From assembly GCF_006088715.1 (NCBI RefSeq), contig NZ_CP030771.1, positions 7,438,001-7,502,000 of the forward strand: a stretch of DNA of 64,000 bases. Direction: 5' to 3'. How positions within the stretch are numbered: position 1 is the stretch's first letter; each line of letters begins with the position of its first letter. The translations under genes and the position numbers were made by a program. Shown piece by piece: positions 1 through 64,000 of this stretch. A model generated the notes under the pieces. It had not been told where the DNA came from and did no database searches. It saw only the letters and a list, made by a program, of their open reading frames with translations. The DNA comes from Streptomyces sp. YIM 121038. Its GTDB lineage: Bacteria > Actinomycetota > Actinomycetes > Streptomycetales > Streptomycetaceae.

Positions 1-189
1 GGGCCCGGCCCGGTGCTTGGAGTCGCGGATGTGGATGGTGGTGGGGCAGGCGGCTACCTCTACGCAGTCGCCGCTTCCTCCACTGCTGTAGCTGGACTTG
101 TGCCAGGAGAGGGCTACTTCTACGCAGTCGTCGCCCGATCCGCCGCTGTAGCTGCTCTTGAACCACACCAGTTTGGGGGTGCTCATCAT
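1..189 (-). CDS. DUF397 protein with duplicated core (3' end outside window)
   Basis: The first 63 codons are visible; the gene runs off the window edge. DUF397 proteins are small partners of WhiJ/BldB-type XRE regulators in actinomycetes. Two copies of the family core are seen: WFKSSYSGGSGDDCVEVA (residues 9-26) and WHKSSYSSGGSGDCVEVA (29-46), a 20-residue (60-nt) tandem repeat; only the second copy continues into the usual IRDSK segment. The start ATG (187-189) overlaps the stop of the upstream XRE gene in an ATGA arrangement, so the two are translationally coupled. A normal family member carries one core, so the duplication is unusual. Confidence 0.9.
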   Translation of the reverse strand, partial: MMSTPKLVWFKSSYSGGSGDDCVEVALSWHKSSYSSGGSGDCVEVAACPTTIHIRDSKHRAGP

Positions 190-1016
190 GCTCCTCGCAT
201 CCGCTCCAGCAGGCTCACCGAGTCTTCGAGGGAGAGAGCCTGTGAGCGCATCCTGGCATACCGCATCTGGAGCATGCTGACCACTTTCGGATCTGAGATG
301 ATCAGTCCGCTCTCCTGGCCCTCGTTGTAGGCGAACCACTTGTTGTCAGGCGTCTCCAGGAGCTGCATGGGGCCGTCGAGTCCGGCATGGCTCTCCTTCA
401 CCAGCGGCATGATCTGGACTTCGATGTTCCTGCGATTGGCGAGCTGGAGGACGTGGTCGATGACCCCCCGGGTCACCTCGGCCCCGCCCATGTTCCGCAG
501 GAACAGGTGCTCTTCGAGGATGAAGCTGTACGAGGTGTTCGGCCGGTCCGTAAGGAGTTTCTGGCGCTCGACGCGTGCCGCGAGCTGAGCCTGGATCTGT
601 TCGTCGCCCAGCGGTGGGAGCTGGTTGGCGAACAGCCTCTCCGCGTACGCGGGTGTCTGCAACAGGCCCGGGATCAGGCGGCATTCGTACGTGTAGAGGG
701 TGACAGCCTCTTGCTCAAGCTGAGCCCACCGGCGGAACCACGTGGCCAATCCCCGCTGTCGAGAAAGCTGGTTCACCATCAGCCGCAGCGTCCCGAAGGC
801 GTCCAGGGTCGCCTCCGCCTGGTCCACGAAGCGCGGCGGCGGAAAGCGCCTGCCCTGCTCGATGGAGGCGATGAAGTGGGTCGAGTAGCCGATCTCGGGG
901 GCCAGGGTCTCTTGCGTGTACCCGGCCCGTTTGCGGAAGCTCTTCAGTGCGGCGCCGAACGCCTTGAGCCCATCGCTCGGTTCGGGCTCCTGTGAGCCCG
1001 GCGTGCTTGACGACAT
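186..1016 (-). CDS. XRE-family regulator with DUF5753 (WhiJ-like)
   Basis: A 276-residue regulator. An N-terminal helix-turn-helix (about residues 15-75, with RKRAGYTQETLAPEIGYS) is followed by a DUF5753 region (about 80-270, with RLIPGLLQTPAYAERLF), the layout of the WhiJ family that works with small DUF397 partners in Streptomyces development. I chose the ATG at 1014-1016 because AGGGGA lies 8 nt upstream; a start 16 codons earlier lacks this. The gene is coupled to the DUF397 gene and diverges from an RsbW-like ATPase, the classic three-gene set. Specific target genes cannot be read from sequence. Confidence 0.93.
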   Translation of the reverse strand: MSSSTPGSQEPEPSDGLKAFGAALKSFRKRAGYTQETLAPEIGYSTHFIASIEQGRRFPPPRFVDQAEATLDAFGTLRLMVNQLSRQRGLATWFRRWAQLEQEAVTLYTYECRLIPGLLQTPAYAERLFANQLPPLGDEQIQAQLAARVERQKLLTDRPNTSYSFILEEHLFLRNMGGAEVTRGVIDHVLQLANRRNIEVQIMPLVKESHAGLDGPMQLLETPDNKWFAYNEGQESGLIISDPKVVSMLQMRYARMRSQALSLEDSVSLLERMRGA

Positions 1017-1101
1017 CACGGGTATCCCCTGACGCTCGCTTACCGTCCCCGCCAACGCGCCCATGCTTACGGGGAGTTACCCCCACTGTCTACGTTTCGC
1101 A

Positions 1102-1126
1102 CTCGTACACTTACGGAGCGTACGAG
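1102..1126. promoter_or_regulatory. Inverted repeat in the divergent WhiJ-like promoter region
   Basis: CTCGTAC (1102-1108) and GTACGAG (1120-1126) are exact inverted arms 11 nt apart, in the 192-bp gap between the XRE gene and the ATPase gene. A candidate operator for the adjacent XRE regulator; a TATAAG at 1186-1191 could be the -10 of the ATPase gene. Confidence 0.5.
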
Positions 1127-1208
1127 TTTTGTGCCTCCCGAACTGCGCGTTCACACGGTCACCGTGGACCGCATGCCACCCCAGGTATAAGCCCCCACAC
1201 CAGCACAT

Positions 1209-1601
1209 GTGTTCACGCGGCGTATCAACGCCAGTCCGCGAGGAGCGCGCCAGGCGAGAACGCTCGCCCGCGACCAGCTGAACGGCTGGGGAATCCCTTA
1301 CGACAGTGAACTCTCCGACGCGGCCGCCCAGATCGTCGCCGAGCTGGCGGCCAACGCGGCCACGCACGGGCGGGTCCCCGGGCGCAGCTTCGAACTGAGG
1401 CTGTTGCTGCTCGCGGGGACGCTGCGGATCGAGACGTCGGACACCCGGGCGGAGTGCGCGCCGCCGCCGGAGGTGCGGCTGCCGCCGGAGGAGGCGGAGT
1501 CGGGCCGCGGTCTGGTCCTCGTGGCGGCGCTGGCCGACGCGTGGGGCGTGGAGAGCCGCGAGATCGGCAAGACCGTGTGGGCGCGCCTCTCGCTCGGCTG
1601 A
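1209..1601 (+). CDS. RsbW-like ATP-binding (HATPase_c_2) regulatory protein
   Basis: A 130-residue single-domain ATPase of the GHKL/anti-sigma class. The N box (ELAANAATHG) and a glycine-rich ESGRGLVLV segment are visible. Proteins of this size act as serine kinases/anti-sigma factors or as signalling partners; in Streptomyces they recur next to WhiJ/DUF397 pairs, as here. The start is a GTG without an obvious ribosome-binding site, so it is uncertain; an overlapping ATG two bases upstream is in a different frame. Followed by a strong hairpin. Confidence 0.85.
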   Translation: MFTRRINASPRGARQARTLARDQLNGWGIPYDSELSDAAAQIVAELAANAATHGRVPGRSFELRLLLLAGTLRIETSDTRAECAPPPEVRLPPEEAESGRGLVLVAALADAWGVESREIGKTVWARLSLG

Positions 1602-1609
1602 ACAGAAGG

Positions 1610-1644
1610 GGCCCCGGTCACGCGCAGGGGGCGTGACCGGGGCC
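1610..1644. terminator. Bidirectional hairpin terminator
   Basis: A perfect 14-bp stem (arms 1610-1623 and 1631-1644, GGCCCCGGTCACGC) with a 7-nt loop lies between the convergent ATPase and I66-like genes. Confidence 0.75.
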
Positions 1645-1661
1645 TGCTGGGTCAGGGACGG

Positions 1662-2093
1662 CTAGTCGGCGGGGCCGATGAAGTGGAACGACCAGGCCTC
1701 ATTGGGCGTGTCGTCCTCCTGGGCCAGCTTGACGTGACTGCCGATGTACTCGGCGCGCACGACGAGCCCCTTGTCCGAGGTGATCTGGAGACCGGACGGG
1801 GTGGGCTGGATCCGCCAGGGGGTCGGGGATCCCTGGCTGACGAAGACCTCTTCGCCGGTGTAGGTCAGATACTGGTCGGACGGGCCGACGTAGGGGCGTA
1901 TGTGGTACTGCCCCGGCAGGTCCTCGCTGGCGCGCTCGATGATCCATTCCTGGGCGATCGGGGGGATCAGCTCGGGTGCCGCGATGACGGGCCGGCCGTG
2001 CTGGACGGCGTGCGGGGTGGGAGTGAGGACGATCCGGAAGCCGATGTGGGCTCCGATGACGTAGCGGCCGTTGGGAAGATTGACATCGGGCAT
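1662..2093 (-). CDS. Putative I66-family serine protease inhibitor (beta-trefoil)
   Basis: A 143-residue protein without signal peptide. The opening LPNGRYVIGAHIGFRIVL, the central WIIERASEDLPGQYHIRPY and regularly spaced aromatic/hydrophobic strands look like the small beta-trefoil inhibitors first known from basidiomycete fungi (mycospins, MEROPS I66), which also occur in Streptomyces. Good start: GGAGGA precedes the ATG. If right, it is cytoplasmic and might inhibit an internal or non-classically released serine protease; no protease gene is adjacent. The family assignment is by overall resemblance, not by a diagnostic motif. Confidence 0.6.
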   Translation of the reverse strand: MPDVNLPNGRYVIGAHIGFRIVLTPTPHAVQHGRPVIAAPELIPPIAQEWIIERASEDLPGQYHIRPYVGPSDQYLTYTGEEVFVSQGSPTPWRIQPTPSGLQITSDKGLVVRAEYIGSHVKLAQEDDTPNEAWSFHFIGPAD

Positions 2094-2218
2094 GGTCTTA
2101 GTCCTCCGCTTCTCCGGGCCGGACAGGTGACGGACGTCACCGGCCTGTACACCGGATCACTCTCACGGCACACCCGGCACGACAGGCAGACGAAATGCGG
2201 CCATGCGGGGCGATGGCC

Positions 2219-2392
2219 CTAAATGCCCGTCAGATGGGCGGATACCGCCAACTTCTCCCGTGCAAGAGGAGGGCGAGGGGGCGTGCGGGGCCACGCACCG
2301 GCGCACTCGCCCAGTGCCCCGCCGACCACGACCGCCCCGACAACGACCGGAACGGCCGCCGCGACCGCGCTCTTCAGGCCCGCCGATTGCAT
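2219..2392 (-). CDS. Possible small membrane peptide (57 residues)
   Basis: Starts MQSAGLKSAVAAAVPVVVG and contains a hydrophobic Val/Ala/Gly stretch (about residues 6-28) followed by a Pro/Arg-rich tail. This could be one membrane span, but composition alone produces such frames in GC-rich DNA and no clear ribosome-binding site precedes it. The upstream side is a family A repeat. Included as a weak candidate; otherwise 2094-2518 holds only the I66 gene promoter and the repeat. Confidence 0.2.
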   Translation of the reverse strand: MQSAGLKSAVAAAVPVVVGAVVVGGALGECAGAWPRTPPRPPLAREKLAVSAHLTGI

Positions 2393-2411
2393 CCGCCCGG
2401 CGAAGCTTGTA

Positions 2412-2500
2412 GCCCGTCCGGCGTTTGAGGACGAGGCGCGAAGCGCCGATTACCGGGGGTCCGGGGGCGGAGCCCCTGGTTTCGGGAAGGGGCGGGCCCG
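2412..2500 (+). repeat. Family A intergenic repeat, copy 1
   Basis: Contains the family core CCGTCCGGCGTTTGAGGA, then GGCGCGAAGCGCC, a GGGGGCGGAGCCCC hairpin and GGGAAGGGGCGGG. The same ordered blocks recur near 5.5, 5.7, 16.6, 18.9, 22.6 and 30.0 kb. Here it follows the 3' end of the LuxR-like regulator gene. Confidence 0.85.
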
Positions 2501-2518
2501 GGGCGCCACCCGCGAGGG

Positions 2519-3190
2519 CTACTGCCCCCGCACCCGCACCCCCGCCTGGAAGCGAGACGTAGCCCCCACCTCGGCCAGCAGCTCCGCGACCCGCCGCCGG
2601 TACGTCCGCAAGGACATCCCGAGCCGCCGGGCCCCGGCCTCGTCGGTCAGCCCGTCGCTCAGGGCGGCCAGCACGCGGCGGGCCTCCTCGTCCAGCGAGG
2701 GCACCGGCGCCCGCACCGCGTCGGCCAGCGGCTCGGCCGCCTCCCACGTCGCGTACAGCAGCGACCGCACCCCGTCGACGACTTCGGGGACCCGTACCAC
2801 CGTGTACGTACGCGGCCCCCGGGCCTCCGAACCGGCGAGGACGGCGATCCGCCGGTCGATGACGATGGCCTCGCGGGCGAGGGGCGCCGACGAGATGCGG
2901 ACGTCCGCGCCGGACGCGGCGATCGCCGCGAGCCGCCGCTCCGAGTACGGGTCGCCGAGCGCCTGCCGCGTGTACACCTTGCGCATGACGAGGCCGTCGC
3001 GCGGCGCGGGCTTCGGCAGGGGCGGCCGCTTGCCGTCGGCGAAGACCGCGTTGACGCCGCCCGACCAGGTGACGAGGTCGGCGGCCCCGCACAGGAACTC
3101 CTCGCGCGCGGCGGCGAACAGGTCCCCGGCGCGCAGCACCAGCTCCCGCTCCCCGCGCAGGGTGACGACGTCCTCGTAGCCCTCGCTCAT
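2519..3190 (-). CDS. Helix-turn-helix regulator (LuxR-type C-terminus)
   Basis: A 223-residue protein: an N-terminal region of about 150 residues with no clear signature (possibly a TrmB/PLD-like sensor domain) and a C-terminal LuxR-like helix-turn-helix (LSDGLTDEAGARRLGMSLRTYRRRV). The ATG at 3188-3190 is preceded by GAGAGG at 8 nt; a GTG three codons earlier sits on top of that site, so ATG is favoured. It diverges from an aldo-keto reductase gene, suggesting it controls that gene in response to a small molecule. Confidence 0.8.
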   Translation of the reverse strand: MSEGYEDVVTLRGERELVLRAGDLFAAAREEFLCGAADLVTWSGGVNAVFADGKRPPLPKPAPRDGLVMRKVYTRQALGDPYSERRLAAIAASGADVRISSAPLAREAIVIDRRIAVLAGSEARGPRTYTVVRVPEVVDGVRSLLYATWEAAEPLADAVRAPVPSLDEEARRVLAALSDGLTDEAGARRLGMSLRTYRRRVAELLAEVGATSRFQAGVRVRGQ

Positions 3191-3234
3191 CCCGCCCACC
3201 TCTCTCCGCGGCCCCTCTCAGGTCGCTCTCCGGC

Positions 3235-3284
3235 TGGCAACAACCTGCCACCCTCCCGGCCCCGGCCCGCACCGGCTCCAGAAT
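3235..3284. promoter_or_regulatory. Divergent promoter: candidate operator and -10
   Basis: TGGCA (3235-3239) and TGCCA (3246-3250) form an inverted repeat. CAGAAT (3279-3284) would be a -10 placed 7 nt before the reductase ATG, implying a leaderless or nearly leaderless transcript. Confidence 0.4.
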
Positions 3285-3291
3285 TGTCCCC

Positions 3292-4212
3292 ATGCCGCAC
3301 GAGAACACCACCCCGCACGAGAACACCGCCCCGCACGAGACCAAGTCACCCGCCGCCCCCGCTGCCGCGGCCGGGCGCTGGCACGTGGGAGGCGACCTGC
3401 CGGTGAACCGCATGGGCTTCGGCGCGATGCGGCTGCCCGGCCGCACCTGGGAGGGCCCCGCGGGGGACCCCGAGGCGGCCGTCGCCGTGCTGCGCCGGGC
3501 CGTCGAGCTCGGCGTCGACCACATCGACACCGCCGCGTTCTACTTCTACGAGGACCTGTCCGCCAACGCCTTCATCCGGCAGGCCCTGCACCCCTACCCG
3601 GACGACCTGGTGATCGCCACGAAGGTCGGACCCGACCGCTCCCCGGGCCACGACTGGCTGGACGCCGCGGGTCCCGAGAAGCTCAAGGCCGACGTGCACC
3701 GGAACCTGCGCCAGCTCGGCGTCGACCGCCTCGACCTCGTCTACTTGCGCTTCCTCGCCGCGGACGGCCCCGGCGACGGCCGCTTCGAAGCCCTCGCCGC
3801 ACTGCGCGAGGAAGGCCTCATCCGGCACCTCGGCGTCAGCAACGCCACCGCCGCGCAGCTCGCCGAGGCCCAGCGGATCGCGCCGGTCGCCGCGGTGCAG
3901 AACCGCTACAGCCCGGTGTCCCGCGACGCCGAGGCCGACGCCCTGGTCGAGCTGTGCGCCCGCCAGGGCATCGCCTTCGTGCCGTTCTTCCCCCTCGGCG
4001 GCGCGGGCGCGCCGCACGTCGCCGCGCTGCGCCGGGTCGCCGAACGGCACGGCGCGAGCCCCGCGCAGATCGGCCTTGCCTGGTCGCTCTCCGTGTCCCC
4101 GGCGGTCCTCGCCATCCCCGGCACGTCGTCGCTCGCGCACCTGGAGGAGAACGTGGCGGCGGCCGCGCTCAGCCTGGACGCGGAGGACCTGGCGACGCTC
4201 ACCGCGGGCTGA
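3292..4212 (+). CDS. Aldo-keto reductase
   Basis: A 306-residue NADPH-dependent oxidoreductase with the TIM-barrel AKR pattern: GFGAMRLPG near the start, HIDTAAFYFYED (catalytic Asp/Tyr region), VIATKVG (catalytic Lys) and GVSNATAAQL. At the usual catalytic-His position the sequence reads LVYLRF, an Arg, as in some actinomycete AKR subfamilies. The N-terminus has PHENT/PHENT/PHET repeats of unknown meaning. The stop codon lies one base from the convergent thioesterase stop. Natural substrate unknown; probably controlled by the divergent regulator. Confidence 0.92.
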   Translation: MPHENTTPHENTAPHETKSPAAPAAAAGRWHVGGDLPVNRMGFGAMRLPGRTWEGPAGDPEAAVAVLRRAVELGVDHIDTAAFYFYEDLSANAFIRQALHPYPDDLVIATKVGPDRSPGHDWLDAAGPEKLKADVHRNLRQLGVDRLDLVYLRFLAADGPGDGRFEALAALREEGLIRHLGVSNATAAQLAEAQRIAPVAAVQNRYSPVSRDAEADALVELCARQGIAFVPFFPLGGAGAPHVAALRRVAERHGASPAQIGLAWSLSVSPAVLAIPGTSSLAHLEENVAAAALSLDAEDLATLTAG

Positions 4213-4213
4213 C

Positions 4214-4666
4214 CTACAGACCGAGGACCCGGGCGTCCGTCGCGAGCGCCCGGAAGTACTCCTTCGGGTCGTCGACCATCCGCCGCTCCTTCAGGTCGAG
4301 CAGCCCGCCCACGCCGGTCAGCTCCGCGGCGACCGTGCCGTCCGGCTTGGTGAAGATCTGCTCGATCCTGAAGGTCTTCCGCTCGCCCCACAGGAACCGG
4401 CAGGACACGGAGACCTCCTCCCCGGCGCGCAGCTCGCTGCGGTACCGCAGCGTGTTCTCCAGCGCGACGGGCCCGACGCCCTTCCCGATCAGGTCCGCCT
4501 GCCGGATCCCCGCCGCCATCAGGATCGACCACCGCGCGTGCTCCGCGTACTGGAGATACACGGCCTGGTTCAGATGCCCCTGCGTGTCCGTCTCGTACCC
4601 CCGAACGACAATCCCGACGGAGTACGCCTCCGCCCCCACCCCGTCCTCCGACTGCTGCTGCGCCAC
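4214..4666 (-). CDS. Acyl-CoA thioesterase, hotdog fold (4HBT)
   Basis: About 150 residues with the 4-hydroxybenzoyl-CoA-thioesterase pattern: ETDTQGHLNQAVYLQYAEHAR carries the active-site acidic residue and the long helix of the hotdog fold. It should hydrolyse an acyl-CoA or aryl-CoA thioester in the cytoplasm. I chose the GTG at 4664-4666 because GAGAGGGAG precedes it; the frame stays open another 18 codons upstream. Converges with the aldo-keto reductase gene. Confidence 0.85.
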   Translation of the reverse strand: MAQQQSEDGVGAEAYSVGIVVRGYETDTQGHLNQAVYLQYAEHARWSILMAAGIRQADLIGKGVGPVALENTLRYRSELRAGEEVSVSCRFLWGERKTFRIEQIFTKPDGTVAAELTGVGGLLDLKERRMVDDPKEYFRALATDARVLGL

Positions 4667-4783
4667 GACGCTCCCTCTCCCCGCTGTCCTGTCCGACCTG
4701 CTGACATGCCGCTGGTGCAAGCCTCAACTGCCCGTCCTGTCCCGGCATTCCCCGCGCGGGCCCAGCGGCGTCTCAGCGACACC

Positions 4784-5416
4784 TCAGCGACGTCTCGGTG
4801 ACGCCACCACGAAGCGGCGGCCCGTCCGCGCGTCCCCGTGCTCGCTCACCAGCCATCCCGCCCGCTCCAGGGCCGTCCCACAGGCCCGCACGCCCTCCGC
4901 CGTCGGCTCCGACACCTCCACGGCGTCCGGTTGCACGGACTCCGCCACGCGGTACCCGTCCCTGCCCGCCGTCGAGGGCGCGCGGCCCGCGGCCTCCAGG
5001 GCTATCGCCACGGCCCGCACCTGGTGCGCCCGCTCCCACGCGCAGGGTCTCTCGCGGTCGCCTCCCGGGTTCGTCATCCGGCGCAGCTCCACGAGGCCGA
5101 GCCATGCCGCCCTGACCTCCCGCTGTCGGGCGGGGCCCTCTGCGGCGGGCGGGTCCGGCTCGGTGCCGGTGCGGGCCGCGAACACGCCCGGCTCCGCCTC
5201 CACCGGGGCCGTCTCCGGCGCGGCGTCCGTCGGCTCGTCCCTGACTCGGTGGCCCGCCGGGGTGAGGAAGTACGCGTGCGGGGGGCGGGGGTGCCTGAAC
5301 GCGAGGCGCAGTCTGACCAGGGCGGTCAGCTGCGCCTCCGTGCCGCGCAGGCGGCCCGTCGCCGGGTCCGCCTCCGCGATGATCCGCCGCTGCGCGGCCG
5401 TGGTCGGCTTGGTCAC
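4784..5416 (-). CDS. Hypothetical protein
   Basis: A 210-residue soluble protein, GTG start, GGGGGT upstream. The N-terminal third (TKPTTAAQRRIIAEADPATGRL) reads like a short winged-helix or DNA-binding-like segment, the middle is Pro/Glu-rich and low complexity, and the C-terminal third is mixed alpha/beta with a VVASPRRR tail. No catalytic motif is visible. The 117 bp between its stop and the thioesterase start hold nothing clear. Confidence 0.65.
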   Translation of the reverse strand: MTKPTTAAQRRIIAEADPATGRLRGTEAQLTALVRLRLAFRHPRPPHAYFLTPAGHRVRDEPTDAAPETAPVEAEPGVFAARTGTEPDPPAAEGPARQREVRAAWLGLVELRRMTNPGGDRERPCAWERAHQVRAVAIALEAAGRAPSTAGRDGYRVAESVQPDAVEVSEPTAEGVRACGTALERAGWLVSEHGDARTGRRFVVASPRRR

Positions 5417-5487
5417 GAGAACACCACCCCCTGTGCCCGATGGTGCCCCACCCCGCTGACAACGCCGCCCTGCCGGGAGCTCCCCAA

Positions 5488-5576
5488 CCCCGCCCCTTCC
5501 CGAAACCAGGGGGCTTCGCCCCCTGGACCCCCCCCATCGGCGCTCCGCGCCTCGTCCTCAAACGCCGGACGGGCTG
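5488..5576 (-). repeat. Family A intergenic repeat, copy 2 (inverted)
   Basis: Reverse orientation: GCCCCTTCCCG, the GGGGGCTTCGCCCCC hairpin and CAAACGCCGGACGGGC. Together with the next copy it frames a spacer carrying GGGATCCGGCC twice (near 5640 and 5658). The 419-bp gap 5417-5835 contains these repeats and no convincing gene. Confidence 0.85.
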
Positions 5577-5686
5577 GAAGACCCCCGGCACGGCCCGGCC
5601 CCCACCTGCGGACCCATGGACGAACTCCGTTCCGCAGTGGGGATCCGGCCTGCGGTCGGGATCCGGCCCGCACCGGCACCATCCAG

Positions 5687-5755
5687 CCCGTCCGGCGTTT
5701 GAGGACGAGCGCGCAGCGCGATGGAGGGGCGGGTGGGCGGGGACGGAGCCCGCCC
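5687..5755 (+). repeat. Family A intergenic repeat, copy 3 (degenerate)
   Basis: Begins CCCGTCCGGCGTTTGAGGA and continues into diverged GGGCGGGTGGGCGGGG blocks running toward the phosphatase stop. A second, weaker GGCGATTGAGGGCGAGC echo follows at about 5755-5775. Confidence 0.75.
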
Positions 5756-5835
5756 GGCGATTGAGGGCGAGCCCGGAGGGCGAAGGAGGGCGGGTGGGGG
5801 GGGAGGGAGCCCCGCGCAGCGGAGCGGAAGGGGCG

Positions 5836-6435
5836 CTACGCCGAGGGGCGTAGGTTCCAGGTGGCTACCACCGGGCGGCCGTGCTCGAAGCTGAGGCGGC
5901 TGACCGTACCCGTGGCCAGCTGGAAGTGCGCCCCGGCCGAGGCGGGGAGCCCAAGGCGGCGGGCGGCCAGGACGCGGAGGAAGTGCCCGTGGGCCACCAG
6001 GAGCACGCTGCCCTCCGTGTTGGCGAGGGCCGCGTCGACCTTGGCCAGCATGCGGTCGGCCCGCGCCCCGACCTGCTCGGGGGACTCGCCCGGATGCTCC
6101 GGAGGCCCCGCGGCCACGCCGTCCGTGAAGAGGAACCAGTCGGGCCGCGTCCGATGGATCTCCACCGTCGTCACGCCCTCGTACGCCCCGTAGTCCCACT
6201 CGGCCAGATCGTCGTCCACGCGCGCGTCCGCGAAGCCCGTGAGCGCGGCGGTCTCCCGCGCCCGCGCGCGCGGGCTGGTGAAGGCGGCGTCGACCCGGTA
6301 CTTCCCGACCTGCGGCGCAAGGGACCGCGCCTGTTCGCGGCCGTGGTCGGTGAGGGGAATGTCGGTCCAGCTGGTGTGCTGGCCGGACAGCGACCACGCG
6401 GTCTCGCCGTGCCGGACCAGGAGGAGGTCACCCAT
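5836..6435 (-). CDS. Histidine phosphatase (phosphoglycerate-mutase superfamily)
   Basis: A 199-residue single-domain phosphatase. The LVRHGETAWS motif near the N-terminus carries the phospho-accepting His and the Arg/Glu pair; SPRARARETA supplies the second Arg, EWDYGAYEG the acidic region, and VAHGHFLRV the second catalytic His. Such proteins dephosphorylate small metabolites or proteins; the substrate cannot be told. The ATG at 6433-6435 fits the conserved N-terminus, although only a weak ribosome-binding site is visible. Confidence 0.92.
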   Translation of the reverse strand: MGDLLLVRHGETAWSLSGQHTSWTDIPLTDHGREQARSLAPQVGKYRVDAAFTSPRARARETAALTGFADARVDDDLAEWDYGAYEGVTTVEIHRTRPDWFLFTDGVAAGPPEHPGESPEQVGARADRMLAKVDAALANTEGSVLLVAHGHFLRVLAARRLGLPASAGAHFQLATGTVSRLSFEHGRPVVATWNLRPSA

Positions 6436-6528
6436 GCGCGCGTTCCGTTCTGCTCGGTTCTGACTGGTGCGAACCGTCGCGGCGGTGGCCGTATTCCATG
6501 ATCCGTCCGGCACCGGGGGAGGGGCCCG

Positions 6529-7749
6529 TCACTTCCGCCGCAGCTCCCGCCCCCCGAACGCCCCCGCGCCGTCCGCCCGCTGCCACCACGCCTCCAGGCC
6601 CGCCTGCCCGAGGGAGCGCCAGTCCGGCGTCTCCTGCACGAAGGCGCGGCCGAGGCGCCGCCCCAGGTCGACCATCGTGCGGCCCGCGACGGTCCGGTCG
6701 GCGTCGTAGGACTCCAGGGCGTCGGGCCAGGTCACCGCCGTGGTGATGGCGGACTCCAGGACGGTGGCGTCCTGGAGGGCCTTCACCGCGCCCGCGCCCG
6801 TGTGCGGCCGGGCCACGGTCGCCGCGTCGCCCGCGAGCAGCACCCGGCCCTGGGTGTAGCGCGGCGCGGTGTAGTCGTACATGGGCTGGAGGAAGAGCTC
6901 GGCCGGTGCGGTGGCGCGGACCACCGCGCCCCAGTAGGGCGGCAGGAGCACGTCGGCGACGTACGACAGATGGCCGCTGAGGGTGTCGGTGAGGCCGCCG
7001 GGCGGCAGGCTCCGGGGATCGTCGAAGGCCAGGTCCGCGTCCAGGCCGCGCGGCGGCGCCGTGTACAGCACCCAGTTCACGCGGCGCCCGCCCGTCCCGT
7101 CGGGGATGCGGTAGAGGATCAGGTGGCCGCCGTCGAACACGGCGTACACGCAGTCCTCGGCGCCCCACAGCTCCGGGTCGGGAAGCCGCTCCTCGGGGTA
7201 CGCGCCGCGCCAGGCCAGATAGCCCGCGTACTCGGCCCGCAGGCCGGGGAACGCCGCCTCGCGCACCACCGAGCGGTAGCCGTCCGCGCCGACCACCACG
7301 TCGAACCGCTCCGTGCCGTCGTCCGTCTCCACCAGGGCCCCGCCCGGACAGGCCCGCACCCCGGTCACCGCGGTGGCGGTGCGGAACGTGACCGTCTCGG
7401 GCACCCGGCGCCGCAACTCGCCCCACAGCGGGCCCCAGTTGTACGTACGGAACGGGAAGGGCGTCACCGCGACCGTGTGCCCGCGCGGGTCCGGTGCCGC
7501 GTCGTCGCGCACGTACCAGCGGCGCCTGACGAGCTGCACCCACTGCATGTCCGCGTCCAGGTAGCCCGCCGACTCCAGCTCCGCGTAGCGGGAGTTGTGG
7601 ACGGCCAGACCCACGCCCCGGTCGGCGAGGCGGCCCGCCGCCCGCTCGTACACGGTGATCTCGTCCGCGCCGCCCCGGTGCGCGGCCAGTGCGGACGCGC
7701 AGCCCGCGACGCTGCCGCCCACCACGGCGACCCTGCCCGAATGCATCAT
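6529..7749 (-). CDS. FAD-dependent monooxygenase (group A)
   Basis: A 406-residue flavoprotein hydroxylase. Motifs in order: GGSVAGCASAL (FAD dinucleotide fold), GADGYRS (DG motif) and LLAGDAATVARPHTGAG (GD motif). It should use NAD(P)H and O2 to hydroxylate an aromatic or related substrate. The ATG at 7747-7749 is preceded 6 nt upstream by CAGGAT, a plausible -10, so a leaderless transcript is likely. The gene lies downstream of the C39-like peptidase gene on the same strand with two palindromes in the 45-bp gap. Pathway unknown. Confidence 0.9.
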   Translation of the reverse strand: MMHSGRVAVVGGSVAGCASALAAHRGGADEITVYERAAGRLADRGVGLAVHNSRYAELESAGYLDADMQWVQLVRRRWYVRDDAAPDPRGHTVAVTPFPFRTYNWGPLWGELRRRVPETVTFRTATAVTGVRACPGGALVETDDGTERFDVVVGADGYRSVVREAAFPGLRAEYAGYLAWRGAYPEERLPDPELWGAEDCVYAVFDGGHLILYRIPDGTGGRRVNWVLYTAPPRGLDADLAFDDPRSLPPGGLTDTLSGHLSYVADVLLPPYWGAVVRATAPAELFLQPMYDYTAPRYTQGRVLLAGDAATVARPHTGAGAVKALQDATVLESAITTAVTWPDALESYDADRTVAGRTMVDLGRRLGRAFVQETPDWRSLGQAGLEAWWQRADGAGAFGGRELRRK

Positions 7750-7755
7750 CGCGCC

Positions 7756-7797
7756 ATCCTGACAGGGCGGGTGACGTCCTGTCATGACCAAAGGTCA
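7756..7797. promoter_or_regulatory. Two palindromes at the monooxygenase promoter
   Basis: TGACAGG (7760-7766) and CCTGTCA (7778-7784) are inverted arms 11 nt apart; next to them TGACC-AAA-GGTCA (7785-7797) is a second palindrome. The first arm abuts the likely -10 (reverse strand, 7756-7761). A repressor site is likely, but the regulator is not adjacent. Confidence 0.5.
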
Positions 7798-8406
7798 GCG
7801 CATGGATACACCGCGTCCGGCGAAGAACGGCTCGAACTCCGCGCGCGGGAGCTCCGCCGTGCGCGTGGGCGCGTCGATCCCCGAGGGGTTGTGGAAGTGC
7901 AGGCTCCCGTCCGCCGTGCGCGCCGTGACCAGGACCAGATGCCCGCCGCGGCCGGGCGCCGGGCGCCCCGGGCGGCGGATCTCGTAGTGCACGGACGTGA
8001 TCACCGTGTGCCCGGAGTCGACGAGGTCGGCCACCTCGTCGAGCGTCAGGTGCCGGTGCACCGTCGCCTCGCGGCCGAGCGTGTCGCGCACGTACTCGGC
8101 GAACGGCGCGTAGATCAGCCCCTTGATCGTGCCGTCGGCGGGGTCCTCCGTGTACGCGCCGTACTTGAGGGCCCCGTCGCGCAGTTCGAAGAGCGAGGGC
8201 GCGCCCTCGCCGAGGGCCATCCGCAGACAGGTGAGGCCGCACAGGTGGCCGCACCAGCGCGCGTAGTCGTCGAGGGTGGCCGCGCCCGACTCCCGCCAGG
8301 CGGGGTCGTCGGCGCGGTCGTGGCCCTCGTACACGATCTTCCCGACCAGGTCGGGCGAGGCGAACTGGGTCAGGGACGGGACCCGGCAGGTGGGGCAGGC
8401 GGTCAC
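7795..8406 (-). CDS. C39-like papain-fold cysteine peptidase
   Basis: A 203-residue protein with the layout of the Peptidase_C39_2 group: CGHLCGLTCLRM (candidate catalytic Cys), GGHLVLV (His) and HNPSG (Asn/Asp). An N-terminal CPTC could bind metal or form a disulfide. No signal peptide and no ABC transporter partner, so it is not a bacteriocin-exporter protease. The second GTG (8404-8406) is chosen because GAGGAG lies 7 nt before it; the first GTG is too close. It may process a peptide or act as a transglutaminase-like enzyme. Confidence 0.7.
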   Translation of the reverse strand: MTACPTCRVPSLTQFASPDLVGKIVYEGHDRADDPAWRESGAATLDDYARWCGHLCGLTCLRMALGEGAPSLFELRDGALKYGAYTEDPADGTIKGLIYAPFAEYVRDTLGREATVHRHLTLDEVADLVDSGHTVITSVHYEIRRPGRPAPGRGGHLVLVTARTADGSLHFHNPSGIDAPTRTAELPRAEFEPFFAGRGVSMR

Positions 8407-8454
8407 GGGCACGCTCCTCGTCGCGGGGCGGCCCCGGGCCGGGGCCGCGCGGGG

Positions 8455-9666
8455 CTACTGGCGATAGCCGCTCAGGAAGCGGCCGATGCGGCTGATCGCC
8501 GCGTCGAGATCGTCAGCGTACGGGAGCGTCAGGATGCGGAAGTGGTCCGGGTGCGGCCAGTTGAAGCCGGTGCCCTGGACGACCTGGATCTTCTCCTGGA
8601 GCAGCAGGTCGAGGACGAACTTCTCGTCGTCGTGGATGGCGTGCACCTTGGGGTCGAGGCGCGCGAAGGCGTACAGCGCGCCCTTCGGCTTCACGCAGCT
8701 GACCCCGGGGATCTCGTTGAGCTTCTGCCAGGCGCGGTCGCGCTGCTCGTACAGGCGGCCGCCCGGCGCGGTCAGCTCGTGGATGGACTGCCGGCCGCCG
8801 AGCGCCGCCTGGATCGCGAACTGGGCGGGCGCGTTGGCGCACAGCCGCATGGAGGCCAGCATCGTCAGGCCCTCCAGATAGTCCCGCGCGTGCTGCTTCG
8901 GGCCCGTCACGACCAGCCAGCCGGAGCGGAAGCCCGCCACCCGGTACGTCTTGGAGAGCCCGCAGAAGGTGAGCACCACCAGGTCGGGGGCCAGCGCGGC
9001 GACGCTGTGGTGCACCGCGTCGTCGTACAGGATCTGGTCGTAGATCTCGTCGGCGAACACCATCAGGCCGTGGCGGCGCGCCAGGTCGAGGATGCCTTCG
9101 AGGACCTCGCGCGGGTAGACGGCGCCCGTCGGGTTGTTCGGATTGATGATCACGACGGCCTTGGTGCGGTCGGTGATCTTCGCGGCCATGTCGTCGAGGT
9201 CGGGGTACCAGTCGGCCTGCTCGTCGCACAGGTAGTGCACGGCCCTGCCCCCGGAGAGGGTGGTCACGGCCGTCCACAGCGGGAAGTCGGGGGCCGGGAT
9301 GAGGACTTCGTCGCCGTCCTCCAGGAGCGCCTGCACGGCCATGGTGACCAGCTCCGACACGCCGTTGCCGAGGAAGATGTCGTCTACGGAGACGTCGTCG
9401 ATCCCCAGGGCCTGGTAGCGCTGCGCCACCGCGCGGCGGGCGGACAGGACGCCCCGCGAGTCCGTGTAGCCGTGGGCGCTCGGGAGCATCCGGATCATGT
9501 CCTGGACGATCTCCTCGGGCGCCTCGAAGCCGAACAGGGCGGGGTTGCCGGTGTTCAGCCGCAGCACGCTGTGGCCCGCCTCCTCCAGGGCGTTCGCGTG
9601 CTCGATGACCGGGCCCCGGATCTCGTAACAGACCTCGCTGAGCTTGCTGGACTGCCGGAACTCCAT
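8455..9666 (-). CDS. PLP-dependent aminotransferase (AlaA-like)
   Basis: A 403-residue class I/II aminotransferase. LSKTYRVAGFRSGW carries the pyridoxal-phosphate lysine (K239); INPNNPTGAVYP and FADEIYDQILYDD are the conserved cofactor-contact segments. Closest in look to alanine/pyruvate aminotransferases (VCYEIRGPVIEHANALEEAG at the N-terminus). The start has GGGAGG 8 nt upstream. It diverges from an HxlR regulator across a double palindrome, so it is probably under that regulator's control. Confidence 0.93.
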   Translation of the reverse strand: MEFRQSSKLSEVCYEIRGPVIEHANALEEAGHSVLRLNTGNPALFGFEAPEEIVQDMIRMLPSAHGYTDSRGVLSARRAVAQRYQALGIDDVSVDDIFLGNGVSELVTMAVQALLEDGDEVLIPAPDFPLWTAVTTLSGGRAVHYLCDEQADWYPDLDDMAAKITDRTKAVVIINPNNPTGAVYPREVLEGILDLARRHGLMVFADEIYDQILYDDAVHHSVAALAPDLVVLTFCGLSKTYRVAGFRSGWLVVTGPKQHARDYLEGLTMLASMRLCANAPAQFAIQAALGGRQSIHELTAPGGRLYEQRDRAWQKLNEIPGVSCVKPKGALYAFARLDPKVHAIHDDEKFVLDLLLQEKIQVVQGTGFNWPHPDHFRILTLPYADDLDAAISRIGRFLSGYRQ

Positions 9667-9693
9667 GCGGTGTGCCTCCCGTAGCGTGGGTTC

Positions 9694-9743
9694 CTTGGTT
9701 TTACCAAGCTGGAGCTTGGAAAGTCCAACAGCTTGTCTAGACT
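9694..9743. promoter_or_regulatory. Double palindromic operator and HxlR-gene promoter
   Basis: CTTGGT-TTT-ACCAAG (9694-9708) and TTGGA-AAG-TCCAA (9716-9728) share CTTGG-N5-CCAA and are centred 21 bp apart, two helical turns. CTTGGA (9715-9720) and TAGACT (9738-9743), 17 bp apart, form a -35/-10 for the HxlR gene, whose ATG follows 7 nt later. Confidence 0.7.
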
Positions 9744-9750
9744 GCGACGC

Positions 9751-10386
9751 ATGCCATATCGACCGCGCCGTAGCTACGACCAGTTCTGTGCCGCCGCCCG
9801 CGCCCTCGACGCCGTCGGCGACCGCTGGACCCTGCTGATCGTCCGCGAACTGCTCCTCGGTCCGCGTCGCTACACCGATCTGCACGCCGACCTGCCGGGC
9901 GTCAGCACCGACGTGCTCGCCTCGCGCCTGAAGGACCTGGAGCAGTCGGGCCTCGCCACCCGCCGCAGACTGCCGCCGCCCGCCGCCGCGTACGTGTACG
10001 AACTCACCGGGCGCGGCCGGGAGCTGACGCCCGTCCTGCGCGCCCTCGCGGCCTGGGGCGCCCCCGAACTCGCCGAGCGCCGCCCCACCGACGCGGTCCG
10101 CGCCCACTGGTTCGCCCTGCCGCTCCTCGACGCCGTCGCCGTGGCGGAGGGCCTGGTGGAGCTGAGCCTGGAGGAAGGCGAGTTCCACGTACGGACGGAC
10201 GCCGACGGGGTGGTCTCGTACGGGGACGGGCCCGCGCCCGAGGCGCCCGACGCACGCGTCACCCTGGACGCCGGGACCGCCGTCGAGATCGGGCGGGGCG
10301 TGCTGAGCGTGGCCGACGGGGTGCGGGCGGGGCGGATCTCCGTGACCGGGGACGGGCCGCCGGCCAAGGCGTTGCGAGAAGGGTGA
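9751..10386 (+). CDS. HxlR-family transcriptional regulator
   Basis: A 211-residue regulator. The winged helix of the HxlR/MarR-like type occupies the first 95 residues (ALDAVGDRWTLLIVRELLLG, then YTDLHADLPGVSTDVLASRL). The C-terminal 100 residues resemble an SCP2-like ligand pocket (DARVTLDAGTAVEIGRGVLS). The ATG sits 7 nt after TAGACT, so the transcript is probably leaderless. It likely represses itself and the divergent aminotransferase through the two palindromes between them. Confidence 0.9.
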   Translation: MPYRPRRSYDQFCAAARALDAVGDRWTLLIVRELLLGPRRYTDLHADLPGVSTDVLASRLKDLEQSGLATRRRLPPPAAAYVYELTGRGRELTPVLRALAAWGAPELAERRPTDAVRAHWFALPLLDAVAVAEGLVELSLEEGEFHVRTDADGVVSYGDGPAPEAPDARVTLDAGTAVEIGRGVLSVADGVRAGRISVTGDGPPAKALREG

Positions 10387-10421
10387 GGGGGTCCAGGGGC
10401 CGCCGTGCCCCTGGGCCCCCT
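10386..10421. terminator. Hairpin terminator
   Basis: A 14-bp stem with one G-T wobble (10386-10399 and 10408-10421, AGGGGGTCCAGGGG) follows the HxlR stop and converges on the next gene pair. Confidence 0.65.
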
Positions 10422-10438
10422 CTGCGGGTGCCTCGCCC

Positions 10439-11191
10439 TCAGACGCCGGACGGCCTCGCGGGAGGCCTGCCGTTGCCGCGCGTCAGGGTGTAACCGCCCA
10501 CGCCCGCGAGCGCGGCGAGGACGCCGCCGACGCCCGTCCAGACCCAGCGGTCCGTCCACCAGCCGGAGGACCAGCCGTCCTCGGGCTCGGCGGCGGAGGG
10601 CTTGGAGCCCGGCACCAGCGGGTCGCCCAGGGTGCCGTCCACCGCCGCCGAGCCGCCGATGTCCTTCGACGTGGCCTCGACCTCGGCGGTGACCGGCTGG
10701 CCCAGGTCGGCGGTGCGCAGGCCGGTCGCCGTCAGGCGCACGTAGTACGTGCCCGGCAGCGGGTCGTTGGCCCACGGCTCCGACCAGGCGCGCACCGTGC
10801 GCAGGGTGCAGGCGAGCTCGACGGAGGAGCTCTCGGCCTTGCGCGCCTGCATGCCGTACATGCAGGACTGGCGGCGCCGCAGCCCGTCGTACACGTCGAT
10901 CCGCCACTTGGCGCCGGACGCCCCCGCGGCGGACTCGGGCAGCTTCACGGTCGCCTTGACCGTGGGCCGCTGGCCGGAGTCCGCGGGGAAGGACCAGTAC
11001 AGGTAGTCGCCGGTGGAGGCGCTCGCCGTGGCCTTGTGGCCCTGCTCGATCTCCGTCGCCGTACGGAAGGAGGTGCCCGCGTCGGTCCGCTCCTTGTCGT
11101 CGTCACCGGAGGCCGCGAACGCCGGTCCCGAGGCCAGCAGCGCGCTGAGGCCGAGCAGGCCGGCGGCCGCCAACAGACGTGTCCTACGCAT
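10439..11191 (-). CDS. Secreted/anchored protein, partner of VWA protein
   Basis: A 250-residue protein with an N-terminal signal peptide (MRRTRLLAAAGLLGLSALLA, cleavage near AFAAS), an extracellular region of about 180 residues with two Cys and beta-type sequence, and a C-terminal membrane span (VWTGVGGVLAALAGVGGYTL) followed by a short basic tail. Its start overlaps the stop of the VWA gene by one base (TGATG), indicating co-translation. Function unknown; the pair probably forms a cell-surface complex. Confidence 0.8.
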   Translation of the reverse strand: MRRTRLLAAAGLLGLSALLASGPAFAASGDDDKERTDAGTSFRTATEIEQGHKATASASTGDYLYWSFPADSGQRPTVKATVKLPESAAGASGAKWRIDVYDGLRRRQSCMYGMQARKAESSSVELACTLRTVRAWSEPWANDPLPGTYYVRLTATGLRTADLGQPVTAEVEATSKDIGGSAAVDGTLGDPLVPGSKPSAAEPEDGWSSGWWTDRWVWTGVGGVLAALAGVGGYTLTRGNGRPPARPSGV

Positions 11192-12474
11192 CAGTTGGTC
11201 CTCCAGACGGCGACGCGCCAGCGCGAGATCCAGCCCCACAGCACACCGCCCACGAAGCCGGTGAGCACGAGCGCGCCGAGCAGCCACCAGCCGCGGCCGA
11301 GGCCGAAGGCCGCCACGTCGGACGAGCCGTCGGGCGCGTCCACGACGTCGACGGCCAGTTCGAGGGGCAGACCGGGCTTGCCCTTCGCGGCGGCCCCGGC
11401 GGCGGCCGAGTAGGAGTGCGACACCTGGAGACAGACGGTCTCCTTCTCGTCGTCCTCGTCGTCGTCCCGCTCGGGCTTCGGATACCGGAGCCCGGTGGAG
11501 ATCACGTCGGTGCGGCCGTCCCCGGCCTCCGAGCCGCGCACGACCTCGCGGTCGTGCTTCGTGACGGCCCGCAGGAGCACGCCGTAGTCGTTGTTCACGG
11601 CCCGGTCGGCGCCCACGCTCACCGAGGCGCGCAGCTCCTTGCCGGGCGCCACGTCCACGCGGTACCAGCGGTGCTCGCCGAACCCGGCGCGGTCGCTGTA
11701 CAGACCGGGCTTGAGCTCCGGCGCGGCCGAGCAGCTGTCGGCGCCGTCGACGGCCACGGGGTTGACGACCGGGTCCGCCGCGCGGTCCACCAGCTGGCCC
11801 ACCCGGTCGGTGAGTTCGTCGGTGTGCCGGACGGAGGTGTACGTGCCGCCGGTGGCCTCGGCGATGCAGCTCAGCTGCGCGCGCATCTTCGTGTTCGGGA
11901 CCAGGCCCAGGGTGTCGACCGTCAGGTTGATGCCCTTGGCCGCGATCTCCCGCGCCACCTCGCACGGGTCGAGGGGCTGGCAGGTGTCCTCGCCGTCGCT
12001 GATGAGGACGATGCGGCGCGAGCCCTCGCCGCCCTTCAGGTCGTCGGCGGCCTTCAGGAGGGCCGGGCCGATCGGGGTCCAGCCGGTCGGCGAGAGCGTG
12101 GCCACCGCGGTCTTGGCGTCCGTGCGGTCCAGCGGGCCGACCGGGTAGAGCTGCTCGGTGTCCTTGCAGCCCGTTCTGCGGTCGTCGCCGCGGTAGTTGG
12201 CGCCGAGGGTGCGGATGCCCAGCTCGACGTCCTCGGGGGTGGCGTCGAGCACCTCGTTGAAGGCCTGCTTCGCCGCGGCCATCCGGCTCTTGCCGTCGAT
12301 GTCGCGGGCCCGCATCGAGCCGCTCACGTCGAGGAGGAGCTCGACCTTGGGCTTCGCCCCGCCCTCGCTGTCGTCCGGTTCGTCGGCCGCGTGGGCGACG
12401 GTGGGCACGATGCCCATGCTCAGGGCCGCGAACAGGGCACAGAGCCCCGCCGCGAGCCGTTTTCTGGTGATCAT
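11191..12474 (-). CDS. Secreted von Willebrand factor A (VWA) domain protein
   Basis: A 427-residue surface protein. Signal peptide (residues 1-29, ending AHA), then a VWA domain with the metal-dependent adhesion site (LLLDVSGSMRARD; later PTGWTPIG and ISDGEDTC), an extracellular beta-rich region and a C-terminal membrane span (WWLLGALVLTGFVGGVLWGW). Such proteins bind partners through a bound divalent cation. Co-translated with the next gene. TAGGAT lies 6 nt before the ATG and AGGA 8 nt before it, so either a leaderless or a short-leader start is possible. Confidence 0.9.
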   Translation of the reverse strand: MITRKRLAAGLCALFAALSMGIVPTVAHAADEPDDSEGGAKPKVELLLDVSGSMRARDIDGKSRMAAAKQAFNEVLDATPEDVELGIRTLGANYRGDDRRTGCKDTEQLYPVGPLDRTDAKTAVATLSPTGWTPIGPALLKAADDLKGGEGSRRIVLISDGEDTCQPLDPCEVAREIAAKGINLTVDTLGLVPNTKMRAQLSCIAEATGGTYTSVRHTDELTDRVGQLVDRAADPVVNPVAVDGADSCSAAPELKPGLYSDRAGFGEHRWYRVDVAPGKELRASVSVGADRAVNNDYGVLLRAVTKHDREVVRGSEAGDGRTDVISTGLRYPKPERDDDEDDEKETVCLQVSHSYSAAAGAAAKGKPGLPLELAVDVVDAPDGSSDVAAFGLGRGWWLLGALVLTGFVGGVLWGWISRWRVAVWRTN

Positions 12475-12545
12475 CAGCGGATCCTATGGATCAAGGCGGG
12501 TCCGCTCCAAAAAAGCAGTTGAGGGCGCCGGTTAGGGTGGCGGGT

Positions 12546-13442
12546 GTGCTGCGAGAAGTGACGGCTGTCCGATATCTGGAACCCCTGCGGGCGGGCGGCT
12601 CCGTGCCCGGTGTCGTCGAGGCCGACGACCTCGGGACCTACGTCCTGAAGTTCACCGGCTCCGCGCAGGGCCGCAAGGCGCTCGTCGCCGAGATCGTCGT
12701 CGGGGAGCTGGCCCGCCGCCTCGGCCTGCGCGTGCCCGAGCTGGTCCTCGCCCACTTCGACCCGGCCCTCGGCGCGCACGAGCCGCACCAGGAGGTCCAG
12801 GACCTGCTGCACCGCAGCGCGGGCCTCAACCTGGGCATGGACTACCTGCCCGGGGCGCACGACTTCACCCCGGACACCGACCTCGACGTGGACCCGCTGG
12901 AAGCGGGCAAGGTGGTCTGGCTCGACGCCCTCACCGCGAACGTCGACCGCACCGTGCACAGCTCGAACCTCATGGTCTGGCCCACGTTCGGCGTCCGCCC
13001 GCCGCGCCTGTGGCTCATCGACCACGGCGCCGCCCTCGTCTTCCACCACCGCTGGGACGCCGCGTCGGTCCTCGCCACCGCCGAGAAGGCGTACGACTTC
13101 CGCCAGCACGCGCTCGGCCGCTACGGCCCCGACACGCGCGCGGCCGACGCGGAGCTGGCGCCGCTGGTGACCGAGGACCTGCTGCGCGCGATCACGGCGG
13201 ACGTCCCCGACGCCTGGCTCACCGACGAGCCGGGCTTCGCGACCCCCGACGCGCTGCGCGAGGCCTACGTCACCTACCTCACGGCCCGCGCCCGCGCCTC
13301 CGCGACCTGGCTCCCCACCGACTTCCCGCCCCGCGCCCAACTGGCCGCCGAGGACGCCCTCCGCGCCCGCGCCACGGAGGCGTCCCGCCCGCCCTGGCTG
13401 AAGCGGGTCCCGAACCTCCACGGCAAGCCGCAAGTGCGCTGA
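12546..13442 (+). CDS. HipA-family kinase-like protein
   Basis: A 298-residue protein of the HipA-like group found singly in Streptomyces. It reads YVLKFTGSAQGRKALVAEIV (substrate/ATP-binding region), LDALTANVDRT (catalytic-loop-like Asp/Asn) and WLIDHGAALVF (DFG-like Asp). There is no HipB antitoxin next to it, so a toxin role should not be assumed. The chosen GTG has the canonical -10 TAGGGT (12533-12538) 7 nt upstream, consistent with a leaderless transcript. In some Streptomyces this gene is followed by a DUF3037 gene; none is here. Confidence 0.8.
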   Translation: MLREVTAVRYLEPLRAGGSVPGVVEADDLGTYVLKFTGSAQGRKALVAEIVVGELARRLGLRVPELVLAHFDPALGAHEPHQEVQDLLHRSAGLNLGMDYLPGAHDFTPDTDLDVDPLEAGKVVWLDALTANVDRTVHSSNLMVWPTFGVRPPRLWLIDHGAALVFHHRWDAASVLATAEKAYDFRQHALGRYGPDTRAADAELAPLVTEDLLRAITADVPDAWLTDEPGFATPDALREAYVTYLTARARASATWLPTDFPPRAQLAAEDALRARATEASRPPWLKRVPNLHGKPQVR

Positions 13443-13469
13443 GCGCCCCGCGGAGGTGCGGGGCGCTCA
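13440..13469. terminator. Bidirectional hairpin terminator
   Basis: A perfect 12-bp stem (TGAGCGCCCCGC, 13440-13451, with 13458-13469) and a 6-nt loop; it includes the HipA-like stop codon and faces malate synthase. Confidence 0.75.
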
Positions 13470-13493
13470 GCGACACACGGGCACTGCCCCGGC

Positions 13494-15116
13494 TCAGCGC
13501 AGGCGTTCGTACGCGGGGAGGGTGAGGAAGTCCGCGTAGTCGGCGTCCAGGGAGACCTGGAGGAGGAGGTCGTGGGCCTCCTGCCACTTGCCCGCCGTGA
13601 AGGCGGCCTCGCCGAGGTCGGCGCGGATCGCGGTCAGCTCGGCGGCGGCGACCTCGCGGGCGAGGTCGGCGGTGGCGGGCTCGCCGTTCTCGAAGACGAC
13701 GCCCGCGTTGATCCACTGCCAGATCTGGGAGCGGGAGATCTCGGCGGTGGCCGCGTCCTCCATGAGGTTGAAGATGGCGACCGCGCCGAGGCCGCGCAGC
13801 CAGGCCTCGATGTAGCGGATGCCGACCTGCACGGCGTTGACCAGGCCCGCGTACGTGGGCCTGGCGTCGAGCGAGTCGATGGCGATCAGGTCACCGGCGG
13901 CGACGGACACGTCCTCGCGGAGGCGGTCCTTCTGGTTCGGCTTGTCGCCGAGGACCTTGTCGAAGGACTCCATGGCGATCGGGACGAGGTCGGGGTGGGC
14001 GACCCAGGAGCCGTCGAAGCCGTCGCCCGCCTCGCGGTCCTTGTCGGCGCGGACCTTCTCGAAGGCGACCTTGTTGACCTCGGCGTCCTTGCGGGACGGG
14101 ATGAAGGCCGCCATGCCGCCGATGGCGTGCGCGCCGCGCTTGTGGCAGGTGCGGACGAGCAGTTCGGTGTAGGCGCGCATGAACGGGGCCGTCATCGTGA
14201 CCGCGTTGCGGTCCGGCAGGACGAACTTCTGGCCGCCGTCACGGAAGTTCTTGACGATGGAGAAGAGGTAGTCCCAGCGGCCCGCGTTCAGGCCCGACGC
14301 GTGGTCGCGCAGCTCGTAGAGGATCTCCTCCATCTCGTACGCGGCCGTGATCGTCTCGATGAGGACGGTGGCGCGGACGGTGCCCTGGGGGATGCCGACG
14401 TGGTCCTGCGCGAAGACGAAGATCTCGTTCCAGAGGCGGGCCTCCAGGTGCGACTCCGTCTTCGGGAGGTAGAAGTACGGGCCCTTGCCGAGGTCGAGCA
14501 GGCGCTGGGCGTTGTGGAAGAAGTACAGGCCGAAGTCGACGAGGGCGCCCGGGACCGGTGTGCCGTCCCCGTCCGTGAGGTGCCGCTCGTTCAGGTGCCA
14601 GCCGCGCGGGCGCATCACGACGGTGGCGAGTTCGCCCGCGTCCTTCAGGGCGTACGACTTGCCGGTGCGCTCGTCGGTGAAGTCGATGCGGCGCTCATAG
14701 GCGTCGGTGAGGTTGAGCTGGCCGAGGATCACGTTCTCCCAGGTGGGGGCGGAGGCGTCCTCGAAGTCGGCGAGCCAGACCCGCGCGCCCGAGTTGAGCG
14801 CGTTGATGGTCATCTTGCGGTCGGTGGGGCCGGTGATCTCCACCCGGCGGTCGTTCAGGGCGGCCGGGGCGGGCGCCACCTTCCAGGAGTCGTCCGCGCG
14901 GACGGCGGCGGTCTCGGGCAGGAAGTCCAGACAGGACGTGCGGGCGATCTCGGCGCGCCGCTCGGCGCGGCGGGCCAGGAGCTCGTCGCGGCGCGGCGTG
15001 AACCGCCGGTGCAGCTCGGCCACGAAGGCGAGGGCCGCCGGGGTGAGGACCTCTTCCTGCCGGGGCAGGGGCTCGGCGTCGACGATGGCCAGCGGGGACG
15101 GCGCTGGTGCGGACAT
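13494..15116 (-). CDS. aceB: Malate synthase A
   Basis: A 540-residue enzyme condensing glyoxylate with acetyl-CoA to malate. Family segments are plain: [36 protein letters not shown], the signature region [17 protein letters not shown], and [23 protein letters not shown] precedes the ATG at 9 nt. In this context its glyoxylate would come from allantoin breakdown by the allantoinase/allantoicase genes 5 kb away rather than from isocitrate lyase, which is absent here. A TTCC-type palindrome upstream resembles the one before allantoinase, pointing to shared control. Confidence 0.97.
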
Positions 15117-15275
15117 GAGCTGTCACTTCCTTCAGCGAGCGTGCTTCACGGGCGGCGCGGCGGTGGGGGCGGGGCGACCGTCGGCCCGGTCGTGTGGCAC
15201 CGCGTGCCACGGTGCCGGGAAACGGCCGCGGGCGCCGTCCACCGGGTCAGGCGCTTCTGAACAGTGGATACTAGT

Positions 15276-15290
15276 TTCCTCATGGTGGAA
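15276..15290. promoter_or_regulatory. Candidate AllR-type operator before malate synthase
   Basis: TTCCTC-ATG-GTGGAA, a one-mismatch version of the perfect palindrome TTCCAC-TTT-GTGGAA found before allantoinase (19936-19950). It lies about 160 bp upstream of the malate synthase start. The 195 bp from here to the next gene (15291-15486) are GC-rich with no clear feature. Confidence 0.6.
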
Positions 15291-15486
15291 GTTCAATCGT
15301 TTGTTGATGTCGAGATTCTCTTCGTCGACACAACGCGGCGCAGAGTGCCACCGCCGTCACCCCCAGTGGACCAGGGGTCCGGCGGGGCGGCCAGGGGGCG
15401 TCGGGTCCCTGGGGCGGTGGCCCCGCGCGGGGCGCGTCGGCGCCCCTTCGGCCGCCCCGGGCGCTTCGGCCTTCTCCCGGCTCCCG

Positions 15487-16110
15487 TCACTCCAGCCGCT
15501 CCAGGTCCGGGAGCGTGTCGATGTCGTACGGCTCCGCGATGTCGCCGCACTCCACGAGCGTGAGCGCGCCCGCGTGCTCCCGCAGATAGGCGCGCGCCCC
15601 CTGGTCGCCCGTCGCGGCCGCCGCGATGCCGTCCCAGTGGTCCGCGCCGAACAGGACCGGATGCCCGCGCTCGCCGTCGTACGCGGCCGCCGCGAGGTCC
15701 GCGGGGGAGCGGTGCGCGGCCAGGAGCCGGGCCACCGCGGCCGGGCCGATGCCGGGCTGGTCCACGAGCGTCACCAGCGCGGCCCGCGCCCCGGTGCCCG
15801 CCAGCGACGCCAGGCCCGCGCGCAGCGAACTCCCCATCCCCTCCCGCCAGTCCGGGTTGTCCACGAGCACGCACCCCGGGAGCGTCGCCTGCTCCCGTAC
15901 GACGTCGGCGGTGGCCCCGAGCACGATGTGCACGCGGGTGCAGCCGCCCTCGCGCAGGACCCGCGCGGCGTGCTCCACGAACAGCTCGCCGCGGTGTTCG
16001 AGCAGGGCCTTCGGGCAGCCGCCCAGGCGCCGCCCGCCGCCCGCGGCGAGCAGCAGGCCGGCGACCTCGGCGGCGGGGGCGGACGGGGCGGGTGACAGGG
16101 ATTCGGTCAT
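15487..16110 (-). CDS. MobA-like NTP transferase (molybdenum cofactor cytidylyltransferase)
   Basis: A 207-residue nucleotidyltransferase. LLLAAGGGRRLGGCPKALL is the nucleotide-binding loop of the MobA/MocA group, VDQPGI the metal-binding Asp region, and GHPVLFGADHW a typical C-terminal segment. The MocA-type enzyme makes the cytosine dinucleotide molybdenum cofactor of xanthine dehydrogenases. Xanthine oxidation feeds the allantoin pathway encoded nearby, so that role is reasonable, though no dehydrogenase gene is in the window. Confidence 0.85.
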   Translation of the reverse strand: MTESLSPAPSAPAAEVAGLLLAAGGGRRLGGCPKALLEHRGELFVEHAARVLREGGCTRVHIVLGATADVVREQATLPGCVLVDNPDWREGMGSSLRAGLASLAGTGARAALVTLVDQPGIGPAAVARLLAAHRSPADLAAAAYDGERGHPVLFGADHWDGIAAAATGDQGARAYLREHAGALTLVECGDIAEPYDIDTLPDLERLE

Positions 16111-16207
16111 GACCCTTGCTTACCGCATGGCTTCTGGGGACCCTGTTCCGGCCGGGGCGTGGCCGAAAGATGCGGCTGCCGCACAACGACGTGCGAGGGG
16201 GAGAGCT

Positions 16208-16519
16208 GTGTTGCGGAGCGTGGGGCGGAGAGCGGCGACGGGCGGCTACGAGGATCCGCGGGTGACGGAGCTGCGCGCCGCGGTGTCCCGCTTGCGCCGT
16301 GAACTGGCCTCCTACCCCGGGGAGTTCCCCGATCGGGCGATCGCCGAGGACGAGCTGGCGGCGCTGGCCGCGATGGCGGCGGCGGGGGCGCCCGATCTCC
16401 GCCGGCTGCGGAGGTCCCTCTTATTGGTCGCGGGGTCGATCGGCTCGGTCAGTGCCTTGACGGGGGCGCTGGGCGGGGTGCGGGGGGCGGTGGAACGATT
16501 CCGCGACCCTCGTGGCTGA
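16208..16519 (+). CDS. DUF5955-like small protein with a TTA codon
   Basis: A 103-residue Streptomyces protein of unknown function (VLRSVGRRAATGGYEDPRVTELR start, RAIAEDELAALAAMA helix, then a hydrophobic LLLVAGSIGSVSALTG segment). A GTG with GGGGGAG just upstream is the likely start. Codon 72 (16421-16423) is TTA, so translation should need the bldA tRNA and be tied to development. It converges on the MocR gene across a family A repeat. Confidence 0.75.
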   Translation: MLRSVGRRAATGGYEDPRVTELRAAVSRLRRELASYPGEFPDRAIAEDELAALAAMAAAGAPDLRRLRRSLLLVAGSIGSVSALTGALGGVRGAVERFRDPRG

Positions 16520-16535
16520 GGCCCTCGCGGGGCGC

Positions 16536-16700
16536 CCCGGGCCCGCCCCTTCCCGAACAAGGGGGCTCCGCCCCCTTGGACCCCCGTATCGGCGCTCCGC
16601 GCCTCGTCCTCAAACGCCGGACGGGCTATGAATAGCCCCTCCGGCGTTTGAGGAGCGGGGGTCTGGGGGCGGAGCCCCCAGGAATCGGGAAGGGGCGGGA
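16536..16700. repeat. Family A repeat pair forming a long hairpin, copy 4
   Basis: An inverted copy followed by a direct copy. Their ends make a stem of CCTCAAACGCCGG (16608-16620) with CCGGCGTTTGAGG (16641-16653) around GGGCTATGAATAGCCC. Lies between convergent genes and likely terminates both. Confidence 0.85.
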
Positions 16701-16718
16701 TTGGGGACCCCGGTAGGG

Positions 16719-18188
16719 CTACGCCACCCAGTCGCCCGGCAGGGGTGCGCCCGCAGGGGCCTCCAGGCCGCTCGCGAGGGCGGCGGCCAGGCGGGCGGCC
16801 ACGTCGTCGCACTGCCGCGGCGGCAGCGTGAAGGGAATCCGCAGCCGGTGCTCATGCGTACCGGGATCCGCACCGAACCGCGAGCCCCCCTCGATCCGCA
16901 CCCCCTGCCCCAGCGCGGCCCGGGCCACCGCGGAGGCGACCGGCGCCCCCAGGTCCACCCACAGGGAGAGCCCCCCGGGCGGCAGCTGCCAGCGCCACTC
17001 GGGCACGTGCCGCGCCAGCGCAGCCGCGAGCGCCGCCCGCGAGGCCCGCAGCGAGGCGATCCGCGCGTGCAGCGTCGCCTCCATGCCCTCCAGGAGGTGC
17101 AGCGCCACGAGCTGCTCGATCACCGGCGTGGCCATGTCCGACGGCACCCGGGCCATGGCCAGCTCCGTGATCAGACGGGACCCGGCCCGCACCCACCCGA
17201 TGCGCAGCCCGCCCCAGTGCGACTTGCTCAACGACCCCACGGTGACGACCTGTTCGGCCGCGCCGTGCGGCGCGAGCGAGGCGAACGGCGCGGGCGGCGG
17301 CACGTCGAGGGCGATGTCGGCGATGGTCTCGTCGACGAGCAGCCAGGTGCCCGTCGCCCGGGCGGCCTGGAGGATCCGCACCCGCTGCTCCCGGCCCATC
17401 AGGGCCCCCGTCGGATTCTGGAAGTCCGGTACGAGGTAGGCGATGCGGGGCGCCGCCTGCCGCAGCGTGGACTCGACCAGGTCGGTGTCCCAGCCCGCGT
17501 CGGTGACGGGCACGGGCGTCGCGCGCAGGCCCGCGCGGCGGATCGCGTCGAGCGCGTTGGGGTAGGAGGGGTTCTCCACCAGGGCCCGGTCGCCGGGGCG
17601 CCCGAGCAGCGCGAGCGCCAGCGAGATCGCGTGCTGGGCGCCGGTCGTGATCAGGATCTGGTCCGGCAGCGTCGGCAGGCCCCGGCGCGTGAACCGCTCC
17701 GCGACCGCCGCGCGCAACTCGGGTAGCCCGTAGGGGTGGTAGCCCGCCGTCGGCGCGTGCTCGGGCAGCCGGGCGGCGGCCGCAGCGAGCGCCGCGCTCA
17801 GCTCCGCCTGGGGTGCGGGCGGCGCGGCCACCGCCAGGTCGATGACCCCGTCGCCGACGGGGAACGCCGCCACGCTGGCCGGGCGGCGGCCCTCCGGCAG
17901 CTCCGTCCAGGTGCTCGCGCCCCGGCGGCTGCGCGCGAACCCGCTGTCGCGCAGCAGGTCGTACGCCGCCGTGACCGTGGCCCGGCTGACACCCAGTGCC
18001 GTCGCCAGTTCGCGCTCGGCGGGCAGCCGGGTGTGCAGCGGGACGCGGCCGTCGAGCAGCAGGGTGCGGACCGCCTGGGCGAGCGCGCGGTAGCCCGGCC
18101 GCTCCCCAGCCAGGTCCGTCACCAGACCGGCGAGCCGCGCCCCGCCGAGCCGCCGGTCCACGGAGTGGACCACGTGCGCCTCTGCCAT
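16719..18188 (-). CDS. MocR/GntR-type regulator with aminotransferase domain
   Basis: A 489-residue fusion: N-terminal GntR winged helix (RLPAERELATALGVSRATVTAAYDLL, about residues 50-90) and a class I aminotransferase fold with the PLP lysine in SLSKSHWGG (K322). MocR regulators bind PLP-derived ligands and usually act on a divergent gene or on themselves. A long inverted repeat sits directly upstream. The divergent neighbour is a universal-stress-like gene. The role is in regulation; transaminase activity is unlikely to be its function. Confidence 0.93.
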   Translation of the reverse strand: MAEAHVVHSVDRRLGGARLAGLVTDLAGERPGYRALAQAVRTLLLDGRVPLHTRLPAERELATALGVSRATVTAAYDLLRDSGFARSRRGASTWTELPEGRRPASVAAFPVGDGVIDLAVAAPPAPQAELSAALAAAAARLPEHAPTAGYHPYGLPELRAAVAERFTRRGLPTLPDQILITTGAQHAISLALALLGRPGDRALVENPSYPNALDAIRRAGLRATPVPVTDAGWDTDLVESTLRQAAPRIAYLVPDFQNPTGALMGREQRVRILQAARATGTWLLVDETIADIALDVPPPAPFASLAPHGAAEQVVTVGSLSKSHWGGLRIGWVRAGSRLITELAMARVPSDMATPVIEQLVALHLLEGMEATLHARIASLRASRAALAAALARHVPEWRWQLPPGGLSLWVDLGAPVASAVARAALGQGVRIEGGSRFGADPGTHEHRLRIPFTLPPRQCDDVAARLAAALASGLEAPAGAPLPGDWVA

Positions 18189-18201
18189 GCCAGATCCTCC
18201 C

Positions 18202-18227
18202 GATTGGCCCTGCTGTCCAGGCCAATC
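18202..18227. promoter_or_regulatory. Long inverted repeat, candidate MocR operator
   Basis: GATTGGCC (18202-18209) and GGCCAATC (18220-18227) are perfect arms 10 nt apart, 13 bp upstream of the MocR start. Further TTGGCC/CTGGCC half-sites follow near 18256 and 18270 toward the divergent gene. Confidence 0.65.
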
Positions 18228-18308
18228 AGCCTACACACTCGTGATCAGCCGCTGTTTTGGCCGACGTACTGGCCTGGCAGCGGCAGGAGAGACGTACGAG
18301 GAGACGAC

Positions 18309-18830
18309 GTGAACGGCGAGCGGGACGAAGAGACGGCAGGGCCCGGGCGCGTGGTGGTCGGGGTCAGCGGTGACTCGCTGGCGAGCCTCGCCGCGCTGCG
18401 GGTCGCCGCGCGGGAGGCGCGGCGGAGCGGGCGGGTGCTGGTCGCGGTGCTCGCGTGGGAGCCGCCGGAGGGGGAGGCGCTGTATCTGCGCCACCCCGAC
18501 CCGGCGTGGGCCGCGCACTGGCGGGGCGTGGCCCGGGGGCGGCTCGCGGGGGCCTTCGACGAGGCGTTCGGCGGGGGGCCGCCCGGGGTGGTGGTGGAGC
18601 GGCGCCCGGTGTGGGACCGGCCGGGGCCCGCCCTGTGCCGGGTGGCCTCGCGGCCCGAGGATCTGTTGGTGGTGGGGGCGCGGGGCGGGTGGTGGCGGGG
18701 GCGGGTCCGGCGCTACGCCGAGGCGCGCGCGGTCTGTCCCGTCCTGGTCGTGCCCGCGCCGCCGGTGCCGGTCGCCTTGCGGCGGGCGTTGCGGCGGGCC
18801 AGGCCGGTTGACTTCGCGGTGCGCCCCTGA
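18309..18830 (+). CDS. Universal stress protein (UspA-like)
   Basis: A 173-residue single Usp domain: VVVGVSGDSLASLAALRVAA at the N-terminus and DLLVVGARGGWWRGRVRRYAEARAVCPVLVVPA at the C-terminus, where the usual ATP-binding G-2x-G-9x-G-S/T pattern is recognisable but modified. GTG start with GAGGAG 5 nt upstream. Divergent from the MocR gene, which may control it. Usp proteins adjust stress physiology; no specific partner is evident. Confidence 0.85.
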   Translation: MNGERDEETAGPGRVVVGVSGDSLASLAALRVAAREARRSGRVLVAVLAWEPPEGEALYLRHPDPAWAAHWRGVARGRLAGAFDEAFGGGPPGVVVERRPVWDRPGPALCRVASRPEDLLVVGARGGWWRGRVRRYAEARAVCPVLVVPAPPVPVALRRALRRARPVDFAVRP

Positions 18831-18831
18831 C

Positions 18832-18918
18832 CCGCCCCTTCCCGAACAAGGGGGCTCCGCCCCCTTGGACCCCCGTTTTCGGCGCTTCGCGCCTCGTCCT
18901 CAAACGCCGGACGGGCTG
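18832..18918 (-). repeat. Family A intergenic repeat, copy 5
   Basis: GCCCCTTCCCG, GGGGGCTCCGCCCCC hairpin and CAAACGCCGGACGGGC in order; it lies between the convergent Usp and IclR genes and begins immediately after the Usp stop. Confidence 0.85.
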
Positions 18919-18941
18919 GATCTGGCGCCACCCGCGGGGGG

Positions 18942-19754
18942 CTACGCCGACGGGCCCGAGCTGGCCAGGGCCGTGGAGAGTTCGGCCGCGACCTGCTGGA
19001 GGACGGGGACGATGCGGCGGGTGGCCTCGTCGGTGACGCGGCCCGCGGGGCCCGAGATGGAGATCGCCGCGGCCGTGGGGGAGTCGGGGACGGAGACGGC
19101 GAGGCAGCGCACGCCGATCTCCTGTTCGTTGTCGTCGACCGCGTACCCCGCGCGGCGGACCTCGTCGAGCGCGTCGAGGAAGCCGTCGGCCGTGGTGATG
19201 GTCTTCTCCGTGGCGGCGGGCATCCCCGTCCGCGCGAGCAGCGCCCGCACCTCGTCCGGCGGCGTGTGCGCGAGCAGCGCCTTGCCCACCCCGGTGGAGT
19301 GCGGCAGGACCCGCCGCCCCACCTCGGTGAACATCCGCATGGAGTGCTTGGACGGCACCTGCGCCACGTACACGACCTCGTCGCCGTCGAGCAGCGCCAT
19401 GTTCGCCGTCTCGCCGGTCTCCTCGACGAGGCGGGCGAGGTAGGGGCGCGCCCAGGTGCCGAGCAGCCGGGACGCGGACTCGCCGAGGCGGATCAGGCGG
19501 GGGCCGAGCGCGTACCGCCGGTTGGGCTGCTGGCGGACGTATCCGCAGGCGACGAGCGTGCGCATGAGGCGGTGGATGGTCGGCAGCGGCAGGCCGCTGC
19601 TCGCGGACAGTTCGCTGAGGCCGACCTCGCCCCCGGCGTCGGCCATCCGCTCCAGGAGGTCGAAGGCGCGCTCGAGGGACTGGACGCCCCCGCTCGCGGG
19701 CGCGGGGGCGGAGGACTTCGCGGCGTCGGTGGTGCTGGCGCTGGACGTCGGCAC
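18942..19754 (-). CDS. allR: IclR-family regulator of allantoin catabolism (AllR-like)
   Basis: A 270-residue IclR protein: N-terminal helix-turn-helix (VQSLERAFDLLERM, GLPLPTIHRLMRTLV) and a ligand-binding domain (GKALLAHTPPDEVRALL, DNEQEIGVRCLAVSVPD). GTG start with AAAGGA upstream. It is divergent from allantoinase/allantoicase and near malate synthase, the arrangement I recall for the AllR repressor region of S. coelicolor. Palindromes before allantoinase and malate synthase are its likely operators; the inducer is expected to be a pathway ureide such as allantoate or glyoxylate. Confidence 0.85.
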   Translation of the reverse strand: MPTSSASTTDAAKSSAPAPASGGVQSLERAFDLLERMADAGGEVGLSELSASSGLPLPTIHRLMRTLVACGYVRQQPNRRYALGPRLIRLGESASRLLGTWARPYLARLVEETGETANMALLDGDEVVYVAQVPSKHSMRMFTEVGRRVLPHSTGVGKALLAHTPPDEVRALLARTGMPAATEKTITTADGFLDALDEVRRAGYAVDDNEQEIGVRCLAVSVPDSPTAAAISISGPAGRVTDEATRRIVPVLQQVAAELSTALASSGPSA

Positions 19755-19935
19755 GGCGCGTTCCTTTCGACTGGCAGGCGGTATGCAGCCTACCGGGCGC
19801 CTGCGGGGACGTATCCGGCGCGGGCGGGGCGTCCGTGCCGGTCAGTGCGTGTTTGTCCGGTCTCCCGCGAGGCGGTCGGAGCGCCTTCGACGGTATGCGT
19901 CGTACAGAGCTACGTTCTGAACTACGGAATCTTAC

Positions 19936-20010
19936 TTCCACTTTGTGGAAACGCATAGACCCTTGACGCGGCTCGCGGCGAAGTGAAAACTCCTTCAACA
20001 GAACGTTGAA
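19936..20010 (+). promoter_or_regulatory. Allantoinase promoter with two palindromes
   Basis: TTCCAC-TTT-GTGGAA (19936-19950) is a perfect palindrome. TTGACG (19963-19968) and AAAACT (19986-19991), 17 bp apart, are plausible -35/-10. TTCAAC-N5-GTTGAA (19994-20010) would cover the transcription start. A repressor at both sites could loop or block. Confidence 0.6.
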
Positions 20011-20098
20011 TTCCGCTGGCCGGAAGGCCGCCGGAGCCCAGGCCCGCCGGTAGGGGGCCCAACAGCCCCCGCGTGGGGCCCTACGGAGAGGGGTCGCG

Positions 20099-21436
20099 GT
20101 GCCCGACGTCGAACTGGTGCTGCGCTCGACGCGCGTCATCACCCCCGAGGGGACGCGTGCCGCGTCCGTCGCCGTCAGCGGCGGCACGATCGTGGCGGTC
20201 CGCCCCCACGACGCGCCCGTGGAGCCCGGCGCCCGTCTGGAGGACGTCGGGGACCACGCGCTGCTGCCCGGACTCGTCGACACGCACGTCCACGTCAACG
20301 ACCCCGGCCGCACCGAGTGGGAGGGGTTCTGGACGGCCACGCGCGCGGCCGCGGCCGGCGGCATCACGACGCTCGTCGACATGCCGCTCAACTCCCTGCC
20401 GCCGACGACGACCGTCGGCCACCTCCGTACGAAGCAGGACGTCGCCCGGCCCAAGGCGCACATCGACGTCGGCTTCTGGGGCGGCGCGCTGCCCGACAAC
20501 GTGAAGGACCTCAGGGCCCTGCACGACGCGGGCGTGTACGGCTTCAAGTGCTTCCTTTCGCCCTCGGGCGTGGACGAGTTCCCGGAGCTCGACCAGGACC
20601 AACTGGCCGCCTCCATGGGGGAGGTCGCCGGGTTCGGCGGGCTGCTCATCGTGCACGCCGAGGACCCGCGCGAGCTGGCCGCGGCGCCCGCCCGCGGCGG
20701 ACCCAGGTACGCGGACTACCTGGCGACCCGCCCGCGCGTCTCCGAGGACACCGCCATCGAGGGCCTCATCGCCCTGGCCAGGCGCATCGGCGCCCGCGTG
20801 CACGTGCTGCACCTGTCCTCGTCCGACGCCCTGCCGCTGATCGCCGCCGCCAAGCGCGAGGGCGTCCGGCTGACCGTCGAGACCTGCCCGCACTACCTCA
20901 CCCTCACCGCCGAGGAAGTCCCGGACGGCGCCAGCGAGTTCAAGTGCTGCCCGCCCATCCGCGAGGCCGCCAACCAGGACCTGCTGTGGCGGGCGCTCGC
21001 CGACGGCACCATCGACTGCGTCGTCACCGACCACTCCCCGTCCACGGCCGACCTCAAGACGGCGGACTTCGCCACCGCCTGGGGCGGCATCTCCGGCCTC
21101 CAGCTGAGCCTGCCCGCCGTGTGGACGGCGGCCCGCGCGCGCGGCCACGGCCTGGAGGACGTGGTGCGCTGGATGTCCACCCACACCGCGCGCCTGGTCG
21201 GCCTGGACCGCAAGGGCGCCATCGAGGCGGGCCGCGACGCCGACTTCGTGGTCCTCGCGCCCGACGAGACCTTCACCGTGGACCCCGCCCGGCTGGAGCA
21301 CCGCAACCGCGTCACCGCGTACGCGGGCAAGACCCTCACCGGCGTCGTGAAGTCCACCTGGCTGCGGGGCCGACGCATTGTGTCCGAGGGCGAGTTCACC
21401 GCCCCCTCGGGCCGACTCCTGGAAAGGAAGAACTGA
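20099..21436 (+). CDS. allB: Allantoinase
   Basis: A 445-residue amidohydrolase that opens allantoin to allantoate. Metal ligands appear in the expected order: [15 protein letters not shown] (carboxylated K150), IVHAEDP, HVLHLSS and VVTDHSP. GTG start with GGAGAGG upstream. Five bases separate its stop from allantoicase, forming a two-gene operon controlled by the divergent IclR regulator. Distinct from the dihydropyrimidinase at the end of the window despite shared fold. Confidence 0.96.
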
Positions 21437-21441
21437 TCACC

Positions 21442-22554
21442 GTGACGGCGATACCCACCTTCACCGGCGACGCCAACCCCTACGGCGGCGGCGAGCCCTA
21501 CGCCGACTACCGCACCGCCGACTTCCCCTTCACCCAGTACGCCAACCTCGCCGACCGGCAGCTGGGCGCCGGCGTCATCGCCGCCAACGACGAGTTCTTC
21601 GCGATGCGCGAGAACCTGCTCCTGCCGGGCGCCGCCGAGTTCGACCCCGAGCACTTCGGCCACAAGGGCAAGGTCATGGACGGCTGGGAGACCCGCCGCC
21701 GCCGGGGCGTGTCCGCAGAGCAGCCCTGGCCCACCGAGGACGACCACGACTGGGCCCTCGTCCGGCTCGGCGCGCCCGGCGTCATCCACGGCGTCGTCGT
21801 CGACACCGCCCACTTCCGGGGCAACTACCCGCAGGCGGTGTCCGTCGAGGGCACGGCCGTCGAGGGTTCGCCGACGCCCGAGGAGCTCCTCGCCGACGAC
21901 GTCAAGTGGACCGTGCTCGTCCCGCGCACGCCCGTCGGGGGCCACGCCGCGAACGGCTTCGCCGTGGACGCCGCGCAGCGGTTCACCCACCTGCGGGTCA
22001 ACCAGCACCCCGACGGGGGCATCGCCCGGCTGCGCGTGTACGGCGAGGTCGTCGCCGACCCCGACTGGCTCGCCGCGCTCGGCACCTTCGACGTCGTCGC
22101 CCTGGAGAACGGCGGCCGGGTCGAGGACGCCTCCGACCGCTTCTACTCGCCCGCCACCAACACCATCCAGCCCGGGCGTTCGCGCAAGATGGACGACGGG
22201 TGGGAGACGCGGCGGCGGCGCGACCAGGGGCACGACTGGATCCGCTACCGGCTCGTGGCGCAGGCCTCCGTGCGGGCCCTGGAGATCGACACGGCGTATC
22301 TGAAGGGGAATTCGGCGGGGTGGGCCTCCGTGTCCGTGCGCGACGGCGACGACGGCGCGTGGGTGGAGGTGCTGCCCCGCACCCGGCTGCAGCCCGACAC
22401 GAACCACCGCTTCGTGCTGCCCGAGACCGCCGTCGGCACCCACGCGCGCGTGGACATCTTCCCCGACGGGGGCATCTCCCGGCTCCGCCTCTTCGGCCGT
22501 CTGACGGAGACGGGCGCCACGGCACTCCGGGCCCGCCACCGCGAACTGGGCTGA
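21442..22554 (+). CDS. alc: Allantoicase
   Basis: A 370-residue enzyme hydrolysing allantoate to ureidoglycolate and urea. The known internal duplication is visible: KVMDGWETRRRRG and RKMDDGWETRRRRDQGHDW mark the two halves, each followed by a beta-sandwich with VDTAHFRGN / IDTAYLKGN and HPDGGIARLR / FPDGGISRLR. GTG start; AGGAAG lies 11 nt upstream. Second gene of the allantoinase operon; glyoxylate released later would go to malate synthase. Confidence 0.96.
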   Translation: MTAIPTFTGDANPYGGGEPYADYRTADFPFTQYANLADRQLGAGVIAANDEFFAMRENLLLPGAAEFDPEHFGHKGKVMDGWETRRRRGVSAEQPWPTEDDHDWALVRLGAPGVIHGVVVDTAHFRGNYPQAVSVEGTAVEGSPTPEELLADDVKWTVLVPRTPVGGHAANGFAVDAAQRFTHLRVNQHPDGGIARLRVYGEVVADPDWLAALGTFDVVALENGGRVEDASDRFYSPATNTIQPGRSRKMDDGWETRRRRDQGHDWIRYRLVAQASVRALEIDTAYLKGNSAGWASVSVRDGDDGAWVEVLPRTRLQPDTNHRFVLPETAVGTHARVDIFPDGGISRLRLFGRLTETGATALRARHRELG

Positions 22555-22568
22555 TCCCTCGCGGGGCT

Positions 22569-22688
22569 CCCCAATCCCGCCCCTTCCCGAACAAGGGGGC
22601 TCCGCCCCCTTGGACCCCCGTATCGGCGCTCCGCGCCTCGTCCTCAAACGCCGGAGGGGCTATGAATAGCCCCTCCGGCGTTTGAGGA
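22569..22688. repeat. Family A repeat with near-perfect 23-bp hairpin, copy 6
   Basis: After the GGGGGCTCCGCCCCC block, the segment 22641-22663 (TCCTCAAACG... GGGGCTAT) pairs exactly with 22666-22688 around GA. It sits between convergent allantoicase and SDR genes and is probably a bidirectional terminator. Confidence 0.9.
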
Positions 22689-22696
22689 GCGAGGGC

Positions 22697-23437
22697 CTAC
22701 GCCGCGTGGCCGCCGTCGACCGACAGCTCCGCCCCCGTGACGTACGCCGCCTCGTCCCCGACGAGGTACGCGACCATCGAGGCCACCTCCGCGGGGCTCC
22801 CGTAGCGCCCGAGGGCGGTGTCCGCGGCCTGGGCCGCGGCGTAGGGCCCGTCGGCCGGGTTCATGTCGGTGTCGATGGGCCCGGGGTGCACCAGGTTGGC
22901 CGTGACGCCCCGCTCGCCCAGCTCCCGCGCCAACGCCTTGGTGAGGCCGATGAGCGCCGCCTTGCTGGTGGCGTACAGCGTCCCGCCGGGACCCGGTACC
23001 AGCTTGGCCATGCAGCTGCCGATGGAGACGACGCGCCCGCCGCGCGGCAGGAGCGCGGCCGCCGCCTGGGAGGCGAGGAACGCCGCCCGGACGTTCACGG
23101 ACAGGACGCGGTCGACGTCGGCGAGGCTGAGGGACTCCAGCGGGCCGATGACACCGGCACCCGCGTTGTTGACCAGGATGTCGAGCCCGCCGAGGTCGTC
23201 CGCGGCCCGCGCGACGGCGCCCGCGGCGTCCCCGGCGTCGGCCGCGTCGGCCCGGATCGCGAAGCCGCGCCGCCCGGCCGCCTCGATCTTGGCGACGACC
23301 TCACGGGCCGCGTCCTCGCCCCGCACATAGGTGATCGCCACATCGGCGCCGTCCTGGGCCAGGCGCAGCGCGATCGCCGCGCCGATGCCGCGGCTGCCGC
23401 CGGTGACCAGGGCCTTCTTACCGGTGAGTGAAGACAT
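22697..23437 (-). CDS. Short-chain dehydrogenase/reductase
   Basis: A 246-residue classical SDR. TGGSRGIGAA binds NAD(P), NNAGAG is structural, and the Ser-Tyr-Lys catalytic set is in VSIGSCM and YATSKAA. FabG-like overall, but the genomic setting gives no fatty-acid link, so the substrate is unknown. The ATG at 23435-23437 fits the family N-terminus; the ribosome-binding site is weak. The 238 bp upstream contain no other recognisable feature. Confidence 0.92.
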   Translation of the reverse strand: MSSLTGKKALVTGGSRGIGAAIALRLAQDGADVAITYVRGEDAAREVVAKIEAAGRRGFAIRADAADAGDAAGAVARAADDLGGLDILVNNAGAGVIGPLESLSLADVDRVLSVNVRAAFLASQAAAALLPRGGRVVSIGSCMAKLVPGPGGTLYATSKAALIGLTKALARELGERGVTANLVHPGPIDTDMNPADGPYAAAQAADTALGRYGSPAEVASMVAYLVGDEAAYVTGAELSVDGGHAA

Positions 23438-23675
23438 GTCCGTACCGCGCTTTCGCATTCGTCCGTAGCGGCCGCCGGTCGCGGCCCCGTCCTTGCGTGC
23501 TCCATCAAAGTCCCGGCCGCGCCCCGGAGCTGGCGGGAAACGGACGCCGAGGCACGGGGTGCCGGACGGCGCTCGCAGAGCGATGAGTTCCGGGCGGTGC
23601 GAGGGTCGAAAGGGGTGAGGGCGGGCGCGGACGGCGTCCCGTCGGCCACGCGGCACGAGACAGAAGGCGGTCGCC

Positions 23676-24284
23676 ATGAAGATCACGCTCACGCAGTTCC
23701 AGACCCTCGACGGCGTCATCCAGGCTCCGGGCGGCCCCGAGGAGGACACCAGCGACGGCTTCCCGCACGGCGGCTGGTCGGTGCCGTACGGGGACGAGGA
23801 CTTCGGCCGCTTCGTCGAGGAGGTGTTCGGCCGGGTGGACGCCTTCCTCCTGGGCAGGCGCACGTACGAGATCTTCGCGGGGTACTGGCCGAAGATGACC
23901 GACCCCGCCGACCCGATCGCCTCCCGGCTCAACGCGCTGCCCAAGTACGTGGCGAGCCGCACGCTGACCGCCGCCGACTGGGCGGGCACCGAGATCATCG
24001 GCCGTGACGACCTGGTGAAGGACGTCGGCGCGCTCAAGGAGCGGCCCGGCCGGGAGCTCCAGCTGCACGGCAGCGCGGGCCTCGCGCAGAGCCTGCTGGC
24101 GCACGACCTGATCGACACACTGCACCTGCTGACGTTCCCGGTGGCTCTCGGCACCGGCAAGCGCCTGTTCGCCGAGGGCGGCCTGCCGACGGCGTTCCGG
24201 CACACCGCGTCCCGTACGACGTCCAAGGGCGTCGTGATCAACTCGTACGACCGCGCGGGCCGTCCGGAGTACGGGAGTTACTAG
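23676..24284 (+). CDS. Dihydrofolate-reductase-like (RibD C-terminal domain) protein
   Basis: A 202-residue RibD_C fold protein: ITLTQFQTLDGVIQAPGGPEED at the start, FLLGRRTYEIFAGYWP, and LQLHGSAGLAQSLL with DTLHLLTFPVALGTGKRLF. These bind NADPH and reduce pteridine- or pyrimidine-like substrates; most family members like this have no assigned substrate. AGAAGGCGG precedes the ATG. A hairpin terminator begins 3 nt after the stop. Confidence 0.88.
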   Translation: MKITLTQFQTLDGVIQAPGGPEEDTSDGFPHGGWSVPYGDEDFGRFVEEVFGRVDAFLLGRRTYEIFAGYWPKMTDPADPIASRLNALPKYVASRTLTAADWAGTEIIGRDDLVKDVGALKERPGRELQLHGSAGLAQSLLAHDLIDTLHLLTFPVALGTGKRLFAEGGLPTAFRHTASRTTSKGVVINSYDRAGRPEYGSY

Positions 24285-24286
24285 GG

Positions 24287-24307
24287 CCTGTCCGGCCATC
24301 GGACAGG
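24287..24307 (+). terminator. Hairpin after the DHFR-like gene
   Basis: CCTGTCCG (24287-24294) pairs with CGGACAGG (24300-24307) around a 5-nt loop directly after the TAG stop. Confidence 0.7.
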
Positions 24308-24380
24308 TGCTGGGCGGCGGCACGGGCTCGGCCACCCGTGGCGGGCGGTACGGGCGAGGACGCTCGCGTCGGGCCGCACG

Positions 24381-24411
24381 GGTCCGGCCGCCCGTGCCGC
24401 GCGGCCGGACC
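24381..24411. terminator. Second strong hairpin before the RNase promoter
   Basis: GGTCCGGCCG (24381-24390) and CGGCCGGACC (24402-24411), perfect 10-bp stem with 11-nt loop, 45 bp before the RNase -35. A back-up terminator or insulator. Confidence 0.5.
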
Positions 24412-24455
24412 CGGTTAACTCCAGGGAAATTCCTCGGACTTACCCCCCATTGTCA

Positions 24456-24486
24456 TTGACACATCAACCTCTACGCGCGTCACACT
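24456..24486 (+). promoter_or_regulatory. Promoter of the RNase gene, probably leaderless
   Basis: A consensus -35 TTGACA (24456-24461), 19 bp, then CACACT (24481-24486; the conserved A2 and T6 of a -10), then 6 nt and the ATG. There is no ribosome-binding site. Confidence 0.55.
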
Positions 24487-24492
24487 GGGCCC

Positions 24493-24927
24493 ATGCGAAT
24501 CCCCCCACGGATCACCCGTCTCGTCAGTGCGTCCGCCCTCGCCGCCGCGTTCCTCGTCGGCGGCTCTCTCACCGGCGTCGCGAACGCCGCCCCGCAGCAG
24601 GGCCCGGCCGTCGTCGGCCCGGCCGGGTTCTCCGTCGCCTCGGTCGGCGACATCTGTTACTCGGCCCTGCCCTCGCAGGCCCACGACACGCTCCGACTCA
24701 TAGCGAAGAACGGGCCGTTCCCGTACCCGCAGGACGGCACCGTCTTCCAGAACCGGGAGGGCGTCCTGCCGAAGCAGAGCACCGGCTACTACCACGAGTA
24801 CACCGTCAAGACCCCGGGCTCCTCGACCCGTGGCGCCCGGCGCATCGTCACCGGCGAGCGCGGCCAGGAGGACTACTACACCGCCGACCACTACCGGTCG
24901 TTCGACCTGGTCGACCGAGGCTGCTGA
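24493..24927 (+). CDS. Secreted guanyl-specific ribonuclease (RNase Sa family)
   Basis: A 144-residue precursor: signal peptide (about 1-33, ending VANA) and a mature domain very like RNase Sa of Streptomyces aureofaciens. Visible family features: ALPSQAHDTLRLIAKNGPFPYPQDG, VFQNREGVLP (guanine recognition), YYHEYTV (catalytic Glu), ARRIVTG (Arg) and DHYRSF (catalytic His). Two mature cysteines (DICYS and the C-terminal RGC) match the single disulfide. It cleaves RNA after guanosine outside the cell. No barstar-like inhibitor gene is adjacent. Confidence 0.96.
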   Translation: MRIPPRITRLVSASALAAAFLVGGSLTGVANAAPQQGPAVVGPAGFSVASVGDICYSALPSQAHDTLRLIAKNGPFPYPQDGTVFQNREGVLPKQSTGYYHEYTVKTPGSSTRGARRIVTGERGQEDYYTADHYRSFDLVDRGC

Positions 24928-24943
24928 CCGGCGCCCAGGGGGT

Positions 24944-25153
24944 TCACCGGGCCTTCTCGGCGCTCTCGGCCGCCGCGAACAGGGCGACCGCGAGCACCAC
25001 GAGCGCGATGCTCAGATACAGCTCGTAGCCGTCGGCGAAGCCCAGGTGCTGGATCACGCCCCAGCCGCGCAGCCAGCCGGTGAACTCGTGCACCAGCCCC
25101 GCGGCCCCCTGGACGAGCAGCAGGAAACCGATTCCTTCGAGAAGCTTCTTCAT
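24944..25153 (-). CDS. Small membrane protein (69 residues)
   Basis: MKKLLEGIGFLLLVQGAAGL forms the first span and a second lies at YLSIALVVLAVALFAAA, with HEFTGWLRGWG between them. GAGGA precedes the ATG at 8 nt, supporting a real gene. Converges on the RNase gene and diverges from the histidine kinase. Function unknown. Confidence 0.75.
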   Translation of the reverse strand: MKKLLEGIGFLLLVQGAAGLVHEFTGWLRGWGVIQHLGFADGYELYLSIALVVLAVALFAAAESAEKAR

Positions 25154-25334
25154 GGCACCGATCCTCGTCCCGCGGACCTTCCACGGACATCGGCCGCGGG
25201 GCGGGGCCCGCCGCGCCGGGCGGCCGCATCGGCGCCCGCCGGGATGCGCCCAAAGTCGCGCGCCATGTGACTTTGGTCGACGATCGCCGCTGGTGGGAGA
25301 CCATCCGGCCGGGCGGTGCGTAGATTTGTCGCTT

Positions 25335-26654
25335 GTGAACGACAGCGCTGCCACACGACCGGCCGTCGACGGGGGACGGCCGGTCGGCGTGGACCGTCAA
25401 GCCGCACCGGAGCCCCCGTCAGGTGCCGAGCCCGTGCTGCCCAACACCTGGTTCCTGCCCTCGGCCGTCACCGCCGAGCTGGACCCGGACCGGCGCGAGG
25501 GCGAGGGCGGGCGCGTGCGGCGCACCCTGCGGGACTGGGTCGTCGACTTCGGCCTCTTCCTGATCGCCGTGGTCATCGGTCTCATCGGCGCGGACGGCGT
25601 CGCCAAGAACCCCGCGCTGTCCGACAGCACGGTCGCGATCGACCAGCTCATCGGCGCCGCGTCCTGTGCCGCCGTGTGGCTGCGCAGGCGCTGGCCGGTC
25701 GGCCTCGCCGTGGCGATGCTGCTCGTCGGCCTCGTGTCCGACTCCGCGGGCGGCACCACGCTCGTGGCCTACTTCACGCTCGCCGTGCACCGGCCGTTCA
25801 AGTACAGCGCGCTGATCGGCGGCCTCGGCGTCGCCACGATCCCGGTGTTCTTCTGGCTGCGGCCCGACGGCGAGACGCCGTACCTGGTGTCGGTCGTGCT
25901 GACCTCGATGCTCATCCTCGTCGTCCTCGCCTGGGGCATGCTCGTACGCTCCCGGCGCCAGCTCCTGATCGCCCTGCGCGACCGGGCCCGGCGCGCCGAG
26001 AACGAGGCCGCGCTCCGCGCCGAGCAGGCCCAGCGGCTCGCCCGCGAGGCCATCGCGCGCGAGATGCACGACGTCCTCGCGCACCGCCTGACGCTGCTCA
26101 GCGTGCACGCGGGCGCCCTGGAGTTCCGGCCCGACGCCCCCCAGGCGGAGATCGCCCGCGCCGCGGGCGTCATCCGGGAGAGCGCGCACGAGGCCCTCCA
26201 GGACCTGCGCCAGGTCATCGGAGTGCTGCGCGGCGGCGAGGCGGAGACCTCGTCCGGGCGGCCCCAGCCCACCCTCGCGGCCCTGGACACGCTCGTCGCC
26301 GAGTCCCGCGACGCGGGCATGAAGGTGGGGCTCGACCTGCGCGTGGCCGACCCCGCCGCGGTGCCCGCCGCGATCGGCCGCACCGCGTACCGCATCGCCC
26401 AGGAAGCCCTGACCAACGCCCGCAAGCACGCGCCGGGCGCCGAGGTCACCGTCACCGTCGCGGGCGCGCCCGACGAGGGCCTGACCGTGACCGTCCGCAA
26501 CCCGGCGCCGCCCGGCGAGGTGCCGCCCGTGCCCGGCTCGGGCCAGGGGCTCATCGGGCTCACCGAACGGGCGTCGCTCGCGGGCGGACGGCTCTCCCAC
26601 GGCGCCCGGCACGGCGGCGGCTTCGTCGTCGAGGCATGGCTGCCCTGGGGGTGA
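25335..26654 (+). CDS. Sensor histidine kinase (HisKA_3 type)
   Basis: A 439-residue membrane kinase. Four hydrophobic spans lie between about residues 70 and 210, then the dimerisation/phospho-acceptor helix REMHDVLAHRLTLLSVHAG (His245), and a HATPase domain (RIAQEALTNARKHAPGAEV, GQGLIGLTERASLAGG). The N-terminal 60 residues are cytoplasmic and disordered-looking. GTG start, no ribosome-binding site, TAGATT (25321-25326) 8 nt upstream: probably leaderless. The partner response regulator is 2.6 kb downstream beyond two membrane-anchored proteins. Confidence 0.93.
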   Translation: MNDSAATRPAVDGGRPVGVDRQAAPEPPSGAEPVLPNTWFLPSAVTAELDPDRREGEGGRVRRTLRDWVVDFGLFLIAVVIGLIGADGVAKNPALSDSTVAIDQLIGAASCAAVWLRRRWPVGLAVAMLLVGLVSDSAGGTTLVAYFTLAVHRPFKYSALIGGLGVATIPVFFWLRPDGETPYLVSVVLTSMLILVVLAWGMLVRSRRQLLIALRDRARRAENEAALRAEQAQRLAREAIAREMHDVLAHRLTLLSVHAGALEFRPDAPQAEIARAAGVIRESAHEALQDLRQVIGVLRGGEAETSSGRPQPTLAALDTLVAESRDAGMKVGLDLRVADPAAVPAAIGRTAYRIAQEALTNARKHAPGAEVTVTVAGAPDEGLTVTVRNPAPPGEVPPVPGSGQGLIGLTERASLAGGRLSHGARHGGGFVVEAWLPWG

Positions 26655-26816
26655 GCCCCCTGCCCGGATCGCCCCGCTTCCTCCCTCAACTCCGCACCCC
26701 CCAGGGCCTGGTGAGGGGCGCGGTCGCCCCCCCGGCTACGATCGGCCGCTGCACAGAAGCAAAGGCCCGAAAGCAGGGGCGGGCGGCAACGGCACGTAAC
26801 CGGAGAGGTGAAGGCA

Positions 26817-28025
26817 GTGACGGGGGAGAGCGCGCCGGAGGACACCGGCCGCCCACAAGAGGGCAAACGGTTCATACGCGTACGGCAACGCCTCAGGGCC
26901 CGACGCGGCGCGCTCGCCGCCACCACCGTGGTCACGCTGCTCGCCGCGGGCCTCGGCACCTGGGCCACGGACACCTGGCCCTTCGAGGGCCGCGACCGCT
27001 ACTGCTGGGGTGCCTGGGAGCGGGACAGCGGCCCCGGCATCCTCGGCGACGAGGCCTTCGACGGGGACGACGCCCACCGCCGCACGGCCGAGGAGACCGC
27101 GCCCACCCGGGCCCGGCCCCAGGGGCGGTGCGTGCTCGCCGTGCGCTCCGAGCACACCTTCAGCGACGGCGACAAGGGCGTACAGGACACCCGGGTGACG
27201 GTGACGTACGGACCGGCGCCCGAGCGGGCCGCCGCCCGCCTGGAGTGGCTCAACACCTTCGTCGGCGGGCGCGCGATGCCCCTGCCCGAGGGGCTGCCCG
27301 GCGCCGTCGACGGCAGCCACGGCCTGCTGGTCCTGCCCCAGCGCTGCGACACCCGCGACGGACGGCCCACCGCCGTCACCCTGCGGGCCGAGGAGAAGGG
27401 GCCGGACGACGTCATCGGCGGCACGGACCTCGGCGGCGCCGACGCCGCCGTCGAACTCCTCCTGACCGCCGCCGAGCAGGGCATGCGGGCCGCGGGCTGC
27501 GCCCCGGCGGAGCCGCCGCGCGCCACCTCGCCCCTGCTCAGGCTCCCGGAGAAGGACGACACCAACCCGTCGAGCGCCGTCTGCCGCATCCCGGGGCTCG
27601 ACGTCGCGTCCGGCCTCGGCAAGGAAGCGGCCCTGCGGCTCGTCGCCCAGGCCGGGGCGGTCACCCGGGACAGACAGGCCTGCTCCGTACGGATCGGCCG
27701 CTCCCCGCGGCTCGGCGAGCGCGTGGACACCCGGGTCTTCGACGCCCTGATGATCCGCGAACCACGGCTCGGCGCGCTGCTCGACGGCGTGACCGGGAGC
27801 CGGCCGCCCGCGCGCGGCTGGCGCGGCACCGGCGTGTTCGCCGCCGGGCACCAGGTCGTCCGCGCCCGGTGCGCGGGCCGCCCCACGACGTTCCTGATGC
27901 TCGGCTCGCCGACGCGCGACACCGAGGGCTACTTCACCACGTTCACCGACGCGGTGACGCGACGCCTGGGGTGCGCGCCCCTCGCGCCGAAGACGCCTGC
28001 CGCCACCCCCGGGGAGCACCGATGA
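26817..28025 (+). CDS. Membrane-anchored extracytoplasmic protein, TCS-linked (1)
   Basis: A 402-residue protein: basic N-terminus, one membrane span (about residues 33-50, ALAATTVVTLLAAGLGTWA), then a long outer region that opens with RYCWGAWERD and carries about six Cys. It resembles the next protein in layout (WAT/WQAQ-GPF, CWGA(W/F) just after the span; C-terminal GC(A/G)PL), so they look like diverged paralogues. GGAGAGG is 8 nt before this GTG. TACGAT (26737-26742) may be a promoter. Probably a sensor or ligand-binding partner of the flanking kinase. Confidence 0.75.
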   Translation: MTGESAPEDTGRPQEGKRFIRVRQRLRARRGALAATTVVTLLAAGLGTWATDTWPFEGRDRYCWGAWERDSGPGILGDEAFDGDDAHRRTAEETAPTRARPQGRCVLAVRSEHTFSDGDKGVQDTRVTVTYGPAPERAAARLEWLNTFVGGRAMPLPEGLPGAVDGSHGLLVLPQRCDTRDGRPTAVTLRAEEKGPDDVIGGTDLGGADAAVELLLTAAEQGMRAAGCAPAEPPRATSPLLRLPEKDDTNPSSAVCRIPGLDVASGLGKEAALRLVAQAGAVTRDRQACSVRIGRSPRLGERVDTRVFDALMIREPRLGALLDGVTGSRPPARGWRGTGVFAAGHQVVRARCAGRPTTFLMLGSPTRDTEGYFTTFTDAVTRRLGCAPLAPKTPAATPGEHR

Positions 28026-29209
28026 GCGAGCACCGCACGACGGCCGCGGCGGACACCGAGGACGGCGGGGGCGACGTGGCGGCCGCCATCGCGGCGGCCG
28101 TGCCGCGCCGCCCCTGGTGGCACTGGCGCCGGCTCACCCGCGGCCGCCTGCGGCCCGCCCTCGCCGCCGCCCTCGCCGGGGCGCTGCTCGGCGGCACGGC
28201 CGTGGCCTGGCAGGCGCAGGCGGGACCGTTCGCCGAGGAACGGGCCTGCTGGGGCGCGTTCGACGAGGACGACGTGGCCGACCTGTTCCACGGCAAGCGG
28301 GACATCGAGGCCGCCGACGTGCCCGTCACCACCAGCAGGACCGGCTCCGAAGGGCCGTCCGGGCTGTGCCGGTTGACGTCCCCGCGCGGCGCCCGCGTCA
28401 CCGCCCGGCTGCACCGGCTCGACGTACGCTTCGGCGGCGCGGGCGACACCTGGGCCGACGAGTACCTGTCCGCGCGCATGACGCCCCTCGGCGGCGGACT
28501 GCTCGGCATGGTGTCCGACACGCGCGCGTGGCTCGCGGTCCCCGAAGGCTGCGTCGGCCGCCAGCGCGAGGACGAAGGGCCGCTCGTCGTCGACATGGAG
28601 ACCGGCTGGACGGTGTACGACGACGAGGTCGACACCGACGAACGGGCCCGGCTCGCCCGCGCCGTGGTCACCCTCGTCAACGACTACATGACGGACCAGG
28701 GCTGCACCCGCGCCCTCGCCGACCCGGCCGACGGGCTCGGCGCCCCCGCCCGGTTCACCGACGAGAAGCGCGACGCGATCTGCGGCGTCGAGGGCCTGCG
28801 CACGCACGACGGGAAGGACGCCGACCACTACCGCCGTCCCCTGGTCACCGCGGGCGACGCCCCCGTGCGCACCTGCGACCGCGACGTCCTCTTCGGCCAT
28901 CCGTCGCTGCGCCTGATGACGGTCGTGGACCCGCGCCTGGCCGTGCTCTACAAGGACCTCTCGTACGACGGCGGGCAGCGTCGCATCACGGCCGACGGCG
29001 ACACCCGCAGGCACTCCCGGGGACACGGCTTCCTCCGCGACGACATGGCCCTCTACCAGGCCGAGTGCCAGACCGGTGACGTCACCTTCCTGATCCGGGC
29101 CGACGACGGGGAGCGCGCCGCCGACCTCCGCGCGCTCATGCCCCGTTACGTGGCGGCGGAGGCCGACCGCGTGGGCTGCGGCCCGCTGCGGATCCGGCTG
29201 CCCCGGTGA
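28022..29209 (+). CDS. Membrane-anchored extracytoplasmic protein, TCS-linked (2)
   Basis: A 395-residue protein: cytoplasmic N-terminus (PWWHWRRLTRGRLR), one span (about 45-65, ALAAALAGALLGGTAVAW), then an outer region beginning ERACWGAFDEDDVADLF with several Cys. Starts in an ATGA overlap with the previous gene, so both are made together. Shares the CWGA motif after the span and a C-terminal GCGPLRIRLP with GCAPL of its neighbour. No enzymatic motif seen. Confidence 0.75.
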   Translation: MSEHRTTAAADTEDGGGDVAAAIAAAVPRRPWWHWRRLTRGRLRPALAAALAGALLGGTAVAWQAQAGPFAEERACWGAFDEDDVADLFHGKRDIEAADVPVTTSRTGSEGPSGLCRLTSPRGARVTARLHRLDVRFGGAGDTWADEYLSARMTPLGGGLLGMVSDTRAWLAVPEGCVGRQREDEGPLVVDMETGWTVYDDEVDTDERARLARAVVTLVNDYMTDQGCTRALADPADGLGAPARFTDEKRDAICGVEGLRTHDGKDADHYRRPLVTAGDAPVRTCDRDVLFGHPSLRLMTVVDPRLAVLYKDLSYDGGQRRITADGDTRRHSRGHGFLRDDMALYQAECQTGDVTFLIRADDGERAADLRALMPRYVAAEADRVGCGPLRIRLPR

Positions 29210-29268
29210 CCGCCTCCCGCCCCGGACCCCGGCCGGGGCCGGTGACCGGGCTCGTTACGGTAGGGCGC

Positions 29269-29937
29269 ATGAAACCGATCAGGCTCCTGCTCGTCGACGA
29301 CGACCCGCTGGTCCGCGCCGGACTCTCCTTCATGCTCGGCGGTGCCGACGACATCGAGATCGTCGGCGAGGCGGGGGACGGCAGCGAAGTCGCCGCGCTG
29401 GTCGGTGAGGTGCGCCCGGACGTCGTCCTCATGGACATCCGGATGCCCACGATGGACGGCCTCGCCGCCACCGAGCTCCTGCGCAAGCGCCCCGACGCCC
29501 CCGAGGTCATCGTCCTCACCACGTTCCACGCCGACGAACAGGTGCTGCGGGCGCTGCGCGCCGGGGCCGCCGGGTTCGTCCTCAAGGACACCGCGCCCGC
29601 CGAGATCGTCGCGGCGGTACGGGCCGTGGCCGCCGGGGAGCCCGTGCTCTCGCCCACGGTGACGCAGCAGCTCATCTCCCAGGTGACCGGCGGCGGGCCG
29701 CAGCTCGACCGGCGCCAACGCGCCCTCGCGCGCCTCGGTGCCCTCGGGGAGCGGGAGCGGGAGGTCGCCGTGGCGGTGGGCCGGGGAGCCTCCAACGCGG
29801 ACATCGCGGCGGAGCTGTTCCTGAGCGTGGCCACGGTGAAGGCCCACGTCTCCCGCATCCTGACGAAGCTCGACCTCAACAACCGGGTGCAGATCGCCCT
29901 CTTGGTCCACGACGCGGACCTCCTGGACGGCGCCTGA
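29269..29937 (+). CDS. NarL/LuxR-type response regulator
   Basis: A 222-residue regulator: receiver domain with DDDP acidic pocket, phosphorylated Asp56 (LMDIRMPTMDG), TTF and LKDTAP Lys; C-terminal LuxR helix-turn-helix (REREVAVAVGRGASNADIAAELFLSVATVKAHVSRI). It should be phosphorylated by the kinase at 25335. The ATG is 59 nt after the preceding stop; TACGGT (29256-29261) 7 nt upstream hints at an internal leaderless promoter as well as read-through. Confidence 0.94.
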   Translation: MKPIRLLLVDDDPLVRAGLSFMLGGADDIEIVGEAGDGSEVAALVGEVRPDVVLMDIRMPTMDGLAATELLRKRPDAPEVIVLTTFHADEQVLRALRAGAAGFVLKDTAPAEIVAAVRAVAAGEPVLSPTVTQQLISQVTGGGPQLDRRQRALARLGALGEREREVAVAVGRGASNADIAAELFLSVATVKAHVSRILTKLDLNNRVQIALLVHDADLLDGA

Positions 29938-29955
29938 ACCCTGCCGGGGGCTCCC

Positions 29956-30140
29956 CGATCCCGCCCCTTCCCGAAACTGGGGGCTCTGCCCCCAGACCCC
30001 CGCTCCTCAAACGCCGGAGGGGCTGAAACACAGCCGCAAGCGGCACCATCCAGCCCGTCCGGCGTTTGAGGACGAGGCGCGAAGCGCCGAAAACGGGGGT
30101 CCAAGGGGGCGGAGCCCCCTTGATCGGGAAGGGGCGGGCC
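29956..30140. repeat. Family A repeat pair, copies 7 and 8
   Basis: An inverted copy (29956-30026, ending CAAACGCCGGAGGGGCTG) and a direct copy (30052-30140, starting CAGCCCGTCCGGCGTTTGAG) are separated by 25 bp containing CAGCCGCAAGCGGCACC. They close the two-component operon and precede the P450 gene. Confidence 0.9.
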
Positions 30141-30219
30141 TGGGGCGCCCCGCGAGGGAACGGCCCGGCCGCCCCGTTCGTTCCGCGGACACCAGGTAAC
30201 CCGCACGAGGGGACGCCCC

Positions 30220-31404
30220 ATGGCAGACGCAGTCATCGACCTCGCCTCCTACGAGGACTTCACCACCAACCCCCACCGGGCGTACGCCGAGTTGAGAGCC
30301 CGGGGCCCCGTCCACCGCGTCCGCTTCCCGCCCCCGGACCACGACACCGACCACTACTTGGTGGTGGGCTACGAAGAGGCCCGCGCCGCCCTCGCCGACC
30401 CCCGACTCACCAAGTCGAGCACGGGAATCGACCTGGCGTTACCGGACGAGGTGCTGATCGGCCCGCATCTGCTCACCGTCGACCCGCCGCACCACACCCG
30501 GCTGCGCTCCCTGATCGGCCGGGAGTTCACCGCCCGCCGCGTCCAGGCGCTGCGCCCGCGGATCCAGGAGATCACGGACGGCCTCCTGGACGGGATGCTC
30601 GCCAAGGGAAGCCGCGCCGACCTGGTGGAGGCCCTCGCCTTCCCGCTGCCGATGACGGTCATCTGCGAACTGCTCGGCGTCCCCGACCTGGACCGCGAGC
30701 GCTTCCGCCAGCTGTCGAACGAGGCCACCTCACCCACCACCGAGGAGTGGGAGGAGACGGTCTTCGTCGCCCTCGCCGCCTACTTGGACGAGCTGATCGA
30801 GACCAAGCGCGCGGTCCCCGGCGACGACTTGCTCAGCGCCCTCATCCGCACCCGCGCCGAGGACGGCGACCGGCTCTCCCACGAAGAGCTGCGCGGCATG
30901 GCGTACCTCCTGCTCATCGCGGGACACGAGACGACGGTCCACCTCATCACCAACACCGTCCACGCCTTGCTCGCCCGCCCCGCCCAGCTGGCCGAGCTGC
31001 GGGCCGACCCGGGCCTCCTGGACGGCGCGATCGAGGAAGGCCTGCGCCACGAGGGCCCGGTGGAGAATTCCACCTACCGCTTCACCACCGAGCCCACCGA
31101 GATGGCGGGCACGCTGATCCCGGCCGGTTCCGTCGTCGTGGTGGGCCTCACCGCGGCCGACCACGACCCGGGCAAGTACGGGGCGCCGGACGACTTCGAC
31201 CTCCACCGCGCCCCGCAGGGCCACGTCGCCTTCGGGCACGGCATCCACTTCTGCCTGGGCGCCCCGCTGGCCCGCGTCGAGGGCCGGATCGCCCTCGCCT
31301 CGCTCCTGGAGCGCTGCCCGGACCTCGCCCTGGACGGCCCCGCGACGGACTGGCGCCCGGGCCTGCTGATGCGGGGCCTGCGCCGCCTGGACGTCCGCTG
31401 GTAG
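30220..31404 (+). CDS. Cytochrome P450 (class I bacterial, CYP107-like)
   Basis: A 394-residue soluble P450. I-helix oxygen-activation motif AGHETT, ExxR in EEGLRHEGP, and the heme loop FGHGIHFCLG with Cys345. AGGGG precedes the ATG. It needs ferredoxin and a reductase, which are not adjacent. Codon 74 (30439-30441) is TTA, so bldA-dependent expression is expected, a sign of a developmental or specialised-metabolism role. The substrate cannot be inferred; neighbours do not form an obvious biosynthetic cluster. Confidence 0.95.
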   Translation: MADAVIDLASYEDFTTNPHRAYAELRARGPVHRVRFPPPDHDTDHYLVVGYEEARAALADPRLTKSSTGIDLALPDEVLIGPHLLTVDPPHHTRLRSLIGREFTARRVQALRPRIQEITDGLLDGMLAKGSRADLVEALAFPLPMTVICELLGVPDLDRERFRQLSNEATSPTTEEWEETVFVALAAYLDELIETKRAVPGDDLLSALIRTRAEDGDRLSHEELRGMAYLLLIAGHETTVHLITNTVHALLARPAQLAELRADPGLLDGAIEEGLRHEGPVENSTYRFTTEPTEMAGTLIPAGSVVVVGLTAADHDPGKYGAPDDFDLHRAPQGHVAFGHGIHFCLGAPLARVEGRIALASLLERCPDLALDGPATDWRPGLLMRGLRRLDVRW

Positions 31405-31506
31405 CACCCGCCCGGGACCTCCGCCCGGTGTGACCTGCTGACCGGCGGCGGCGAGGGCGCCGAGACGCCCTGTGCCCTGGCCCAGGGCACGGTCCGCGCG
31501 ACGGGC

Positions 31507-31552
31507 TGAGCCCCGGGCCCGCGCAGGGGCGGGCCGGGGCGACCGGGGCTCA
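31507..31552. terminator. Nested hairpin between convergent P450 and oxidoreductase genes
   Basis: TGAGCCCCG (31507-31515) pairs with CGGGGCTCA (31544-31552), with inner GGGCCCGC/GGCGGGCC pairing. It includes the oxidoreductase stop. Confidence 0.6.
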
Positions 31553-32569
31553 GGCCCCGGGGATCTCCGTGAGCCGCACGGGCCGCCGCTCGGCCCGCGA
31601 CAGCTCGCACGCCTCGGCGATGCGCAGCGCGTGCAGCGCCTCCCGGCCGTCGCAGGGGTTGGCCAGCTCACCGCGCACGACGTCGACGAACGCGGCGAGC
31701 TCCGCCTCGTAAGCGGGGGCGAAGCGCTCAAGGAAGCCGGGCCACGGCTTGTCGGGGCCGCCGGGCGCCTCCGGTTCGGCGGAGGTGAGCGGGGTGCGGG
31801 CGGTCACGCCGACCGCGATCTGGTCGGCCTCCCCGGCCAGTTCCATGCGGACGTCGTAGCCCGCGCCGTTGCAGCGGGTCGCGGTCGCCGTGGCCAGGGT
31901 GCCGTCGTCGAGGGTGAGCAGCACGGCCGCCGTGTCGACGTCGCCCGCCTCGCGGAACATCGCGGGACCGGCGTCGGACCCCGTCGCGTACACCTCGGTC
32001 ACCTCGCGCCCCGTCACCCAGCGCAGGATGTCGAAGTCGTGCACGAGGCAGTCCCGGTACAGGCCCCCCGACAGCGGCAGATACGCGGCGGGCGGCGGCG
32101 CCGGGTCCGAGGTCATGGCCCGTACGGTGTGCAGCCGTCCGAGCTGCCCGGCGCGCACGGCCGCGCGCGCCGCCGCGTACCCGGCGTCGAAGCGGCGCTG
32201 GAAACCGAGCTGCAGGATCGTTCCGGCGGACTCGACCTCGGTGAGCGCGGCGAGGGTGCCCGGCAGGTCGAGCGCGATGGGCTTCTCGCAGAACACCGGC
32301 AGGCCCGCCCGCGCCCCCCGGGCGATGAGCTGCGCGTGCGCGGCGGTCGCCGCCGTGATGACCAGCGCGTCCACGCCGGGACCCGAGGCCGCGCCCGGGA
32401 ACAGCGCGTCCACCGAAGGGGCCGCCGTCGCCCCGAGCCGCGCCGCGAGGTCCGCCGCCCGCGCGGTGTCCACGTCCGCGACGACGAGCGATTCCACCTC
32501 CGGACGGCGGACGAGGGCCGCCGCGTGGAAGGTGCCGATACGTCCCGTTCCGATCAGTCCGATGCGCAT
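31550..32569 (-). CDS. Gfo/Idh/MocA-family oxidoreductase (sugar or inositol dehydrogenase)
   Basis: A 339-residue NAD(P)-dependent dehydrogenase. RIGLIGTGRIGTFHAAAL is the Rossmann loop, CEKPIALDL the catalytic-Lys EKP motif, and GGLYRDCLVHDFDILRW the region with the catalytic Asp/His. Myo-inositol 2-dehydrogenase-like in sequence. ATG with AGGGTGG upstream; an in-frame GTG three codons earlier is less likely. Divergent from a GntR regulator that heads a sugar uptake operon, so it probably oxidises the imported sugar or polyol. Confidence 0.9.
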   Translation of the reverse strand: MRIGLIGTGRIGTFHAAALVRRPEVESLVVADVDTARAADLAARLGATAAPSVDALFPGAASGPGVDALVITAATAAHAQLIARGARAGLPVFCEKPIALDLPGTLAALTEVESAGTILQLGFQRRFDAGYAAARAAVRAGQLGRLHTVRAMTSDPAPPPAAYLPLSGGLYRDCLVHDFDILRWVTGREVTEVYATGSDAGPAMFREAGDVDTAAVLLTLDDGTLATATATRCNGAGYDVRMELAGEADQIAVGVTARTPLTSAEPEAPGGPDKPWPGFLERFAPAYEAELAAFVDVVRGELANPCDGREALHALRIAEACELSRAERRPVRLTEIPGA

Positions 32570-32610
32570 GGGCCCCACCCTCGCGACGGAACCGCGCTCC
32601 TGTCAATGGT

Positions 32611-32622
32611 TTGTCCTGACAA
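32611..32622. promoter_or_regulatory. Candidate GntR operator, site 1
   Basis: TTGTC-CT-GACAA is a 12-bp palindrome in the gap between the dehydrogenase and GntR genes. Ten of 11 bases (TGTcCTGACAA) recur at 33488-33498 before the transporter operon. TACGCT (32660-32665) is a plausible -10 placed 6 nt before the GntR start. Confidence 0.65.
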
Positions 32623-32671
32623 CAGAACTTCCGAACTTCCCGTCATCATCTCCCCGGACTACGCTCGCTCC

Positions 32672-33460
32672 GTGACCGAACAAGGAGCAGCCAAAGCCGC
32701 GAAACCGGCCGTGGACCCCACCGTGGCCCTGCACCTCGGCGTCGACCGCAGCAGCCCGGTCCCGCTCTACTTCCAGCTGTCCCAGCAGCTGGAGGCGGCG
32801 ATCGAGCGCGGTGCCCTGACGCCCGGAAGCCTGCTCGGCAACGAGATCGAGCTCGCCGGGCGCCTCGGCCTCTCCCGGCCCACCGTCCGCCAGGCCATCC
32901 AGTCGCTCGTCGACAAGGGCCTGCTCGTGCGCCGCAGGGGCGTCGGCACCCAGGTCGTGCACAGCCAGGTCAAGCGCCCCCTGGAGCTCAGCAGCCTCTA
33001 CGACGACCTGGAGGCGGCGGGCCAGCGCCCCGAGACCCGGGTCCTGCGCAACGTGGTCGAGCCCGCGTCCGCCGAGACCGCGGCCGCCCTCGGCGTGGCC
33101 GAGGGCAGCGACGTCCACCTGGTCGAGCGCCTGCGGCTCGCGCACGGCGAGCCCATGGCCAGGCTGCGCAACCACATCCCGGCCGGGCTGCTCGCCCTCG
33201 ACACCGAGGCCCTGGAGGCCACCGGCCTGTACCGGCTGATGCGGGCCGCGGGCATCACGCTGCACAGCGCCCGGCAGTCCGTGGGCGCCCGCGCCGCCGC
33301 GGGGGAGGAGGCGGAGCTGCTCGCCGAGCCGGAGGGCGCGCCGGTGCTCACCATGCGGCGGACGACCTTCGACGACACGGGCCGCGCGGTCGAGTACGGC
33401 TCGCACATCTACCGCGCCTCGCGGTACTCCTTCGAGTTCCAGCTCCTCGTGCGCCCCTGA
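32672..33460 (+). CDS. GntR-family regulator, HutC/UTRA subfamily
   Basis: A 262-residue regulator: winged helix-turn-helix (PLYFQLSQQLEAAIERGAL, ELAGRLGLSRPTVRQAIQSL) and a UTRA ligand domain (LERLRLAHGEPMARLRNHI is the pattern, ending RYSFEFQLLVRP). GTG start with no ribosome-binding site. Its likely operators lie on both sides of the gene, before the dehydrogenase and before the sugar transporter, so it should be the local repressor responding to a sugar or sugar phosphate. Confidence 0.92.
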   Translation: MTEQGAAKAAKPAVDPTVALHLGVDRSSPVPLYFQLSQQLEAAIERGALTPGSLLGNEIELAGRLGLSRPTVRQAIQSLVDKGLLVRRRGVGTQVVHSQVKRPLELSSLYDDLEAAGQRPETRVLRNVVEPASAETAAALGVAEGSDVHLVERLRLAHGEPMARLRNHIPAGLLALDTEALEATGLYRLMRAAGITLHSARQSVGARAAAGEEAELLAEPEGAPVLTMRRTTFDDTGRAVEYGSHIYRASRYSFEFQLLVRP

Positions 33461-33487
33461 CCTCGCCCGGCGCCACAGAAGTAAGAA

Positions 33488-33533
33488 TGTTCTGACAAAG
33501 TCATTGACGGTGGGCCGCGCCCCCGGCTACAAC
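33488..33533 (+). promoter_or_regulatory. Sugar-transporter operon promoter with GntR operator site 2
   Basis: TGTTCTGACAA (33488-33498) matches site 1. TTGACG (33504-33509) and TACAAC (33528-33533) are spaced 18 bp and form a good -35/-10. Confidence 0.65.
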
Positions 33534-33592
33534 TCCCTCCAGCCGCACAGCAGCGGCGGCCGGGAGCAAGCCGGGAGAAGGGTGGCACCACC

Positions 33593-33715
33593 ATGCGTAC
33601 AGCCCGCACGGCATCAGCCGTCACAGCGGTCGTCGCGCTCGCGGCAGGCCGCGGCAGCTCCGGCGCCGAGCGCGACGAGAACGGCGCGGACGGCGCGGAC
33701 GTCGGTACCCGATGA
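33593..33715 (+). pseudogene. 40-residue leader ORF or remnant of a lipoprotein gene
   Basis: Encodes a textbook lipoprotein signal (MRTARTASAVTAVVALAAG) where the lipobox Cys is replaced by Arg (CGC instead of TGC), then GSSGAERDENGADG and a stop. AAGGGTGG precedes the ATG and it lies just downstream of the operon promoter. Its stop overlaps an ATG in the frame of the substrate-binding protein. Either the 5' end of a decayed binding-protein gene or a translated upstream ORF. Confidence 0.5.
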
Positions 33716-33876
33716 CCATCCGGGGCGGCGGCGTGACCGATACTTGGGCGGCTGGGTCCGCTGACCGGGCCCAGCGGCACGAGAGGCTCGGCAGGGCGCG
33801 GCACACTGTGCACACCGCGAACACGGCGATCTCAGCAGGCACTGCAAGCACGGCACAGCAAGAAGGGCACGGCGAC

Positions 33877-34890
33877 GTGGCAAGGGTTCGAACGGGAGTA
33901 CGTGCGGTGGGTGCCGTGCTGGTTGCGGTGCTCGGGGCGTCCCTCGTGGGATGCAGCAGCACCGGCGGCAAGCGCGCCGAGGACGCGCGCAAGGCGGCGC
34001 AGGCGTCGGGCAGGGCCGCGGTCGACACGCCGCGCTGGACCTTCGCGATGATCACCCACTCGGGCGACGGCGACACGTTCTGGGACATCGTCCAGAACGG
34101 CGCGAAGCAGGCCGCCGTCAAGGACAACATCAAGTTCCTGTACTCGCACCACGACGAGGCGCAGCAGCAGGCCCAGCTCGTGGACGCGGCCATCGACAAG
34201 AAGGTCGACGGCATCATCGTCACGCTCGCCAAGCCGGACGCGATGAAGGCCGCCGTGGCCCGCGCCCGCAAGGCGGGCATCCCGGTGGTGACCGTGAACT
34301 CGGGCTCGGAGGAGTCCAAGGCCTTCGGCGCCCTGACCCACATCGGCCAGGACGAGACGATCGCGGGCGAGGCCGTCGGCGAGGAGCTGAACAAGCGGGG
34401 CAAGAAGAAGGCCCTGTGCGTCCTGCACGAGCAGGGCAACGTGGGTCACGAGCAGCGCTGCGAGGGCGCCAAGAAGACCTTCAAGGGCGAGATGAAGAAC
34501 CTGTACGTGGAGGGCACCAACATGCCCGACGTGCAGTCCGGCATCGAGGCCAAGCTCCAGGCCGACAAGGACATCGACGCGGTCGTCACGCTCGGCGCCC
34601 CGTTCGCCGACACCGCGGTGAAGGCCAAGGAGGGCGCGAACAGCAAGGCGGAGATCGACACCTTCGACCTGAACGAGAAGGTCGCCGGGGGCCTGAAGTC
34701 CGGCACGCTCGGCTTCGCCGTCGACCAGCAGCCCTACCTCCAGGGCTACGAGGCCGTGGACCTGCTGTGGCTCTACAAGTACAACGCCGACGTCCTCGGC
34801 GGCGGCAAGCCGGTCCTCACGGGCCCGCAGATCGTCACCAAGGACCAGGCGGGCGAGCTCGAGGACTACGCGAAGCGGGGAACCCGATGA
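33877..34890 (+). CDS. Sugar ABC transporter substrate-binding lipoprotein
   Basis: A 337-residue binding protein of the ribose/CUT2 type (Peripla_BP_4). Lipobox LVGC with Cys26 after a signal helix; then [42 protein letters not shown] and [19 protein letters not shown]. The GTG at 33877 is preferred (AAGGG upstream, proper signal peptide) over an ATG 55 codons earlier whose added sequence does not look coding. Its stop overlaps the permease start (ATGA). Confidence 0.9.
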
Positions 34891-35945
34891 GCGCGACCGC
34901 ACCGGCCCCGCACAAGCCCGCGAAGGCGGCGGACGAGCGCCTCCTGACGACCTCCCCCCTCAAGAAGCTCCTGGGCCGCCCCGAGCTGGGCTCGGTCGTC
35001 GGCGCCGTCGCGGTCTTCCTGTTCTTCGCGATCATCGCGGACAGCTTCCTCCAGGCCAACAGCATCGCCACCGTCCTGTACGCGGCCTCCACCATCGGCA
35101 TCATGGCGGTGCCGGTGGCGCTGCTCATGATCGGCGGCGAGTTCGACCTGTCGGCGGGCGTCATGGTCACGACGTCCGCGCTGATGTCGTCGATGTTCAG
35201 CTACCAGATGACCGCGAACGTCTGGGTCGGCGTCGGCGTCTCGCTGCTCGCGACCCTCGCCATCGGCGTGTTCAACGGCGTCATGCTGATCCGCACCGAC
35301 CCGCCGAGCTTCATCATCACGCTCGGCACGTTCCTGATGCTGACCGGCATGAACCTCGGCTTCACCAAGCTGATCAGCGGCACGGTCTCCACCAAGTCGA
35401 TCTCCGACATGGAGGGCTTCTCGTCCGCCAAGGACGTCTTCGCCTCGACGATCACCATCGGCGGCGTCGACTTCAAGATCACGATCGTCTGGTGGCTGGC
35501 GATGGTCGCGGTCGCCACCTGGATCCTGCTGCGCACCCGCGCGGGCAACTGGATCTTCGCGGTCGGCGGCGGCGAGCAGGCCGCCCGCGCGGTCGGCGTC
35601 CCCGTCGGCAGGACGAAGATCGGCCTCTATATGGGCGTCGCCTTCGGCGCCTGGGTCTCCGGCCAGCACCTGCTGTTCAACTACGACGTCGTCCAGTCCG
35701 GCGAGGGCGTCGGCAACGAGCTGATCTACATCATCGCGGCCGTCATCGGCGGCTGTCTGATCACCGGAGGCTACGGCTCGGCGGTCGGTGCCGCGGTCGG
35801 CGCGCTGATCTTCGGCATGACCAGCAAGGGCATCGTCTACGCCGAGTGGAACCCGGACTGGTTCAAGTTCTTCCTCGGAGCGATGCTGCTCCTCGCGACC
35901 CTGCTGAACGCCTGGGTCCGCAAGCGCGCGGAGGCGACGAAATGA
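34887..35945 (+). CDS. Sugar ABC transporter permease (RbsC-like)
   Basis: A 352-residue membrane protein of the CUT2 permease family with eight to ten spans; conserved segments [38 protein letters not shown] and [18 protein letters not shown] (ATPase-coupling loop), [19 protein letters not shown]. Both ends overlap neighbours by ATGA, so the three transporter genes are translationally coupled. Confidence 0.93.
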
Positions 35946-36778
35946 CGACTGAGGCCGCATCCAAGGACGTCACGGCCCCCGCGGACGGTACGCCGCTCGT
36001 CGAGCTCGACGACGTCAGCAAGTACTACGGCAACATCCGCGCCCTGGAAGGCGTCTCCCTGGAGGTGCACGCGGGGGAGATCTCCTGCGTGCTCGGCGAC
36101 AACGGCGCGGGCAAGTCGACCCTCATCAAGATCGTCGCGGGCCTGCACCGGCACGACGCGGGCACCTTCCGCATCGAGGGCGAGGAGACCCGGCTCGCCA
36201 GCCCCCGCGAGGCCCTGGACCGCGGCATCGCCACCGTCTACCAGGACCTGGCGGTCGTCCCGCTCATGCCGGTGTGGCGGAACTTCTTCCTCGGCTCCGA
36301 GCCCACCAAGGGCACCGGGCCGTTCAAGCGCCTGGACGTGGAGTTCATGCGCAGGACCACCCACGCCGAGCTCCTTCGCATGGGCATCGACCTGCGCGAC
36401 GTCGACCAGCCGATCGGCACCCTCTCCGGCGGCGAGCGCCAGTGCGTGGCGATCGCCCGCGCCGTCTACTTCGGCGCGAAGGTCCTCGTCCTGGACGAGC
36501 CGACGGCGGCGCTCGGCGTGAAGCAGTCCGGCGTCGTCCTGAAGTACGTGGCCGCGGCGCGGGACGCGGGGCTCGGCGTGGTCCTGATCACCCACAACCC
36601 CCACCACGCCTACCTCGTCGGCGACCGCTTCGTCCTCCTCAAGCGCGGCCGGATGTCCGGCTCCTACACGCGAGCCGACATCACCCTCGACGAGCTGACC
36701 CGCCAGATGGCCGGGGGCTCCGAGCTCGACGACCTCCGCCACGAACTGGAACGCACCCCGGGGAACACCGCCCCCTAA
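35942..36778 (+). CDS. Sugar ABC transporter ATP-binding protein (single-domain)
   Basis: A 278-residue ATPase: Walker [10 protein letters not shown], signature LSGGERQ, Walker [13 protein letters not shown]-loop LITHN. CUT2 importers usually have a 500-residue ATPase with two fused domains (RbsA); here there is one, so it should act as a homodimer, as in FrcA-like systems. Ends at the start of a family B terminator. Confidence 0.94.
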
Positions 36779-36892
36779 GGGGCGCGGGGAACTGCGCGCT
36801 CAGCCGGCGAAGAGCCGCAGACGCATCTGCCGAGTACCGAGCAGACGCGTCTGCGGCTTTTTCGTGGCCGGTCGCGCAGTTCCCCGCGCCCC
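36779..36892. terminator. Family B repeat: nested hairpins with U-tract
   Basis: Outer arms of 20 bp (36779-36798 and 36873-36892, GGGGCGCGGGGAACTGCGCG) enclose an inner 12-bp stem AGCCGCAGACGC (36813-36824) with GCGTCTGCGGCT (36847-36858) followed by TTTTT. The outer pair begins right after the ATPase stop. A classic intrinsic terminator, uncommon in this GC range. Confidence 0.85.
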
Positions 36893-36994
36893 TGGAAGGG
36901 GCACCTCCCGCCAGCCCGGGCGGGAAGCCCGGGGCGGCCGCGCCCCGGGTCCCCGTTGTGCGCGCCCCCGCGAGCGTGAGGCAGAATCGGCGCG

Positions 36995-38152
36995 ATGAGC
37001 ACCTACCGCGACCTCACGCACCGCGGCTCCGCCCGAGCCACCGTTCTGCGGACCGTGGGCACGCGTGAGCGCCGTTCGCACCTGACGGCCCCCCGCGTCC
37101 CCACGGTCGGCATCGACATCGGCGGCACCAAGGTGATGGCGGGCGTCGTGGACGCCGACGGCAACATCCTGGAGACCCTGCGCACCGAGACGCCGGACAA
37201 GTCCAAGAGCCCCAAGGTCGTCGAGGACACCATCGTCGAGCTGGTCCTCGACCTGTCCGACCGGCACGACGTGCACGCCGTCGGCATCGGCGCCGCGGGC
37301 TGGGTCGACGCGGACCGCAACCGCGTCCTGTTCGCCCCGCACCTGTCCTGGCGCAACGAACCCCTCCGGGACCGCATCTCCGGCCGTCTCGCGGTGCCCG
37401 TCATGGTGGACAACGACGCGAACACCGCCGCCTGGGCCGAGTGGCGCTTCGGCGCGGGCCGCGGCGAGGACCATCTGGTCATGATCACCCTGGGCACCGG
37501 CATCGGCGGCGCGATCCTGGAGGACGGCCAGGTCAAGCGGGGCAAGTTCGGGGTCGCGGGCGAGTTCGGCCATATGCAGGTCGTGCCCGGCGGACACCGC
37601 TGCCCGTGCGGCAACCGCGGCTGCTGGGAGCAGTACAGCTCCGGCAACGCGCTCGTCCGCGAGGCCCGCGAGCTGGCCGCCGCCGACTCGCCGGTCGCGT
37701 ACGGGATCATCGAGCGCGTCAAGGGCAACGTCCCCGACATCACCGGGCCCCTCATCACCGAGCTGGCCCGCGAGGGCGACGCCATGTGCGTCGAGCTGCT
37801 CCAGGACATCGGCCAGTGGCTCGGCGTCGGCATCGCGAACCTCGCCGCGGCCCTCGACCCGTCCTGCTTCGTCATCGGCGGCGGCGTCAGCGCCGCCGAC
37901 GACCTGCTCATCGGCCCCGCCCGCGACGCCTTCCGCCGCCACCTGACCGGGCGCGGTTACCGCCCCGAGGCCCGCATCGCCCGCGCCCAGCTCGGCCCCG
38001 AAGCCGGCATGGTCGGCGCCGCCGACCTGGCCCGGCTCGTCGCCCGCCGCTTCCGCCGCGCCAACCGCCGCCGCGTCGAGCGCTACGAACGCTACGAGCG
38101 CTACGCCGAGGCCCGCCGCGCCAACGACCGCACCGCCCAGGGAAGCCAGTAG
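36995..38152 (+). CDS. ROK-family sugar kinase (glucokinase-like)
   Basis: A 385-residue ROK kinase: phosphate loop GIDIGGTKVMAGVV, catalytic VMVDNDANTAAWAEW, TLGTGIGGAILEDG, the ROK zinc motif CPCGNRGCWEQ (Cys203, 205, 210) and FVIGGGVSAADDLL. Longer than the usual 320 residues: a 35-residue N-terminal extension and a basic C-terminus with YERYERYAEARR. It lacks a ribosome-binding site and CAGAAT lies 7 nt upstream, so its transcript may be leaderless and separate from the transporter operon. It likely phosphorylates the imported sugar. Confidence 0.93.
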   Translation: MSTYRDLTHRGSARATVLRTVGTRERRSHLTAPRVPTVGIDIGGTKVMAGVVDADGNILETLRTETPDKSKSPKVVEDTIVELVLDLSDRHDVHAVGIGAAGWVDADRNRVLFAPHLSWRNEPLRDRISGRLAVPVMVDNDANTAAWAEWRFGAGRGEDHLVMITLGTGIGGAILEDGQVKRGKFGVAGEFGHMQVVPGGHRCPCGNRGCWEQYSSGNALVREARELAAADSPVAYGIIERVKGNVPDITGPLITELAREGDAMCVELLQDIGQWLGVGIANLAAALDPSCFVIGGGVSAADDLLIGPARDAFRRHLTGRGYRPEARIARAQLGPEAGMVGAADLARLVARRFRRANRRRVERYERYERYAEARRANDRTAQGSQ

Positions 38153-38743
38153 ATGACCGTCCCCCGCCAGCCCTCGTCCCCGGACCTGCCCGGCCCCGCG
38201 GAGCCGGAGCCCCGCCCCGAGGACCGCCGCCACATGCTCCGCCGCCGCTGGCTCACCGCGACGATCATCGTGCTGCTCATCGGCGTGCCCGCGGTCTATC
38301 TGCTGATCTCCGCGAACCAGTCCCGCGACAGCGGCCGCGACAAGGAGAAGAAGTACTCCGCGACCGGCCTCACCGCGGGCTGGCCCTCCAAGGTCCAGCG
38401 CCGCCTGTACGACGTGTCGGTGCCGCCGTACTCGGCGGAGGTCGCCTACTACGAGACGAACAACTGGCGCACCAGCCGGCTGTACGTCCAGTTCCTCACC
38501 AGCAACGAAGGCCTGGAGAAGTTCCTCAAGGAGACCGGCACCAGCGCGAGCAAGCTGAAGAAGGACGACATCACCATCAGCAAGCGCGACCAGAACGTCG
38601 TCGGCTGGGAGTTCACCGGCCCCGGCCCCTGGTGGGGCGTGACCCACGACCAGGACAACCCGGCGCCCACCCAGGACATCGTGGTGAGCCGCGCCAACCC
38701 GAAGCACCCGATGGTCTACGTGGTCTCCGCGACGACGCCCTAG
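38153..38743 (+). CDS. Membrane-anchored hypothetical protein
   Basis: A 196-residue protein starting the base after the kinase stop. Pro-rich cytoplasmic N-terminus, one span (TATIIVLLIGVPAVYLLIS, about 36-54) and a 140-residue outer domain (TGLTAGWPSKVQRRLYDVSVPPYS, GWEFTGPGPWWGV) with no Cys and no known motif. Conserved placement after a ROK kinase would suggest a linked role, but none can be named. Confidence 0.8.
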   Translation: MTVPRQPSSPDLPGPAEPEPRPEDRRHMLRRRWLTATIIVLLIGVPAVYLLISANQSRDSGRDKEKKYSATGLTAGWPSKVQRRLYDVSVPPYSAEVAYYETNNWRTSRLYVQFLTSNEGLEKFLKETGTSASKLKKDDITISKRDQNVVGWEFTGPGPWWGVTHDQDNPAPTQDIVVSRANPKHPMVYVVSATTP

Positions 38744-38774
38744 GGGCACGTCAAGGGCAGGAGAAGGACAGGAA

Positions 38775-38803
38775 GAGGCCGTGGCGGGTTCCGCCGCGGC
38801 CTC
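38775..38803 (+). terminator. Hairpin terminator before the leader peptide
   Basis: A 13-bp stem with one G-T wobble (38775-38787, GAGGCCGTGGCGG, with 38791-38803) and a GTT loop ends the ROK operon. Confidence 0.7.
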
Positions 38804-38816
38804 GTAGCATGGCGCC

Positions 38817-38891
38817 GTGATCCTCGGCCGCGGCAGCTTCGTCCCCGGTGCCCACCGGGCCCGTGCGCTGCCTTCGCGCGGCTGTTGTTGA
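38817..38891 (+). CDS. 24-residue leader peptide ending in Cys-Cys
   Basis: Begins GTG ATC CTC and ends ...LPSRGCC followed by TGA. TAGCAT (38805-38810), a good -10, lies 6 nt before the GTG, so it would be read from the very 5' end of the transcript. Actinomycete sulfur-assimilation genes often carry such short Cys-terminated upstream peptides that sense cysteine by attenuation. The downstream gene is a sulfite-oxidase-like enzyme, which fits. Confidence 0.75.
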   Translation: MILGRGSFVPGAHRARALPSRGCC

Positions 38892-38921
38892 TCCTTCAGC
38901 ACACCCCCGCCGAGCACGTCC

Positions 38922-38952
38922 CGTACGCCGTGTGACCTTCGTCCGGCGTACG
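38922..38952 (+). other. Hairpin in the sulfite-oxidase leader
   Basis: CGTACGCCG (38922-38930) pairs perfectly with CGGCGTACG (38944-38952), 13-nt loop, 30 nt after the leader-peptide stop. Candidate attenuator structure. Confidence 0.5.
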
Positions 38953-39011
38953 CGCCGTGCCGCACCCCTCCTGTCACCCCGCCCTGTCACGCCGCGCGGA
39001 AGGCCGCCCCC

Positions 39012-40280
39012 ATGACGCTGCCCCACCCCTCCCCGACCGAAGCCGACCACGACCGGCGCAGGCTGCGCCAGTGGCTCGCGGGCCAGGCCCGCGCCGACGG
39101 CGTGGCCCGCCGCGACCTGCTGCGCCTCGCGGCAGCCGCGGGCCTCGCGGCCGCCGTGCCGGGCGTCTGGAGCGCCCCGCGCGCCCACGCCGCCACCGCG
39201 CCGGGCATCGTCAAGGCGCTGCCCGCCGAGGTGTTCACGCCGCGCGGCACGAACGCCGAGACCAGGTTCGAGGCCCTCGCGGAGACGGGCCACCTCACCC
39301 CCGCGTCCCACTTCTTCGTCCGCAACCACACCGCCACGCCCCAACTCGCCGCCGACGGCTGGAAGCTCACCGTCTGGGGCGACGGACTCACCGGCGGCCC
39401 ACGGGAGTTCACCCTCGCCGACCTCCACCGGCTGCCGTCGACGACCCGCAGCGCGTTCGTCGAGTGCGCGGGCAACGGCCGCAGCCTGTTCACCGTCCAG
39501 CAGGGCCAGCAGGTCTCCGGCACGGCCTGGACGCTCGGCGCCATCGGCCAGGCGCGCTGGCGCGGCGTGCGCCTCGCCGACGTGCTGCGCGAGGCGGGCC
39601 TCGCGCGTAACGCCGTGGACGTCATGCCCCGCGGCCTCGACAGCGACTACGTGACGGCGGACGGCACGAACCTCGGCCGGGTGCGCCGCCCGCTGCCCCT
39701 CGCCAAGGCCCTGGACGACGTACTCCTCGCGTACGAGATGAACGGCGAGCCGCTGCCCGCCGACCACGGCCACCCGGTGCGGGTCGTCGTGCCCTCGTGG
39801 ATCGGCATCGCGTCCATCAAGTGGGTGGGCGACATCGAGGTCTCGGCGACCCCGCTCTACTCGCCCTGGAACACCGACTTCTACCGCCTGTTCGGCCCCG
39901 GCCACCCGCCGGAGGGCTCCGCGCCGCTCACCCGCCAGACCCTCAAGTCCGCCTTCGAGCTGCCCTGGAACGCGCCGCTGGCCGCGGGCACCCGGCACCG
40001 CCTCACCGGCCGCGCCTGGTCCGGCGCGGCGGCCGTCGCCCGCGTCGACGTCAGCACCGACGGCGGCGCCACCTGGCACCCGGCCCGGCTGCGCGACGAG
40101 CCGCGCCGCGGCTCCTGGGTGCGCTGGAGCACGACCTGGCGCCCGCGCGCCACGGGGCCGGCCACGCTGCTCGCCCGCGCCACCGACGCGACGGGCCGCA
40201 CCCAGCCGCCCACGACGCCGCACAACACCCAGGGGTACCTGTTCGACGCCGTCGTACGGCACCCGGTGACGGTGGTGTGA
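39012..40280 (+). CDS. Secreted sulfite-oxidase-like molybdoenzyme
   Basis: A 422-residue precursor with a Tat signal (ARRDLLRLAAAAGLAAAVPG, about 34-62). The oxidoreductase molybdopterin domain follows with the Mo-ligand Cys152 in FVECAGNGRS, and a C-terminal Mo-co dimerisation domain (VDVSTDGGATWHPA). It should oxidise sulfite or a similar anion outside the membrane. GGAAGG precedes the ATG. A Cys-terminated leader peptide and a hairpin lie in its 195-nt leader. Confidence 0.93.
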   Translation: MTLPHPSPTEADHDRRRLRQWLAGQARADGVARRDLLRLAAAAGLAAAVPGVWSAPRAHAATAPGIVKALPAEVFTPRGTNAETRFEALAETGHLTPASHFFVRNHTATPQLAADGWKLTVWGDGLTGGPREFTLADLHRLPSTTRSAFVECAGNGRSLFTVQQGQQVSGTAWTLGAIGQARWRGVRLADVLREAGLARNAVDVMPRGLDSDYVTADGTNLGRVRRPLPLAKALDDVLLAYEMNGEPLPADHGHPVRVVVPSWIGIASIKWVGDIEVSATPLYSPWNTDFYRLFGPGHPPEGSAPLTRQTLKSAFELPWNAPLAAGTRHRLTGRAWSGAAAVARVDVSTDGGATWHPARLRDEPRRGSWVRWSTTWRPRATGPATLLARATDATGRTQPPTTPHNTQGYLFDAVVRHPVTVV

Positions 40281-40286
40281 GAACCG

Positions 40287-41264
40287 TCAGCCCTGTTGGC
40301 CCGCACCCCGCCTCTCGTACGCCGCCACGGCCACCGCCAGGTCCTGCCACGCCATCCCCGCCGACTTGAACAGGCGCGGCCTGTCCGGCGTGACCGGCAC
40401 CTCGCCGCGCACCAACTCGCCGAGCGTGCGCAGCCCTTGCGGGTCGAAGGCGCGGGCGGCCACGGCCTGCACGAGGTCGCCGCACTCGCGCAGCGCCACG
40501 GCCCGGGCCTCGGCGACGACCGTGGCCCGGCCCACGAGGTGCTCGTCCACCTCGCGCGCGTCGGGCTCGTGCGAGCCGACCGCCGCGACGGCCGCGTGCG
40601 GCGCGAGCAGTGCGCTGTCGAACAGCGGCTCGCGCGCCGTCGTGCAGCAGCACACCACGTCGGCGTGCGCGACGTCCTCGGGCGTCGCGGCCGCCGCCGT
40701 GAGCCCCGCGCCCCGGCAGCGCTCCACGAACGCCGCGCGCCGCCCCGGGTCCCGGCCCACCACGTCCACGTGCGCGAGCCCGGGCCGCACCGCCCGCACC
40801 GCCTCCACGTGCCCCCACGCCTGCGGCCCCGTCCCGAACACCAGCAGCCGCCGGGCCCCCGGCACGGCCAGGTGCCGCAGCGCCGCTCCCGACACGGCGG
40901 GCGTGCGCAGCGACGTCAGCGCGATGCCGTCGAGCAGGGCCAGCGGAGTGTGGGTCGTCCCGTCGAGGAGGAGGTAGAGGCCCTGGACGCGCGGCAGCCC
41001 GCGCGCGGGGTTGTCCGGCGTGACGGAGGCGACCTTCACGCCCGCGTACGCCGTCGTGGCCGAGGGCATCAGGAGCAGCTGCCCACCCGGCACCCCGACC
41101 ACGGCCCGGGCGGGCTCCGCCTCCGGGTCGAGGCCGCCCCCGGCGAGCGCGGCCTCGACGGCGTCGACGGCGACGGCCATGGGAACGAGCCGGGCGACGG
41201 CGTCGGCGCCGATGTGAAGGAGAGGATTTCCTGAAGGTTCTGGGGAGACGGGTAGCGGATTCAT
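40287..41264 (-). CDS. Ornithine cyclodeaminase / mu-crystallin family protein
   Basis: A 325-residue NAD-binding protein: VVGVPGGQLLLMPS, GVKVASVTPDNPARGLPRVQG and Rossmann LLVFGTGPQAWGHVEAV, then CCCTTAREPLFD. Members deaminate ornithine or reduce ketimines/imino acids. GAGGG lies near the ATG. Converges closely on the sulfite-oxidase gene (6 nt between stops). Substrate unknown. Confidence 0.9.
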   Translation of the reverse strand: MNPLPVSPEPSGNPLLHIGADAVARLVPMAVAVDAVEAALAGGGLDPEAEPARAVVGVPGGQLLLMPSATTAYAGVKVASVTPDNPARGLPRVQGLYLLLDGTTHTPLALLDGIALTSLRTPAVSGAALRHLAVPGARRLLVFGTGPQAWGHVEAVRAVRPGLAHVDVVGRDPGRRAAFVERCRGAGLTAAAATPEDVAHADVVCCCTTAREPLFDSALLAPHAAVAAVGSHEPDAREVDEHLVGRATVVAEARAVALRECGDLVQAVAARAFDPQGLRTLGELVRGEVPVTPDRPRLFKSAGMAWQDLAVAVAAYERRGAGQQG

Positions 41265-41329
41265 CCCATGACCCTCACCGATGCCGACGCCCCCGAAACA
41301 CCGCACTGGACCGGGCAACGGCCCCCTGA

Positions 41330-41365
41330 GGGGCGCGGGGAACTGCGCGACCAGCCACAACAGTC
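41330..41365. repeat. Family B repeat, half copy
   Basis: The left arm GGGGCGCGGGGAACTGCGCG plus ACCAGCC is present without its inverted partner. It lies in the 238-bp gap between the cyclodeaminase-like gene and the PcaD-PcaC gene. Confidence 0.75.
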
Positions 41366-41502
41366 CCGCAGACGCGCAAGCACAGCCACCGGGCAGACGA
41401 GAGGGCGGCCTCCCACCGGCAAGGAGGACACCGGCGCGGAGGCCCGGTCCAGACGATGCCCCCGTCACTCGACGCCGAAGGCGACTGGCTAGCGTGGAGC
41501 GG

Positions 41503-42798
41503 GTGAGTGAGACGAAGAACCCCGCCCTCCAGTTCCGCTTCGACGGTCCGGACGACGCTCCGGTACTGGTCCTCGGGCCGTCGCTCGGGACGACGTGGCA
41601 CATGTGGGACCGGCAGGTGCCCGAGCTGAGCAAGCACTGGCGGGTGCTCCGCTTCGACATGCCCGGACACGGCGGCGCCCCCGCCCGCCCCGTGGACTCC
41701 GTCGGTGAGCTCGCCGCCGGCGTGCTGGCCACGCTCGACGAGGTGGGCGTGCAGCGCTTCGGCTACGCGGGCTGCTCGCTCGGCGGCGCCATCGGCGCGG
41801 AACTGGCCCTCAGGAACCCGCAGCGGGTCGCCTCGCTCGCGCTGATCGCCACCTCGCCGCGGTTCGGCACCGCCGACGAGTGGCGCCAGCGCGGCGTGAT
41901 CGTCCGCACCAACGGCCTCGACCCCGTCGCCAGGACCTCGCCCGAGCGCTGGTTCACGGCCGGCTTCGCCGCCGCCCAGCCCGCCATCACCGACTGGGCC
42001 GTACAGATGGTGCGCACCACCGACCCCGGCTGCTACATCGCCGCCTGCGAGGCGCTCGCCGCCTTCGACGTCCGTGGCGAGCTCGGCAGCATAGGAGTGC
42101 CCACACTGGTCCTCGTCGGCTCCGAGGACCAGGTGACCGGCCAGGGCGAGGCCCGCACGCTCGTCGCGGGCATCCCCGACGCCCGCCTCGCCGTGGTGCC
42201 CGGCGCCTCCCACCTCGCGCCCGTCGAGCAGCCCGCCGCGGTCACCGATCTGCTCGTCCGCCACTTCGGCAGCGCCTGGCAGGCCGCGCCGGACATCGGC
42301 GCGACCGGACAGCACGCGATCGCGGCGCCGCCCGTCAAGCCCGTGCTCGCCCCGCCGCCCGCCGCGCCCCCGGCGGAGATCGCGCCCGTGGAGCGGCCCG
42401 AGGAGCAGGCCGCGCGCCCCGACGCGTACGCCACGGGCATGAAGGTGCGCCGCGAGGTCCTCGGGGACGCGCACGTCGACCAGGCCCTGGCCGCGGCCGA
42501 CGGGTTCGCCGAGGACTTCCAGGAGCTCGTCACGCGCTACGCCTGGGGCGAGGTCTGGAGCCGCCCCGGCCTCGACCGGCGCACCCGCAGCTGCGTCACG
42601 CTCACGGCCCTCGTCGCGGGCGGCCACCTGGAGGAGCTGGCCTTCCACGTCCGCGCCGCGCTGCGCAACGGCCTGACCCCGCCCGACATCAAGGAGGTGC
42701 TCCTCCAGGCCGCCGTGTACTGCGGCGTGCCCGCGGCCAACAGCGCCTTCCGGGTCGCGCAGGCGGTCATCCGCGAGGAAACGACGCCCCAGGAGTAG
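41503..42798 (+). CDS. pcaL: 3-oxoadipate enol-lactonase / 4-carboxymuconolactone decarboxylase fusion
   Basis: A 431-residue two-domain enzyme. Residues 1-265 are an alpha/beta-hydrolase of the PcaD type (nucleophile elbow GCSLGG, GSEDQVTG, GASHLAPVE); a Pro/Ala linker (about 280-310) joins a CMD/AhpD-like domain (TRYAWGEVWSRPGLDRRTRS, EVLLQAAVYCGVPAAN). Together they carry out the last steps of protocatechuate ring breakdown to 3-oxoadipate. In many Streptomyces the fused gene sits with other pca genes; here none is adjacent. TAGCGT (41490-41495) 7 nt before the GTG suggests a leaderless transcript. Confidence 0.9.
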   Translation: MSETKNPALQFRFDGPDDAPVLVLGPSLGTTWHMWDRQVPELSKHWRVLRFDMPGHGGAPARPVDSVGELAAGVLATLDEVGVQRFGYAGCSLGGAIGAELALRNPQRVASLALIATSPRFGTADEWRQRGVIVRTNGLDPVARTSPERWFTAGFAAAQPAITDWAVQMVRTTDPGCYIAACEALAAFDVRGELGSIGVPTLVLVGSEDQVTGQGEARTLVAGIPDARLAVVPGASHLAPVEQPAAVTDLLVRHFGSAWQAAPDIGATGQHAIAAPPVKPVLAPPPAAPPAEIAPVERPEEQAARPDAYATGMKVRREVLGDAHVDQALAAADGFAEDFQELVTRYAWGEVWSRPGLDRRTRSCVTLTALVAGGHLEELAFHVRAALRNGLTPPDIKEVLLQAAVYCGVPAANSAFRVAQAVIREETTPQE

Positions 42799-42852
42799 CG
42801 CGGGACCCCGCGGCGAGCAGGATGGGGACCACCGAACGGAGAAGGGGAATCC

Positions 42853-43512
42853 ATGACGAAGGCCACCGGCAGCACCGGCATGAAGCTCACCAAGCAGTCC
42901 CACGCGTGCGTACGCCTGGAGAAGGAGGGCCGGACGCTCGTCGTCGACCCCGGGGGGTTCAGCGAGGCCGACGCGGCCGTCGGCGCCGACGCGATCCTCG
43001 TCACCCACGAGCACCCCGACCACTTCGACGAGTCCCGCCTGCGCGCCGCCATGGAGGCGAACCCGGCCGCCGAGATCTGGACCCTGGCGGCCGTCGCCGA
43101 CCGGATCGCGGCGGCCTTCCCCGGACGCGTGCACCGGGTCGGCCACGGCGACACCTTCACGGCCGCCGGGTTCGACGTCCAGGCCCACGGCGAGCTGCAC
43201 GCCGTGATCCACCCCGACATCCCGCGCATCACCAACGTCGGCTACCTGGTGGACGGCTCCGTGTTCCACCCCGGCGACGCCCTCACCGTCCCCGAGCACC
43301 CCGTGGACACCCTCCTGGTCCCGGTGATGGCCCCCTGGAACAAGATCTCCGAGGTCATCGAGTACGTCCGCGAGGTCAAGCCGCAGCGCGCGTACGACGT
43401 CCACGACGCGCTGCTCACGGATCTGGCGCTGCCCATCTACGAGGGGCACATCGGCAGGCTCGGCGGCACCGAGCACACGCGGCTCGCGCCGGGCGAGTCC
43501 GCGCGGGTGTGA
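42853..43512 (+). CDS. Metallo-beta-lactamase-fold hydrolase (UlaG-like)
   Basis: A 219-residue MBL protein. THEHPDHFD is the metal motif; further ligands are in FHPGDAL and VHDALL. It resembles the L-ascorbate-6-phosphate lactonase/UlaG subgroup in size and in KQSHACVRLE at the N-terminus. GAAGGGGAA precedes the ATG. Cytoplasmic; the substrate is unknown. Confidence 0.88.
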   Translation: MTKATGSTGMKLTKQSHACVRLEKEGRTLVVDPGGFSEADAAVGADAILVTHEHPDHFDESRLRAAMEANPAAEIWTLAAVADRIAAAFPGRVHRVGHGDTFTAAGFDVQAHGELHAVIHPDIPRITNVGYLVDGSVFHPGDALTVPEHPVDTLLVPVMAPWNKISEVIEYVREVKPQRAYDVHDALLTDLALPIYEGHIGRLGGTEHTRLAPGESARV

Positions 43513-43560
43513 CCGCCGCCGGGCCGCCCGCTGTCACACCCGGCAGGTAGGTTGTCCGTC

Positions 43561-44340
43561 ATGCGCATCGCCACCTGGAACGTGAACTCGATCACCGCAC
43601 GCCTTCCCCGTCTCCTGGCCTGGCTGGAGAAGAGCGGCACGGACGTCCTGTGCGTCCAGGAGACCAAGTGCACCGCGGAGCAGTTCCCCACCGAGGCCCT
43701 GCGCGAGCTGGGCTACGAGTCGGCGGTCAACGCCACCGGCCGGTGGAACGGCGTCGCGCTGCTCTCCCGCGTGGGCCTCGAGGACGTCACCACCGGCCTG
43801 CCCGGCGGCCCCGACTACGACGGCGCGCAGGAGCCCCGGTCCATCGCGGCCACCTGCGGCCCCCTGCGCGCCTGGTCGGTCTACGTGCCGAACGGCCGCG
43901 AGGTCGACCACGCCCACTACGCCTACAAGCTCCAGTGGTTCGAGGCCCTCAAGGCCGCCGTCACCGCCGACGCCGCGGGCCCGCGCCCCTTCGCCGTCCT
44001 CGGCGACTACAACGTCGCGCCGACGGACGACGACGTCTGGGACGTCGCCAGGTTCGAGGGCCTCACGCACGTCACCCCCGCCGAGCGCGCCGCCCTCGCG
44101 GCCCTCCGCGAGACCGGCCTGACGGACGTCGTCCCGCGCCCCCTCAAGTACGACCACCCCTTCACGTACTGGGACTACCGCGAGCTGGGCTTCCCCAAGA
44201 ACAAGGGCATGCGCATCGACCTGGTGTACGGCAACGCCCCGTTCGCCAAGGCCGTGAGCGACGCCTATGTCGACCGCGAGGAGCGCAAGGGCAAGGGCGC
44301 GTCGGACCACGCCCCGGTGGTCGTGGACCTCGACCTCTAG
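43561..44340 (+). CDS. xthA: Exodeoxyribonuclease III
   Basis: A 259-residue AP endonuclease/exonuclease: MRIATWNVNSI, VQETKC (metal Glu), LGDYNVAPTDDD (catalytic Asp/Asn), IDLVYG and ASDHAPV (catalytic Asp-His). It repairs abasic sites and 3' blocks in DNA. TAGGTT (43548-43553) lies 7 nt before the ATG with no ribosome-binding site, so leaderless. Its TAG shares the CTAG palindrome with the stop of the opposite esterase gene. Confidence 0.95.
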   Translation: MRIATWNVNSITARLPRLLAWLEKSGTDVLCVQETKCTAEQFPTEALRELGYESAVNATGRWNGVALLSRVGLEDVTTGLPGGPDYDGAQEPRSIAATCGPLRAWSVYVPNGREVDHAHYAYKLQWFEALKAAVTADAAGPRPFAVLGDYNVAPTDDDVWDVARFEGLTHVTPAERAALAALRETGLTDVVPRPLKYDHPFTYWDYRELGFPKNKGMRIDLVYGNAPFAKAVSDAYVDREERKGKGASDHAPVVVDLDL

Positions 44341-46112
44341 CCCCGGAGCACCTCCAGGGGCACCGCCCGGGCCAGGGCGGCCAGGCCCGCGTCGCCGGGG
44401 TGCAGATGGTCGCCGCTGTCGTACTCCGGCAGCAGGCGCGAGGGAAGCGCCGGGTCGCGGAGCGCCGCGTCGAAGTCGAGCACGGCGTCGAAGCCCGCCC
44501 CGTCCCGCCGCAGCGCCGCGTTGACCGCGGCCCGCTCCGCGTCGACGGCCGCCGTGCACCGGGCCTCCCCGGCGCACGGCACCAGCGTCGCCGCGACGAC
44601 CCGCAGCCCCCGCGCGCGGGCCCGCGCGGCGATCTCCCGCAGGCCGCCCAGGACCTCCGCCGCGGGCGCCTGGGCCCGCAGGTCGTTGATGCCCTGGAAG
44701 ACGACCACGGTGCGCGCGGACGTCTGCGCGAGCACGTCGCGGTCGAGGCGGTGCAGCGCGCTGACGCCCCCGGTGTCGGTGGACACGCCGTCCCCGGGGT
44801 AGCGGTCGCCGACGACGCGGTTGGCGGAGACGCCCTGGTTGAGGACGCCGCGGCGCGGCGCCCCCGGCTCCTCCAGGAGCCGCCGCGCGAGCACGTCGGG
44901 CCACCGCCGGTTCGTGTCGGGCGTGGAGCCGACCCCGTCCGTGATGGAGTCGCCGAGCAGCACCACGGAGCCCGCCCCGCCCGCCACGTCGACCCCGGTG
45001 AGCAGCGGCCACACCCCCACCGTGGAGGTGTACGAGGCCCCCGCCCCGTCCGCGGCGTGATCGCCCGGCTCGCTCACGTACGAGGTCTGGAGGGCCTGGC
45101 TGTGCACGGGCGTCGCGGTCACCGTCCCCGGCAGATGGAAGCTGACCAGCAGATCCGCGCCCGCGGGCACCGCGAACCGCAGCGGGTCGCTGAACACCCG
45201 CGCCCCCGCCGGGATCTCGGCCCCCCGCGCCCCGTCGAACGTCAGCGCCGCGGGCGCGCCCCGCGCCCGTGCCCCAGCGTCCCGCACGGCGACGCTGGCG
45301 CTCCCGACGCGCACGGGCGCCCCCGCGAAGGTGTTGTCGAGCCGGATCCGCACCCGGGGCCCGCCCGCACTGGTGTGCACCACGAGCCGCACGGTCCGGT
45401 CCGCCCACGGGCCCACGGGCGCGTACCCGGCGGTGGACGCCGACCACGTCCCCGTCCACCCGGTGGCAAGGGAGCGCACCGACAGGGCGAAGACATGCAG
45501 GTCGGCCGCCCCGGGGTCGCGGGGCAGGCGCACCGACGCCACCTCGCGCCCGCGCGCGAGCGGCACGGTGACGACGTACAGCCGGGCCTTCTCGGCGCGT
45601 TGTCCGTCCGGCGCGTTGACGTGCGGCAGGGCGACGGACTTGGTGGCGAGCGGACCGGTGCGCCAGTCGGGGGCGGTCAGCCGGTACGCGGAGCGCGACC
45701 CGTCGCGGTAGCGCACGGTCCCGCTGCCCCGCGCGTCGCCGCCCGTCCCGGCCACCAGGAAGGCGAGCGCGTCGCCGCGTCCGCGCAGCCGCACCCACTG
45801 CCCGTCGGCCCGCACGTTGTCCGGCTCGCCCGCCCGGGTGTCCGGCCGGACGAGGTGCGCGCCCTCAACTCCCAGGACGCGCCCGGGAGTCCACCCGGCC
45901 GCCGCCAGGTCCGGCGCGGACAGCGAGGCGCCCGAGCCGTCGAAGTCCGCGTCGCCGGGCCGCGCGTCGTCGCTGATGGCGCGGTTGTCGAAGAGCCGCT
46001 CCAGGGGGAGCGGCCCGGATCCGTGCGGCGCGGCACCCGCCGCGCCCGCGGGGGCCGGAATCCCCAGGAGCGCGAGTACGACGGCGGCGGTGCCCCAGAC
46101 GCGTCGGCGCAC
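44337..46112 (-). CDS. Secreted SGNH/GDSL-family hydrolase
   Basis: A 591-residue exported esterase-like protein. Signal peptide (VWGTAAVVLALLGIPAPAGA), a beta-rich N-terminal region, then the SGNH domain: VVLLGDSITDG (Ser), NQGVSANRVVGD (Gly), FQGINDLR (Asn) and SGDHLHPGD (Asp-His). The GTG at 46110-46112 has GGAAGGGG upstream and is preferred over an ATG 15 codons earlier. Such proteins deacylate polysaccharides or lipids. Overlaps xthA by four bases at the stops. Confidence 0.9.
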   Translation of the reverse strand: MRRRVWGTAAVVLALLGIPAPAGAAGAAPHGSGPLPLERLFDNRAISDDARPGDADFDGSGASLSAPDLAAAGWTPGRVLGVEGAHLVRPDTRAGEPDNVRADGQWVRLRGRGDALAFLVAGTGGDARGSGTVRYRDGSRSAYRLTAPDWRTGPLATKSVALPHVNAPDGQRAEKARLYVVTVPLARGREVASVRLPRDPGAADLHVFALSVRSLATGWTGTWSASTAGYAPVGPWADRTVRLVVHTSAGGPRVRIRLDNTFAGAPVRVGSASVAVRDAGARARGAPAALTFDGARGAEIPAGARVFSDPLRFAVPAGADLLVSFHLPGTVTATPVHSQALQTSYVSEPGDHAADGAGASYTSTVGVWPLLTGVDVAGGAGSVVLLGDSITDGVGSTPDTNRRWPDVLARRLLEEPGAPRRGVLNQGVSANRVVGDRYPGDGVSTDTGGVSALHRLDRDVLAQTSARTVVVFQGINDLRAQAPAAEVLGGLREIAARARARGLRVVAATLVPCAGEARCTAAVDAERAAVNAALRRDGAGFDAVLDFDAALRDPALPSRLLPEYDSGDHLHPGDAGLAALARAVPLEVLRG

Positions 46113-46150
46113 GACGGCCCCTTCCCGAGCCTCGGTGTTCCCGGTGTGAC

Positions 46151-46194
46151 GGTGCACGCGCCCTGAAGCCGTGATGGTGGACGCGCCCTGAAGC
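46151..46194. repeat. Short direct repeat, 25-bp period
   Basis: GGTGcACGCGCCCTGAAGC (46151-46169) is repeated as GGTGgACGCGCCCTGAAGC (46176-46194), one base different, upstream of the esterase gene. Could be a regulator's direct-repeat site. Confidence 0.5.
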
Positions 46195-46282
46195 TAAGGA
46201 GCCGTCAGACGCCAGTCAAGACAGCGGCCCGTGTCCGTCACCCCGGCCGCCGGTCCCCGAACCCCTTTGCCAGGATGGGCCC

Positions 46283-46726
46283 ATGCATCTTTACGATGAG
46301 CGTCTGACTGTCCCGGTCGCATGGTGGTTCCTCGTCGTGCTCGGCGGCGGGCTCTTCGCCGGGCTGCTGCTGCCGTTCGGCCCCGTGGCCGCCGCGGTGG
46401 GTCTCCTCCTCGTCGTCGCCGTCTTCGGCCCGCTCGTGCACCGGTACGGCTCGGCGCGCATCGTCGTGACGCCGGGCACGCTCGTCGCGGGCGGCCGGGC
46501 GATCCCCGTGGACGAGCTCGGCCCGACCGAGATCCTGGACGCGGGGGAGGCCTTCGAGTGGCGCACCCGCAAGGCGAACGCGTACGCGCACCTGCTGCTG
46601 CGCAGCTATGTGCCGACCGCCCTGCGCGTGGAGCTGCGGGGCCCGCACCACACCGTGCCCTATCTCTACCTGTCCACGCGCCGTCCGATGAACCTGGCCA
46701 CGATCCTCGCCTTCACGCGCCGCTGA
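46283..46726 (+). CDS. DUF3093 membrane protein
   Basis: A 147-residue protein with two adjacent spans (VAWWFLVVLGGGLFAGLLLP, VAAAVGLLLVVAVFGPLV) and a soluble C-terminus with RIPVDEL-type beta sequence and LYLSTRRPMNLATIL. DUF3093 occurs widely in actinomycetes, often by the dUTPase gene; not here. CAGGAT (46271-46276) lies 6 nt before the ATG, so leaderless translation is likely. Function unknown. Confidence 0.85.
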   Translation: MHLYDERLTVPVAWWFLVVLGGGLFAGLLLPFGPVAAAVGLLLVVAVFGPLVHRYGSARIVVTPGTLVAGGRAIPVDELGPTEILDAGEAFEWRTRKANAYAHLLLRSYVPTALRVELRGPHHTVPYLYLSTRRPMNLATILAFTRR

Positions 46727-46855
46727 GCCTCTACCCGCCGCCGGGCACCCCCGCGCCGACGGCACCCCGTACGGCACCGCCCCGGGCGCGACACGTACAC
46801 CGGGTGCACCAAGCGGAGTGATTCGCCTGATTCCGTGATCAACTGCCGCAAGATA

Positions 46856-46869
46856 CATTCCTTGGAATG
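46856..46869. promoter_or_regulatory. Palindrome before the DUF6278-like gene
   Basis: CATTCC-TT-GGAATG, arms of 6 bp with a TT centre, 47 bp before the start codon. AT-richer than its surroundings; a candidate operator. Confidence 0.45.
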
Positions 46870-46915
46870 CAAAGCCGCCGTCCGAACGCTCGGGCGCCCC
46901 ACGGAGAGGCCGGTC

Positions 46916-47356
46916 ATGAACATTCCGTTCCTGGACAAGTGGCGCAAGCGGCACGCGGATGGGGCGGGACTGAAGCTCGCCGCCGCCTTCGAGGCCGACC
47001 CGGAGGGGGTGGCCGAGCTGCTCTCGGAGTGTGAGCTGCTGCGCTCCCAGGCGGCGCGCGCCGGGCTCGAACTGGACGACACGCCCGCGTCGTTGGCGGC
47101 GCTCGACCAGCTCACGCCGCGCTGGCGGGAGGACCCGGAGACCCTGCCCTGGTTCGGCAACGACGCGGGCCTCTACCTCGGTACGGTCATCGTCCGCACC
47201 GTCCCCGGCGCCGTGTGGCACGTCCTGCCCGGCGGCACGCCCGTCGTCCGGCTCGTCTCGGGCCGGGAGCTCCAGGTGGTCGCCGCGGGCCTCGACTGGG
47301 CCGTCCAGGGCACCCCCGAGCTGTCCCAGATGTACGCCGAGACCTCCGAGACGTAG
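46916..47356 (+). CDS. DUF6278-like hypothetical protein
   Basis: A 146-residue soluble protein: IPFLDKWRKRH at the start, EGVAELLSECELLRSQA, ALDQLTPRWREDPETLPWFGNDAGLYLGTVIVRTVPGA and a C-terminal LVSGRELQVVAAG. I recognise the pattern from Streptomyces proteins of unknown function (DUF6278). GGAGAGG is 6 nt before the ATG. The 179 bp downstream hold the glutamate transporter promoter. Confidence 0.75.
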   Translation: MNIPFLDKWRKRHADGAGLKLAAAFEADPEGVAELLSECELLRSQAARAGLELDDTPASLAALDQLTPRWREDPETLPWFGNDAGLYLGTVIVRTVPGAVWHVLPGGTPVVRLVSGRELQVVAAGLDWAVQGTPELSQMYAETSET

Positions 47357-47535
47357 CCGGGGCGTGACCGGCGCATGACCAGCACATGGCCGAAACCCGG
47401 CTGGTCCGTGGCCGGACGGCGAACCTCCGGTCTCAAATACGGTTAATGCCCGTAAGTGCGTGTCGTCCCATAAGTCCAGTTTTGCCGTGGATAGTTTGCG
47501 CGGACCGACACAGCTGAGAGTGAGCAGGTCTGGGC

Positions 47536-48279
<744 letters not shown>

Positions 48280-48295
48280 CGGGGGGATGAGTCCC

Positions 48296-49210
48296 ATGCG
48301 TACGACACGTCTGCTCGGGCTGCTCACGGCCCTGTCGCTCACCGCGCTCGCCACCGCCGCCTGCGGCAAGGAGGGCAGCCCCCCGACCAAGGGCCCCGCC
48401 GCCGGGAAGCTGCCCGTCTACCGGGTCGCCGAGGGCTTCGAGCTGCCCGGGTCCGGCACCTGGCGCAAGGCGAGGAGCCGCGGCCACTTCGTCGTCGGAG
48501 CCAAGGAGGACCAGCCCTACCTCGGTGAGAAGGACCCCGCGACCGGCCGCTACTCGGGCTTCGACATCGAGATCGCCAAGATGGTCTCGGCCTCGCTCGG
48601 CCTGGACCCGAAGCGCGTCTCCTTCAAGACCATCGCCTCCGCGAACCGCGAGACCGCCCTGCAGAACGGGCAGATCGACTACTACGTAGGCACCTACACC
48701 ATCAACGACAACCGCAAGAAGCTCGTCGGCTTCGGCGGCCCCTACTACATGGCGGGCCAGGGCCTGCTCGTGCGCCACGACGAGGAGGACATCAAGGGCC
48801 CGAAGGACCTCGACGGCAAGCGCGTGTGCTCGGCCGCGGGCTCCACCCCGTACCAGCGCATCCAGAAGGACTACCCGAAGGCCACGCTCGTCGCGTACGA
48901 CACGTACTCGGTGTGCGTCGACAACCTGCTGACGTACCAGGTCGACGCGGTCACCACCGACGACGCGATCCTCATCGGCTACGCGGCCAAGGTCCCCGAC
49001 GAGCTGAAGGTGGTCGGCAAGCCCTTCTCCGAGGAGCCCTACGGCATCGGCGTCCCCCGGGGCGACACCACGCTGCGGTTCGCCATCGACGACGCCCTCG
49101 CCGCCCGCGAACGCGACGGCGACTGGAAGAAGGCGTACGACGCGACCCTCGGCCTGTCCGGGGTGCCCGCGCCGAAGCCGCCCGCCATCGACCGCTACCC
49201 GGCGAGCTGA
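48296..49210 (+). CDS. gluB: Glutamate ABC transporter substrate-binding lipoprotein
   Basis: A 304-residue lipoprotein (lipobox TAAC, Cys23) of the SBP_bac_3 family: FVVGAKEDQPYLGEKDPATGRYSGFDIEIAKMV, GTYTINDNRKKLVGFGGPYY (ligand Arg region) and DAVTTDDAILIGY. The second ATG (48296) is chosen because GGGGGG lies 9 nt upstream; the first ATG abuts it. Binds glutamate and delivers it to the GluC/GluD permeases. Confidence 0.94.
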   Translation: MRTTRLLGLLTALSLTALATAACGKEGSPPTKGPAAGKLPVYRVAEGFELPGSGTWRKARSRGHFVVGAKEDQPYLGEKDPATGRYSGFDIEIAKMVSASLGLDPKRVSFKTIASANRETALQNGQIDYYVGTYTINDNRKKLVGFGGPYYMAGQGLLVRHDEEDIKGPKDLDGKRVCSAAGSTPYQRIQKDYPKATLVAYDTYSVCVDNLLTYQVDAVTTDDAILIGYAAKVPDELKVVGKPFSEEPYGIGVPRGDTTLRFAIDDALAARERDGDWKKAYDATLGLSGVPAPKPPAIDRYPAS

Positions 49211-49219
49211 GGAGGCGTC

Positions 49220-49864
49220 GTGGACGTACTGACGGACAACTTCTCCACCTACGGCGAGGGCTTCCTCGGCACGGTCGAACTCACCGTGTACGCCTCCGTC
49301 CTCGCGCTCGTGCTCGGCTTCGTCATGGCCTCCTTCCGGGTGGCGCCCGTCGGCTCCTTCCGGGTGTTCGGCGCGGTGTGGGTGGCGGTCCTGCGCAACA
49401 CCCCGCTGACGCTGCTGTTCTTCGCCGTCCTGCTCGGCCTGCCGCGCTTCGGACTCGTGCTGCCCTTCAAGGTGTTCGCCGTCCTCGCGCTCGGCTGCTA
49501 CACCTCCGCCTTCATCTGCGAGGCGCTGCGCTCCGGCATCAACACCGTGCCCAGGGGGCAGGGCGAGGCCGCCCGCAGCCTCGGCATGACGTTCGGTCAG
49601 ACCCTGTCCGTCGTGGTGCTCCCGCAGGCCTTCCGCTCGGTGATCCCGCCCGTGGGCTCCACGCTCATCGCGCTCGCCAAGAACTCGGCGATCGCGGGCG
49701 CCTTCAGCGTCACCGAACTGCTCGGCACCTACAAGACGCTCAGCGAGCTCGGCTACAACATCGTCTGGACCTTCCTCTGGATCGCCCTTGGCTATCTGAT
49801 CATCACCCTCGCCATCAGCGCCGTCTTCCACATCCTCGAAAAGCGCTGGGGAGTCGCCCGATGA
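49220..49864 (+). CDS. gluC: Glutamate ABC transporter permease GluC
   Basis: A 214-residue permease with about five spans; EALRSGINTVPRGQGEAARSLGMTFGQ is the EAA loop that contacts the ATPase. GTG start with GAGGAGG 5 nt upstream, 9 nt after gluB. Stop overlaps gluD by ATGA. Confidence 0.94.
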   Translation: MDVLTDNFSTYGEGFLGTVELTVYASVLALVLGFVMASFRVAPVGSFRVFGAVWVAVLRNTPLTLLFFAVLLGLPRFGLVLPFKVFAVLALGCYTSAFICEALRSGINTVPRGQGEAARSLGMTFGQTLSVVVLPQAFRSVIPPVGSTLIALAKNSAIAGAFSVTELLGTYKTLSELGYNIVWTFLWIALGYLIITLAISAVFHILEKRWGVAR

Positions 49865-50751
49865 CCACCACCGCCGCCGAAGCCACCGCCCTCTACGACA
49901 TCCCGGGCCCGAAGACCCGCAGGAGGCACCTGCTGTACGGCGTGCTCTCGACCGCCGTCATCGTCGGGCTCGTCGCCTGGGTCCTGTACCTGCTGTTCGA
50001 CACCGACCAGTTCACGCGCACCAAGTGGACGCCGTTCGAGTACAAGGGCATCCAGGAACTGCTTCTGCGCGGGCTCGGCAACACGCTCAAGGCCTTCGCC
50101 ATCGCCGCCGTGCTCTCCCTTGCGCTCGGCGCGCTGCTGGCCACCGGGCGCCTCTCCGAGCACCGCGTGGTGCGCTGGCTGGCCACGCTGGTCGTGGAGT
50201 TCTTCCGGGCCATGCCCGTACTCGTGATGATCTTCTTCGTCTTCGTGGCGCTGAAGGTCCAGCCGCTTCCGGCGCTCGTCGCCGGGCTGACGCTCTACAA
50301 CGGCTCCGTGCTCGCCGAGGTGTTCCGCTCCGGCGTCAACTCCGTCGAGCGCGGACAGAGGGAGGCCGCCTACGCGCTGGGGATGAGAAAGACTCAGGTC
50401 ATGTCGTACGTCCTGGTGCCACAGGCCGTGCGGGCCATGCTGCCCGCCATCATCAGCCAGTTGGTCGTGGCCCTGAAGGACACCTCGCTCGGTTATCTGA
50501 TCACCTATGAGGAGTTCCTGCACGCCGGGAAACTGATCGCGTCGAACCTCGACTACGATTTGCCTTTCATCCCCGTGGTCATGGTGATCTCACCGATCTA
50601 CATCGGGATGTGCATGCTGCTGTCGTGGTTCGCCTACTGGGTGTCCAAGCGCCAGCGGCGCAGTCCCAAGACAGAGGCCGTGGACGTCGCCCCGGCTGAA
50701 CCAGGGACGCTGCTGCCGGGAGGGGGTCCCCCCAGGGCCCCCGCCCCCTAG
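49861..50751 (+). CDS. gluD: Glutamate ABC transporter permease GluD
   Basis: A 296-residue permease: basic N-terminus (GPKTRRRHLLYG), about five spans, and the EAA loop EVFRSGVNSVERGQREAAYALGMRKTQ. The C-terminus has a Pro/Gly-rich tail (EPGTLLPGGGPPRAPAP) beyond the last span. Last gene of the operon. The 48 bp after it precede the convergent S15 hydrolase. Confidence 0.94.
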   Translation: MTTTAAEATALYDIPGPKTRRRHLLYGVLSTAVIVGLVAWVLYLLFDTDQFTRTKWTPFEYKGIQELLLRGLGNTLKAFAIAAVLSLALGALLATGRLSEHRVVRWLATLVVEFFRAMPVLVMIFFVFVALKVQPLPALVAGLTLYNGSVLAEVFRSGVNSVERGQREAAYALGMRKTQVMSYVLVPQAVRAMLPAIISQLVVALKDTSLGYLITYEEFLHAGKLIASNLDYDLPFIPVVMVISPIYIGMCMLLSWFAYWVSKRQRRSPKTEAVDVAPAEPGTLLPGGGPPRAPAP

Positions 50752-50799
50752 GGGGGAGCAGTAGCTGGAGGGCCAGGCCCGCCCGGCAGCAGCCGGTGA

Positions 50800-52374
50800 T
50801 CACTGCTCGCGCAGGGGGATCGACACGTACGACGGGTCGGTCCCGGGCGAGGAGAAGGTCAGCTGCGCGCCGGACGGGTTGTGCTCGATATAGAGCGGGT
50901 CGACCGTGTCGACCACCAGGGCGAGCCTGTGTCCTGCCGGGACGTCGTAGGCCGTGGAGAACAGCTCCAGGTCGACGGCGAACGGCTTGCCGGGGGTCTT
51001 GCCGTGGAAGGTGTACGGCGCGTTGCTGACCAGCTTGCCGAGGCCGAGCGGGCCCACGTCGTAGAGGTACGCGACGAGGGTTCCGCTCTCCTTGGTGCTG
51101 GTGAGCGTGGTGTGCAGCTTCGCGGTGCCGCGCACCCGCTGGGGCCGCTCGGCCCGCTGCCCCTGCCAGACGGCCGCGTAGCGGCGCGGCAGCAGCGGCA
51201 TCGACGCCACGGGCGGCAGCTTCAGGAACTGGTCGAGGGCGTTGGAGAGCATCACGATGCCGCCGTTGGCGCCCGAGTCGACGTTCGCGCGGATCGTGGT
51301 GGTGCCCGCGAGGTCCAGCTTGTGCCGGGTGGCGCCGACCGACTTCCAGTCGGGGTAGCCCTCGTAGCCGCCGGTGGAGCGGGACTTCAGCTGGACGGGC
51401 TGCTCCTGGTCGATGCCGTTCCGCTCGCCCTTCAGATAGCGGTCGAACCAGCGCCGGGTGTTCGTCCAGGTGTCGTTGGGCAGGCCGAACAGGCCGGTCG
51501 CCTCGGCCGTCGCGTGGTCGCCGGGGCGGAACTCCAGGCGCTTGGGGCCCTTGAGCTTCTCGTAGAACGCGGCGTACGCGTTGGGCGGGAAGATGGTGTC
51601 CCCCCAGGCGTTGCCGAGCATGACGGCGGCGCCGTTGCTGTTGATCCGGTCCAGATGCGTCGCGGGGGAGCGCTCGGCACCCCACGCGATCATCTCGTCC
51701 TCCTGGTCGAGGTCGGAGGCGAGGAAGTCCTTCAGGATCCGCTGGAGCTCGGCGCTCGGGCGGCCGGTGAGATAGCCCGCGCCGCCGAGCAGGGCGCCCG
51801 CCTGGACGTGCTGGGTGCGGCCGCTGTAGATGGACTCGACGAGGTCGCTCCAGCCGCTGAGGGCCGCGACCGCCTTGACCCGCTTGTCGTGCCCGGCGGC
51901 CAGCAGGCTGATGCCCGCCCCGTAGCTGACGCCCGCCATGCCGACCTTGTCCGGGTCGGCGGGGGTGTTCCGCAGCGTCCAGTCGATGACCCGGGAGGCG
52001 TCCGCGACGTCCTCGGGGCCGCCGACCTCGATCTCGCCGCCGGACTGCCAGAAGCCGCGCGAGTTGTAGCTCACCACCACATAGCCGGCGTCGGCGAGCT
52101 TCTTGGCCTGCGCGATGTACTCGATCTGCGGCATGGCCCAGCTCGTGGGCAGCACGACGACGGGGTACGAACCGCCCGCCGCGGAGCCGGCGGGCGTGAC
52201 GACGTTGGCCTTGAGGACCGTGCCGCCGTCACCGGGGATGTCGACGAAGCGGACGCCCGGGGCGGCCGCGGGGGACGGGGGTGCCGCCTGCGCGGCGGGC
52301 ACGGCACCGGCGACGAGCGCCGCCGATACCGCACCCAGGGCAGTGGTCCGCACAGCTCTGCGCGTCTTTCCCAC
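50800..52374 (-). CDS. Secreted S15-type alpha/beta hydrolase (CocE/Xaa-Pro peptidase-like)
   Basis: A 524-residue exported enzyme. Signal peptide (about 1-30, ending AQA); alpha/beta-hydrolase with nucleophile GVSYGAG, acid GNAWGDTIFPP and base PGDHATAE; C-terminal jelly-roll PepX_C domain (RVRGTAKLHTTLTSTKESGTLVAYLYDV). It may cleave Xaa-Pro dipeptides or esters in the medium. GTG start with GAGGAG 6 nt upstream. Its upstream region carries an 11-bp-spaced GTnAC array suggestive of nitrogen or phosphate control. Confidence 0.9.
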   Translation of the reverse strand: MGKTRRAVRTTALGAVSAALVAGAVPAAQAAPPSPAAAPGVRFVDIPGDGGTVLKANVVTPAGSAAGGSYPVVVLPTSWAMPQIEYIAQAKKLADAGYVVVSYNSRGFWQSGGEIEVGGPEDVADASRVIDWTLRNTPADPDKVGMAGVSYGAGISLLAAGHDKRVKAVAALSGWSDLVESIYSGRTQHVQAGALLGGAGYLTGRPSAELQRILKDFLASDLDQEDEMIAWGAERSPATHLDRINSNGAAVMLGNAWGDTIFPPNAYAAFYEKLKGPKRLEFRPGDHATAEATGLFGLPNDTWTNTRRWFDRYLKGERNGIDQEQPVQLKSRSTGGYEGYPDWKSVGATRHKLDLAGTTTIRANVDSGANGGIVMLSNALDQFLKLPPVASMPLLPRRYAAVWQGQRAERPQRVRGTAKLHTTLTSTKESGTLVAYLYDVGPLGLGKLVSNAPYTFHGKTPGKPFAVDLELFSTAYDVPAGHRLALVVDTVDPLYIEHNPSGAQLTFSSPGTDPSYVSIPLREQ

Positions 52375-52403
52375 GGGTCACTCCTCACACGTGCCGGTGC
52401 AAA

Positions 52404-52468
52404 GTGACCTGACGGTAACCGCGCGGGATTACCTCGGGTAACCCGTCGGTAAGTTACGTACGGGTAAC
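52404..52468. promoter_or_regulatory. GTnAC repeat array (GlnR/PhoP-like box)
   Basis: Pairs with 6-nt spacers (11-bp steps): GTGAC/GTAAC (52404, 52415), GTAAC/GTAAG (52438, 52449) and GTTAC/GTAAC (52453, 52464). GlnR sites in Streptomyces are gTnAC-N6-GaAAC; PhoP also binds 11-bp direct repeats. Located just upstream of the secreted S15 hydrolase. Confidence 0.6.
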
Positions 52469-52510
52469 GATAGTTGAGCGGTGGAGTTCCCCGGCCGCCC
52501 GTCGTGGGTC

Positions 52511-53707
52511 TCAGCGCAGCGCGCTCTTGGCCTGCCAGTCCGCCCACGACAGGTTCCACTCGCCGAAGCCGTTGCCCGGGTCCGGCGTGCCCTTGGAGCC
52601 GTTGCCCGAGACCTCGAACGGGTCGCCGATCTGGACCTCGCCGTACAGCCACGCGGCGTTGCCCGTGCTCATGCCGACGCAGCCGGAGCTGTGGTTGGTG
52701 TTGCCGAAGTACGCCGCGTTCCAGGGGGCCGCGTGGGCGTACATGCCCGACCAGGTCAGGCGCATCGAGTAGTCGACCATCTTGTCGTAGGCGTTGCCCA
52801 GGCCGACGGTCTCGGAGCGCATGTTGATCGTGCCCTCCTTGGCCATCAGGACCGACGTGCCGCCCCAGGAGGCCTTCTCGCCGCCGGGCGTGCCCGCGGA
52901 CATCGGTACGGACTTGACGGTCTTGCCGTCGCGCGTCAACGTCGCGGTCTTGTTGTCAAGATTGACCTTGACGACCTGGTTCTTGCCGACGGTCATCGCG
53001 GTGTCGTAGTCGCGCACGAACCAGCCGCCGTCGGTGCCGGAGTCGACCCCGTTGAGCTGGGCGTCGAGGGCGACCTTGGTGCCGGACTTCCAGTAGTCCT
53101 TGGGCCGCCAGTCGACGCGGTCCTTGCCGTCGTAGTTCTTGATCCAGCCCCAGGAGCCGACGGTGTCGTCGGACGTCTTCACCTTGAGGTGCTTCTCGAC
53201 CTCCGCCTTGTTCTTGACGGGGTGGTCGAAGACGATCGACAGGGGCTGGGCCACGCCGACGGTCTTGATGTTCCGGCCCGGCGTGATGGTGACCTTGTTG
53301 ACCTTCTCGGGCGCGGCCGTGGTGAACGCCTTGGCGGCCTTGCCGCCCTCCTGCGTGGTGGCGCGCACGGTGTAGCTGGTGCCGGGCGCCGCCACGCGCG
53401 CCGAGGTCCAGCCGCGGCCGTCGGCGGAGACCTTGCCGGGCAGCTCGGCGCCCTCGGAGTCGGCGACCTTCACGTCCTTCAGCTTGGCGTCTCCCGCGGC
53501 CAGCTTCACGGTGACCGGGACGCCCGCCTTGGCCTGCTTGCCGGTGAGGTTCACCGAGAGCTTCGGCTTCTCGGCCGCGGCGTCGGCACCGGAGCCGCCG
53601 CCGGAGCAGGCGGTCAGGGCGGCCGCCAGGGCCGCGGCACCCGCGACGGCCGCGTACCGGGGGCGTATGGAGCGGCGGCTGGGGCTCAGGGACCTGCGGG
53701 ACCTCAA
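52511..53707 (-). CDS. L,D-transpeptidase lipoprotein
   Basis: A 398-residue cell-wall enzyme: lipobox LTAC (Cys34), two Ig-like/bacterial domains (KPKLSVNLTGKQAKAGVPV; APEKVNKVTITPG), then the YkuD catalytic domain with NHSSGCVGMS (Cys343). It makes 3-3 cross-links in peptidoglycan. TTG start with GGAGG 9 nt upstream. Same layout as mycobacterial LdtMt2. Confidence 0.93.
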   Translation of the reverse strand: MRSRRSLSPSRRSIRPRYAAVAGAAALAAALTACSGGGSGADAAAEKPKLSVNLTGKQAKAGVPVTVKLAAGDAKLKDVKVADSEGAELPGKVSADGRGWTSARVAAPGTSYTVRATTQEGGKAAKAFTTAAPEKVNKVTITPGRNIKTVGVAQPLSIVFDHPVKNKAEVEKHLKVKTSDDTVGSWGWIKNYDGKDRVDWRPKDYWKSGTKVALDAQLNGVDSGTDGGWFVRDYDTAMTVGKNQVVKVNLDNKTATLTRDGKTVKSVPMSAGTPGGEKASWGGTSVLMAKEGTINMRSETVGLGNAYDKMVDYSMRLTWSGMYAHAAPWNAAYFGNTNHSSGCVGMSTGNAAWLYGEVQIGDPFEVSGNGSKGTPDPGNGFGEWNLSWADWQAKSALR

Positions 53708-53781
53708 GGAAACGTACCTCCGTGCGGATGTTCATGCCTGCCCGGAGTGAGAGGGCGGAGGGATTCCCGTGGTTGCCTGTT

Positions 53782-53798
53782 GTCCGGAAAATCCGGAC
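53782..53798. other. 17-bp palindrome between L,D-transpeptidase and upstream gene
   Basis: GTCCGGA-AAA-TCCGGAC, perfect arms, between the stop of the upstream gene and the transpeptidase promoter region. Either an operator or a small terminator. Confidence 0.45.
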
Positions 53799-53845
53799 TG
53801 CGTCATGGAAGCGTTATGCGGGTCTTGCGTTCCGTGAACGTTTGC

Positions 53846-54592
53846 TCACTTGGCGCGATGTGAGCTGCGCGCGGACTGCGCCGGCAGCGGTTCCCGGGCG
53901 GCGTGGGTCACCTCTCCGATCAGCTCGACGACGTCCGGGCCGTACGCCTGGGAGTTCACGACCTTCAGGAGCAGGACGAAGGAGCCGCCGTGCTTGCGCG
54001 CCAGGCGCTCGTGGTGGCGGGCGAGATAGCGGGCGGCCGCCTGGTTGGTGATCGCGCGCTGGCCGCAGAAGAGGAACACGGGCCGCGCGTCCTGCCCGGC
54101 GGTGAGCCGCGCGAGCAGCACGTACTCCGCGATGCCCGCCTCCATGCGGTAGCGCTCGCCGCCGATCTGGAAGGCGCCGCGGTCCGGGCCCGGCTCCGGG
54201 TCGGCGTTCACCCGCACGCCGGGCAGCAGCGAGTGCATGTGCGCGGCCATCCGGCGGTGGATCGCGGGGTTGCCGAGGCAGAACTCGGTGCGCTCGCCGA
54301 AGCCCTGCTGGGCGGCGTCGTGGGCGACGACCTGGGTGTGCGCGCCGCAGTCCTTCACCACGGCGGAGAGTTCGAGCAGGGAGAGCACGTCGTGCCGGGT
54401 CACGGTCAGCTCCGGGCCGCCCGCCTCGCGGTTCACGACGAACAGCGACTCGGAGTGCTCGGGCAGCCCGAAGAACGCCCGCTTGCGCCGCAGCCTGCGC
54501 CGCGCCAGGTACGCGCGGGCGTACAGGGCCAGGGCGGCGCTCACGACGGCCGCGCCGGGGCCGAGGACGAGAAGGCGTACGTCTTCAGTCAT
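53846..54592 (-). CDS. Hypothetical protein with N-terminal membrane span
   Basis: A 248-residue protein: one N-terminal span (VLGPGAAVVSAALALYARAYL) then a soluble domain with regular alpha/beta pattern: VVKDCGAHTQVVAHDAA, FCLGNPAIHRRMAAHMHSLLPG, YVLLARLTAGQDARPVFLFCGQRAITNQAAARYLA, FVLLLKVVNSQAYGPDVVEL. It reads like a nucleotide-binding or SLOG/STAND-associated fold, but no motif is decisive. TAGCAT (54601-54606, reverse strand) lies 8 nt before the ATG; leaderless is possible. Confidence 0.75.
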   Translation of the reverse strand: MTEDVRLLVLGPGAAVVSAALALYARAYLARRRLRRKRAFFGLPEHSESLFVVNREAGGPELTVTRHDVLSLLELSAVVKDCGAHTQVVAHDAAQQGFGERTEFCLGNPAIHRRMAAHMHSLLPGVRVNADPEPGPDRGAFQIGGERYRMEAGIAEYVLLARLTAGQDARPVFLFCGQRAITNQAAARYLARHHERLARKHGGSFVLLLKVVNSQAYGPDVVELIGEVTHAAREPLPAQSARSSHRAK

Positions 54593-54696
54593 GGGCGCGC
54601 ATGCTAGCGGCCGTCCCCGGCCACCTCGGGAGGCGCCGTGGCCGGGGACGGGGCACGAAGTTACGCTGCGCGGAGGGTTGTTGACCGGAGGTGTTC

Positions 54697-56583
54697 ATGC
54701 GGCATGACGTGGTACGGAATCTGACGCTATTGGCGGTGGGCGGGGTATTGGTGACGGTCGGTGCGGCCGCGCCCCCTTCGCCTTCGCGCACAGCGGAACC
54801 GGGCAGTGCGGCCGAAGCGGCCACACATGCCCAAGCGGGCACAAGACCGGATTCGGCCGGTACGGCCGGTGCGTCCCGGCCCCCGGAGAAGGTGCCGGAA
54901 GCCGTCGGCTACGGCGGGGCCGTCGCGAGCGTCGACGCGGACGCGTCCGCCGTCGGCATCGAGGTCCTGAAGAAGGGCGGCAACGCCGTGGACGCGGCCG
55001 TCGCCACGGCCGCCGCGCTCGGCGTCACCGAGCCGTACTCGGCGGGCGTCGGCGGCGGCGGGTACTTCGTGTACTACGACGCGAAGACGCGGAAGGTGCA
55101 CACGCTCGACGGGCGCGAGACGGCCCCGCGCACCGCGGACGCGGACCTCTTCCTGGAGGACGGCAAGCCCCTGCCGTTCGCGGACGCCCAGACCAGCGGC
55201 CTCGGCGTGGGCACGCCCGGCACCCCGGCCACCTGGAAGGCGGCGCTCGACAACTGGGGCAGCGAACGGCTCGGCACGCTCCTGCGGCCCGCCGAGCGCC
55301 TCGCCCGCGACGGCTTCACGGTGGACCGGACGTTCCGCGCGCAGACCGAGGCCAACCAGGCGCGCTTCAAGGACTTCCCGGACACGGCGGAGCTGTTCCT
55401 GCCGGGCGGCAAGCTGCCGGTCGTCGGCTCCACGTTCAAGAACCCGGACCTCGCGCGCACCTACGCCGAGCTGCGGCGCGAGGGCATCGGCGCGCTGTAC
55501 CGGGGCGACATCGGCAAGGACTTCGTCCGGACGGTCAACAAGCCGCCGGTGGACCCGGCCGCGGAGCGCGTCGCGCGCGCCGGTGACCTGTCGATGAAGG
55601 ACCTGCGCGGCTACGAGGTCAAGGAGCAGGCCCCCTCGAAGACCACGTACCGCGGGCTCGGGGTCTACTCGATGGCCCCGTCGACGTCCGGCGGCACGAC
55701 GGTCGGCGAGGCCCTCAACATCCTGGAGCGCGGCGACCTCTCCCGGGTGAGCAAGGCGCGCTATCTGCACCGCTTCATCGAGGCGAGCCGGGTGGCGTTC
55801 GCCGACCGGGGGCGCTGGGTGGGGGACCCCGACTTCGAGGACGTCCCGACCAAGCAACTGCTCTCGCAGCGGTTCGCGAACTCCCGCGCCTGCCTCATCA
55901 AGGACGACGCGGTGCTCAAGAGCCCCGTGGCGCCCGGTGACCCGCGCGACCCGCAGCCCTGCGCCAGCGGCGGCAAGGCGGCCCCGACGACGTACGAGGG
56001 CGAGAACACCACGCACCTGACGGCGGCCGACAAGTGGGGCAACGTCGTCGCCTACACCCTCACCATCGAGTCCACCGGCGGCAGCGGCATCACCGTGCCC
56101 GGGCGCGGCTTCCTGCTGAACAACGAGCTGACCGACTTCTCCTTCGCGCCCGCCCGGCCCGGCGTGCACGACCCGAACCTGCCGGGGCCGGGCAAGCGGC
56201 CGCGCTCGTCGATCGCGCCGACCATCGTGCTCGACGAGGACCGCGAGCCGGTCGTCGCGCTCGGCTCGCCCGGTGGCGCGACCATCGTGACGACGGTCCT
56301 GCAGACCCTGACCGGCTTCCTGGACCGGGACCTGGAGCTGGTCGACGCGATCGCGGCGCCGCGCGCCAGCCAGCGCAACGCCGCGCAGACGGAGCTGGAG
56401 CCCGGCCTGTGGGACAGCCCGCTGCGGCGCGACCTGGAGGCGCTCGGCCACTCCTTCAAGCAGAACCCGGAGATCGGGGCGGCGACCGGCGTCCAGCGGC
56501 TGCCCGACGGCAAGTGGCTGGCGGCGGCGGAGCCGGAACGCCGGGGCGGCGGTTCGGCGATGGTGGTGCGCCCGAGCTCCTAG
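54697..56583 (+). CDS. ggt: Gamma-glutamyltransferase
   Basis: A 628-residue exported precursor. Signal peptide (VVRNLTLLAVGGVLVTVGAA), Pro/Ala-rich linker, then the Ntn-hydrolase: GNAVDAAVATAAALGV, and the self-cleavage site ENTTH with Thr438 as the new N-terminal nucleophile; SSIAPTIVL and GSPGGATI are the substrate-pocket segments. It hydrolyses or transfers gamma-glutamyl groups of glutathione-like or other peptides. The ATG at 54697 is 5 nt after GGAGG. A strong terminator follows. Confidence 0.95.
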   Translation: MRHDVVRNLTLLAVGGVLVTVGAAAPPSPSRTAEPGSAAEAATHAQAGTRPDSAGTAGASRPPEKVPEAVGYGGAVASVDADASAVGIEVLKKGGNAVDAAVATAAALGVTEPYSAGVGGGGYFVYYDAKTRKVHTLDGRETAPRTADADLFLEDGKPLPFADAQTSGLGVGTPGTPATWKAALDNWGSERLGTLLRPAERLARDGFTVDRTFRAQTEANQARFKDFPDTAELFLPGGKLPVVGSTFKNPDLARTYAELRREGIGALYRGDIGKDFVRTVNKPPVDPAAERVARAGDLSMKDLRGYEVKEQAPSKTTYRGLGVYSMAPSTSGGTTVGEALNILERGDLSRVSKARYLHRFIEASRVAFADRGRWVGDPDFEDVPTKQLLSQRFANSRACLIKDDAVLKSPVAPGDPRDPQPCASGGKAAPTTYEGENTTHLTAADKWGNVVAYTLTIESTGGSGITVPGRGFLLNNELTDFSFAPARPGVHDPNLPGPGKRPRSSIAPTIVLDEDREPVVALGSPGGATIVTTVLQTLTGFLDRDLELVDAIAAPRASQRNAAQTELEPGLWDSPLRRDLEALGHSFKQNPEIGAATGVQRLPDGKWLAAAEPERRGGGSAMVVRPSS

Positions 56584-56607
56584 CGCCGCTCGGCCACCGT
56601 GTGCGCC

Positions 56608-56643
56608 GGGGCCCGCACCGCTCACTGGGGCGGTGCGGGCCCC
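56608..56643. terminator. Bidirectional hairpin terminator
   Basis: Perfect 14-bp stem GGGGCCCGCACCGC (56608-56621) with 56630-56643, 8-nt loop, between convergent ggt and map. Confidence 0.8.
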
Positions 56644-56689
56644 GTACGAGTCCCTCAGGCGGGCCCCAGGGGCTCCGTACGGGCGTCGG

Positions 56690-57457
56690 TCAGAGGGCGG
56701 TCAGGACGCGCGGCCCCGCGGCCGTGATGGCCACCGTGTGCTCCGCGTGGGCGGCGCGGCTGCCGTCGTCCGTGCGCAGCGTCCAGCCGTCCGGGGCGGC
56801 GTGGAAGCCGTCCTTGCCGCCGCCGATCACCATCGGCTCGATGGCGAGCACCATGCCGTGGCGCAGGGGCATGCCGCGGCCCGGCCGCCCCTCGTTCGGC
56901 ACGGCGGGGTCCTCGTGCATCTGGCGGCCGATGCCGTGGCCGCCGAAGCCGTCCGGGATGCCGTACCCCGCGGCGCGGCAGACGGTGCCGATGGCGTGGG
57001 CGATGTCCCCGATCCTGTTGCCCACCACCGCCGCGTCGATGCCCGCCTGGAGGGCGCGCTCGGCGGTCTCGATCAGGCGGACGTCCTCGGGGCGGGGCGT
57101 GCCCACGATGAAGCTGATCGCGGAGTCGCCCGCCCAGCCGCCGAGGTGCGCGCCGAAGTCGGCGGAGAGCAGGTCGCCGTCGCGCAGGACGTAGTCGCCC
57201 GGGATGCCGTGCACGATCGCGTCGTTCACCGAAGCGCAGAGCGTGGCCGGGAAGGGGACCGGGGCGAACTCCGGGTGGTAGTGCAGGAAGGGGGAGGTCG
57301 CGCCCGCGTCCTTGAGCACCTGGTGCGCCACGTCGTCCAGGTCGCGCAGGCTGACGCCGACGGTGGCCGCGGCCCGCACCGCGGCCAGGGCCCGTGCGAC
57401 CACGCGCCCCGCCTCCCGCATCGCGTCGATCGATGTGTCTGTCTTGAGTTCCACCAT
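56690..57457 (-). CDS. map: Type I methionine aminopeptidase (extra copy)
   Basis: A 255-residue enzyme removing N-terminal Met. Metal ligands: LLSADFGAHL and GDSAISF (Asp pair), GFGGHGIGR (His), LAIEPMV and HAEHTV (Glu). Full length, so active. Streptomyces keep a housekeeping map in the ribosomal adk-map-infA cluster; this copy sits elsewhere beside an XRE regulator. TATAGT (57465-57470, reverse strand) lies 7 nt before the ATG: leaderless. The pair could respond to an inhibitor of the housekeeping enzyme. Confidence 0.93.
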   Translation of the reverse strand: MVELKTDTSIDAMREAGRVVARALAAVRAAATVGVSLRDLDDVAHQVLKDAGATSPFLHYHPEFAPVPFPATLCASVNDAIVHGIPGDYVLRDGDLLSADFGAHLGGWAGDSAISFIVGTPRPEDVRLIETAERALQAGIDAAVVGNRIGDIAHAIGTVCRAAGYGIPDGFGGHGIGRQMHEDPAVPNEGRPGRGMPLRHGMVLAIEPMVIGGGKDGFHAAPDGWTLRTDDGSRAAHAEHTVAITAAGPRVLTAL

Positions 57458-57464
57458 GCCAATT

Positions 57465-57499
57465 ACTATACCGGTATTTGAATGGGGTGCGCGTACACT
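57465..57499. promoter_or_regulatory. Bidirectional leaderless promoter with palindrome
   Basis: Reverse -10 TATAGT (57465-57470) for map and forward -10 TACACT (57494-57499) for the XRE gene flank ATACCGGTAT (57468-57477), a perfect 10-bp palindrome overlapping the map -10. Start codons are only 48 bp apart. Confidence 0.65.
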
Positions 57500-57505
57500 G
57501 GCGCC

Positions 57506-57757
57506 ATGGTGCGCACTCCTCTGACCCCCGAAGAGCGCGAGCGCGGTGAGCGGCTCGGCCGACTGCTGCGGGAGGCGCGTGGCGCGCGGAGCATGGTGGA
57601 GGTCGCCGCGAGCGCCGGCATCTCCGCGGAGACGCTCCGCAAGATCGAGACGGGCCGGGCGCCGACGCCCGCGTTCTTCACGGTCGCGGCGCTCGCGGTG
57701 ACCCTGGAGCTGTCTATGGACGAGGTGGCGCGGACGTGCGTCCTGGTCCCGGTGTGA
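57506..57757 (+). CDS. Small XRE-family regulator
   Basis: An 83-residue helix-turn-helix protein (GRLLREARGARSMVEVAASAGISAETLRKIETGRAPTPAF is the DNA-binding core). The ATG at 57506 is preceded by TACACT at 6 nt; an ATG eight codons earlier would add residues outside the domain. It probably represses map through the palindrome between them. Its last 44 bp overlap the end of the opposite transporter gene. Confidence 0.88.
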   Translation: MVRTPLTPEERERGERLGRLLREARGARSMVEVAASAGISAETLRKIETGRAPTPAFFTVAALAVTLELSMDEVARTCVLVPV

Positions 57758-58925
57758 GGCCCGCGGGGCGGACCTGCGCCGAGCGGCGGGCCAGGAGGGC
57801 CGCGCCGCCCCCCGTCGCGAGCGCGAGCGCCGTCAGCGCGGCGCTGACCCACAGCGGCGAGCGGTAGTCGAGCCCGGCGTCGAGCGCCCGGCCCCCGGCC
57901 CAGGGGCCCACCGCCGCGCCGATGTTGAGCGCCGCCGTGGCGAAGGCCCCGCCCAGGGTGGGCGCCGCCGTCGCCGCGTACAGCGCGCGGGCGATCAGCG
58001 TGGAGCCCACCGCGAACGACAGCGTGCCCTGGACGAAGGCGAACGCCACGGTCGCCGCGGTGTGCTGGGCGGTCAGTGCGAAGGCCGCCCACCCCGCGAG
58101 CAGCGCGAGCGAACCGGCCACGAGCAGCGGCAGCGGACGGCTGTCGGCCACGCGCCCGCCGAGCGTGACCCCGGCGAAGGAACCGAGCCCGAACAGCGCG
58201 AGAAGGCCGGGCATCCAGGTGTCCCCGACCCCGGCGACGTGCGTGGCGAGCGGTTCGAGATAGGTGAAGGCGCAGAACGTGGCGCCGTTCACGAGCGCGC
58301 CGAGCAGCAGCGTCACCAGCAGGTGCGGGGCGCGCAGGGCGGCCAGCTCCGAGCGCGCGCCCGCCGGTGCGCCGCCGGGGGAGTCCGACGGCACGGAGCG
58401 CGCCACCGCGACGACGGCGGGCAGCGTCACCAGGGCCACCGCCCAGAACGCGGCGCGCCACCCCCAGAGCTGGCCGAGCAGCGCGCCGCCCGGCACGCCC
58501 GCGACGCACGCGAGCGTGGTGCCGCCGAGCAGCACCGACGTCGCCCGGCCCTTGGCGTCCGGCGCGACCAGGCCCGTCGCGGTCGCGAGCGCCACCGCGA
58601 GGAACCCGGCGTTGGCGAGCGCGCCGACGACCCGGGTGGCCAGCAGGACGCCGTAGCTCGTGGTGAGCGCGCCCACCACGTGGGCGAGGAGGAAGGCCAC
58701 CAGGAAGGCGAGCAGCGCCCGGCGGCGCGACCAGCGCAGGCTCAGGACCGCCATCAGTGGCGCCCCGACGACCATTCCCACGGCGAACGCCGAGGTCAGC
58801 GCGCCTGCGGCGGAGACCGGCACGTCCATGTCGGCGGCGATGTCCGACACCAGGCCGGACAGCATGAACTCGGACGTGCCCTGGGCGAACACGGCGAGGG
58901 CGAGCAAGTAGAGGACCAACGGCAC
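57714..58925 (-). CDS. cmlR: Chloramphenicol-type efflux MFS transporter (Cmx/CmlR family)
   Basis: A 403-residue 12-span exporter. FAQGTSEFMLSGLV, FAVGMVVGAPLMAVLSLRW, RVVGALANAGFLAVAL, GRATSVLLGGTTLACVAGVPGGALLG and VQGTLSFAVGSTLI match the S. lividans CmlR/Corynebacterium Cmx proteins closely. I chose the GTG at 58923-58925: CTGGAG lies 8 nt upstream and the protein then begins MPLVLYLLALAVFAQG, as in known members; the longer frame starts inside a hairpin. Likely inducible through its long leader. Converges on and overlaps the XRE gene. Confidence 0.92.
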   Translation of the reverse strand: MPLVLYLLALAVFAQGTSEFMLSGLVSDIAADMDVPVSAAGALTSAFAVGMVVGAPLMAVLSLRWSRRRALLAFLVAFLLAHVVGALTTSYGVLLATRVVGALANAGFLAVALATATGLVAPDAKGRATSVLLGGTTLACVAGVPGGALLGQLWGWRAAFWAVALVTLPAVVAVARSVPSDSPGGAPAGARSELAALRAPHLLVTLLLGALVNGATFCAFTYLEPLATHVAGVGDTWMPGLLALFGLGSFAGVTLGGRVADSRPLPLLVAGSLALLAGWAAFALTAQHTAATVAFAFVQGTLSFAVGSTLIARALYAATAAPTLGGAFATAALNIGAAVGPWAGGRALDAGLDYRSPLWVSAALTALALATGGGAALLARRSAQVRPAGLTPGPGRTSAPPRP

Positions 58926-58949
58926 AGCGGGACTCCAGAGCCACGTCAG

Positions 58950-58985
58950 CCACTCCGTGGGCACGGCGAACGGCCCACGGAGTGG
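58950..58985 (-). other. 13-bp hairpin just upstream of the exporter ribosome-binding site
   Basis: CCACTCCGTGGGC (58950-58962) and its exact complement (58973-58985) with a 10-nt loop. On the mRNA it ends 12 nt before CTGGAG. Candidate attenuator stem. Confidence 0.65.
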
Positions 58986-59079
58986 ATGAGGAAAAGGGGA
59001 AAGGTCCGTGACTGCGGCGCGGCGGTGGTCCCGAGGCTTGGCCGCCGCGGAGCCCCGTGCGGGGCTGCTGCGCGGCGTC

Positions 59080-59170
59080 GGCCGGATCGGTCGGCTCGGA
59101 TCGGCCGACTCGGCTCAGTCGGCTCGGATCAGCCGGATCGGCTCGGGTCAGCCGACTCGGCTCGGATCAG
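59080..59170. repeat. Imperfect tandem repeat in the exporter leader
   Basis: About four copies of TCGGCTCGGATC(A/G)G interspersed with AGCCGACTCGG over 90 bp. It covers the end of the leader peptide and the space before the hairpin. On the mRNA its GAGCCGA/TCGGCT units can pair with each other in alternative ways. Confidence 0.75.
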
Positions 59171-59228
59171 GAGCGAGGCCACCGGAGCGCGCCGGTGGCC
59201 GGCGTCTGTCGGCTTCGGGACTGGACAT
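59148..59228 (-). CDS. 26-residue leader peptide of the efflux gene
   Basis: Begins MSSPEADRRRPPARSGG and ends at TGA 59148-59150. TAGTCT (59235-59240, reverse strand) lies 6 nt before the ATG, so the ORF should start at the transcript's 5' end. Chloramphenicol resistance genes in several bacteria use ribosome stalling on a leader peptide; the position fits such a device. The peptide is Arg/Pro-rich, often slow to translate. Confidence 0.55.
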   Translation of the reverse strand: MSSPEADRRRPPARSGGLAPDPSRVG

Positions 59229-59371
59229 GTGCGCAGACTAGCCACGCTTCCCGCCGCACGTCCACGTAATTAACGAGGGCTCCGGAAAACCACGTGTAGC
59301 CGTCCCGTAACGCGTCTGGTGTTATCTTCCGGACCGGCAGACCCTAGTCTCCCAGGGGACGGTGCCCGACG

Positions 59372-61111
59372 ATGGCAGTGGGACAACTCCCGGAACGAAT
59401 AAGGGAGTTCGCACGGTACTTGAACGACCTCCTGGCGCGCCTCGACCAGAGCGCCGGGTGGTGCGGCGTGTTCTGGTCCCGCGACCCCGACGGCATGCGG
59501 GCCTGCCTCGACGGCACCGAGGTGCCGCCCTGGGACGTGGTGCAGGCGCTGCTCCACGACCTCGCGGCCGACGTCGGCGTGGGGGTCGCGCAGGCGGAGA
59601 CCGGCCGCGCCCGGTCGCTGCACGCCGCGTCCGTGGCGGCGCACGACGATCGCCCCGGCGGCCGTGAACTCCTCAGCGACCGGCTCGACATGATGCTCCA
59701 GGAGCAGCGGTTCGCGGTCGAGCGGGAACAGGAACTCGCCCGCGCCCTCGCCCTCGCCGCGACGCCCGACGAGGTGGACCGCATCCATCTCGACCTGGCC
59801 TGGGTGCGCGACGACCACGAGCGCGCCGCGGCGCGCTGTGGCGAGCTGCGCCGGCGCATGGAGCGGCTCGACCGGGCGCGGGCGCCGCGCTGGGTGGACT
59901 TCGGCGGCGCCCCCTCGGACGGCGGGGACTTCGACGTCAGGGAGTTCCCCGCCGACCCGTCCGGCACCGCGGCCGGGCCCCGCGCCGCCGCCGACCGGGG
60001 CGCCGCGTACGACGGTCAGGGCGGCGCGTCCGACGACGACCGCGCGCCCTCTTCCGGCTACGACGACGACGGCCGTGCGCTCCCCTCCGGCTACGACGAC
60101 GGCCGCCGTGCGCCCTCCTCCGGCTACGACGGCGACGACCGTGCGTTCCCCTCCGGCGACGGCGGTGACGCCCGCGCGCTCTCCTCCGGCTACGACTACG
60201 ACGGTGACGGCCGCGCGGAGGCCTACGACCGTGACGGCCGCGCCGCCGCCTACGGCACGGACGGCCACGACACCGCCTGCGGCCACCCCCAGGGCCCCGA
60301 GGACCCCGATCCGCCCCGCAGGGACGCCGAGCGCGCGCCCGGCCAGGACGTGGCCCCGCGGGTTCCCGCGCAGCCCGGCCGCTCCCGGCTCGGGGTGCGG
60401 CGGCGCCCGCGCGGCGCCCGGTTCGCGGGCCTCGACGGCGCGGGCGACGACACGGCCGGGCCCGTCGCCGAGCCGACCGCGGCGGCCGCCCCGGGCACCC
60501 CGCGCGGCGCCCGCTACGTCCAGGCCGTCGACGCGCCGCCGCGGGCGCACCCGGAGCCGCCGGCCGCCCCGGACGGCGCCGCGGCCGACGAGCGCGCCAC
60601 CGTCGACGCGGTCAAGGCCCTCATCCGGCTGCGCGGCGAGGGCCGCAGCGGCGAGGCGCACGGCGTGCTCGTGGAGGCGGCCGGGTGGCCCGCCGCGCGG
60701 CTGCCGCTGTTCGCCGACGAGCTGCACCACGCGGGCCTCGCGGCCGACTGGGCGACCCTGCTGTGGGAGGCCGCCTCGCTGCCGCCCGACCGCCTCGTGG
60801 CCGTCGCCGACGCGCTCGCGGGCGCGGGCCGCGCCGACGACTGCCGCAAACTCCTGCGCCAGGGCGTGGCCCGGCCCGCCCCGGAGATCGCCGAGTCGCT
60901 GCTCGCGCTCCTGGACGCGGGGCGCGAACGCGAGGCCCGCGCGCTCCTTGACGCGTATGTGCGCGTGCGCAGCGCCGAGGACGTCGCGGCCTGCGCGCAC
61001 GCCGACGCGCAGCGGCTCATCCCGCTGCTCCTGGAGATGGCCAAGGGGGTCTCCGACGCGCACCACTGGGACCTCGTGCACGCGCTGCGCGTCGCGGGCT
61101 TCACCACCTGA
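59372..61111 (+). CDS. Large hypothetical protein with low-complexity centre
   Basis: A 579-residue protein. N-terminal 170 residues form a folded, partly coiled-coil region (REFARYLNDLLARLDQSAGWCGVFWSRDPDGM; long helices around LDMMLQEQRFAVEREQELARAL). Residues about 224-295 are repeats of S-S-G-Y-D-x-D-(x)-R-A; the linker to 400 is Pro/Ala-rich. The C-terminal 180 residues are helical repeats (VDAVKALIRLRGEGRSGEAHGVL, LLALLDAGREREARALL), TPR/HEAT-like. Probably a Streptomyces-specific scaffold. -10-like TAGTCT at 59345-59350. Confidence 0.8.
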   Translation: MAVGQLPERIREFARYLNDLLARLDQSAGWCGVFWSRDPDGMRACLDGTEVPPWDVVQALLHDLAADVGVGVAQAETGRARSLHAASVAAHDDRPGGRELLSDRLDMMLQEQRFAVEREQELARALALAATPDEVDRIHLDLAWVRDDHERAAARCGELRRRMERLDRARAPRWVDFGGAPSDGGDFDVREFPADPSGTAAGPRAAADRGAAYDGQGGASDDDRAPSSGYDDDGRALPSGYDDGRRAPSSGYDGDDRAFPSGDGGDARALSSGYDYDGDGRAEAYDRDGRAAAYGTDGHDTACGHPQGPEDPDPPRRDAERAPGQDVAPRVPAQPGRSRLGVRRRPRGARFAGLDGAGDDTAGPVAEPTAAAAPGTPRGARYVQAVDAPPRAHPEPPAAPDGAAADERATVDAVKALIRLRGEGRSGEAHGVLVEAAGWPAARLPLFADELHHAGLAADWATLLWEAASLPPDRLVAVADALAGAGRADDCRKLLRQGVARPAPEIAESLLALLDAGREREARALLDAYVRVRSAEDVAACAHADAQRLIPLLLEMAKGVSDAHHWDLVHALRVAGFTT

Positions 61112-61246
61112 GCCCCGCCCCCGCGGTGTGCGCGGCCGTGCGTCCCGCACCCGCTCGGGTGATCGGTGGCCCGTGAAACAAGATCGACTCCGCCGCGTTG
61201 AGGTGATGGTCTTGGCAAGGCCGTCCATGGGGCTTACGTTCGTCTG

Positions 61247-61273
61247 TCTACGCACCAAGTCTACGGGCGTAGA
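61247..61273. promoter_or_regulatory. Candidate operator of the pyrimidine-catabolic operon
   Basis: TCTACG-GG-CGTAGA (61260-61273) is a palindrome; an extra TCTACG half-site lies at 61247-61252. It is 20-40 bp before GAAGGAG (61293-61299) and the first gene. The regulator is not in the window. Confidence 0.55.
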
Positions 61274-61307
61274 GGCTCTCTGACGTCCTGTCGAAGGAGC
61301 ACAGCTC

Positions 61308-62150
61308 ATGGTCAACGTCGTACGCGCCGCACTCGTCCAGGCGACCTGGACCGGCGACACCGAATCCATGATCGCCAAGCATGAGGAGCACGCCCGCGAG
61401 GCCGCCAGGCAGGGCGCCAAGGTGATCGGCTTCCAAGAGGTCTTCAACGCCCCGTACTTCTGCCAGGTCCAGGAGAAGGAGCACTACCGCTGGGCGGAGC
61501 CGGTGCCCGACGGGCCGACCACGCGCCGGATGCGGGACCTGGCCCGCGAGACCGGCATGGTGATCGTCGTGCCCGTCTTCGAGGTCGAGCAGTCCGGCTT
61601 CTACTACAACACCGCGGCCGTGATCGACGCCGACGGCAGCTACCTCGGCAAGTACCGCAAGCACCACATCCCCCAAGTCAAGGGGTTCTGGGAGAAGTTC
61701 TACTTCCGTCCGGGCAACCTCGGCTGGCCGGTCTTCGACACCGCCGTCGGCCGCGTCGGCGTCTACATCTGCTACGACCGGCACTTCCCCGAGGGCTGGC
61801 GGCAGTTGGGCCTGAACGGCGCCCAGCTCGTCTACAACCCTTCGGCCACCTCGCGCGGCCTGTCCGGCCATCTGTGGCAGCTGGAGCAGCCCGCCGCCGC
61901 GGTCGCCAACGAGTACTTCGTCGCCGCGATCAACCGCGTCGGCCGGGAGGAGTACGGCGACAACGACTTCTACGGCACGAGTTACTTCGTGGACCCGCGC
62001 GGGCAGTTCGTCGGCGAGACGGCGAGCGACAAGACGGAGGAGCTCCTCGTGCGCGACCTGGACTTCGACCTGATCGACGAGGTCCGCGAGCAGTGGGCGT
62101 TCTACCGGGACCGCCGCCCGGACGCGTACGAAGGGCTGGTCACGCCGTGA
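61308..62150 (+). CDS. pydC: N-carbamoyl-beta-alanine amidohydrolase (nitrilase superfamily)
   Basis: A 280-residue C-N hydrolase. Catalytic triad visible: Glu44 (GFQEVF), Lys118 (YRKHHIP) and Cys155 (ICYDRHFPE). Closest in pattern to beta-ureidopropionase/N-carbamoyl-amino-acid hydrolases. With the dihydropyrimidinase and aminotransferase that follow it would complete reductive uracil/thymine (or hydantoin) breakdown. GAAGGAG 8 nt upstream. Its stop overlaps the next GTG. Confidence 0.9.
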   Translation: MVNVVRAALVQATWTGDTESMIAKHEEHAREAARQGAKVIGFQEVFNAPYFCQVQEKEHYRWAEPVPDGPTTRRMRDLARETGMVIVVPVFEVEQSGFYYNTAAVIDADGSYLGKYRKHHIPQVKGFWEKFYFRPGNLGWPVFDTAVGRVGVYICYDRHFPEGWRQLGLNGAQLVYNPSATSRGLSGHLWQLEQPAAAVANEYFVAAINRVGREEYGDNDFYGTSYFVDPRGQFVGETASDKTEELLVRDLDFDLIDEVREQWAFYRDRRPDAYEGLVTP

Positions 62151-63427
62151 AGGACCTGCACACCCGGCACAAGGCCGTCCTGCCCGACTGGCTCGCGCTC
62201 TACTACGGCGAGCCGATCGAGCTCACCCACGGCGAGGGCCGCTACGTCTGGGACGCCCGGGGGCGGCGCTACCTGGACTTCTTCGGCGGCATCCTCACCA
62301 CCATGACCGCGCACGCGCTGCCCGAGGTCACCAAGGCCGTCGCCGAGCAGGCGGGCCGCATCATCCACAGCTCGACGCTGTATCTGAACCGCCCGATGGT
62401 GGAGCTCGCCGAGCGCGTCGCCGCGCTCTCCGGCATCCCGGACGCGCGCGTGTTCTTCACGACGTCCGGCACGGAGGCGAACGACGCGGCACTGCTGCTC
62501 GCCACCGCCCACCGGGGCTCGAACCAGATCCTGGCGATGCGCAACAGCTACCACGGCCGCTCCTTCTCGGCCGTCGGCATCACCGGCAACCGCTCCTGGT
62601 CGCCCACCAGCCTCTCCCCGCTCCAGACGCTCTACGTCCACGGGGGCGTGCGCACCCGCGGACCCTACGCGGCCCTGAGCGACGCCGAGTTCACCGAGGC
62701 GTGCGTGGCGGACCTCAGGGACATGCTCGGCCAGACCCGTGGCGTCGCCGCGCTGATCGCCGAGCCGATCCAGGGCGTCGGCGGCTTCACCTCGCCGCCC
62801 GACGGCCTGTACGCGGCCTTCCGCGAGGTGCTGGAGGAGCACGGCGCCCTGTGGATCGCCGACGAGGTGCAGACCGGCTGGGGCCGCACCGGCGACCACT
62901 TCTGGGGCTGGCAGGCGCACGCCCAGTCGGGCCCGCCGGACCTGCTCACCTTCGCCAAGGGCATCGGCAACGGCATGTCGATCGGCGGCGTCGTCGGCCG
63001 CGCCGAGGTCATGAACTGCCTGGACGCCAACTCCATCTCCACCTTCGGCGGCTCCCCGGTGACGATGGCCGCGGGCCTGGCCAACCTCACGTACCTGCTC
63101 GAACACGACCTCCAAGGCAACGCGCGCCGGGTCGGCGGGCTGCTCATCGAGCGTCTGCGGGCGATCTGCGCGACGCTGCCCGGCGTCCGCGAGGTGCGCG
63201 GCCGCGGCCTGATGATCGGCGTCGAGCTGGTCAGGCCCGGTACCGACGAGGCCCACCCGGAAGCGGCCGCCGCCGTCCTCGAAGCGGCCCGCGAGGGCGG
63301 CCTCCTCATCGGCAAGGGCGGCGGCCACAGCACCAGCGTGCTGCGGATCGCGCCACCGCTGACCCTCACCGTCGCCGAGGCGGAAGAGGGCGCGGCGATC
63401 CTCGAACGGGCCCTCCGGGAGGTCTAG
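62147..63427 (+). CDS. Class III aminotransferase (beta-alanine-type)
   Basis: A 426-residue PLP enzyme: TSGTEANDAALLLA (phosphate loop), RNSYHGRSF, WIADEVQTGWGRTG (cofactor Asp) and TFAKGIGNG with the PLP Lys271. Resembles alanine-glyoxylate 2/beta-alanine aminotransferases. In the operon it would convert beta-alanine or 3-aminoisobutyrate released by the hydrolase to semialdehydes. GTG start overlapping the previous stop (GTGA). Confidence 0.93.
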   Translation: MKDLHTRHKAVLPDWLALYYGEPIELTHGEGRYVWDARGRRYLDFFGGILTTMTAHALPEVTKAVAEQAGRIIHSSTLYLNRPMVELAERVAALSGIPDARVFFTTSGTEANDAALLLATAHRGSNQILAMRNSYHGRSFSAVGITGNRSWSPTSLSPLQTLYVHGGVRTRGPYAALSDAEFTEACVADLRDMLGQTRGVAALIAEPIQGVGGFTSPPDGLYAAFREVLEEHGALWIADEVQTGWGRTGDHFWGWQAHAQSGPPDLLTFAKGIGNGMSIGGVVGRAEVMNCLDANSISTFGGSPVTMAAGLANLTYLLEHDLQGNARRVGGLLIERLRAICATLPGVREVRGRGLMIGVELVRPGTDEAHPEAAAAVLEAAREGGLLIGKGGGHSTSVLRIAPPLTLTVAEAEEGAAILERALREV

Positions 63428-63496
63428 TCCGCGGGCGCGCCCGCGCCCGCCCGCCGCCGACGCCCGTCACCCCCGTACGAAAGGGAGCGCACCACC

Positions 63497-64000
63497 ATGA
63501 GCACCCGCACCCTGATCCGCGGCGGACTCGTCGTCACCGCCGCCGAGGAACTCCACGCCGACGTGCTCGTCGAGGACGGCCGGATCGCCGCGCTCGCCGC
63601 CCGCGGCACCGAGGCCGCGGCGGCCTGGACCGCGGACCGCGTCATCGACGCGAGCGAGAAGTACGTCATCCCGGGCGGCGTGGACGCCCACACGCACATG
63701 GAACTCCCCTTCGGCGGCACCTTCGCGTCGGACTCCTTCGAGACCGGCACCCGCGCCGCCGCCTGGGGCGGCACCACCACCATCGTGGACTTCGCCGTGC
63801 AGACCATGGGCCGGTCCCTGCGCTCGGGCCTGGACGCCTGGTACGCGAAGGCCGACGGCAAGTGCGCGATCGACTACGCCTTCCACATGATCCTCTCCGA
63901 CGTCAACGAGCGGACCCTGAAGGAGATGGACCTCCTCGTGGAGGAGGGCATCACGTCCTTCAAGCTGTTCATGGCCTACCCGGGGGTCTTCTACAGCGAC
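63497..64000 (+). CDS. pydB: Dihydropyrimidinase/hydantoinase (3' end outside window)
   Basis: The first 168 codons are present. DAHTHMELPFGG gives the first metal ligands and SFKLFMAYPG the carboxylated Lys156; TTTIVDFAVQ is family-typical. Opens dihydrouracil or hydantoin rings, producing the substrate of the first gene. AAGGGAG precedes the ATG by 8 nt. The gap of 69 bp from the aminotransferase has no terminator, so it is in the same operon. Confidence 0.93.
   Translation, partial: MSTRTLIRGGLVVTAAEELHADVLVEDGRIAALAARGTEAAAAWTADRVIDASEKYVIPGGVDAHTHMELPFGGTFASDSFETGTRAAAWGGTTTIVDFAVQTMGRSLRSGLDAWYAKADGKCAIDYAFHMILSDVNERTLKEMDLLVEEGITSFKLFMAYPGVFYSD

Follow-up and report, generated by a model that had tools for sequence, protein, structure and literature searches.

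The exporter gene at positions 57714 to 58925 (minus strand) of the window, by which we mean the whole 64,000-nucleotide stretch of Streptomyces sp. YIM 121038 DNA analysed here, is preceded by a leader that we regard, with a probability of about 0.7, as a translational attenuator that senses chloramphenicol by way of a leaderless ORF and has a probably WblC-activated promoter. Drug-sensing attenuation had been proposed in the original prediction, and the comparison of leaders supports it as the likely purpose. The same comparison points to a conserved peptide, promoter elements, a hairpin at a fixed position and an alternative pairing between two segments, 2 and 3, as the parts of the system; from these we infer the transcript start, the stalling, the control by WblC, the opening of the ribosome-binding site and the induction.

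The exporter, a protein of 403 amino acids, scored 519.5 bits against the Cmx/CmrA model NF033135 of NCBIfam and so passed the family threshold of 400; it also matched Pfam MFS_1. Against the CmlA/FloR model it reached 27 bits (cut-off 450), which places it in another exporter family. It is thus a Cmx/CmrA-family exporter, with chloramphenicol export suggested by the family name. The longest ORF in its frame starts further upstream, at GTG 58964; the corrected start proposed earlier, GTG 58925, is the one at which the relatives begin (consensus MPFALYxLGLAVF), and a Shine-Dalgarno sequence, GGAG, can be read before it at 58936-58933. The nearest named exporters among the best 80 of 568 loci belong to S. 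lasiicapitis (79% identity in the best segment) and S. aureoverticillatus (83%). A second exporter of the same superfamily, with 48% identity, lies about 2 kb beyond the window (G000:C1:7434862-7436031), and the leader pattern gave no match in its 4.2-kb locus (L031).

The 26-codon leader ORF that had been described is present on the minus strand from ATG 59228 to the stop at 59148 and reads MSSPEADRRRPPARSGGLAPDPSRVG, with codons 1-9 as its conserved part. Codon 10 is CGG in the window and TAG in the near relatives L073 and L194-L196; since these relatives stop after codon 9, the greater length in the window is secondary and incidental. Leaders of nine codons made up 47 of the 75 tabulated among those from the best 80 of 568 loci. 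Compared with dinucleotide shuffles, the leader together with 33 nt of the exporter gene has the more stable predicted fold (z -4.2; 0/100). Three elements had been overlooked: a 9-bp hairpin at 59200-59177, the pair of AT-rich box and -35 element (59273-59259), and a conserved block around 59032-58998.

Distribution of the leader was assessed by a protein-similarity scan for Cmx loci, which confirmed at least 568; the best 80 of these were used, and this set therefore consists of close relatives. Comparison with other cmlR and cmx genes, which had been suggested as a check, was made with this set, and the leader with its peptide was found at 79 of these 80 loci, in many named genera; at the one locus without it (L264) only 26 nt of upstream DNA were at hand. 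A strict pattern gave 66 of the 79 leaders and a looser one gave 9, both fixing Pro4 and Glu5 and leaving residue 6 free; the remaining four (L209, L216, L217 and L255), with Lys or Asp at residue 5, were picked by eye. An earlier relative search had shown the leader in 19/19 loci with exporter identity of at least 54% (L001-L019), and the pattern had no match in the other 18 loci of that search (L020-L037), which hold more distant exporters and paralogues. A leader-start pattern occurred in 124 of 295 genomes of the genus, and a reversed control gave 9 occurrences, counted from the listing. Removal of exact duplicates brought the places found from 138 to 132, and an exporter lies downstream at 110 of them; these 132 places are uninformative on residue 6 because the pattern itself fixes Ala or Ser there. 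Among the 22 places without exporter, 17 were not leader-like (three were re-inspected, the others judged from the listing) and five were leaders (L050, L098, L119, L130 and L155). In these five the leader was kept and the downstream exporter gene lost or replaced.

Outside the genus, true leaders were found at 6 of 29 fetched loci, in three families (7 of 30 including the genus). In a plasmid collection all four loci viewed had the leader: one of Nonomuraea, one of Embleya and two transposon-type cmx genes. Both of the latter (L162 and L163), which lie beside an IS5564-family transposase, carry the leader MSSPESDRSGVVGHTASPLNH of a separate subtype, here called subtype C. One further leader, L193, holds an insertion with inverted-repeat ends (GGGCCTGTCCGGCGGATC ... 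GATCCGCCGGACAGGCCC) between the leader stop and the hairpin.

The leaders share the consensus MSSPE[A/S]xR (79 leaders from the best 80 of 568 loci). In this set Pro4 is invariant, although fixed by the pattern for 75 leaders; residue 5 is Glu in 75/79; 78/79 have Ser, Asp, Glu or Asn at residue 7; and residue 8 is Arg in 78 and Leu in one, never Gly. At residue 6, which the patterns left free, 68 leaders have Ala and 11 have Ser, so that all 79 leaders from the best 80 of 568 loci carry one or the other. Synonymous variation occurs at codons 2-6 of these 79 leaders despite the conservation of the amino acids. According to the accessible text of PMC8066774, chloramphenicol arrests ribosomes with Ala, and less so Ser or Thr, as the penultimate residue, provided that the A site does not hold Gly-tRNA. 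By this rule the leaders are predicted to stall ribosomes when Ala6 or Ser6 is the penultimate residue, and their codons agree with a drug-dependent stall in both respects, penultimate residue and an A site without Gly. In the window the predicted stall codons are at 59213-59205 (minus strand), with Ala6 penultimate, Asp7 in the P site and Arg8, encoded by AGA (59207-59205), in the A site.

An unexpected feature is the codon used for Arg8. The rare AGA stands there in 75 of the 79 leaders from the best 80 of 568 loci; the exporter genes of these loci contain 1365 Arg codons, 10 of them AGA. Among window-type leaders of the genus AGA was found in 51/52. Subtype C leaders have R, E, K, T or D at residue 8 (58/58), encoded by AGG for all 27 Arg and otherwise by GAG, AAG, ACG or GAC. 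The conserved AGA could be explained by a rare-codon pause or by a constraint at the RNA level.

The original prediction placed the start of the mRNA at the leader ORF, with TAGTCT 6 nt upstream of its ATG. This hexamer is present at 59240-59235, and the spacing among relatives lends support to a leaderless transcript. In all 79 leaders from the best 80 of 568 loci a TANNNT lies 5-8 nt ahead of the start codon, compared with 5 of 2627 other ATG or GTG codons in the same stretches; in a set of 176 leaders, 172 have it 6-8 nt ahead. Such a distance between -10 element and start codon implies leaderless transcription, and the leader ORF is thus probably leaderless. When 172 promoters were aligned on the -10 element alone, two motifs emerged that had not been selected for: TKGMC, separated from the -10 element by 18 bp, and 3 bp upstream of it a GAAA.C box. 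This is the layout given for WblC-activated promoters in the part of PMC7157823 that was available: GAAAWY, 3 bp, TKGMNN, 16-19 bp and TANNNT. A WblC-like box with at least 4/6 matches, within one base of this spacing, precedes 60 of the 79 leaders from the best 80 of 568 loci and 10.5% of control positions. The leader family thus has the WblC/WhiB7 promoter layout. In the window the -35 element TGGACG (59264-59259) lies 18 bp from the -10 element and 3 bp downstream of the candidate box TTAATT (59273-59268), which fits GAAAWY at only 4/6 positions. The promoter is probably activated by WblC, judging from these motifs.

Downstream of the predicted stall site lies the overlooked hairpin (hairpin 1), composed of segments 1 and 2 (GGCCACCGG / CCGGTGGCC), with 9 bp and a 6-nt loop. 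In 113 of the 114 window-type leaders, searched from nt 25 to nt 36, its 5' arm starts at nt 28-30; given the footprint of a ribosome, one stalled at codon 7 should reach this arm. The 3' half of the hairpin may instead pair with a downstream segment. In the window the candidate segment 3, GGGACCACCGCCGCGCC, at 59032-59016, could pair with segment 2 and the hairpin loop, and the block around it (59032-59003) aligns in the near relatives L073, L194, L195 and L196. The duplex of segments 2 and 3 was computed at -21.2 kcal/mol, against -18.4 for hairpin 1; for the window alone this pairing was not better than that of shuffles (p 0.67). Tested one by one against shuffles, duplexes reached p 0.05 in 12/50 and 17/64 leaders, and in 44/53 of group C, which in this test includes one window-type leader (L178); L115 was left out, and named leaders outside 80-450 nt were dropped (66 to 64).

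Taken over the 114 leaders of the window subtype, the pairing of segment 2 with its own segment 3 was the better one except in 1 of 2000 permutations that swapped the partners. As the named and unnamed sets may share species (2 identical leaders among 115), the swap test was also run on 52 dereplicated window-type leaders, where the own pairing was again the better one except in 2/5000; it was above the column mean in only 68/114 leaders. Subtype C was represented by 52 leaders, 46 from the genus (56 before those outside 140-200 nt were dropped) and 6 from elsewhere. Its 2:3 helix has 94.8% standard pairs, compared with 26-55% when slid, and 8 doubly changed cells, equalled by 0/500 shuffles, although only 2 pairs change on both sides (176/500 shuffles). 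The 3:4 helix, in which the Shine-Dalgarno CGGAG takes part with its first bases, is 93.6% paired against 43-58% when slid and has 6 pairs that change on both sides (0/500 shuffles), with similar counts of doubly changed cells in the slid versions. Helix 1:2 is 94.2% paired and varies too little for covariation beyond that of shuffles in these leaders. Moreover, the first leader codons can pair over 6-7 positions with the exporter start in 45/52 subtype C leaders. In L102, L110 and L131, also of subtype C, the anti-Shine-Dalgarno pairing seems by eye to be shifted in register (CCGAGA with TCTCGG).

Base-pair probabilities for the window and for L073 show the Shine-Dalgarno region pairing, among other partners, with GGACCTTTCC (59007-58998), a candidate anti-Shine-Dalgarno segment; in the window they reach 0.49 per base. 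A stall was also simulated. In 46 subtype C leaders it raised the mean openness of the ribosome-binding site from 0.326 to 0.461 (shuffled, 0.362 to 0.422); 29 leaders rose by more than 0.1 and 2 fell, compared with 11 that rose in the shuffled means. In the window openness changed little, from 0.36 to 0.45, and the values for relatives were 0.17 to 0.18 (L073), 0.18 to 0.17 (L196), 0.13 to 0.18 (L003) and 0.05 to 0.32 (L194). Masking of the ribosome-binding site is thus supported by pairing in subtype C, and in the window folding predicts little opening and no clear release. Because long GC-rich leaders fold poorly in silico, this result neither proves nor excludes the model.

According to the model that we propose, the transcript would begin at or beside the leader ATG. 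Without drug, the ribosome would traverse the leader and hairpin 1 would re-form from segments 1 and 2, so that segment 3 and its flank could base-pair with segment 4, the Shine-Dalgarno region, and little exporter would be made. In the presence of drug, the ribosome would stall once Ala6 or Ser6 is the penultimate residue, when its P site holds codon 7 and its A site codon 8. The 5' arm of hairpin 1 would then lie under its leading edge; segment 2, thus freed, would pair with segment 3, and the ribosome-binding site would open.

The original prediction gave this switching role to a repeat array, in which alternative pairing among GAGCCGA-type copies would set access to the exporter. The array itself is real: Tandem Repeats Finder reported overlapping arrays of GAGCCGA/CCGATC repeats between 59073 and 59170 (minus strand), with a best score of 89, although the exact GAGCCGA copies number five (59091-59163) and not about four. 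It sits within the leader and can fold strongly, which speaks for a role of this kind. However, the window leader is the only one of 168 with at least two GAGCCGA copies, and array and 13-bp stem are both missing from the near relatives L073, L194, L195 and L196, whose other blocks align; L073 keeps a 28-nt remnant similar to the 3' part of the array. A switch formed by the array thus found no support and appears highly improbable; restriction to the window leader and to a single place in its own genome led us to reject it. A search of 199 genomes of the genus matched 59 of them at E <= 0.001, the own genome included; as few candidates were scored per genome, we do not read this figure as the number of genomes with a homologous array. 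In the window as a whole GAGCCGA is about as frequent as expected (24 copies against 22.9), and the unusual feature is its clustering rather than its total number. The stem was correctly described as perfect, with 58985-58973 pairing with 58962-58950 around a 10-nt loop, and it ends 13 nt before GGAG. Among the 168 leaders it is the only perfect stem of this length within the 90 nt that precede the start; that of L248 measures 12 bp. The array is therefore best seen as local and probably not the switch; in the window it would act as a spacer between segments 2 and 3, and the stem would be a local addition. The conserved elements are MSSPE[A/S]xR, the hairpin at leader nt 28-30 and the downstream segment that can pair with its 3' half.

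The leader might also act on transcription, with the stalled ribosome preventing an intrinsic or Rho-dependent terminator between leader and exporter. Streptomyces are5sc and tiaA, as well as lmrC, are reported to be under ribosome-mediated transcriptional attenuation (in the available part of PMC12421871), actinobacterial attenuators without U-runs have been described (as excerpted from PMC8079986), and Rho would find room in leaders that reach several hundred nt. A scan of 58900-59400 found no terminator-like site, however, so that an intrinsic terminator in the window leader was rejected, and the last helix of subtype C takes in the first bases of the Shine-Dalgarno CGGAG. We consider this alternative unlikely, though the best of those weighed against masking of the ribosome-binding site. 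It is less probable still that the leader ORF is a translation-coupling or standby element only, and that the drug response comes from the WblC-type promoter alone. The strong conservation of the WblC-like box and of the -10/-35 spacing would agree with this, but a promoter-only response needs neither the amino-acid conservation of codons 2-6 amid synonymous change nor the competing helices, and Ala or Ser at residue 6 in 79/79 leaders from the best 80 of 568 loci would be superfluous to it.

The attenuator favoured here resembles that of cmlA; in the accessible text of PMC8876359, the latter has a promoter of its own and a leader of 9 aa, and alternative stem-loops mask the start of a chloramphenicol exporter. 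Both combine such an exporter with its own promoter and a short leader peptide, and alternative stem-loops around the ribosome-binding site are predicted here too. The stall motif of cmlA, KNAD (in the available part of PMC10192921), has Ala followed by Asp, as in EAD of the window. The cmlA leader, however, has its own Shine-Dalgarno sequence, whereas here the -10 element stands 5-8 nt before the start codon; the exporter family and the peptide differ as well, and the WblC-like box and AGA at codon 8 set the present system apart. We therefore say that it works like cmlA and is not a member, because of the other exporter family, the other peptide and the lack of room for a leader Shine-Dalgarno. 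From the transposon-borne cmx genes the window differs in its hairpin, whose sequence is not that of subtype C.

In promoter layout the likeness is to WblC-activated genes of Streptomyces coelicolor (a GAAAWY-like box, 3 bp, a TKGM -35, an 18-bp spacer and TANNNT), and the accessible portion of the WblC paper has no mention of a cmx or cmlR leader (PMC7157823). The ABC-F genes are5sc, tiaA and lmrC also use uORFs that sense ribosome-targeting drugs, within the same genus, and are5sc is a member of the WblC regulon; as far as the available text describes them, they are transcriptional attenuators with start-codon stalls and other peptides (PMC12421871), whereas here a stall at codon 7, with masking of the ribosome-binding site, is predicted. 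A search of 58850-59320 against Rfam had no hit up to E = 1. No description of a cmx or cmlR leader, nor of its peptide strings, was found in the CC-licensed papers searched. Older papers deal with S. lividans cmlR, Rhodococcus fascians cmr and Tn5564 cmx and may already describe leaders.

A more speculative extension, which we put forward tentatively, is a drug sensor with two keys. WblC, as a general activator under antibiotic stress, would turn on the transcript, and the leaderless nine-codon arrest peptide would admit translation only for drugs that stall after Ala or Ser; the fixed rare AGA in the predicted A site would slow this step and sensitise the stall, in a module that occurs across actinobacteria and travels with transposon-borne cmx. 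The conserved AGA codon poses the question whether a rare A-site codon tunes drug-dependent arrest. The comparison directs attention away from the repeat array, which is conspicuous but private to this leader, towards the parts that are conserved. If the proposed model is true, actinobacterial chloramphenicol exporters would gain a defined and conserved sensor, the WblC stress regulon would be tied to a drug-specific second step, and transposon-borne cmx would carry its own regulation along.
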